A DNA stretch of 25,519 bases from a virus. Where the stretch lies: IMG/VR virus record IMGVR_UViG_3300029448_000299, positions 3,283 to 28,801 of that record; one strand, written 5' to 3'. A model generated the notes under the pieces. It saw only the letters and a program-made list of their open reading frames with translations, searched no databases and was not told the origin of the DNA. The stretch's first letter is position 1, and each line of letters opens with the position of its first letter. The translations under genes were made by a program, and so were the position numbers. This document shows positions 1 to 25,519 of this stretch, in pieces.

Positions 1-1276
1 TGCAGCCAATAGTTTTAGCTACCTCTTCAGCTTCTTCTTTTGTTTCGTAAACTGTTTGCCCATCTATCTTTTTGAGTTGCATTTCAACCCCAGTCTTTTC
101 TTCGATTTCTTCAGAATCTTGAATAGTTGTATCAACTTCTGTAAATTCTAATGGTTGCAGAGTAGTAAAATAAAGATTTAATGTTATGTCATTATACGCA
201 AGAATCTGATCAAACGAGCTAATTAATAATTCTTGAAATGCTCTAATAACTACATTGTCAAAAAGTAAACTAGCTGTCTTTATCTCATCGGCGTTGTTGC
301 CTAATCCAGACTGGTCTTTGATACCCATCAACATTGGGCTTGTTACCCTATGACCCACCATTATTTTCTTTGCAGCTTCATCAGATAACGTTTGAAACTG
401 TAAGTGGGCATCATTAACTGGCACACTAATCAAATCAGCAGCTGTATCTTTAGAATCATTGAATGATAATACAAATTTTCCAGCATTATTTGAGCCAGTG
501 AATTTCTGTGCAATTCTACTTTCAATTAATTCTCGTTCTTCTTGGTTTGGAATACCGTTATTGAAGTTTAAAAGCATAGAAGGCGACAAACCTTGCTGTA
601 CATAATTGATCAAATAGTTGCTGATTTCTTCTTCAAGCATACAATATTGAACACACCCTTGATAATCTGGGGGTGAGTAATAGAAAAAGCTTGGTTTATA
701 GGGTTTGATATAAAATATTTCAATAGGTTCTTGACTCATTCCAAAAGCTGGAATTCTTCGAGGCTGTTCACCTTGTTTTAAATCAGCCCAATTCTTATGA
801 TAATAGTATGCTGGTATCTTACCATTCTCGTCAGCCTTTTCTGCCCTCAAAGTTTCCACTGGCAAATGCTCAACCTTGACTATTTTAGTTCTATTTTTAG
901 AATATATTATTTGTGCTGAACATTGCCCAAGCATTTTTAAATCTGTGCATAATCTTCGAACGCATTCTTTTGAAAACATTCGGATCATCATGGCATATTC
1001 TTCGGGCTTTTTGTTTGCATCTGTAGCGTTTAAGCCTTTACCATATATTTGTTGAGATATACTGTTTATAATAGCGTGATTTGTTGGGCTTCCAACATAC
1101 CTATCAATTAAAACTTGAAAATAATCATTGTTTTCACCAAACTTTACAAACTTAAACTTGCCAGTTTCTTCTTTAATCTCTGGTAGAACGAAAGAACTTA
1201 GATTTACAAAGCCTACATTCATAGGTTTTTTGGCTTTTGGAACGGTGGCTTGAATGTTTATTTTGTTTTTTCTCAT
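1..1276 (-). CDS. Phage portal protein (C-terminus cut by window edge)
   Basis: An open frame starts at ATG 1276 and runs off the window after 425 codons. Its ATG overlaps the stop of the 121-aa gene upstream (ATGA). The portal forms the dodecameric channel at one capsid vertex through which DNA is packaged and to which the neck binds. The read contains the portal-like stretch GLGNNADEIKTASLLFDN around residues 325-345, seen in Bacteroidota phage portals as I recall them, followed by FTTLQPLEF. The last visible residues, YETKEEAEEVAKTIGC, look like the start of a small Cys/His tail found at the end of some phage portal and XkdF proteins. It lies about 13 kb downstream of the terminase, not beside it. 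Identification is by remembered family pattern and context, not by a search. Confidence 0.82.
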   Translation of the reverse strand, partial: MRKNKINIQATVPKAKKPMNVGFVNLSSFVLPEIKEETGKFKFVKFGENNDYFQVLIDRYVGSPTNHAIINSISQQIYGKGLNATDANKKPEEYAMMIRMFSKECVRRLCTDLKMLGQCSAQIIYSKNRTKIVKVEHLPVETLRAEKADENGKIPAYYYHKNWADLKQGEQPRRIPAFGMSQEPIEIFYIKPYKPSFFYYSPPDYQGCVQYCMLEEEISNYLINYVQQGLSPSMLLNFNNGIPNQEERELIESRIAQKFTGSNNAGKFVLSFNDSKDTAADLISVPVNDAHLQFQTLSDEAAKKIMVGHRVTSPMLMGIKDQSGLGNNADEIKTASLLFDNVVIRAFQELLISSFDQILAYNDITLNLYFTTLQPLEFTEVDTTIQDSEEIEEKTGVEMQLKKIDGQTVYETKEEAEEVAKTIGC

Positions 1277-1638
1277 GTTGTTACAATATATTCATTATTA
1301 AAACCATCGTAAGTAGTATAAACACCTTCATTGAGATCATAATAATTATTATTAGCTTGATTTATTGTTTGATCTGTGCAAAATAATCTGTCTTTATACA
1401 CAATTAAACTAGCTGCACTTACTAAAATAAAATCATAATAGTGATTACTTACTAATACTGGGCTAAATGTGTTGCTAAATATAACGTAATTAGTGCTAAC
1501 ACTAGCCCCAGTGATTGAATAAGATACCGTTGTATTTGTTTGATCATCTCTAATCTTCAATGTAAAGCTAGTTAATGAATAATCTCGTGGAATTACTTTA
1601 AAATTTTGTGCCCCAGTGCTAGTAGTCGCAATTATCAT
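1273..1638 (-). CDS. Small phage structural-type protein, 121 aa
   Basis: The ATG at 1638 is the first start after a terminator at 1671-1697. The protein is beta-rich, with alternating hydrophobic residues, many Thr/Ser/Asn, no membrane segment and no signal peptide. Motifs such as FKVIPRDY near residue 13 and VYKDRLFCTDQ near residue 80 match a small protein I recall from Bacteroidota phage head regions, but its role is not known to me. Its stop overlaps the portal start by four bases, so the two are probably translationally coupled, and a head or connector role is likely by position. It could be a head-completion or neck factor. Confidence 0.72.
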   Translation of the reverse strand: MIIATTSTGAQNFKVIPRDYSLTSFTLKIRDDQTNTTVSYSITGASVSTNYVIFSNTFSPVLVSNHYYDFILVSAASLIVYKDRLFCTDQTINQANNNYYDLNEGVYTTYDGFNNEYIVTT

Positions 1639-1670
1639 AATAGGATAACGTTATTTTTTGATGATTTTGT

Positions 1671-1697
1671 AAAAAAAAAGCCCTAATAAAAGGGCTT
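1671..1697 (-). terminator. Rho-independent terminator after the tail-tube-like gene
   Basis: Read on the minus strand, a 7-bp perfect stem (AAGCCCT / AGGGCTT) with a 6-base A/T loop is followed by a run of T. It sits between the stop at 1722 and the start at 1638. It should reduce transcription from the capsid and tube genes into the 121-aa and portal genes. Confidence 0.85.
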
Positions 1698-1721
1698 CTA
1701 AACTAACTAAAAAAAACAAAA

Positions 1722-2276
1722 CTAAGGCGTTACCAATGAAGTTGGATCGATTTGCGCTCCTTGAGTTGCACTTGCAGCTATTATAGAGCTAGTGATAAAT
1801 GTTGCCGGATCTTCTTCTTGACCAGTAAAAGTCAAAGTGAAGCCGCTCAAATCTCCTGGCTGTGTGCCAGTTCCAATAGTTCCAGCACTCATTTCCATTC
1901 CATTTTCTAACCCACAAATAAACATATTATCATAATAGTCTAACACAGCTACAGAATTCCTACCCCAAGCGAGTAGTTTTATTTGCTCTTGCGTTTGCAC
2001 GTCTAAATAAGTAAATGTTAATGATAACGTTTGCTCATAAAAGGTTGTGCCAGTTTCGCGAGAGCTATTTATCGCTGTTTCTAGGCTTGAAGTATTTTTA
2101 ACCTCATAAGGGTACACAGTTGGTGTTCCAGTGATAGAGGTAATTTTACCAGCATCATCACCGCTTCCATAACTAACCGTTCCAAGCCCTCCCAGATCGA
2201 AAAAATAGGCGGTCTTTATTCCGCCGAACGCTGCCTTACATGGAAGGCTACGCCCTTTGCTTACAGCACATGGCAT
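1722..2276 (-). CDS. Tail-tube-like virion structural protein, 184 aa
   Basis: The start is ATG 2276, 24 bases after the capsid stop. The N-terminus MPCAVSKGRSLPCKAAFGG, with paired Cys and a Gly-rich turn, followed by long beta-strand-like stretches (TTFYEQTLSLTFTYL around 76-90) and a closing DLSGFTLTFTGQEEDPA, matches a protein I recall from Bacteroidota phages that is usually annotated as virion structural. The size and beta-rich pattern fit a tail tube or a tube-like head-tail protein. It has no catalytic motif and no membrane segment. A strong terminator follows directly, which suits a highly expressed structural gene at the end of a transcript. Tail tube is an inference; a decoration or connector role is possible. 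Confidence 0.7.
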   Translation of the reverse strand: MPCAVSKGRSLPCKAAFGGIKTAYFFDLGGLGTVSYGSGDDAGKITSITGTPTVYPYEVKNTSSLETAINSSRETGTTFYEQTLSLTFTYLDVQTQEQIKLLAWGRNSVAVLDYYDNMFICGLENGMEMSAGTIGTGTQPGDLSGFTLTFTGQEEDPATFITSSIIAASATQGAQIDPTSLVTP

Positions 2277-2300
2277 ATCTTTATAATTTTAAGTTAACAA

Positions 2301-3230
2301 TTAACTATACAAAACGCAATCAGAGCCGAAGCCGGTCTGCACACTAGCAGTATAGCGCATAATCACTCTGCAATTTCTGCTCCCATCGATATTTTGCATA
2401 TCCAAAACCGAGGCTTCTTGATTATCATTTAGAATACCAGTTCCGAAAAACAAATTACTAGCTTGAGCTCCAACCATTGTGTCATCTGCCAAGCCTGGAG
2501 TTACAAAAACATTCACGCCATCAATTGTAAGCGTTCCGTTATTGTACCACATTGAACCCATATTTTGAACACCATTTCCAAGAGCACCTAATGCTTGAAT
2601 GTAAAGCCTAGCAGTTTTGCTATTAACGTAAATATAAGTATCTTCTCGCCCATAGATAGCACTGGGTAGTGCTGCCACTACTTTTGACATTTCAGCAATT
2701 ATATTCCCAGCAGCTAAACCTCCACCGATAGCAGCTACATCTGTAACTGTTGCATCGGCTGTCATGTTTGCGACTAAGCCTTGAAAATCACCATTCACAC
2801 CAGCTGCACCACTCCAAATACTGGTCTCAGTTGCTTGTGCTACCTTCTGGGCACAGTGAGCAATTAAGAAATCAGAAAATTTACCGGGTAAAGTTTGATT
2901 CAAACCATATCCCATAGAAGCCGATTGCCAATCTTTGTAAAAATCTTGCTTGCAAACTTGCAGATTTACCTCAAGCTCTCTTGGTTCAAGAATTTTCTCA
3001 TCAAGTGTAATCGTAGAACTTGGTGAAAAATCACAAGATGCATCTGATACAATTGAACCAGTTGCCATTCTTTGTAATACCTCTTTGTAAGCTACATTAC
3101 TTTTAACAGTGATTCCACCATCATCAATAGTAGTCGCCGAAAAAAGACTAGCTGCTATATAATCAGAGGCTGCTTGACCGCTGTAAGTAGTCGTAATATT
3201 TGTTGTTGTTGCTAATTCAACGTTTCTCAT
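2301..3230 (-). CDS. Major capsid protein (HK97-fold type, Bacteroidota phage family)
   Basis: The 309-aa protein starts at ATG 3230. Its order of blocks fits a major capsid family I recall from Bacteroidota phages: SGQAASDYIAASLFSATTI near residue 17, CDFSPSSTITLDEKILEPRE near 66-85, VNLQVCKQDFYKDWQ near 88-102, and a C-terminal VIMRYTASVQTGFG. It lies between scaffold-like and decoration-like genes upstream and a tail-tube-like gene downstream, and a protease-like gene occurs earlier in the same module. The HK97 fold is inferred from family resemblance. There is no obvious long N-terminal delta domain, which agrees with the separate scaffold-like gene. Confidence 0.83.
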   Translation of the reverse strand: MRNVELATTTNITTTYSGQAASDYIAASLFSATTIDDGGITVKSNVAYKEVLQRMATGSIVSDASCDFSPSSTITLDEKILEPRELEVNLQVCKQDFYKDWQSASMGYGLNQTLPGKFSDFLIAHCAQKVAQATETSIWSGAAGVNGDFQGLVANMTADATVTDVAAIGGGLAAGNIIAEMSKVVAALPSAIYGREDTYIYVNSKTARLYIQALGALGNGVQNMGSMWYNNGTLTIDGVNVFVTPGLADDTMVGAQASNLFFGTGILNDNQEASVLDMQNIDGSRNCRVIMRYTASVQTGFGSDCVLYS

Positions 3231-3256
3231 TTTTTCTATATTTTAAAAATTAATAA

Positions 3257-3676
3257 TTAAGCTTCTGAAGCCCATATACCAACCCCTCCAACAATGTACC
3301 ACTGTGTAAGGGCTACCGCTCTAATAATGACATAATCACCTTTGTTAGCTGTTGCTTTGGTGTTTACCCAGTCTTTATCTACAACTCCAGAAGCCACTGA
3401 ATCAGCAGCTGCATTCGCAATAGAACCATTGAAACCATCAGTAGAATGAGGGCTTAGTGTAATGATATTGTTACCATCTGCCCCAGTATTCCTAAACAAA
3501 TAAGTTAACCCTATGTTTTCAGAATGTATTTGCGGTAAACTAATTACCAGCGCATCAGTTGCTATATTCTGATCAATTCCAGCATCACCGGCCGGAATAC
3601 TTACCGATGTTGTAATCGTGTTTTGTGTAGCTTGATTGTAGCTAATATCGTTTGAAGTATCTATATAAGTTGCCAT
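3257..3676 (-). CDS. Head decoration-like structural protein, 139 aa
   Basis: ATG 3676 lies two bases after the stop of the scaffold-like gene, and the gene ends 26 bases before the capsid gene. The protein is Ala/Thr/Asn-rich and beta-type. Blocks LFRNTGADGNNIITLSPHS (about 60-78) and NTKATANKGDYVIIRAV (about 105-121), plus a C-terminal IVGGVGIWASEA, resemble small virion proteins next to capsid genes in marine phages. Position beside the major capsid suggests a decoration or head-fibre protein that stabilises the shell. No catalytic residues, signal or membrane segments are visible. The function is inferred from context. Confidence 0.68.
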   Translation of the reverse strand: MATYIDTSNDISYNQATQNTITTSVSIPAGDAGIDQNIATDALVISLPQIHSENIGLTYLFRNTGADGNNIITLSPHSTDGFNGSIANAAADSVASGVVDKDWVNTKATANKGDYVIIRAVALTQWYIVGGVGIWASEA

Positions 3677-3678
3677 AA

Positions 3679-4365
3679 TTAATTAATATTTGAAATTCTT
3701 TCTAAAACTTTTTCAGACATTGTCATTGGTCTGTTTCTACCATACTTTGGTTGTTCTTTAACCTCAGTAGTGCTTTCGGGTGAATGCTTAATAGCTTCCA
3801 CAGCTGGTTCAGCTGATAGTTGCTCTTCTAATTCTTCAATTGTCTTTGAAGCTTCCATTTTTTCACCTTTCAATTTGTTAATAGCGACCTCTAGATTTGC
3901 TATTCTTTCCTCCATGGCTTTCCAGTCATCAATTTTGACAATCATATTGCCTTCTTTGTCGACATTTATATGGTCTGCCATCTTTTTCTTCTCATCCTCC
4001 TCGTGTTCCTTCATCTCTTTTTCATCATCTTTTTTCATCTTTTTATCTTTATCATGATATTTTAAATCTTCAGTAATTTCTTTGGCTGGTACATCATCAC
4101 CAACAACTCTAAAGTCATCAATTACACCCTCCTCTTTAACCACCAAAAGCTTTCCGTCACTCATAACATATTCACCTACTGGCAATGCTATTTTTTCATC
4201 ATCGCTTTTGATAAATATTTCAGCACCTTTTTCGAAACGATCGGCTTCGACTACTGTGCCATTTTGTAAAGTCATAACTTCTAACTTTACCTCTTTTGAT
4301 TCTTCCAAACTTACTGGAATGTTCAAAATCTCTTTTACCTTATTTAATAATTCAGTAGATTTCAT
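3679..4365 (-). CDS. Scaffold-like head assembly protein, 228 aa
   Basis: The start is ATG 4365, and no other ATG precedes it in frame. The first 100 residues form a compact domain with LQNGTVVEADRFEKG and KIALPVGEYVMSDGKLLVV. A very charged Lys/Glu/Asp region follows at about 100-135, then a predicted coiled coil at about 145-185 (MEERIANLEVAINKL) and a basic C-terminus. This fits an internal scaffold or assembly protein: charged, helical, placed just before the decoration and capsid genes and after the protease-like gene. The N-terminal block matches proteins I recall from Bacteroidota phages. A chaperone fused to a scaffold is possible. Confidence 0.66.
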   Translation of the reverse strand: MKSTELLNKVKEILNIPVSLEESKEVKLEVMTLQNGTVVEADRFEKGAEIFIKSDDEKIALPVGEYVMSDGKLLVVKEEGVIDDFRVVGDDVPAKEITEDLKYHDKDKKMKKDDEKEMKEHEEDEKKKMADHINVDKEGNMIVKIDDWKAMEERIANLEVAINKLKGEKMEASKTIEELEEQLSAEPAVEAIKHSPESTTEVKEQPKYGRNRPMTMSEKVLERISNIN

Positions 4366-4428
4366 ATTTAATTAACGGTTTATGTAAAAAATTTTGCATT
4401 TTAAAATAATTTTTTTTCTAAATACCAC

Positions 4429-4575
4429 TTAAACTTTCCCGATACCTTGATTTTTGATGCCACCCTTACAGCATTCTTTCTTGTAAGTCTTGCCATCCTG
4501 GCACAAACAAGCTCTATTCCCACCTTTGGGTGAAGATTTAGAGGGTGTGATATTATTTCTGTTGATACCTTGCAT
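4429..4575 (-). CDS. Small cysteine-rich phage protein, 48 aa
   Basis: ATG 4575 follows the stop of the DUF5824-like gene at 4577, so I prefer it to the longer frame from 4653, which would overlap that gene by 77 bases. The peptide carries GGNRACLCQDGKTYKKECC, followed by GIKNQGIGKV. The four-cysteine knot (CLC and ECC) could bind a metal ion or form disulphides. I recall similar short proteins with the pattern CLC-DG-TYS-ECC and a terminal QGIG in marine Bacteroidota phages. Its role is unknown. Position in the head module suggests a virion or assembly component. Confidence 0.68.
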   Translation of the reverse strand: MQGINRNNITPSKSSPKGGNRACLCQDGKTYKKECCKGGIKNQGIGKV

Positions 4576-4576
4576 T

Positions 4577-5344
4577 TTATTTAGGTTTTTTGGGGTGTTT
4601 ACTTGGTAATAAATCAAAATCACCAGTGTATTTTTTGTTTTGTGGTCTGCCATTCTTGACTAAATACAAAAAGGCGTTCACCCTAGCTTGTGCCCACTGT
4701 GAAGCACTTCGAACTCGTGGTGAATGTGACACATTAAACGCACCTAAACCCCTTTGAAAAACTGTTTTTAACATTCCTACAGTCACACCATAGCCAAGCT
4801 TCTTTTTATAACGTTCATTAAACTCATCAGATTTATTCTGAAGCGTTTTTTCATCTCGTTTTGAAACCTTTGCCGATCTGGTATTCTTTGCACTACCTTT
4901 TGCAGTGCCTTTACCTTTTGGTTTGGGGTTTTTTGTGTCAGACTTTGGGGCTTTTTTACTTCTTTTTATTCCACCCCTTGAACCTACTTCCGCCAAATCT
5001 AATTCACCTAATTCTTTGAGCTTAGATTTTGACCACCTCAAACCAGCTAAACCACCCCATAACAAATAAGAGATTGTGCCACAAGCTTCGGTATCTTTTG
5101 GATTATAATATTCTTGTGCTCTACTTAAAAAAGAATACATTCTTGTAATAGTATCCACACTAATTGAAGCACCAGAAGCAAGTTGTGAACTTCGTAATCT
5201 GCCAACCCTAGTAGCACACTTATTGCCAATTTTTTCATTAAGTTCTCTACCTTTTTTGGCGTTATTTTTTACAGCATCTGGGTAATCTGAATAAGATTCA
5301 AAGAAGTATTTTAATACTTTTTGATTTAGCTTGTTAACATACAT
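4577..5344 (-). CDS. DUF5824-like head-module protein, 255 aa
   Basis: ATG 5344 lies right after the stop of the protease-like gene (5346), so it is preferred to ATG 5371, which overlaps that gene by 26 bases. The N-terminal domain (about 10-115) includes YSDYPDAVKNNAKKG, LNEKIGNKCATRVG and EACGTISYLLWGG. A basic Lys/Ser/Pro linker spans about 125-170. The C-terminal domain (about 185-252) carries GAFNVSHSPRVRSASQWAQA and DFDLLPSKHPK, a pattern I recall as DUF5824. The two-domain build with a flexible basic linker fits an internal virion or assembly protein that contacts DNA, or a fusion of two smaller proteins. The function is not established from sequence. Confidence 0.72.
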   Translation of the reverse strand: MYVNKLNQKVLKYFFESYSDYPDAVKNNAKKGRELNEKIGNKCATRVGRLRSSQLASGASISVDTITRMYSFLSRAQEYYNPKDTEACGTISYLLWGGLAGLRWSKSKLKELGELDLAEVGSRGGIKRSKKAPKSDTKNPKPKGKGTAKGSAKNTRSAKVSKRDEKTLQNKSDEFNERYKKKLGYGVTVGMLKTVFQRGLGAFNVSHSPRVRSASQWAQARVNAFLYLVKNGRPQNKKYTGDFDLLPSKHPKKPK

Positions 5345-5345
5345 T

Positions 5346-5921
5346 TTAAGCAAGTATATTTTTGATTTCATTCAATAAATTTTCAGCTTCTTTTTCTGAA
5401 TCATATTTTGAAGCCTCTATTTTATCAGCGAAATACCCCTCTATGCTAAAGCCTTTGATTTTTCCAGACTTCACTTCTTGCCAAGTCTCTTCATTTTGAA
5501 CTTTCATTGTGCCCATCCAAGAACCTTCTGGAACATCAAGCCCATAATATGCTGATTTATCTTGCTTTTTATTTTCAACTATCCAGCTTTCAACCAATGT
5601 CATTCCGCTTAAAGGCATTTTATGCTCAAGGGTGGCATTGTGTTGATTGTTATTCATCAAGAATTTTTGTGAAGCTTTCTCTACGGTATTTTTTGAGAAG
5701 TATATGTAATAATTACCTTCTTCATTTTTCCGCATGATAGGCTTGTTGGGTATCAAAAGAGCACCAACCAAAAGCCTTTTTTCATCATTGATGGTTTTTA
5801 ATAAAACTTCATCTGATTTTAAAGCTAAAAAATCTGATTCTATTGCTGGATTTTTTACAAGTGAGATGGCATTTACGCCATTATCTTCACCTTCATCTAT
5901 TATTAGTTCAATGATTTTCAT
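5346..5921 (-). CDS. XkdF-like putative prohead serine protease, 191 aa
   Basis: The start is ATG 5921. The protein resembles the XkdF family of putative phage serine proteases that mature the prohead. The N-terminus GEDNGVNAISLVKNPAIESDF is the usual opening. His100 in NATLEHKMP and Ser112 in TLVESW are spaced like the His/Ser pair of prohead proteases. The signature VKSGKIKGFSIEGYF (about 150-164) is near the C-terminus. Placement just before scaffold-like and capsid genes supports cleavage of scaffold or capsid during assembly. The catalytic assignment is inferred. The family is often annotated as protease without biochemical proof. Confidence 0.78.
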   Translation of the reverse strand: MKIIELIIDEGEDNGVNAISLVKNPAIESDFLALKSDEVLLKTINDEKRLLVGALLIPNKPIMRKNEEGNYYIYFSKNTVEKASQKFLMNNNQHNATLEHKMPLSGMTLVESWIVENKKQDKSAYYGLDVPEGSWMGTMKVQNEETWQEVKSGKIKGFSIEGYFADKIEASKYDSEKEAENLLNEIKNILA

Positions 5922-5954
5922 AAACTAATAACGAATTTGAAAGTTAATTTTGCA

Positions 5955-7706
5955 TTATAAAGTTGAACCTTCTACAATATTCCGCTCTAGGCTTTGGGCT
6001 GTGGTAACATCTTGACTCACCACAAAAGCTTTTATGGGTTGTTGGTTAGATAAAAGATTTGCAATCTGATTGGTAGCTGTAGCCCCAACAACATTAAAAG
6101 ATGGGGGTGTTGCTTCTGCTGGAGCACTAGCTGAAAAGCTTCCAGTTGTTGAACCACTTGATGCACTTGCAGCCTCGGCGGATGGGAGCCTAGTTCTTTT
6201 GATATCTGCAACAGCTTTGAAACCAGCAGCAGCTGTAGCAGCAGCAGCAATAAAGTTAAATGGTGGCGGTGATGAACTTAACGCTTGAGTTACTCCAAGG
6301 TAAGTATTGATTAAACTTTGAGCAATAGCCACCGCTTTACCAGCTTTTGAATCTTGGTCTATTAAAGAAGCTACAGCACCCAAACTCACTAGGGTAGCTT
6401 GAATTTTTTGGGCTTCTATTTTTTGTTTGTCTGCTAAAGTTTTTTTATTAACAGCTATTTCATTTGCAGCTGCTTGTTTTTGCAAAGTTAAAAGCTCTTG
6501 ATTGTTGGCTTGTGTGAAATCTTTTAATGCAATCTCTGCATCAATCTTAGCTTGAGTTCCTAAATTAGCTTCATTAATTACACCTTGTAATCTTTCTTCT
6601 TGGATTAATTTTTCTTTTTGATTAATTTCAATCAATCTCTGTAGCCTTTGGGTTTCAGTTAGCTCTTGCTCTGCTTCAAACTTTTGTTGATCTAATCTTC
6701 GATTTGTGTCAGCTTCGAATTCAGTATTTTTTAATTCAATTCGCTCTTTGTCTAAAGCCAAATCATTTGCTTTTTGCTCTGACCGAAAACCCTCAATTGT
6801 CGCCTCAACTGCAAGCACCTCATTGCGTGCTTGAATTAAAAGCACCTCATTTTCAATTGAAGCATTTTTGTCAAAGTTAGCTTGAGCACTTTTTAAAGCA
6901 ATGTTGGCATTTTCAAGCATTGTTTTATTTTGCTCTTCTAATATTTCGCCTAGTTTTTCATTTGCTTCAATTCTTTTCTCAATGCTGTTTCTTTCCTCAT
7001 CTCTGATCTGTCTTTGCTTCTCAGCTGCTCTGTCAAACTTTTCTAGCAATCCAACATTTTTAGCTTCAGCTAATTCTGCACTTTTTGCTAGATTAACATT
7101 TTCAATTGCTGCATCTTTTATGTTCACAACGTAGTCAGCTGCATCAGTAGCAGCTTCAACAAAGCCATCACCGGTCTGGCTAATGGCATCACCTAAACCG
7201 CTAAAGCCTTCTTTTGCATCATCTAATGCCCCACTAAAATCACCTCCAAATATCTTGCTGAACGCACTACCAAATTTTTGAAAAGATGCTACAGCTGTTT
7301 CAATAGGCTTACCAAAGAATTTATCAAAAGCTTCACCTACCTTTTTGATTGAATCAAAACCCCCAGTAAGCAACCCAAACACATCATTAAAAACTAATGC
7401 TAAAGATTCAAAAGCGGTGTTCACTATATCTACCACTTTTTGATTCTGCATGAATAAATCTTGCATAGTTTGCAGTGCAATTAAGAACACACCTATTCCA
7501 GCAGCTTTTATTCCGGATCCAATAGCCTTGATACCTTTGGCAGAAGATTCACCAGTCTTTTTTAATGCATCAAAACCTTGCTCGTTTATAGCGTTTGATT
7601 TCTCAACTAACTCATTAAGTTCTTTGAATTCTTTTCTTAAATCTTCAACCTCCTTAATCGCTTTCGCTGCTTCTACTTCTAATTCTAGATTTACTTTCTC
7701 TGCCAT
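5955..7706 (-). CDS. Tape measure protein, 583 aa
   Basis: The start is ATG 7706, overlapping the small gene upstream by 16 bases. An N-terminal coiled coil (about 5-45) is followed by a hydrophobic stretch GIGVFLIALQTMQDLF (about 70-85). A long heptad-rich helical region spans about 200-440, a second hydrophobic Ala-rich segment lies at about 455-505, and the C-terminus is Ser/Ala-rich. This is the classic tape-measure layout: the protein fills the tail tube, sets its length and may enter the host envelope during DNA ejection. At roughly 1.5 angstrom per residue it would imply a tail under 90 nm. That is a family rule of thumb, not a measurement. Confidence 0.82.
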   Translation of the reverse strand: MAEKVNLELEVEAAKAIKEVEDLRKEFKELNELVEKSNAINEQGFDALKKTGESSAKGIKAIGSGIKAAGIGVFLIALQTMQDLFMQNQKVVDIVNTAFESLALVFNDVFGLLTGGFDSIKKVGEAFDKFFGKPIETAVASFQKFGSAFSKIFGGDFSGALDDAKEGFSGLGDAISQTGDGFVEAATDAADYVVNIKDAAIENVNLAKSAELAEAKNVGLLEKFDRAAEKQRQIRDEERNSIEKRIEANEKLGEILEEQNKTMLENANIALKSAQANFDKNASIENEVLLIQARNEVLAVEATIEGFRSEQKANDLALDKERIELKNTEFEADTNRRLDQQKFEAEQELTETQRLQRLIEINQKEKLIQEERLQGVINEANLGTQAKIDAEIALKDFTQANNQELLTLQKQAAANEIAVNKKTLADKQKIEAQKIQATLVSLGAVASLIDQDSKAGKAVAIAQSLINTYLGVTQALSSSPPPFNFIAAAATAAAGFKAVADIKRTRLPSAEAASASSGSTTGSFSASAPAEATPPSFNVVGATATNQIANLLSNQQPIKAFVVSQDVTTAQSLERNIVEGSTL

Positions 7707-7837
7707 TTTAACTCTTTTTTAAATTTACGCCACGCACCTTTGAAACTTTCTGGGTGTGCATATTTGCCTTGTGCTCTTTGAATCTGTTCAGTTTCACCAT
7801 TAGCAAATTCTAACATTTGTAAAATTAGTTTTATCAT
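7691..7837 (-). CDS. Small basic protein before the tape measure, 48 aa
   Basis: This short frame was read directly from the sequence. Its ATG at 7837 overlaps the stop of the 799-aa gene (ATGA), and its end overlaps the tape-measure start by 16 bases. The sequence begins MIKLILQMLEFANGETEQIQ and ends with a Lys/Arg/Trp-rich segment WRKFKKELKWQRK. Tight coupling on both sides strongly suggests it is translated. A small protein directly before a tape measure could be a tail assembly factor, but I see no family signature. Confidence 0.66.
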   Translation of the reverse strand: MIKLILQMLEFANGETEQIQRAQGKYAHPESFKGAWRKFKKELKWQRK

Positions 7838-10233
7838 AATAAATTAATTAATTCAAAATCTGTTTTGCCAGTTTGAAAATTTGTAGTCATTGAGTTTATT
7901 CTGAAAAGCCTTCCATTAATTTCAATACTATCATATAACTCAATTTGATATATGATTTTGAAAGGTAAGAACGCACTAACTTTAATTATTCGCCTTTGGG
8001 TGTGAAATATTTCTGACACATAAGTTTCATAATATGTCTTAAATAATGTTCCAGTGAACGAATCATCTAGGGTAAACTCGTTAAATTCTAGTTTAAAATT
8101 TAAGTTTGAAGCATCCAATGTGCTGCTTAGTTTTAAACTGTTTGACGGTATAATATAGCTAGTTAATTGCTCGTTTGCTGTCGTTGTATTTCTGTAACTT
8201 AATGAAGTGCTGGCGGTTTGTTGTATAGGGTAAAACAACAAAGGCTTGCCAATAAAAGGCTGCTGATTTTCATTAACAAAAAACCCATATTGAATGTCTG
8301 TCTTACCACCATCAACCCCAGTAGTAGTAGCGGTATCTATTAACCTTTCAAACTGCATATGTTCAAATGGAACAGTAACTTCAAATATCTCTGTGGGTGC
8401 ATCATAAACTTCTGAATCTAAAATATAGTCAATTGTACCCCAACCTATGTTTTGAAGCTCTTCATATTGCTTTGCTAAGAATGTGCCGAGCCCTTCATAT
8501 TTAAAATTAATTTGTTTAAATGGTAACGCCACATTTACTTCACTAGATTCTATATCCATAAATTCATCTATTGAGTAAGTGGTTGCTCCAGATGTTCCAG
8601 CCTCATTCCAAAGTGCTTCAGTTAAATTCCAAAATGTGTCAGTTGTGCTCCAAGTTTCTTCTTGCTGATAATATTCATCTAAAGTTTTCACCACAATTAC
8701 ATCATCTTCCACAAAGGCAGTTAAATTAAAAAGCTTAAATAATCCAGTCAAAAAGTTTATTACTGTTTGTTCGGGTATTTGTTCAATTATATTAAATTCA
8801 AAAGTTGATGTGGTTGCAAACGTTACTCCAGAAGTTGTATATGATTTACTCCATGCAGTTCCTGAAACGTTACCAGCTAAATCCCACTCAATACTTGTAA
8901 AATTAATTGCAGTTGTAGATGTTTGATTTATTTGAATAGTATAAGTTCCGGGTTGCATGATACCCAAATCAGCAGTGGTAAATGTTCTGGAAATTGTGGG
9001 CGATGATGATCCAGTTGTTGAAAATGTTGAGTTAAAAAAAGCACTTCCATTTTTTAATACTACCACTTGAAATTCAGAAGAAGCACTGAAAACGCTAACG
9101 GTAACAGTTAAAGTATTTGATGTTACCGCTGGAGCATAAAGTCTTAATGTAGATGTTTGGGTCGGGTCAGAGCTTGAACCGTCAGCTATCATTTGAGCGT
9201 AAATATTTGATGTGCTTATTGTAAACACATTTACTAATGAGTTGTAAATTGGTATTTGTGTGCTTTGTTCAACTGCTCCGCTTTTACGATGCAGCCACAT
9301 GAATAATTCAAAATATTCGCTATTATCAAAATTAAAAAAATCTTGAGAAAATACTATATTTTTTGAAAATCCATTAGCAGTTGTATAATAACTTTCAATA
9401 GCTTGTATTAAAGTGTGTACTCTAATACCATATTTTAATTCTGAAAATAAAACACCTTGCAAGGGTTTTGCGCCGTTGTAATATAAATTGCCAGAATTAT
9501 CAGCATCAAATGCAGCAGTAGAATTATAATAAAGTCTTTCAGAGTGAGTAATTAACGGAGTACAAATGCTTTTTGAAAATCGAATTTCAACGTCATCCGC
9601 TATGGTTTGAGCACTTGACATTATCAAACTATTTTGATTTGTAGCGTTTATGATAGTGACCATTCCATTAACACCCTCACAGTTTACCACATCACCAACC
9701 TCAATAGTTCCAGAATTGTTATCCACAACTAAATCAATACTTGCAGAACTTGCCCCATTTTTTCGAGCTTTTGCGCTAGTAATTGAGCTAATTAATTTTG
9801 ATTTTATTTCAGTTGCATCATAATCTAGGTTAAAATTATTCAGCGGTGTTAAAACCGATAATTGATCATCTGCTAAAATGTCTTTAAGATTTACGGTTTC
9901 ACCGAAAAAAGTAATTCTATAAGAATAAGGCTTTTGGTTTTTTAGCCTAGTTCCATTTAAAGTTATAAAGCCATTCCGCCAAGTAAGAAAATTAAACTCA
10001 ATTCTACCAGCTGATTTAACCCTAGCGTCATATCCATTGACAATATCATACTGATAATAATGTTTAAAAATTTTGTTGTTGGTGGGTGATGCTGGAACTG
10101 AGAAAGTCTGACTAAATTCAGTAAAAATCTTATCAATTTGTTTAACGTTTTGAATAGATTGTGTAACAGTTATAGACTCATCTTTGAATAAATCAAGCCG
10201 ATCATCACCAATGTATATCTGAAACTTCTGCAT
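7834..10233 (-). CDS. Large tail structural protein with inserted beta domains, 799 aa
   Basis: ATG 10233 overlaps the stop of the upstream gene (TAATG). The core (about 1-145, 225-335 and 455-799) resembles a large minor tail protein I recall from Bacteroidota phages, with QTFSVPASPTNNKIF near 42-56, PEQTVINFLTGLFKLFNL in the middle and a C-terminal RLFRINSMTTNFQTGKTDFE. Two segments look inserted. One is a small beta domain at about 148-222 (SASIDLVVDNNSGTIEVGD). The other is an Ig-like or carbohydrate-binding-like beta sandwich at about 335-452, ending in QPGTYTIQINQTS. Position just before the tape measure suggests a tail tip or hub-adjacent protein. The exact place in the virion is unknown. 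Confidence 0.74.
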   Translation of the reverse strand: MQKFQIYIGDDRLDLFKDESITVTQSIQNVKQIDKIFTEFSQTFSVPASPTNNKIFKHYYQYDIVNGYDARVKSAGRIEFNFLTWRNGFITLNGTRLKNQKPYSYRITFFGETVNLKDILADDQLSVLTPLNNFNLDYDATEIKSKLISSITSAKARKNGASSASIDLVVDNNSGTIEVGDVVNCEGVNGMVTIINATNQNSLIMSSAQTIADDVEIRFSKSICTPLITHSERLYYNSTAAFDADNSGNLYYNGAKPLQGVLFSELKYGIRVHTLIQAIESYYTTANGFSKNIVFSQDFFNFDNSEYFELFMWLHRKSGAVEQSTQIPIYNSLVNVFTISTSNIYAQMIADGSSSDPTQTSTLRLYAPAVTSNTLTVTVSVFSASSEFQVVVLKNGSAFFNSTFSTTGSSSPTISRTFTTADLGIMQPGTYTIQINQTSTTAINFTSIEWDLAGNVSGTAWSKSYTTSGVTFATTSTFEFNIIEQIPEQTVINFLTGLFKLFNLTAFVEDDVIVVKTLDEYYQQEETWSTTDTFWNLTEALWNEAGTSGATTYSIDEFMDIESSEVNVALPFKQINFKYEGLGTFLAKQYEELQNIGWGTIDYILDSEVYDAPTEIFEVTVPFEHMQFERLIDTATTTGVDGGKTDIQYGFFVNENQQPFIGKPLLFYPIQQTASTSLSYRNTTTANEQLTSYIIPSNSLKLSSTLDASNLNFKLEFNEFTLDDSFTGTLFKTYYETYVSEIFHTQRRIIKVSAFLPFKIIYQIELYDSIEINGRLFRINSMTTNFQTGKTDFELINLL

Positions 10234-11237
10234 TATCGAACATTATTAATGTAATCAAACGCAAAATCAAAGTCAATAACGTAATTAATCAGCTTATCAT
10301 TTAATGATGTTTTTCTAATTATTTCAGAAGTTGTAGCTATGACTGGCACAATTTGAGTTGATGATATATCTAGAGGATCCGGTTGTGTCATAAATATCTG
10401 ATTTGATAAAAGCAAATCTTCAAAATATTGAGTGGCAAACTCTGGATAATAACCACTAGATAAACTTACTTTTTGACTTGCTGTTCTATCAAACAACTTT
10501 TTAGTGGGAGCGTTTACGCTGTATGTTGTACTGCTACCATTTAAAGATATGGTATTTGAGTTAAATGATTCTCGTGCGGTGTTGGTTGTTAGCACCTCTT
10601 TTAAGTAAAAATACAAGTCTTGAAGTGCTCCAAATCTATTAACAAAGGTGAGCTTTTTAGGTGTGTATCTATAAGAAATACAACCCCTTCTAGTAATGGT
10701 TAAAGCTGGGTTATTACTTCCAGGAACAGAGCCACTATTTGCAGCAATAGAAGTATCACTTGCATCGATGCTGACATAACTAAAAGCACCTCCATCACTC
10801 ATGTATGGCACTACTCCAGCAGTGCTATCTGGTAAAAACACTTCATAAGTATTGTCACTTTCTTTTTGTGGAATTAACCATTGGGTATTTGCAATAGTAG
10901 GATTTGCCCCTTGCATATAAAAGCCATAACCATCAAACCCAGTGTGAGTAATTGTGCTATTTGTTGACTCTGTGCCAGTAGCATTTTGACCAGTGTATTC
11001 TTTGAATGTCAAACTAATCGCTAAAGTTTGGGCACTATAACTCCCAGCATAAGTAATAGATAAATAATCTAAAGCCAATTCAGCTATCTCAAATGTTACC
11101 ACTGACCCAGCGGTTGCATTTTTAACTAACGTGTAACGAAGCGAACCAGCAAATGAAGCTTCTAATTTTACAGATGCTTTTCCAGTGCTTACTGTTATAC
11201 CTTCATATCTTGGGCTTCTTAATAATATATTTGCCAT
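10233..11237 (-). CDS. Tail-region structural protein, 334 aa
   Basis: ATG 11237 overlaps the stop of the gp10-like gene by one base (TAATG), and its own stop is joined the same way to the 799-aa gene. The protein is beta-rich with many Ser, Thr and Tyr, opens with LLRSPRYEGITVSTGKASVK and has no signal or membrane segment. A middle block RRGCISYRYTPKKLTFVNRF and GALQDLYFYLKEVLTTN resembles a family I recall from Bacteroidota phage tails, always beside the large tail protein. A distal-tail or adsorption-apparatus role is inferred from neighbours only. Confidence 0.7.
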   Translation of the reverse strand: MANILLRSPRYEGITVSTGKASVKLEASFAGSLRYTLVKNATAGSVVTFEIAELALDYLSITYAGSYSAQTLAISLTFKEYTGQNATGTESTNSTITHTGFDGYGFYMQGANPTIANTQWLIPQKESDNTYEVFLPDSTAGVVPYMSDGGAFSYVSIDASDTSIAANSGSVPGSNNPALTITRRGCISYRYTPKKLTFVNRFGALQDLYFYLKEVLTTNTARESFNSNTISLNGSSTTYSVNAPTKKLFDRTASQKVSLSSGYYPEFATQYFEDLLLSNQIFMTQPDPLDISSTQIVPVIATTSEIIRKTSLNDKLINYVIDFDFAFDYINNVR

Positions 11238-11803
11238 TACTTTTTAATTCCTAATAATATACCTTTTTCAACATCTATTTTAAAAGCCTCTAATAACTCA
11301 GCGGGTAAACGTTTAAAAGCCTTAGTAAAGGGGTGAGTAAAAAACATACTTGGCTTTATACCACTATACCAAATGCTTCTGGTAATTAAAAACTGCAAAG
11401 TTTTTCTAGGTATGAACCGCCCTTTTTTATCTCTGATCTGACCACCAAAAGATTTCTTTTGTGTCACCCATTTATTGATTGCTCTTCTCAAACCAGAACC
11501 CCCACGACCAGAGCCAAATTTAAATGGGCTATTTGGAGCTTGTTGTTTACCATAATTTTTAGAACGTTTTGGCAGTGCGTTTGGATTCTTACCCCTCACC
11601 CCTTCATCTACAAAATCTTGATAATCTGCCCCTAAAAAATCAAGTATAAAGTTGTTGTTGTCATCTTCATAGACTTTATATTTTAAGCTATTATACAAGC
11701 CTTTGGTGACATTCTTTTTGCCTTTGGTAAGGTTTGATCTAGACTGTTGAATGACGTATCTACCAAACGCATTTAGTGCAATATTTACCTCTTCAAATTT
11801 CAT
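11237..11803 (-). CDS. HK97 gp10-like head-tail/tail completion protein, 188 aa
   Basis: ATG 11803 is chosen because it overlaps the previous stop as ATGA; the longest frame begins 12 bases earlier at a TTG. The motif YQDFVDEGVRGKNPN (about 61-75) is the aromatic-D-x-x-V-D-E-G signature seen in HK97 gp10-like and minor tail proteins, although many have G in place of D. The rest is basic, with Lys/Arg-rich segments at about 24-45, 75-120 and 125-140. The 188-aa length is longer than many gp10-like proteins, with an inserted basic stretch in the middle. It probably acts at the head-tail joint or tail terminator. Confidence 0.7.
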   Translation of the reverse strand: MKFEEVNIALNAFGRYVIQQSRSNLTKGKKNVTKGLYNSLKYKVYEDDNNNFILDFLGADYQDFVDEGVRGKNPNALPKRSKNYGKQQAPNSPFKFGSGRGGSGLRRAINKWVTQKKSFGGQIRDKKGRFIPRKTLQFLITRSIWYSGIKPSMFFTHPFTKAFKRLPAELLEAFKIDVEKGILLGIKK

Positions 11804-12297
11804 GTGCAAATCCAAATGTCATTATAGGTAGTGATTGAAAAACTAGCTGCCACCCCAGCCAATTCATTCGAAAACCTCTCGGTAAAGAATTCATATGAAA
11901 CATCACCCAAAACTTGGAACTCATCTTTGAATAAATCACCACCCTTCATTCTTTGAACTATCAAATTTGACACTGAAAGCTGGGTGTTAATAATGTCTTG
12001 CTCGTTAGTGTTGCCAATGTACAAATCTACAGTATCAGTTTTTCGATCATTTGAAATTATATCCATTGAAAATATGGTAACATCAAAAGTAAGCGTACCA
12101 GATCCGGCATTGTCTGATTGTGTCATCGAATTTAAAGTGACATGGCTAAGTGGAAATATCTCAGCTTTTTCTAAATTGATTCTAGTGATGTCACCAGATG
12201 TAACAGTTTTTACATTTGGGTCAAGAAGTAACTGGTTTTTTAGTGTGTCAGTTATTTCATAATACGCCCTTATGCCCCTTCGTTCGCTAGTGCTCAT
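11800..12297 (-). CDS. Neck or tail-terminator-like protein, 165 aa
   Basis: The start is ATG 12297, coupled (ATGA) to the end of the -1 frame extension of the chaperone-like gene. The blocks EQDIINTQLSVSNLIVQRMKGG (split here as EQDIINTQLSVS and NLIVQRMKGG, about 98-119) and FTERFSNELAGVAASFSITT (about 136-155) match a protein I recall from Bacteroidota phages that sits before gp10-like genes. Mixed alpha/beta composition and small size fit a tail terminator or connector. There is no enzymatic motif and the function is inferred. Confidence 0.7.
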   Translation of the reverse strand: MSTSERRGIRAYYEITDTLKNQLLLDPNVKTVTSGDITRINLEKAEIFPLSHVTLNSMTQSDNAGSGTLTFDVTIFSMDIISNDRKTDTVDLYIGNTNEQDIINTQLSVSNLIVQRMKGGDLFKDEFQVLGDVSYEFFTERFSNELAGVAASFSITTYNDIWICT

Positions 12298-12539
12298 CTT
12301 TTAATTTTTAATTTTTTCATTTCAACTTCGCTTTTGTCTTTCAAATAACTCAGCGCATTTAAACAAGTATGCATATTTAAGGTAACTGTATTTTCAATTT
12401 CGTTAATGTTTTCTCTAGCAAGTAGGAAAATTGATCCATACCATCCCCATCGAGCACTGAATCCACCTTCAAGGCTTGTTGATTCTTCGGATCGTTGAAA
12501 TAAGTTGTCATAACGTTCGATAACTGATTGCTTAAAAGA
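12294..12539 (-). CDS. Hidden -1 frame extension of tail assembly chaperone (frameshift product C-terminus)
   Basis: In the -1 frame relative to the chaperone-like gene, a TAG about five codons before the T9 run is followed by 81 sense codons ending at TGA 12294. No ATG, GTG or TTG occurs until ATG 12374, so most of the frame can only be reached by frameshifting. The encoded sequence looks like a real protein: GGFSARWGWYGSIFLLAREN (residues 25-44 of the extension), then a helical TLNMHTCLNALSYLKDKSEV segment. The F-x-x-x-WGWY pattern matches small proteins I recall next to tail chaperones in Bacteroidota phages. The frameshift product would have 164 + 81 = 245 residues. The stop overlaps the next ATG. 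Alternatively only a 26-aa peptide is made from ATG 12374. Confidence 0.7.
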   Translation of the reverse strand, partial: SFKQSVIERYDNLFQRSEESTSLEGGFSARWGWYGSIFLLARENINEIENTVTLNMHTCLNALSYLKDKSEVEMKKLKIKR

Positions 12540-13030
12540 AAAAAAAACTCCATGCTAGATATGACCGCATCCATAGGCATATTCAAAAGCCTATCTTTTT
12601 TTCCAGGATCGTAATCTTGAAGTGTGTATTTATTACCCACTTTGCTTTTTATGGGCCGGTAAAACACGTTCATAGAAGCATGAATTTCTTTTATATCAGC
12701 CAAATAACTATCAGCATCAATATACTCTCCGAAGCTCATGTCATCAAGATCGGGGTGAAACCAATATTCAACACCGTTTAGCTTGAAGTTTTCCACCAAA
12801 TCTTTTGGCTTTGACTCAAGCAATTTGGTTATTTTTCTCACAATAGAATCTGCATCAACCGCTTTTATTAGCCTTACATTTTCTGGCTTGACATGGCAGA
12901 ATATCTCTATTATTTTTTGAGCTAGAAAATTATGATTATCTGGGTATAATTCAGACACTGCTAAAAATTTTTGATAGTCAGAAAGTGTAATTTCAGATAA
13001 ATCTGTTGGTATTGTTATTGAAGCTTTCAT
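12377..13030 (-). CDS. Tail assembly chaperone-like protein (zero-frame product), 217 aa
   Basis: The start is ATG 13030, after a terminator. The protein begins MKASITIPTDLSEITLSDYQ, followed by KIIEIFCHVKPENVRLIK (about 39-56), WFHPDLDDMSFGEYIDADSY (about 90-109) and VFYRPI. This order matches a Bacteroidota phage family that I recall as tail-assembly-chaperone-like or unnamed structural. The gene lies upstream of the tail genes, and a -1 frame extension begins after residue 164. In the zero frame 53 further residues follow, so bases 12377-12539 are coded in two frames. Tail chaperones bind and fold the tape measure during tail assembly. Here the tape measure is about 4.7 kb downstream, farther than usual. 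Confidence 0.66.
   Translation of the reverse strand: MKASITIPTDLSEITLSDYQKFLAVSELYPDNHNFLAQKIIEIFCHVKPENVRLIKAVDADSIVRKITKLLESKPKDLVENFKLNGVEYWFHPDLDDMSFGEYIDADSYLADIKEIHASMNVFYRPIKSKVGNKYTLQDYDPGKKDRLLNMPMDAVISSMEFFFLLSNQLSNVMTTYFNDPKNQQALKVDSVLDGDGMDQFSYLLEKTLTKLKIQLP
12539..12547 (-). promoter_or_regulatory. Candidate -1 slippery site (T9) in tail assembly chaperone gene
   Basis: On the coding strand the zero frame reads GAG TTT TTT TTT CTT TTA AGC. The second and third TTT, preceded by T, form a T TTT TTT heptamer suited to tandem -1 slippage, after which TCT TTT AAG continues the open -1 frame. The run length of nine is fixed by the zero frame staying open to 12377. Polymerase slippage on T9 could give the same result. 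I could not evaluate a downstream stem. Confidence 0.62.
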
Positions 13031-13061
13031 GTTTATATAACGTTTATAAAGTTTAATTTAT

Positions 13062-13085
13062 AAAAAAAGCGGTGTAAAACCGCTT
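13062..13085 (-). terminator. Rho-independent terminator before the tail chaperone gene
   Basis: On the minus strand the 7-bp stem AAGCGGT / ACCGCTT, with a 5-base loop TTTAC, is followed by a T tract of about seven. The stem starts at the stop codon of the 87-aa gene. It divides the small genes after the nuclease from the tail operon. Confidence 0.88.
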
Positions 13086-13348
13086 CAAAGTTTGGATAAT
13101 TCCAATTGCCTTTCATAATCTAGGGCTTTTTTTGCCCATTCACTTCGCTCATTTTTGACATGAACCAGCTGATCAAGTAAAAGCTCTCTGTCATCTTGCA
13201 GATTAATAGTGTATTTATTCATATTGTAAAGAGCCACCAAACATTCTTCTAGTTTTTTATTCGGCTTTTGCTTTTGCCAATCTGATAAAATAGAAAATAC
13301 CATTTGAGCATTGCCAAAGTATTTGATTCTTTTTACTTCATCTAGCAT
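13085..13348 (-). CDS. Unknown helical phage protein, 87 aa
   Basis: The start is ATG 13348, overlapping the stop of the 119-aa gene by seven bases. The protein is almost wholly alpha-helical with charged heptads, for example LLLDQLVHVKNERSEWAKKA in the second half, and likely forms a coiled coil. It has no Cys cluster, membrane span or catalytic motif, and I do not recognise the family. The gene ends inside the base of a strong terminator, so it closes a short transcript that begins near 13829. Confidence 0.66.
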   Translation of the reverse strand: MLDEVKRIKYFGNAQMVFSILSDWQKQKPNKKLEECLVALYNMNKYTINLQDDRELLLDQLVHVKNERSEWAKKALDYERQLELSKL

Positions 13349-13701
13349 TCGTATGGGTGCACATTGTGCTTTATGTATTGCTCAAATATACCAAAATATT
13401 CTTTGGGCACATTCTCAAAGTATAGGCTTTTACCATTTTCATCAACCTTATCAAAGTCAGCTGATACATTATTTACGTGAACTTCGTAATCAATTACCCA
13501 AGGTTCTTCCCACTGATAATTACTATACCCTTTCACCTTTACATTTCTAACCACTGTAACATCAGCAAATACTGATAACCCAGTGAATGGATCATACCAA
13601 TCATGGGTTTGTGTGTCAACATCACCATCAATTCCGTGGTGAACTACAGCCCTTGGCATTCGTGCCAAATAGTCTTTAATTAATTTTTTAGTTATTTTCA
13701 T
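13342..13701 (-). CDS. Unknown phage protein, 119 aa
   Basis: ATG 13701 lies two bases after the stop of the 41-aa gene, so the two form one transcript. The protein has a helical start (MKITKKLIKDYLARMPRAVV) and then a beta-rich part with HHGIDGDVDTQTHDWYDPFTG and WVIDYEVHVNNVSADFDKV. It ends YIKHNVHPYEC. The clustered His and Asp residues at about 21-37 could bind metal, but no known motif is complete. I do not recognise it. Its place between packaging and tail genes suggests a virion or regulatory role, with no firm support. Confidence 0.62.
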   Translation of the reverse strand: MKITKKLIKDYLARMPRAVVHHGIDGDVDTQTHDWYDPFTGLSVFADVTVVRNVKVKGYSNYQWEEPWVIDYEVHVNNVSADFDKVDENGKSLYFENVPKEYFGIFEQYIKHNVHPYEC

Positions 13702-13703
13702 AA

Positions 13704-13829
13704 TTAATATTCTTTTAATGTGCCTTTGTCTTTAGAGTTCATAAACTCTTTACCAAACATAAGTTCCATATAGTCTTTTTTTGACATCTCTACTTTTGTC
13801 ATTGGGTGATAGTATTTATTTTGTTTCAT
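13704..13829 (-). CDS. Small unknown protein, 41 aa, first gene after a promoter region
   Basis: This short frame was read directly. ATG 13829 follows a 132-bp non-coding region with promoter-like and palindromic elements, and the stop is two bases before the next gene. The peptide has MTKVEMSKKDYMELMFGKEF in its middle and is Met- and Lys-rich, with a predicted amphipathic helix. No family is recognised. Being first in its transcript beside a palindrome, it could be a small regulator. Confidence 0.55.
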   Translation of the reverse strand: MKQNKYYHPMTKVEMSKKDYMELMFGKEFMNSKDKGTLKEY

Positions 13830-13869
13830 AGTTATTTTATTTATTTAATTATAGTGTATACTTAAAAGA

Positions 13870-13882
13870 CTTGACAGTCAAG
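13870..13882. promoter_or_regulatory. Perfect palindrome CTTGACAGTCAAG, operator-like
   Basis: Six-base arms (CTTGAC / GTCAAG) flank a single central base. It lies 23 bp downstream of the -7-like element at 13905-13912 and 40 bp before ATG 13829, where a repressor would block initiation or elongation. On the minus strand TTGACT also forms a sigma70-like -35 with TACACT 17 bp later, so it may be a promoter element rather than an operator. Confidence 0.45.
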
Positions 13883-13904
13883 CCCTATCCATTGTTTTAT
13901 AATA

Positions 13905-13936
13905 CAAATATATATATAAATAACTTATCAAACAAA
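13905..13936 (-). promoter_or_regulatory. Bacteroidota-type promoter candidate
   Basis: On the minus strand TTTG (13936-13933) is followed after 20 bases by TATATTTG (13912-13905). This fits the published flavobacterial pattern TTG-N17-23-TAnnTTTG. It lies in the 132-bp intergenic region between the nuclease gene and the 41-aa gene. The region is very AT-rich, so chance matches are possible. Confidence 0.5.
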
Positions 13937-13961
13937 AATTTTATAACTATTTATTTAGGGG

Positions 13962-14396
13962 CTAGTACAGATTACTTTTGAAGTATCTTTTGTAGTATTT
14001 GGTAGGTAGAAAAATAACCTTTCGATATTCACCGTAGGAATTGGTGAAGTCTTTCCAGTTGATATTTGCCATGATTAGCAATTTGAGCATCTTATCTTTC
14101 TCAATATAGTAACTCTCTTCACCGTCATATATTACCCACCAATGGGCAGTGGATGTCATGATGCCACTGGGTTTGTGATTGGCTTCTAGTTCAAAAACAA
14201 AGTTACCAGTTCGCTTAGATGCATAGTCATATTTAACCTCCACCCCTTGAGATGTTTCTGGAATCCAAATGTCATAGCCAGAGAATTTAACTTTGATTTG
14301 AACAGCAGCTGGATATTTAGCTCTTATTTCTTGAAGCACATGAAGCTCGGCTTTGTGCCCAATCTCTAAATCTTTTTGGAAGTGGTTAACGAACAT
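13962..14396 (-). CDS. PD-(D/E)xK-like endonuclease beside terminase, 144 aa
   Basis: ATG 14396 is used; the longest frame begins four codons earlier at TTG. The core reads KFSGYDIWIPETSQGVEVKY, giving Asp42, Glu53 and Lys55 in the D-x(n)-E-x-K layout of the restriction-endonuclease fold. An upstream helix has Glu17 (GHKAELHVLQEI), a fourth common position. It overlaps the large terminase stop by 11 bases. Proteins of this sort beside terminases in marine phages may process DNA ends or resolve replication structures. Degradation of host DNA is an alternative. The fold is inferred from motif spacing only. Confidence 0.62.
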   Translation of the reverse strand: MFVNHFQKDLEIGHKAELHVLQEIRAKYPAAVQIKVKFSGYDIWIPETSQGVEVKYDYASKRTGNFVFELEANHKPSGIMTSTAHWWVIYDGEESYYIEKDKMLKLLIMANINWKDFTNSYGEYRKVIFLPTKYYKRYFKSNLY

Positions 14397-15555
14397 GGTA
14401 TTTGCCAAAGTTTGGTTTGCTTAAAATTGAGTAGGTTGAATATCTTAGTGAATCAATCAAATGATCGTTACCCGGTCTGGGCACATTCTCAAGCTTTCTG
14501 TCTTTTTCAATCCACTTATAATTTCGCATTTCACGAATGAGATTATCACTGGTATTCAATATATGTATTTTATACCTTTTTAACAAATCGATACTAGCGT
14601 TGATAGAATCTTTACCCTTAATACTAGGTAGTAGTGTATACCTCCCAGAGCCTAGCCTTCTCAGTTCTTCTATCAATCTGGGTTCAGCACTGTCTGCATA
14701 GATGGGCTTATTTTCTAAATTTTCATTTATTAGAAAATTATAAATATCGATTGTAGTCATGTGAGTTCTATAAAGATGCTCTTTTACATACAAATTAAAA
14801 TCTAGGATGTACGTACTAATAAATGCAGATTGATCGTTGGTGTAGCCGAAATCCATGCCATGACTTAGTAATTTTGCATTTGTGGGAATTTGTTCACATT
14901 CTACAAACTCAAATATAGTAGCCCTAGATTTAGCCTTCTGACCGAGCCCATAGATTGACCAATATTGAGCGTCTGTAGTTTGAAGTCGGGTTATTTCTTC
15001 TTTGACCGAATCTTCAATGAAAGGGTTATGTGTATAATTAGTAATATGAAAATCAACATCGGAACGAGTAAGCACCTTATCATAAAGCCAGTGGTATTCT
15101 TCACTTGGGTTATAATCACATATAATCTTTTCACTGGTTCGAAAAATTAACTGGTTCCAGGATTCATAATCTATTTCATTGATCTCATTACAAAAGAGTA
15201 AATCTCTTTTTCTACCCCTAACTTTCATAGGCTGGTCAAGGCTTATAAATTCAACCAAATTACCAAAGAGCTTATATTCGCTGTTACTCTTGTTGTGTAA
15301 GTGATCTTCATATCTACTGCCATATTTTTCATGGGTAAGTATATAAAAGAAATCACGCATTACAGTAGCCCTCAAAGCTGGGTAGGTACGTCTGCAAATA
15401 GTAACGATTTTACCAGTATTATTAGCACAATAATAAAAGATTATCCAAAGCAAAATATTGTATGTCTTGCCGGATCTGGTGCCACCTTGCTCAATGGTGA
15501 TTTTATTTGTGGATTCTAGCAGATGTTCAAAAACCACATTAGCAGCTAAATTCAC
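14386..15555 (-). CDS. terL: Terminase large subunit, 389 aa
   Basis: The start is GTG 15555, which overlaps the small subunit stop as GTGA. The N-terminal ATPase has Walker A GGTRSGKT (24-31), an arginine-rich segment TICRRTYPALRATVMRDFF (about 52-70), Walker B with Glu in RDLLFCNEINEI (117-128) and the coupling-type segment CDYNPSEEYHWLY. The C-terminal RNase-H-like nuclease has Asp235 in GMDFGYTND, Asp288 in YADSAEPRLIEEL and Asp367 in NDHLIDSLRYS. It packages phage DNA into proheads through the portal and cuts the concatemer. Length and motifs fit the Terminase_3 (PBSX-like) family. All key residues are present. Confidence 0.95.
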   Translation of the reverse strand: MNLAANVVFEHLLESTNKITIEQGGTRSGKTYNILLWIIFYYCANNTGKIVTICRRTYPALRATVMRDFFYILTHEKYGSRYEDHLHNKSNSEYKLFGNLVEFISLDQPMKVRGRKRDLLFCNEINEIDYESWNQLIFRTSEKIICDYNPSEEYHWLYDKVLTRSDVDFHITNYTHNPFIEDSVKEEITRLQTTDAQYWSIYGLGQKAKSRATIFEFVECEQIPTNAKLLSHGMDFGYTNDQSAFISTYILDFNLYVKEHLYRTHMTTIDIYNFLINENLENKPIYADSAEPRLIEELRRLGSGRYTLLPSIKGKDSINASIDLLKRYKIHILNTSDNLIREMRNYKWIEKDRKLENVPRPGNDHLIDSLRYSTYSILSKPNFGKYHVR

Positions 15556-15896
15556 TTGATGATTTTAACGTTGATATTATTGTCTTTATTATCGTGCTTT
15601 ATTTCGTGCTTAGAATTGTTGAGCCTTTGAACCTCTGACTCATCACCAATCAATTTCATAAGAGATATCTGAAGGGCAGCATTATCTGATTTGTACCATT
15701 TCTTCCTCATATTCTGCTTCATTAATACCCTATTATTTTGTAGCTCCTTTTTTATCGCTTCGTTTTCATGGCATTTGTGATCATAAAAAGCATCTTTAGA
15801 AAACATCGTATAAGCAAAAATATCACCTATAAAAATCAAGTTTTGCTCTTTAATTACCTCAATTGACTTCTCTATTATGTCGTTTGTTTTATACAT
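15552..15896 (-). CDS. terS: Terminase small subunit-like protein, 114 aa
   Basis: The start is ATG 15896, 18 bases after the methyltransferase stop. A helix-turn-helix-like N-terminal region contains IFIGDIFAYTMFSKDAFYDH (about 21-40). A long helix with MKQNMRKKWYKSDNAALQIS (about 59-78) and LMKLIGDESEVQRLNNSKHE follows. The arrangement matches small terminase proteins I recall from Bacteroidota phages, including the MRKKWY-SDNA-LQ block. Its coupling to the large subunit by a GTGA overlap supports the call. It would recognise the packaging start and stimulate the large subunit. Confidence 0.84.
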   Translation of the reverse strand: MYKTNDIIEKSIEVIKEQNLIFIGDIFAYTMFSKDAFYDHKCHENEAIKKELQNNRVLMKQNMRKKWYKSDNAALQISLMKLIGDESEVQRLNNSKHEIKHDNKDNNINVKIIK

Positions 15897-15913
15897 TGCT
15901 CAAATATAACTGG

Positions 15914-16516
15914 TTAAAACATTCTTATTTGTTTCTTGTGATCGCTAATTCTTTTCATTGCTTTTTCATAATATTCTGTGTCAAGTTCACAAGCTGTTAA
16001 ATCAAACCCTAAATTATGACAAGCTATAGCTATTGATCCACTTCCTAAATGGGTGTCTAGTATTTTATCACCTTCTTTTGCGTAATTCATTAAAAGCCAT
16101 TCGTAAAGTTTTACTGGTTTTTGACACGGGTGAATATTATAATTATCATCAGATATAAATCCAAAATGCTTAATACATATATAATCAACTTTTTTTAATC
16201 TACTATAACTTGCAATTTCACATTTACTAAATTTTGGGTTTGGGTTTTTTTTATCCCAAATTATTGCACCTCCTTTATTATTAAAACAATTATAATAGTT
16301 AGCACCCCAAATAATTTGCTCTTTACTTACTCTATATAATTCTTTAAAATATTGTTTATTAGGTATGTTATCATTCCAATCAACCTTTTTCCCTCTTTTA
16401 TTTCCTGTTTGCTGAACCCAATTTCCAATACCATAGGGCGGATCAACAATAGCTAAGTCAAAATAGTTATCTTCATACCTAGCCATTAAATTCATGTTAT
16501 CTTCGTTAGTAATCAA
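15914..16516 (-). CDS. N6-adenine/N4-cytosine DNA methyltransferase, 200 aa
   Basis: The catalytic motif IV is DPPYGIGNW (Asp25-Pro-Pro-Tyr28). Motif I-like DTHLGSGSIAIA (154-165) and the linked HPCQKPVKLYEWLL (129-142) follow it, so the order is catalytic motif first and SAM-binding motif last, as in the N6_N4_Mtase beta class. His replaces the usual Phe in D-x-F-x-G-S-G. Length is short, and no specificity domain is evident. The start is uncertain: TTG 16516 keeps ITNEDNMNLMARY, which belongs to the conserved N-terminus, while ATG 16495 would drop it. It probably protects phage DNA from host restriction or marks it for control. Confidence 0.86.
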   Translation of the reverse strand: MITNEDNMNLMARYEDNYFDLAIVDPPYGIGNWVQQTGNKRGKKVDWNDNIPNKQYFKELYRVSKEQIIWGANYYNCFNNKGGAIIWDKKNPNPKFSKCEIASYSRLKKVDYICIKHFGFISDDNYNIHPCQKPVKLYEWLLMNYAKEGDKILDTHLGSGSIAIACHNLGFDLTACELDTEYYEKAMKRISDHKKQIRMF

Positions 16517-16528
16517 TTTAATAACGTT

Positions 16529-16708
16529 TTATTTAGCTGGTTTTTCTATGATAGTATTTTCAATGATCAAGTTTTTGGTCTGTCTAAGAAATATCTGCTG
16601 CTCTTTTTTACTTTCAAATTTGCTTGGAACTGTTATATTAAGATCGTTCATATATTCTGGTTCTGGATCAAAAAAAAATTTTATCAATTTATCAAACAAA
16701 GTTTTCAT
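16529..16708 (-). CDS. Small unknown protein, 59 aa, in frame with the methyltransferase
   Basis: This short frame was read directly. ATG 16708 overlaps the DnaA-like gene by 17 bases, and the TAA at 16529 is in the same frame as the methyltransferase downstream, four codons before its TTG start. The peptide opens MKTLFDKLIKFFFDPEPEYM, an amphipathic helix rich in Phe, then has a charged middle (PSKFESKKEQQIFLRQTKN). It may associate with membranes or with another protein. I do not recognise a family. Confidence 0.6.
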   Translation of the reverse strand: MKTLFDKLIKFFFDPEPEYMNDLNITVPSKFESKKEQQIFLRQTKNLIIENTIIEKPAK

Positions 16709-17063
16709 ATTTTTCTAGTTTTTGGGTGAGATTTTTAATTTTATTATTAAGATAATGTATTTTGTCAAGAACATCAATGTCAATAGGCTTAAAATTGAAC
16801 TCATCAAGCATTTGTTTTAGGTTTTTGTCTTGCTCCTGGTAGATCGGGAAGTGATCATAACTATGAATTATGGAAGCTTCAGTCATATTTTTAGCATTGG
16901 CTTTGAAAAACATCGCTATAGATACCCACCTCATATTCAATTTGTCTCTTAATATGTAAATTAACAGTGAACGATATCGAATAATGTGTCTTTTTCTTGA
17001 GTTTTGAAATATGTTTATGCCAGATTTCTTTATTATTTTATCTGAGATTTGCTGTGCAGTCAT
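16692..17063 (-). CDS. Orphan DnaA domain IV-like DNA-binding protein, 123 aa
   Basis: The start is ATG 17063, within the end of the zinc-ribbon gene. Residues 20-75 follow the DnaA C-terminal domain layout: SRKRHIIRYRSLLIYILRD as the basic loop and first helix, RWVSIAMFFKANAKN as the helix-turn-helix, and MTEASIIHSYDHF in place of the usual D-H-S-T-V-x-H-A signature. No AAA+ ATPase domain is present. A coiled coil (LNNKIKNLTQKLEKYENFV) ends the protein and could dimerise it. It may bind a phage origin or DnaA-box-like sites. The signature is degenerate, so box recognition may differ. Confidence 0.66.
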   Translation of the reverse strand: MTAQQISDKIIKKSGINIFQNSRKRHIIRYRSLLIYILRDKLNMRWVSIAMFFKANAKNMTEASIIHSYDHFPIYQEQDKNLKQMLDEFNFKPIDIDVLDKIHYLNNKIKNLTQKLEKYENFV

Positions 17064-17163
17064 TTTTTGTATTTTTAGTTTTACACTTGGGGCATTTAAT
17101 GTAGTTTGAATTATAAATTATGCCACAATTATTACATTTTACTATAAATGGATTATCATACAT
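17038..17163 (-). CDS. Zinc-ribbon small protein, 41 aa
   Basis: This short frame was read directly from ATG 17163. Four cysteines are arranged CNNC (residues 10-13) and CPKC (about 24-27), separated by ten residues, a typical zinc-ribbon or knuckle. A fifth Cys is near the end. It overlaps the DnaA-like gene by 26 bases and lies 53 bases after the 72-aa gene. Such mini zinc ribbons often bind nucleic acid or RNA polymerase; the target here is unknown. Confidence 0.66.
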   Translation of the reverse strand: MYDNPFIVKCNNCGIIYNSNYIKCPKCKTKNTKNDCTANLR

Positions 17164-17216
17164 GGGGCTTGTGTTTAATCAAACCACTAGCTAAACAATA
17201 AATTAGTATGGTTGTA

Positions 17217-17435
17217 CTAAAACAAGTCAAGATAATCGCTATCTTTACTAATTTGTTTATTTTTTTCATCTAGTTTTTTAATTTTATTGTTAATTCTTTT
17301 GACGTATTTCGATATTCTAGCTAAATCATTTGGGTCAAGCGTTTTATTGCTTATCATGTGCTTTAAACTATCATGTCTAAGCTTTATGAGCTCTTCTAGG
17401 GTAGCTTTTTCGATTGATATGCTTTTATTTAACAT
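17217..17435 (-). CDS. Unknown helical protein, 72 aa
   Basis: ATG 17435 overlaps the exonuclease stop by 11 bases. The protein is helical and lysine-rich: KATLEELIKLRHDSLKHMIS is followed by ARISKYVKRINNKIKKLDEK, and it ends in acidic DYLDLF. The acidic hydrophobic end resembles short interaction tails such as those of SSB, but this is a weak likeness. No family is recognised. Position in the replication block suggests an accessory role. Confidence 0.6.
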   Translation of the reverse strand: MLNKSISIEKATLEELIKLRHDSLKHMISNKTLDPNDLARISKYVKRINNKIKKLDEKNKQISKDSDYLDLF

Positions 17436-18129
17436 CTGTTCTAAGTTTTAAAAGATGATAACATTCTATATACTTTTCTTTAGCCTTAGATTTGTATTTT
17501 TCTTTGAATAATTGATACATTTTTTTGGTTAACTTGTATGGTGTGTCAACATCTAGGTATTTTTGAGAAAACTTGATACCTTTTCCATGAAAAAAATTTA
17601 CATTATCGGCCGAATCACCAGTGATCATTTGAGTATAGAAGTTTTTTAGAGCATCAAATTTAGATACATCTAAAAATTCTTTTCGATTATACCTATAAAT
17701 TAGGGCTGGGAGCTGTAAATAATCTTTATCAATCGATACAATCATTACATTATCTCTTCCATATTCTTCAGAATAGCTCTTCCAGTAACTAGCAACCATG
17801 TCATCAGTCTCCACTCCGAAGCCCCTCACGCCATTATATGTGTCATGAACGTGTTTGTGTATGTTTGGAAGCATTGGAGGCTTTATTTGGTCTTTTCTAT
17901 TGGCTTTGTAAGTCTTTGTGATGAGTTTTCTAAAGTTACCACGTGAATCGTTGAACACAACCACCTCCGATAAGTCATAAATATCATCTAATTCATTAAT
18001 AATGTTCTGAAAGCTTTCATCGAACTTAAAAATAACATCATCCAAATTATCATAAAACGTTTCCGGATCCTCTTTGGGCCGGTAACAACTAGCAAAAATT
18101 AAAGAATCAGCATCTACGAGTATTTTCAT
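17425..18129 (-). CDS. 5'-3' exonuclease / RNase H-like (PIN/FEN superfamily), 234 aa
   Basis: ATG 18129 overlaps the methyltransferase stop (ATGA). The acidic residues of the FEN/PIN fold appear in order: ILVDADSLIF (Asp6, Asp8), VETDDMVASY (Glu107, Asp109, Asp110), VSIDKDYLQL (Asp134, Asp136) and MITGDSADNV (Asp172, Asp175), followed by a helix-hairpin-helix-like HGKGIKF. The closest named relatives are T4 RNase H and phage 5'-3' exonucleases, which remove RNA primers and process flaps during replication. Length fits. All metal-binding acids seem present. Confidence 0.86.
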   Translation of the reverse strand: MKILVDADSLIFASCYRPKEDPETFYDNLDDVIFKFDESFQNIINELDDIYDLSEVVVFNDSRGNFRKLITKTYKANRKDQIKPPMLPNIHKHVHDTYNGVRGFGVETDDMVASYWKSYSEEYGRDNVMIVSIDKDYLQLPALIYRYNRKEFLDVSKFDALKNFYTQMITGDSADNVNFFHGKGIKFSQKYLDVDTPYKLTKKMYQLFKEKYKSKAKEKYIECYHLLKLRTDVK

Positions 18130-18773
18130 GAAAATAAATCTGTTTGGTTTACGTTTTGTTTATTAATTATTCCAATGGCAGCATCTAAAATCGTTTTACC
18201 AGCTTCATAATCTACTAAATTCCTAGCCATTTTGTTTGTGGGTTGTTTGCCTTTGTATTTATAAAAATCAAAATCGTGAAATTCACATAATTTTTTAACT
18301 TCATTCTTACCACTACCAACTAAGACTTCTCTTTTTGATAAAATTCTTGGTAATTTAAAATTACACCAATATAAATGTCTAGCTCTTTTTTGAGCTGGAA
18401 TTAATGGGGTGTAAAATGGGATGACATTCTCCACACAATATTTACCTTCAAAATAATGTTGAATAAAAATGATTTCTTGATACAAATTCATATCTGGATA
18501 AACAGGTTTGTGTCTAGCTTTGATTGATTTGCGTGAACCAAAAGCTGCCCTACTATGTGTTGGGCATGGTGGGCTTGACCAAATAAAATCAAACTCTTTA
18601 TAATGATCTAAAAGGTACTGGTGAGCATCTGCAACAATAACCTTATCGCCTGGAAAACGTTCTTGATATAATCTAGCAGCTTCTGAATCTAATTCAACCG
18701 CTGTAATATCGTGATCGTTACCCCACTTATATCTATTACCTCCTAAACAAGCGTATAAATTTAATATCTTCAT
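18126..18773 (-). CDS. C5-cytosine DNA methyltransferase, compact, 215 aa
   Basis: The start is ATG 18773. Motifs are in order: I LNLYACLGGNRY (4-15), II VELDSEAARLYQERFP (26-41), IV with catalytic Cys70 in WSSPPCPTHSRA, VI CVENVIPFY (Glu115), VIII QKRARHLYW (128-136) and X ARNLVDYEAGKTILDAAIG near the C-terminus. The usual FxGxG of motif I is replaced by ACLGG. The target-recognition region between VIII and X is only about 40 residues, well below typical full-length Dcm-type enzymes, which suggests relaxed or short-site specificity. It is probably used for DNA protection or regulation. It is coupled to the exonuclease downstream. Confidence 0.86.
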   Translation of the reverse strand: MKILNLYACLGGNRYKWGNDHDITAVELDSEAARLYQERFPGDKVIVADAHQYLLDHYKEFDFIWSSPPCPTHSRAAFGSRKSIKARHKPVYPDMNLYQEIIFIQHYFEGKYCVENVIPFYTPLIPAQKRARHLYWCNFKLPRILSKREVLVGSGKNEVKKLCEFHDFDFYKYKGKQPTNKMARNLVDYEAGKTILDAAIGIINKQNVNQTDLFS

Positions 18774-18776
18774 TTT

Positions 18777-19589
18777 TTAATCTGTACAAAATCCAGCTTG
18801 ACATCCACTTCCACCCCCATAAATAAAATCTAATTGTTTACCAATTTTTTTTATTTGTTTGAAACTCATTTCTTTTTTCCAAGTGTGCTTTTTTTCTTGA
18901 TCTGAAAACCACTGCATTTTTAAAGGTTCATCATCCCAATTTTTTCTAAGCTGTTGTAATTGTTTATGAAAACAACCAACACAATTAGAATCTTCTGGGA
19001 AATGAATACCGCTATTTAATGCCCACTTATATATAGGGTAATGAGTTATTTTATCTTTTATTAATGGAAAATACCCTTCGCGCCATTCTATTTCTTGCCA
19101 TTTGTTTTGGGTTTTTCTTTTACCTACTATACCCTTAAAAGACACACTAAATTTTTTTGCCCTTTCTTTTTCATCATACCTAAACCCTATACCCATCTTA
19201 ATTTTTTGATTTATATTTTTAAACCACCAATCAAATATGGGGCGAAGTTTCATCTCTGTAGTGCAAAATCTCCATTGTTGATTTGGTAACCCTTTACCTC
19301 CAGTTTTTTCTTTATTAACTTGCTCAAATGATTTTCCAGTTACCCAAATAATTTCTTTACCTAGTATTTGTTCTAAATCAAATATTACTTTTAAAGTTTT
19401 ATCTGATTCAGCAGTCGCAATAAAATCAATACCAATTTTATCAGAAACCATTTGAATTAACTTATCATCTTTAGGTTTGCATTTTATATCATCAATTCTA
19501 ACTAAAGCAAAAACATTATAGTCAGCTGGATAATGAACAGCTAGATAACTACTTGTTTTGCCACCAGACAAAGAATTAATTGTTTTCAT
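18777..19589 (-). CDS. PP-loop ATPase, PAPS-reductase-like, 270 aa
   Basis: The start is ATG 19589. The N-terminus INSLSGGKTSSYLAVHY holds the PP-loop SGGKTS (8-13) that binds ATP pyrophosphate. WRFCTTEMKLRPIFDWW (106-122) corresponds to the C-T-x-x-x-K-x-x-P segment of PAPS reductases. Additional cysteines form pairs: CVGCFHK (203-209) and CQAGFC (263-268). PAPS reductases lack this set, but Fe-S PP-loop enzymes such as DndC and tRNA thiolases carry similar ones, so sulfur transfer to nucleic acid is possible. The gene is two bases upstream of the cytosine methyltransferase. Sulfate assimilation support is the alternative; the substrate is not known. Confidence 0.8.
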   Translation of the reverse strand: MKTINSLSGGKTSSYLAVHYPADYNVFALVRIDDIKCKPKDDKLIQMVSDKIGIDFIATAESDKTLKVIFDLEQILGKEIIWVTGKSFEQVNKEKTGGKGLPNQQWRFCTTEMKLRPIFDWWFKNINQKIKMGIGFRYDEKERAKKFSVSFKGIVGKRKTQNKWQEIEWREGYFPLIKDKITHYPIYKWALNSGIHFPEDSNCVGCFHKQLQQLRKNWDDEPLKMQWFSDQEKKHTWKKEMSFKQIKKIGKQLDFIYGGGSGCQAGFCTD

Positions 19590-19728
19590 TCAACTTATTT
19601 CTTAAATGCAAGTAATCAAACCAGCTTTCAAACCAAAAACTTTTATTTTGTTTGCGTTCTGATAGATATTTCTGCTTGGCAGCTTCTACATCAGACTTTT
19701 TAGGCGGAAAAATCCATTGATAATGCAT
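19576..19728 (-). CDS. Small aromatic-rich protein, 50 aa
   Basis: This short frame was read directly from ATG 19728. Its stop overlaps the start of the PP-loop gene by 14 bases. The peptide opens MHYQWIFPPKKSDVEAAKQK and contains FWFESWFDYLHLRNK, with many Trp, Phe and Tyr residues. An AT-rich promoter-like element lies just upstream (19748-19775). The family is not recognised. Coupling to the PP-loop gene suggests a partner or translation-coupling leader. Confidence 0.6.
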   Translation of the reverse strand: MHYQWIFPPKKSDVEAAKQKYLSERKQNKSFWFESWFDYLHLRNKLNENN

Positions 19729-19747
19729 TTGTTTTAATTAGTTTAAA

Positions 19748-19775
19748 CAAATATATCAAATAAATCTTTAATAAA
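19748..19775 (-). promoter_or_regulatory. AT-rich promoter-like element, similar to the one before ERF
   Basis: On the minus strand TATATTTG (19755-19748) ends 19 bases before ATG 19728 and resembles a Bacteroidota -7 element. No clear TTTG -33 is present. The 28 bases match 25 of 28 with the intergenic stretch at 22343-22370, which supports a shared function despite the weak -33. Confidence 0.4.
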
Positions 19776-19780
19776 AAATA

Positions 19781-19966
19781 TTATAGATTATTTAGGTCAG
19801 CGATGAAGCTATTGATTCTTTTGGGGCTGCATTTGCAAGGGTAATCAATCTTATGATTGAAGTATTTGGCATGAAATTGACAAACCATTTCATATTCTTC
19901 ATGGGTGATGGTAGTTTTTTTGACCGCTTTGAATGCCTCCCACTTAATTCTATCAGCTTTTACCAT
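19781..19966 (-). CDS. Small phage protein with HAKYFNHK-type motif, 61 aa
   Basis: ATG 19966 overlaps the 46-aa gene by seven bases. The sequence contains THEEYEMVCQFHAKYFNHK (about 21-39) and YPCKCSPKRINSFIADLN. I recall the H-A-K-x-F-N-H-K and P-C-x-C pattern from small proteins of Bacteroidota phages. The clustered Cys and His could bind zinc. Function is unknown. It lies in the early replication block after the sigma-like gene. Confidence 0.7.
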   Translation of the reverse strand: MVKADRIKWEAFKAVKKTTITHEEYEMVCQFHAKYFNHKIDYPCKCSPKRINSFIADLNNL

Positions 19967-20100
19967 CTTTTTATGTTATTAAGCTTCTTTCGGCGGTCAT
20001 CGCATTTACAATCAAAGCCAAAATACCTACTTAGCCCATCCACAATGAACTTAATCCCAGTGTATTTAGTAAAATAATATATTAAATCACCCAATTTCAT
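19960..20100 (-). CDS. Small phage protein, 46 aa
   Basis: This short frame was read directly. ATG 20100 overlaps the end of the sigma-like gene by 14 bases, and its stop overlaps the next start by seven. It reads MKLGDLIYYFTKYTGIKFIV, followed by a Cys pair FDCKCDDRRKKLNNIK. The pattern YTGIKFIV plus CxC and RRKKLNNIK is one I recall from Bacteroidota phages as a short conserved protein. The hydrophobic N-terminal half may be a membrane-associated helix. Function is unknown. Confidence 0.7.
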   Translation of the reverse strand: MKLGDLIYYFTKYTGIKFIVDGLSRYFGFDCKCDDRRKKLNNIKRW

Positions 20101-20563
20101 TAGTCAAAATCTTTTTAACCTTCCGATATGTATTATAAAGGCTGTAATAACTTATATCGCTTTCTCTTGAAAGCCTAGCTATGGAGTAACCCCCATCAAT
20201 AATATCAAAAACTTGGCTATCATACCAAAATAATTCTTCTTTTGCTTTGTCTACTTTAGCTTCAAAGCACTCATAACAAACTTCCTCTTCAGTTGTTTTA
20301 GTGTTTTCATGTAAATCATACAGCTGAACCTTTGATTGCTTTCGCTTTAAGTCATAAAATAGGCTTCTAAGCACCTTGAAAATATAATATTCGTTGTAAT
20401 CATTCTCACCATAAGTAATATCTAGCCCTTTATTAAGCCTTTGTTGTAACTTTATATACATTTCTTGAACAACATCATCGGCTAAATACTCCTCACACCC
20501 AAAAGATTTGACTACGTTAACCCAATTTTTGTGTTTCTTGAATATTTGTTCCAATGGGGTCAT
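20087..20563 (-). CDS. Sigma-70-like transcription factor, 158 aa
   Basis: ATG 20563 is preferred to the TTG ten codons upstream. Region-2-like sequence LADDVVQEMYIKL is preceded by VKSFGCEEY. YIFKVLRSLFYDLKRKQ follows, which resembles the core-binding and -10 helices. A C-terminal helix-turn-helix reads GGYSIARLSRESDISYYSLY followed by NTYRKVKKIL, similar to region 4. A charged acidic linker lies between them. It probably directs host RNA polymerase to phage promoters. It is shorter than host sigma factors, like ECF types. It overlaps the RepA-like gene by 47 bases. It may be a sigma-like DNA-binding protein rather than a true sigma. Confidence 0.72.
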   Translation of the reverse strand: MTPLEQIFKKHKNWVNVVKSFGCEEYLADDVVQEMYIKLQQRLNKGLDITYGENDYNEYYIFKVLRSLFYDLKRKQSKVQLYDLHENTKTTEEEVCYECFEAKVDKAKEELFWYDSQVFDIIDGGYSIARLSRESDISYYSLYNTYRKVKKILTNEIG

Positions 20564-21338
20564 AGTAATTATCGCAAATTTCGGGGTAACCAAATGAATT
20601 AATCTTAAAGTTAAATGATTCGAATGGAAAACCTCTGCTTAATTTACAATTTACTTTGATTTCATCATTAATTTGCTCTAAAGAAATCAATGTTTCAAGC
20701 TTCTTTAGTAGAATAGAGCCTAAATGACCGGTAATTTTATCTGAATTATGATTAGTGTGTATGACTGTCATTATATGACATTTATATTTGCCACTCCATT
20801 CCATTAATTTATGCACTGCCAAATTGCTTTCTTCGATATTATTAATGTCAGCCACCAAATCAGTAATACCATCTATAATAACCAAGCCCACATTTTTATT
20901 GTATGCTATTTCTTTTTCAATAAAATCAATTCTTTGCTTGGGCGATAATACCCTGAGAGCATAACATTTATAAGCTTCTTTAAAATCTAGGTTTGCCATA
21001 TCTAGCACCCTATTAAAAACCCTAGCAGCATGGTATTCGCCTTGTTCAGTATCAAAATGCAAAACCATATGATCTTTGCGGTGAGTTTTTATCTTACCAG
21101 AGAATTGATTATGATGTAAATAAGCACTTACTAGAAGTGAGGTTAGAAATGTCTTTTTGGTTTTAGGCGGTGATCCAATTGCACTAATATTTGAATAAGT
21201 CGCAATGGGTATATCTACAACTTTTTTGCCTTGTCTGGTATCTAATACTTTGGAACCTAGTGAAAGGGCTATTGGGGGGTAAATAATTTTAGCATTGTGG
21301 TTGATTGTACAAAGCTGAAGAGCTTCTTTGTGTGTCAT
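20517..21338 (-). CDS. RepA-like RecA-fold ATPase/helicase, 273 aa
   Basis: The start is ATG 21338. The Walker A is divergent: SPPKTKKTFLTSLL, with Lys62-Thr63 in the catalytic places and Lys instead of the usual Gly before them, a variant I recall from phage AAA_25/RepA proteins. Walker B is VGLVIIDGITDLV (Asp157). HFDTEQGEYHAARVFNRVL and VIHTNHNSDKITGHLGSILL match further RecA-fold blocks, the latter with sensor-type His/Asn. It is likely a hexameric replicative helicase or loader. No primase or N-terminal DnaB domain is present. It follows the SSB-like gene and a terminator. Confidence 0.8.
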   Translation of the reverse strand: MTHKEALQLCTINHNAKIIYPPIALSLGSKVLDTRQGKKVVDIPIATYSNISAIGSPPKTKKTFLTSLLVSAYLHHNQFSGKIKTHRKDHMVLHFDTEQGEYHAARVFNRVLDMANLDFKEAYKCYALRVLSPKQRIDFIEKEIAYNKNVGLVIIDGITDLVADINNIEESNLAVHKLMEWSGKYKCHIMTVIHTNHNSDKITGHLGSILLKKLETLISLEQINDEIKVNCKLSRGFPFESFNFKINSFGYPEICDNYYDPIGTNIQETQKLG

Positions 21339-21358
21339 AATGTGGTGTGTTTATATAT

Positions 21359-21387
21359 AAAAAAAAAGGTGGCTTTTACACCACCCC
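21359..21387 (-). terminator. Rho-independent terminator after the SSB-like gene
   Basis: On the minus strand the stem GGTGG / CCACC with an 8-base loop is followed by about nine T. It lies between the SSB-like stop (21400) and the RepA-like start (21338), so the two genes are partly uncoupled. Confidence 0.83.
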
Positions 21388-21399
21388 AATTAACCAACT

Positions 21400-21666
21400 T
21401 TAAAAAGGTAGGTCATTCTTTTCGGCTACAGTAATCTTTCCATCTGTCCAGCGAACAGAGCCGTTACCATGATAATCGCGAGGTGTTTTATTATCGCGCT
21501 CCTCCTTACTTTGTTCCGTAAAAATTGAAACATTTTGACCATATTTATTAGTTGCATCCTCAATGTTAGCAGTAAAGTTATAAAATACTTTACCGTTCTT
21601 GCCCTTTTTAAATTTATCTTTTGGCAAACTATTTATATCTATGTAAAAATTAATTAATGTGCTCAT
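21400..21666 (-). CDS. SSB-like protein with acidic DLPF tail, 88 aa
   Basis: ATG 21666 overlaps the ERF stop (ATGA). The short beta-rich body, FKKGKNGKVFYNFTANIEDA (about 19-38) and SIFTEQSKEERDNKT, ends in KNDLPF, the acidic hydrophobic tip by which SSB proteins recruit partners. The body is far shorter than E. coli SSB but matches small phage proteins I recall downstream of ERF genes. It probably coats single-stranded DNA during annealing. The DLPF tail is the firmest evidence. Confidence 0.72.
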   Translation of the reverse strand: MSTLINFYIDINSLPKDKFKKGKNGKVFYNFTANIEDATNKYGQNVSIFTEQSKEERDNKTPRDYHGNGSVRWTDGKITVAEKNDLPF

Positions 21667-22205
21667 CTTATTGATAGTTTATTTATTTCTTCGTTTAAAA
21701 TATTAAATTCACTTGTGTTTACAGTATATTTTTTTTGAATATCTGCAATAGTATATCCATTTGTTAAAGCCTTTAAAGCTCTTTCAAAATCTGGTGTATT
21801 TGCTAATAATGTTGGCTTTTCTTTTTCATATTTATTTAAAGCATCTGAATCAGCTGAATCATCTAAACCAAGCAAATTAGCCAAAGCATATTTTTTAGCG
21901 TAACTTGAAGCGGTTCCAAACTTCTGAGGCATTTGTTGCCCTTTTTGTTCAAAATCAATTCCAACAATCGCCCTGGCTTTCATTTCACCTAAATTATCAC
22001 CTATGATTGCTGTGCTTTGAATCATAGTTTCACCTATAATTTTTTCATCAATTACAATAGTGCAGTCATATTCTTTTAATAATGGCTTTAATGCCATTAA
22101 AATATCTTCTGCCTTTCGATAATAATAATTGCCAAATTTATTATGGTGTTTTTTTTCTACTTTAATTTTGTTTTGTATTTGAGTTAGTTTATCGTGTATA
22201 TTCAT
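21663..22205 (-). CDS. erf: ERF-family single-strand annealing protein, 180 aa
   Basis: The start is ATG 22205, three bases after the stop of the 41-aa gene. The N-terminus is helical, then HHNKFGNYYYRKAEDILMAL (20-39) and the hallmark FGTASSYAKKYALANLLGL (96-114) followed by DDSADSDA are typical of the ERF family. The remaining C-terminal part is a helical domain, shorter than in P22 Erf. ERF proteins anneal complementary single strands in phage recombination and genome circularisation. The SSB-like gene is coupled downstream. Confidence 0.88.
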   Translation of the reverse strand: MNIHDKLTQIQNKIKVEKKHHNKFGNYYYRKAEDILMALKPLLKEYDCTIVIDEKIIGETMIQSTAIIGDNLGEMKARAIVGIDFEQKGQQMPQKFGTASSYAKKYALANLLGLDDSADSDALNKYEKEKPTLLANTPDFERALKALTNGYTIADIQKKYTVNTSEFNILNEEINKLSIR

Positions 22206-22208
22206 ATT

Positions 22209-22334
22209 TTAAAAGGTTTGTTTTTTAGAGTTTACAGATAATAAAGCTTCAAGCATCAATATTTTTTGCTCTAGCTTTTTAATAGTATCATCTTTATTCC
22301 GAGATGACATATTTTCTTTAGGTTTATTTTCCAT
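22209..22334 (-). CDS. Small helical protein, leader of the ERF operon, 41 aa
   Basis: This short frame was read directly. ATG 22334 is eight bases after a promoter-like TATATTTG, and its TAA is three bases before the ERF start. The sequence opens MENKPKENMSSRNKDDTIKK and continues as a helix LEQKILMLEALLSVN with Leu heptads. No family is recognised. The very short leader may mean near-leaderless translation. Confidence 0.6.
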   Translation of the reverse strand: MENKPKENMSSRNKDDTIKKLEQKILMLEALLSVNSKKQTF

Positions 22335-22342
22335 TTTTATTT

Positions 22343-22375
22343 CAAATATATTAAACAAATATTTAATAAATCAAA
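22343..22375 (-). promoter_or_regulatory. Bacteroidota-type promoter of the ERF-SSB operon
   Basis: On the minus strand TTTG (22375-22372) is followed after 21 bases by TATATTTG (22350-22343), matching TTG-N17-23-TAnnTTTG. It is placed directly after the ninG terminator and eight bases before ATG 22334, where an operon promoter is expected. Confidence 0.6.
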
Positions 22376-22382
22376 ATTAAAT

Positions 22383-22411
22383 AAAAAAAAGGTGAAATTA
22401 ATCACCCTTTT
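22383..22411 (-). terminator. Rho-independent terminator after ninG
   Basis: On the minus strand GGTGA / TCACC closes around a 6-base loop (TTAATT), extended by AAAA:TTTT with one bulged G, and is followed by T8. It lies about 54 bases after the ninG stop and directly before the ERF promoter candidate. Confidence 0.85.
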
Positions 22412-22418
22412 GAATTAA

Positions 22419-22449
22419 TGGGGCGGTAAAAATACCAAGCTCTGCCCCA
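22419..22449 (-). other. Two-tier hairpin in the ninG 3' untranslated region
   Basis: On the minus strand TGGGGC, AGAGCTT, GGTA, TTTT, TACC, GCCCCA can fold into a 6-bp outer stem and a 4-bp inner stem separated by a one-sided 7-nt bulge. It precedes the terminator by a few bases. Role unknown; RNA stability or protein binding are options. Confidence 0.5.
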
Positions 22450-22464
22450 AGTAAACCACCACAG

Positions 22465-22845
22465 TTATAATTCTTTGACTAATTTAGTGTATAATTTTAT
22501 TTTTTCCAAAAGTTCATCATTTGTAAACTTAGTTAACATCTGAGATTTTAAATGTAACTCATTAGCAGTGCCTTCACCGAACTTTTTATCTAGATTTTTT
22601 GAAAATAAATACTGTTGACCATTGTCAAAAATGTTGCATTTTATACATTGGGGTTGAACATTTAGCTCTGACCATCTAGTTGCCATGTACTTCCTAGACA
22701 TAAAATGACCGGCGTGTAATTCTTTGAAGTTTCTAGAAGAGCCACAAGTGAAACAAGTCGATATTTCATCTACTGAATCTTTTCGCCTTACCCAAATGCT
22801 AAATATTTTGTCAAGCTTCTTTATTAATTTAGTTCTTTCAGCCAT
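22465..22845 (-). CDS. ninG: NinG/Rap-like recombination nuclease, 126 aa
   Basis: The start is ATG 22845. Zinc-type cysteines occur as CFTC (31-34) and CIKC (67-70). Between them KELHAGHFMSRKYMATRWSE (41-60) carries the GHF and R-W core of the NinG family (Rap in phage lambda), an HNH-like fold. Lambda NinG/Rap promotes and resolves recombination intermediates, including Holliday junctions. The C-terminal helix is short but within the family range. It is preceded by a structured non-coding region and followed by its own terminator, so it is likely expressed as a separate unit beside the ERF operon. Confidence 0.87.
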   Translation of the reverse strand: MAERTKLIKKLDKIFSIWVRRKDSVDEISTCFTCGSSRNFKELHAGHFMSRKYMATRWSELNVQPQCIKCNIFDNGQQYLFSKNLDKKFGEGTANELHLKSQMLTKFTNDELLEKIKLYTKLVKEL

Positions 22846-22858
22846 ATTCTTAGTATAC

Positions 22859-22878
22859 GCATCCCTTTATGGGGATGC
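22859..22878. other. Seven-bp perfect hairpin upstream of ninG
   Basis: GCATCCC, a 6-base loop TTTATG, then GGGATGC. It lies 14 bases upstream of the ninG ATG on the minus strand, so in RNA it could hinder ribosome loading or block read-through. No T tract follows on the minus strand, so it is not a standard terminator in that direction. Only TTT follows on the plus strand. Confidence 0.55.
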
Positions 22879-22895
22879 TTTAACAGCTTATGCAA

Positions 22896-22920
22896 CCCCC
22901 CCCTACCCCCCCTTCAAGGA
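22896..22920 (-). repeat. G-run tract G7-TA-G8 with adjoining imperfect hairpin (REP-like)
   Basis: On the minus strand CTCCTCCTTGAAGGGGGGG is followed by TAGGGGGGGG. The two G runs stand out against AT-rich surroundings. TCCTCCT and AGGGGGG can pair around a TGA triloop with one G-T pair, while the second G run is free. The pattern resembles short palindromic intergenic elements of Bacteroidota genomes, but I cannot compare it here. It lies about 50-75 bases upstream of ninG. Confidence 0.45.
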
Positions 22921-23003
22921 GGAGAATAAAAATATTTGCCTGATCCAAGCACCGTTTAAAATGCAAGTTTGGTCTTGATGACACCCAAATATAATAAACT
23001 TTT

Positions 23004-23444
23004 TTATTTTTTGGCAGATGTGCCATAGTAATATGCAAAGATGTTGCTGATTACAACACCTTCCACCATGCCCATTAGGTGAACAAAGAGGTCATTGTCA
23101 GTTACAGAGGGCACATAAACAACAGCGTAGATAATAAAAGCGAATGACAACAGCCCAACAATGCCGGTAAGCTGCATCATGTAATCTTTTTTACCAGTTT
23201 TAGCTATTTCAATTTCTCTTTTTCGTGCAGAATCTCGATCTTCTACCTCAAGTTTATATAATTCTTTGTGTTGCTCTTGCAAAACCTTCTTATCTTCTGG
23301 TGAGATATCCGGATCTTCTGCAATCATTTTACTAACCATACCCAAAACACCAGCATCTGGAAGCAAATCACCAGCTACATTTAAAATTTTAGGTGCAATT
23401 TTAGAAAGTAAACCACCAAGTTTAGTGTCTTTGAATTTTTTCAC
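23004..23444 (-). CDS. Holin-like protein with two membrane segments, 146 aa
   Basis: The start is GTG 23444, which overlaps the previous stop (GTGA). An amphipathic N-terminal part and a charged helix (LEVEDRDSARKREIEIAKTG, 65-84) precede two membrane spans at about 90-110 and 119-140, and the C-terminus is SAKK. The D-R-D-S-A-R-x-R-E segment followed by paired spans resembles the 3TM holin of gene transfer agents and similar phage proteins. With an endolysin three genes upstream, holin is the likely role: forming inner-membrane holes that release the endolysin. A third span is not evident, unless the N-terminal helix inserts. Confidence 0.72.
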   Translation of the reverse strand: MKKFKDTKLGGLLSKIAPKILNVAGDLLPDAGVLGMVSKMIAEDPDISPEDKKVLQEQHKELYKLEVEDRDSARKREIEIAKTGKKDYMMQLTGIVGLLSFAFIIYAVVYVPSVTDNDLFVHLMGMVEGVVISNIFAYYYGTSAKK

Positions 23445-23716
23445 TTCTTATAGACTCTGTTTTCGATATCTTTTAAGCGTTCATCTTGGCGTTCAAACTC
23501 TTTTATAAGCCATTCAATTTTCTGATTCACCACTCTAGTATCATCTTGTTCTATTAATGGCTTAGGCAGCGTCTTTGCCACCTCTATTTCGCTTTTAAGA
23601 ACACTATAACTCATCGCTACTGATACAATCATTCCAATAGCCATTAATAAAGTCTTAATATCTAAGTGAAAATCTGGTTTTTTATCGCCATCTATGTCTA
23701 CGCCTACTTGTGTCAT
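23441..23716 (-). CDS. Lysis-module membrane protein with Ca-loop-like motif, 91 aa
   Basis: ATG 23716 is coupled (ATGA) to the 44-aa gene, and the stop is coupled to the holin-like gene. The N-terminus has VDIDGDKKPDFHLDIKTL (6-23), with Asp spacing like an EF-hand or dockerin loop. One membrane span lies at about 20-41. The remainder is a charged helix (IEWLIKEFERQDERLKDIEN) likely to form a coiled coil. Similar small proteins with D-x-D-x-D-x-x-P-D at the start occur in marine phage lysis regions as I recall. It could be a holin partner or a spanin-like protein, but it has no lipobox. Confidence 0.66.
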   Translation of the reverse strand: MTQVGVDIDGDKKPDFHLDIKTLLMAIGMIVSVAMSYSVLKSEIEVAKTLPKPLIEQDDTRVVNQKIEWLIKEFERQDERLKDIENRVYKK

Positions 23717-23847
23717 CTTTTTTCTTTAAATGCTTTGTAGCAAATAGCTACAGCTTGTTTATCGTTTACTTCTTTTTTCATGAATGGTATGCACCTTTTC
23801 ATGAAAGCATTAATTTTTTCTTTCGGTTTGGGTTTGGGTATTGGCAT
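23713..23847 (-). CDS. Small cysteine protein of the RC...QAxAICY type, 44 aa
   Basis: This short frame was read directly. ATG 23847 overlaps the endolysin stop by one base (TAATG), and its stop overlaps the next ATG (ATGA). The peptide has a Pro/Lys N-terminus (MPIPKPKPKEK), then FMKRCIPFMKKEVNDKQAVA and ICYKAFKEK. The spacing of RC and Q-A-x-A-I-C-Y is a pattern I recall as a short conserved protein or domain in many phages. The function is unknown. Conservation of the two Cys suggests a disulphide or metal site. Confidence 0.74.
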   Translation of the reverse strand: MPIPKPKPKEKINAFMKRCIPFMKKEVNDKQAVAICYKAFKEKR

Positions 23848-24314
23848 TATCTAAAAGAGTAACGTGTTTTAGATCGGCTTTTGGTTGCTGTTAGCTTTTG
23901 ATTTCTATAATTTTTTTCATCTTCACAAATACCAACATGAATCCATGCTGGATTTTCTTCTGTGCCAAATTCCCAGATAAGTTGGTCAAATTTTAGGTTT
24001 TTTTCCATCCACCTAAATAAATCAGCATTTGTTTTTTTGCCAAGTGAATCTAAATCCATTGCCAAGCCAAATCTATGGGCACTAGTAGAACTCCCACCAA
24101 TAGATTTGTTAGTTCTTTCACTTCTAAAACAGCTATTAACTCTGATGGGGTGACCGGCCCACTTTCTAAGTGGTTCGAATATCTCTTCGGCTACCCTTTT
24201 AATATTCTCTAACTCTTTTTTATTTGGTGTGTTATCAATACCTAAAGCTTTTGCTGTTTCGCTTCTAGTAGCTTCATTAAATGTTATGTGTTTACTTATC
24301 TTCTCTTTCTTCAT
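23847..24314 (-). CDS. M15-family peptidase endolysin, 155 aa
   Basis: ATG 24314 is preferred; ATGs at 24323 and 24326 only add a four-residue overlap with the previous gene. The peptidase M15 (VanY/M15A-like) residues are all seen: His80 and Asp87 in SAHRFGLAMD, Glu115 in QLIWEFG and His126 in WIHVG, which form the zinc site and base. RVNSCFRSERTNKSIGGSS is also typical. The enzyme should cut peptide cross-links in peptidoglycan at lysis. There is no signal peptide or cell-wall binding domain, so it needs the holin-like protein 400 bases downstream to reach the wall. Confidence 0.9.
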   Translation of the reverse strand: MKKEKISKHITFNEATRSETAKALGIDNTPNKKELENIKRVAEEIFEPLRKWAGHPIRVNSCFRSERTNKSIGGSSTSAHRFGLAMDLDSLGKKTNADLFRWMEKNLKFDQLIWEFGTEENPAWIHVGICEDEKNYRNQKLTATKSRSKTRYSFR

Positions 24315-24519
24315 AGCTACCATCATCTATTTTAATATTAATATTACCGTATTTTTCATTCAAATCTTCTAGTGTCATCTCTTGTAATTCAACTAAATCA
24401 TCTAATAGTTTTGAAAGTTTATGCTTTTTGTAATCTAAAGCCCCCATTTCTAAAGCTATTTGATTCTTTTGAGTTTCTTGCTCTTTGAGTTTGCTTAATT
24501 CTTCGTCTGTAATTTTCAT
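24292..24519 (-). CDS. Small coiled-coil phage protein, 75 aa
   Basis: The start is ATG 24519. Nearly all residues are helical: MKITDEELSKLKEQETQKNQ, then IALEMGALDYKKHKLSKLLD, with a closing acidic LNEKYGNINIKIDDG. This matches a small coiled-coil protein I recall from marine phages, with the pattern KYG-x-V/I-N-I-x-D-G near the end. It lies between fibre-associated small genes and the endolysin. It probably dimerises. A chaperone for tail fibre assembly is possible but untested. Confidence 0.7.
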   Translation of the reverse strand: MKITDEELSKLKEQETQKNQIALEMGALDYKKHKLSKLLDDLVELQEMTLEDLNEKYGNINIKIDDGSYEEREDK

Positions 24520-24539
24520 AGTTTTTGCTTTAAAGATAA

Positions 24540-24800
24540 TTATTCTTCAGAAACTAAAGTTAAATTTAAACTAGTAGCTACACATTGATAAATGTAGTCA
24601 TCATCTGCATTCCAAGCAGTATAGGCTTCACCACTAATTCCCATATTACCATTTGATACTTGATGCCCTTCTTCTGTTAGTAGTTGCCAATAAAAAGATG
24701 CACTTTCTCCTAAAGTTACACTTGTACCTTGTACTTGTAACTGTGTTGCAGTTTTGGTTGTTCCATTCTGCCATATTGAAATTGGTTCTATTTGTTTCAT
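24540..24800 (-). CDS. Small beta-rich phage protein, 86 aa
   Basis: ATG 24800 overlaps the preceding stop (ATGA). The sequence opens MKQIEPISIWQNGTTKTATQ and contains ASFYWQLLTEEGHQVSNGN and GEAYTAWNADDDYIYQCVA. This matches a short marine phage protein I recall that lies next to tail fibre genes, with an I-W-x-N-G start and W-N-x-D/N-x-D near the end. No membrane segment or catalytic motif is seen. A virion accessory role is inferred from position. Confidence 0.72.
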   Translation of the reverse strand: MKQIEPISIWQNGTTKTATQLQVQGTSVTLGESASFYWQLLTEEGHQVSNGNMGISGEAYTAWNADDDYIYQCVATSLNLTLVSEE

Positions 24801-25057
24801 CCTCCTATTGGGGTTTGATTATCTAAATTTGCAGCGTAATCAGCCTTCACCTCATCCGTCCAAACCGCATTACATACCGCTTGTACTTCTGCACCTTCTC
24901 CGCTTATATCAGCATCACAACTTAATACGTGCCTATGAAATGAGCGTGATATTTCTTTGCCGTCATCTGTTATAACAGTTGCTTGTCTAACATTTATTGC
25001 TTTATAATCTCCGACAATTTCTATTTTATCAATTTTTATTATTTTTTCTAAACCCAT
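24797..25057 (-). CDS. Small phage protein next to the fibre gene, 86 aa
   Basis: The start is ATG 25057, ten bases after the fibre-like gene ends. The protein opens with KIIKIDKIEIVGDYKAINV, then RQATVITDDGKEISRSFHRH (about 24-43), VLSCDADISGEGAEVQAVCN and VWTDEVKADYAAN. The S-F-H-R-H and D-x-S/T-G-x-x-A/E-x-V-x-A-V pattern is widespread in marine phages as I recall, always near tail fibres. The role is unknown. Confidence 0.74.
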   Translation of the reverse strand: MGLEKIIKIDKIEIVGDYKAINVRQATVITDDGKEISRSFHRHVLSCDADISGEGAEVQAVCNAVWTDEVKADYAANLDNQTPIGG

Positions 25058-25067
25058 AATTATTTAT

Positions 25068-25519
25068 TTAAACGTAATACCATCCGCTAATTATTAATTC
25101 TGTTAAACTTGTAGCGTCACTATTTGCAATAGTTGAACTACTTCCATTATTTTTGTGAAAGTATATATATGTTCCCGATCCTGTACCATCATTTATAATA
25201 GGTAAATAAGTGCTTGTGTTAAAACTTCCCGAATAAGCTATATTTGCTGACGTATAATCCGCTGCCGTAGTGTCACCTGCTACGGGTAAACTTATCCTAA
25301 GTTCACTAGAATTTGATGTTATACTAATAGAATAACAATAAAAACTAAAATAACAGATATTACCTATAATTGTATATCTTGAATTAGCTGTAGTTCCAAT
25401 AGTACCGCCGCTTATAATTGAAACTGTCCAAGTACCCCCCTCCTCGTATTTGTCCAAAGTTGTGCCTGTTCCAAACTGAATGCCGTTTTGGAATGTAGCC
25501 AAACCCCCCGAAGAGATGG
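25068..25519 (-). CDS. Tail fibre-like protein, C-terminal part (N-terminus cut)
   Basis: The frame stays open to base 25519, where the residues ISSGGLATFQNGIQFGTG precede the rest. The TTG at 25502 is therefore better read as an internal Leu than a start. The end of the protein has TTLDKYEEGGTWTVSI, then SRYTIIGNICYFSFYC and RISLPVAG, a beta-strand layout common at the ends of marine phage tail fibres (DDYEEGTWTP type). It is likely a trimeric receptor-binding or fibre protein. The missing N-terminal part lies outside the window. Confidence 0.76.
   Translation of the reverse strand, partial: ISSGGLATFQNGIQFGTGTTLDKYEEGGTWTVSIISGGTIGTTANSRYTIIGNICYFSFYCYSISITSNSSELRISLPVAGDTTAADYTSANIAYSGSFNTSTYLPIINDGTGSGTYIYFHKNNGSSSTIANSDATSLTELIISGWYYV

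Follow-up and report, generated by a model that had tools for sequence, protein, structure and literature searches.

Does the slip gene analysed here encode one protein or two, and, if two, does the ribosome or RNA polymerase slip to make the second? The gene lies in the window (the whole 25,519-nt stretch of DNA that was analysed, part of a 28.8-kb virus record whose main genes are on the minus strand), and all of its features are on the minus strand (Table 1). A run of nine T's followed by an open -1 frame, from which a sequence-only reading had proposed a hidden frameshift product, is indeed present. Across the run the zero frame reads GAG TTT TTT TTT CTT (E-FFF-L) and continues for 53 codons, to 12377, and the -1 frame stays free of stops from 12554 until a TGA at 12296-12294, which gives 83 codons counted from the first codon inside the run and 81 after the three Phe codons, the latter being the number originally proposed. 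One detail of that proposal was corrected: the upstream -1 TAG exists (12557-12555) but lies about three codons, not five, ahead of the run. The first ATG, GTG or TTG of the -1 frame, the ATG of ..LNMHT.., is late as claimed and stands 26 codons from the end. A shift at the run would join 164 zero-frame residues to the 81 of the -1 frame in a 245-residue long form, whereas +1 products would end at once owing to the TAA 4 nt after the run.

Table 1. Features of the slip gene and its surroundings, with single-frame genes of other phages; positions are those of the window unless a locus is named.
Feature	Position	Strand	Evidence or remark
Zero-frame gene, 217 aa, mostly helical, putative short G-like form	12377..13030	-	phrog_32199, E 4e-19 (function unknown); AlphaFold pLDDT 87
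T9 slip site, zero-frame codons TTT TTT TTT	12539..12547	-	at least nine T's in 538/539 sequences
Possible ribosomal heptamer T_TTT_TTT	12545-12539	-	inside the T9 run
-1 extension, 81 codons after FFF, plus TGA	12294..12547	-	conserved order in the tail: FR.R....Y.ELF, then WGWY, then FEKEK
Dual-coded stretch, zero-frame C-terminus and -1 tail	12377..12538	-	family-wide conservation of each frame beyond the demands of the other
+1-frame stop TAA, 4 nt past the run	12532..12534	-	+1 stop at most 9 nt from the run in 365/380 members
Next gene, 165 aa	11800..12297	-	ATG shares bases with the -1 stop (ATGA) and not with that of the zero frame
Terminase large subunit, upstream of the slip gene	14386..15555	-	phrog_2, E 3.4e-35
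Probable tape measure protein, fifth gene downstream of the slip gene	5955..7706	-	phrog_3336 tail length tape measure, E 4.4e-9
Single-frame genes just after the terminase, Bacteroidales phages	L555:2338-3027, L556:21212-21796, L558:10399-10953, L559:7210-7809

The family was assembled by tblastn together with IMG/VR and genome scans, the best 80 relatives per scan being kept; family counts are therefore counts among the matches listed, and the sample leans to close relatives. In total, 539 sequences contain both parts of the gene, the window included (463 of 475 sources in a first set, 74 of 75 in a second and both of two in a third). The window itself (L003) was left out of the table of the first set, and the 12 sources of that set without one or both parts comprise nine pattern matches outside the family (L228, L250 and L310-L316) and three sequences that end near the slip site (L141, L024 and L026); from the second set L490, which has no first part, was dropped. 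Several loci share one contig, and L397 is the genome of Nonlabens phage P12024L again. The start-codon, RNA-structure and both codon-redraw analyses used a cluster set of 461 loci, whose 362 distinct proteins form 191 clusters at 80% and 84 at 60% and which predate the 74 loci of the second set, and the run table holds 535 loci with 415 distinct proteins, 399 of which entered the tree after incomplete ones had been dropped; L402 and L466 were left out of both. The family has among its members two phage isolates and, within a 3.9-Mb genome, a presumed prophage; identity falls to about 30% in the Nonlabens phages. In the genome sampling, members were found in 3 of 397 genomes of the family of G001 and in 1 of 395 of its phylum, G001 being counted in both. 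One member (L188) is located on a contig titled as an Epsilonproteobacteria MAG, which is possibly a misbinned phage contig.

That the hidden -1 frame after the run codes for protein is strongly supported by these relatives. The tail is conserved in the 539 sequences and, among the matches listed, lies in the -1 frame relative to the first part in 538 of them (462/463, 74/74 and 2/2); the sole exception, L402, looks like the result of a 1-nt indel ahead of a normal T10 site. Homologues of the -1 frame therefore exist and keep it open, and the proposal of a hidden product was not refuted. In the part read in the -1 frame only, 239 of 361 substitutions between 82 close pairs fall at position 3 of the -1 codons, as do 2213 of 3111 before the run at position 3 of the zero-frame codons (close pairs). 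When the zero-frame codons were redrawn, a -1 stop appeared in 97% of sequences, and the -1 similarity dropped from 2.40 to -0.16 (78 representatives). Furthermore, 267 of 380 members have a next gene whose ATG shares bases with the -1 stop codon, beginning one base ahead of the stop (ATGA) in 214 and on its last base in 53.

The zero frame past the run, which is open for a median of 55 codons in the family, is constrained as well. Its open stretch reaches 40 codons or more in 95% of 190 clusters, compared with 37% when the -1 codons are redrawn among synonyms, and its mean BLOSUM similarity after the run is 0.54 against 0.16 in the redraws (sd 0.02; 83 representatives, 60% identity). The excess is found mainly at columns 3-9 (NLGIELS) and at about 37-51 (around HSLKEILQDL), with little in the middle of the overlap, where column 35 falls under the redraw (z -3.6); beyond column 57, the usual end of the zero frame, the similarity is at the redraw level, which provides an internal control. 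Within the overlap, 132 of 767 substitutions occur at zero-frame position 1, which is -1 position 2, versus 330 and 305 at the two remaining positions. Coding and constraint of both frames in their overlap are thus strongly supported, and the earlier suggestion that 12377-12539 is dual-coded was borne out by the codon redraws, in which each frame proved to be conserved beyond the requirements of the other.

The run at which the two frames meet is itself nearly invariant. Among the matches listed, T9 or longer occupies the site in 538 of 539 sequences (first set, T9 384, T10 75, T12 3 and T4 1; second set, T9 61 and T10 13; third set, T9 2). Around the site in 399 distinct run-bearing members (444,817 nt) there are six T7 runs, no run of T8 or longer and six A9 runs, the last all located after the slip site; these members were all chosen with the run present, and the unselected figure is the 538 of 539. 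A claim that T8 or longer is avoided in the neighbouring sequence was dropped, since few T8 runs are expected where T7 occurs only six times, and the A9 runs mean that long homopolymers are not confined to the slip site. The other three sense-strand T9 runs of the window (1671-1679, 16670-16678 and 21359-21367) lie outside the listed genes.

The second Phe codon of the site (Phe in 355 of 399 tips) is never TTC and shows no change on the tree, in contrast to three further Phe columns, also nearly invariant, where TTC makes up 22-33% and the tree has 51-63 changes. A T-to-C change at the second Phe codon of the site would leave both encoded sequences unaltered in 349 of 415 distinct proteins; in the class to which the window belongs (FFFL) it would alter the -1 product, so that sites of this class do not discriminate between mechanisms. 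A pattern scan of IMG/VR for the T7C variant, in which the run is broken and the heptamer kept, returned seven matches and none in the family, and the scan for the T9 variant returned at least 120 stretches, with 117 of the 119 checked belonging to the family (L150 unchecked). The T's contributed by the preceding codon (A) and by the following codons (B) compensate for each other: A=1 is found only with B of at least 2 (L561 being a further case, with B=2), and B=0 only with A=3. The sum A+B is at least 3 in all 399 tips, whereas shuffled flanks give 21.5 violations on average (none of 5000 shuffles was free of them); when flanks were shuffled at the clade level over 79 uniform clades, the mean was 4.94 violations, with zero in 1 of 20000 shuffles. 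The amino acids account for part of the run length, since in most members a V, I or L codon precedes the two Phe codons and a codon starting with T follows them. The zero-violation and zero-TTC counts exclude L466, because its site has no T run and the locus was left out. No downstream RNA structure was detected in pseudoknot-free folds of the 50-nt windows after the run in 190-191 clusters (mean z about 0; the stretch in the window +2.15, L466 -0.83). Downstream stimulatory structures are common, not obligatory, in programmed -1 ribosomal frameshifts. At the level of sequence comparison, the silent-site, flank-compensation and RNA-structure results say that the T run itself is under selection.

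The usual explanation for frameshifts of tail chaperones is a slip of the ribosome on a heptamer, and the lambda-like -1 frameshift of the sequence-only reading belongs to this type; its frame relation and its coding stand, and the conservation of the run fits polymerase slippage better than the ribosome. Slippage by RNA polymerase is favoured here over ribosomal frameshifting, with a probability of roughly 0.6. According to PMC5009743, nine A's or T's allow efficient slippage by bacterial RNA polymerase, and Baranov et al. (PMC1088944) regard a run of nine kept among homologues as very likely to serve purposeful slippage; a run of this kind, with its length kept, is what was found in the family. 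The principal alternative, a tentative second choice, is a programmed -1 ribosomal frameshift at T_TTT_TTT as in lambda G/GT, in which two Phe-tRNAs would slip back by one base on a normal U9 mRNA. It has in its favour that a slippery heptamer of the form X_XXY_YYZ occurs in the zero frame, as T_TTT_TTT in all 535 run-bearing loci tabulated and as A_AAT_TTT in L466, and that the mode established for tail chaperones is shifting by the ribosome (PMC5009743). However, a ribosomal slip needs T_TTT_TTY only, although nearly every member keeps at least nine T's; TTC is absent from the silent position and from the family in the T7C scan, the flanks compensate to hold nine T's, and downstream structure was not detected in the folds described above. 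In E. coli there is more shifting at the tetramer U_UU.C than at U_UU.U, and IS elements use U_UU.U_UU.C (PMC4066793), so that a ribosomal site should tolerate TTC, although the efficiencies measured in E. coli may not hold in Bacteroidota.

The locus L466 bears on the choice between the two. It is the only relative without the T run: at L466:251-260 the site is GTA AAT TTT, so that the canonical heptamer A_AAT_TTT replaces the run, with the -1 tail intact, and this lineage should accordingly shift at the ribosome. A scan anchored on L466 revealed no second run-less case, all new loci having at least nine T's (L490 apart). L466 is possibly a natural switch of mechanism; either the family can use both mechanisms, or it uses the ribosome throughout and keeps the run for another reason. 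The wider reading, to which we lean slightly, is that a large lineage of tailed phages, probably infecting Bacteroidota, uses polymerase slippage at an obligatory run of nine or more T's to fix the ratio between two tail-assembly proteins, that at least one lineage, L466, has switched to a ribosomal heptamer, and that the gene is a viral counterpart of dnaX, the homologues of which use polymerase or ribosome. Reportedly, dnaX was described by Larsen et al. in 2000 as using both slippage modes.

Under polymerase slippage, one gene would give rise to two proteins. The unslipped mRNA would yield the 217-residue form, and RNA polymerase would slip on T9 to produce a share of mRNAs with one extra U, the ordinary translation of which would give the 245-residue protein. 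The first 164 residues would be common to both forms, with the long form ending in a different, mostly helical C-terminus of 81 residues. Loss of one U or gain of two would lead into the +1 frame, with a stop within a few codons. The two forms would most likely be a short and long pair like lambda gpG/gpGT, with the common part on the tape measure protein and the tail of the long form recruiting the tail tube. What the comparison among relatives shows is that both frames code, with the run as their junction, and that at least nine T's are kept there; the polymerase as the slipping agent, the direction and share of its slips, and the chaperone role are inferred. The hallmark of programmed transcriptional slippage is a heterogeneous mRNA length at the run.

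Three further explanations fare far worse. The -1 tail might be a separate protein with its own start or coupled to the zero-frame stop, as it is annotated in Nonlabens phage P12024L, where gene 41 begins at an internal ATG on the last base of gene 40; this is improbable, since the -1 frame has no ATG between the run and WGWY in 186 of 191 clusters and none upstream in 188, lacks ATG, GTG and TTG anywhere before WGWY in 123 of 191, and is conserved from the run itself, ahead of the Nonlabens ATG. Genes 40/41 of P12024L and 38/39 of P12024S are direct homologues of the slip gene with T9 and the -1 tail (both parts match by tblastn, the tail weakly, with E 0.07 to 0.6); they differ in being annotated as two hypothetical proteins and in a zero frame that ends about 25 codons after the run. 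Gene 41 (L001:4091-4258) most likely encodes the C-terminal end of a protein that is made by frameshifting in gene 40. Phase variation at the DNA level, in which replication slippage in the run would toggle between fused and unfused genomes, draws on the proneness of homopolymers to such slippage (PMC1088944) and is very improbable: none of the 539 sequences has the tail in frame with the first part, and the -1 relation is the same in runs of 9, 10 and 12, since their flanking codons differ. A chance open frame, as an assembly or compositional artefact of an AT-rich genome (33.6% GC), is equally improbable and already contradicted by comparison, given the recurrence of the arrangement in 539 sequences, isolate phages and presumed prophage included, and the substitutions at -1 codon position 3.

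The label of a tail-chaperone-like gene, also proposed earlier, fits the architecture and the neighbourhood; the window protein itself has no match in Pfam, and its PHROG has no known function. From the architecture, the size and the place among virion genes, a tail-assembly-chaperone-like role with a G/GT-like pair is suggested by analogy, and the slip gene may work like a tail assembly chaperone (TAC). Chaperones of the lambda G/GT type bind tape measure and tube proteins, are absent from virions and are made in a fixed ratio of two forms. Like gpG/gpGT, the slip gene would have a short form and a long -1 form with a common N-terminal part, and it stands among virion genes; comparative genomics predicts such a pair, with a shared N-terminus and a frameshift late in the first frame, in 538 of 539 sequences, both frames being constrained. 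It differs from gpG/gpGT in its nearly invariant T9+ site without detected structure, in a zero frame that runs about 55 codons past the site and is itself conserved, in the lack of a significant match of the window protein to a named TAC family, and in its location near the terminase, with four genes separating it from the tape measure candidate, rather than immediately between the genes for the major tail protein and the tape measure. The minus-strand order is terminase, small genes, slip gene, four genes, tape measure candidate, protease, further genes and portal.

Similarity searches gave scattered results. PF10109 (Phage_TAC_7) matched 2 of 67 members, with E 0.01 at best and no better than unrelated Pfam families, and phrog_166 'tail protein' matched 3 of 67 (best E 1.8e-4). 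The -1 tail had no convincing match in PHROGs (best E 0.19) and none in Pfam; among tails of relatives, phrog_38404 (function unknown) matched 16 of 74, and Pfam matches were spread over nine families with one or two members each. The zero-frame model matched mostly unnamed or uncharacterized BFVD entries and one that bears the name tail assembly chaperone (E 0.013). Seven entries of BFVD, 226-267 aa long (A0A516L611, A0A6J7WJY4, A0A6J7XA66, A0A6J5SVK3, A0A6J7WDG4, A0A6J5N0W0 and A0A6J5N3F3) match both the zero-frame and the tail models, with tail-side E of 0.0019 to 1.6, and may be single-frame fusions. A PDB sequence search returned no match, Foldseek of the zero-frame model returned none at E of 0.001 or below, and the tail model reached Z 2 with none of eight chains; this absence of structural matches excludes no fold. 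VIA-align matches with Z up to 5.3, mostly at model residues 164-217, were set aside as an arrangement too common to carry meaning. In the zero-frame model (pLDDT 87) the run lies in a helix (153-179) that continues in the zero frame, and the model of the -1 tail has a helical start (residues 3-14, low confidence) followed by helices 28-45, 50-57 and 61-85, so that the two forms are predicted to share a body and swap its end.

In Flavobacterium phage FPSV-S2, where an annotated tail assembly chaperone stands beside the tape measure, the family profiles had no significant match. Bacteroides, Parabacteroides and Phocaeicola phages, reached via the terminase (60 of 1055 records listed, four examined), have a single-frame gene at or near the place after the terminase (Table 1). 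Resemblance of the C-terminal ends of these genes to the -1 tail is no more than a faint lead (HMM E 2.8-9 for three of four; hhalign probability 12% over 36 columns), and their N-terminal part had no match to the first part of the slip gene.

Frameshifted tail chaperones as such are already known. A literature search that covered few subscription papers, several of the sources being available in part, found no tail chaperone made by polymerase slippage and no frameshift in a flavobacterium tail assembly chaperone. The site resembles those of Thermus thermophilus dnaX and of the 9A/9T IS elements in its length-conserved nine-base homopolymer and in more than one product per gene (PMC1088944 and PMC5009743); it differs from them in belonging to a phage gene among virion genes, and its slippage is putative. 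If polymerase slippage is the true mechanism, the ratio of the two forms would be fixed in the mRNA pool, readable by RNA sequencing and dependent on the polymerase, and a virion-assembly gene would be added to the cases of programmed transcriptional slippage. In addition, a gene called hypothetical in annotated records gains its missing C-terminal domain, and a dual-coded stretch of about 53 codons becomes available with a built-in control region behind it.

Several minor observations concern the neighbouring genes. The best match of the tape measure candidate is phrog_21537, a virion structural protein (E 5e-17), and the gene at 1722-2276, the PHROG of which has no known function, is presumably tail-tube-like. 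The genes at 3679-4365 and 5346-5921 match phrog_24921 (349 aa) at 221-276 and 1-172, respectively, with a 264-aa ORF between them, and are perhaps the parts of a split protease-scaffold gene. A phosphoadenosine phosphosulfate reductase-like gene (18777-19589) adjoins a DNA methyltransferase-like gene (18126-18773).
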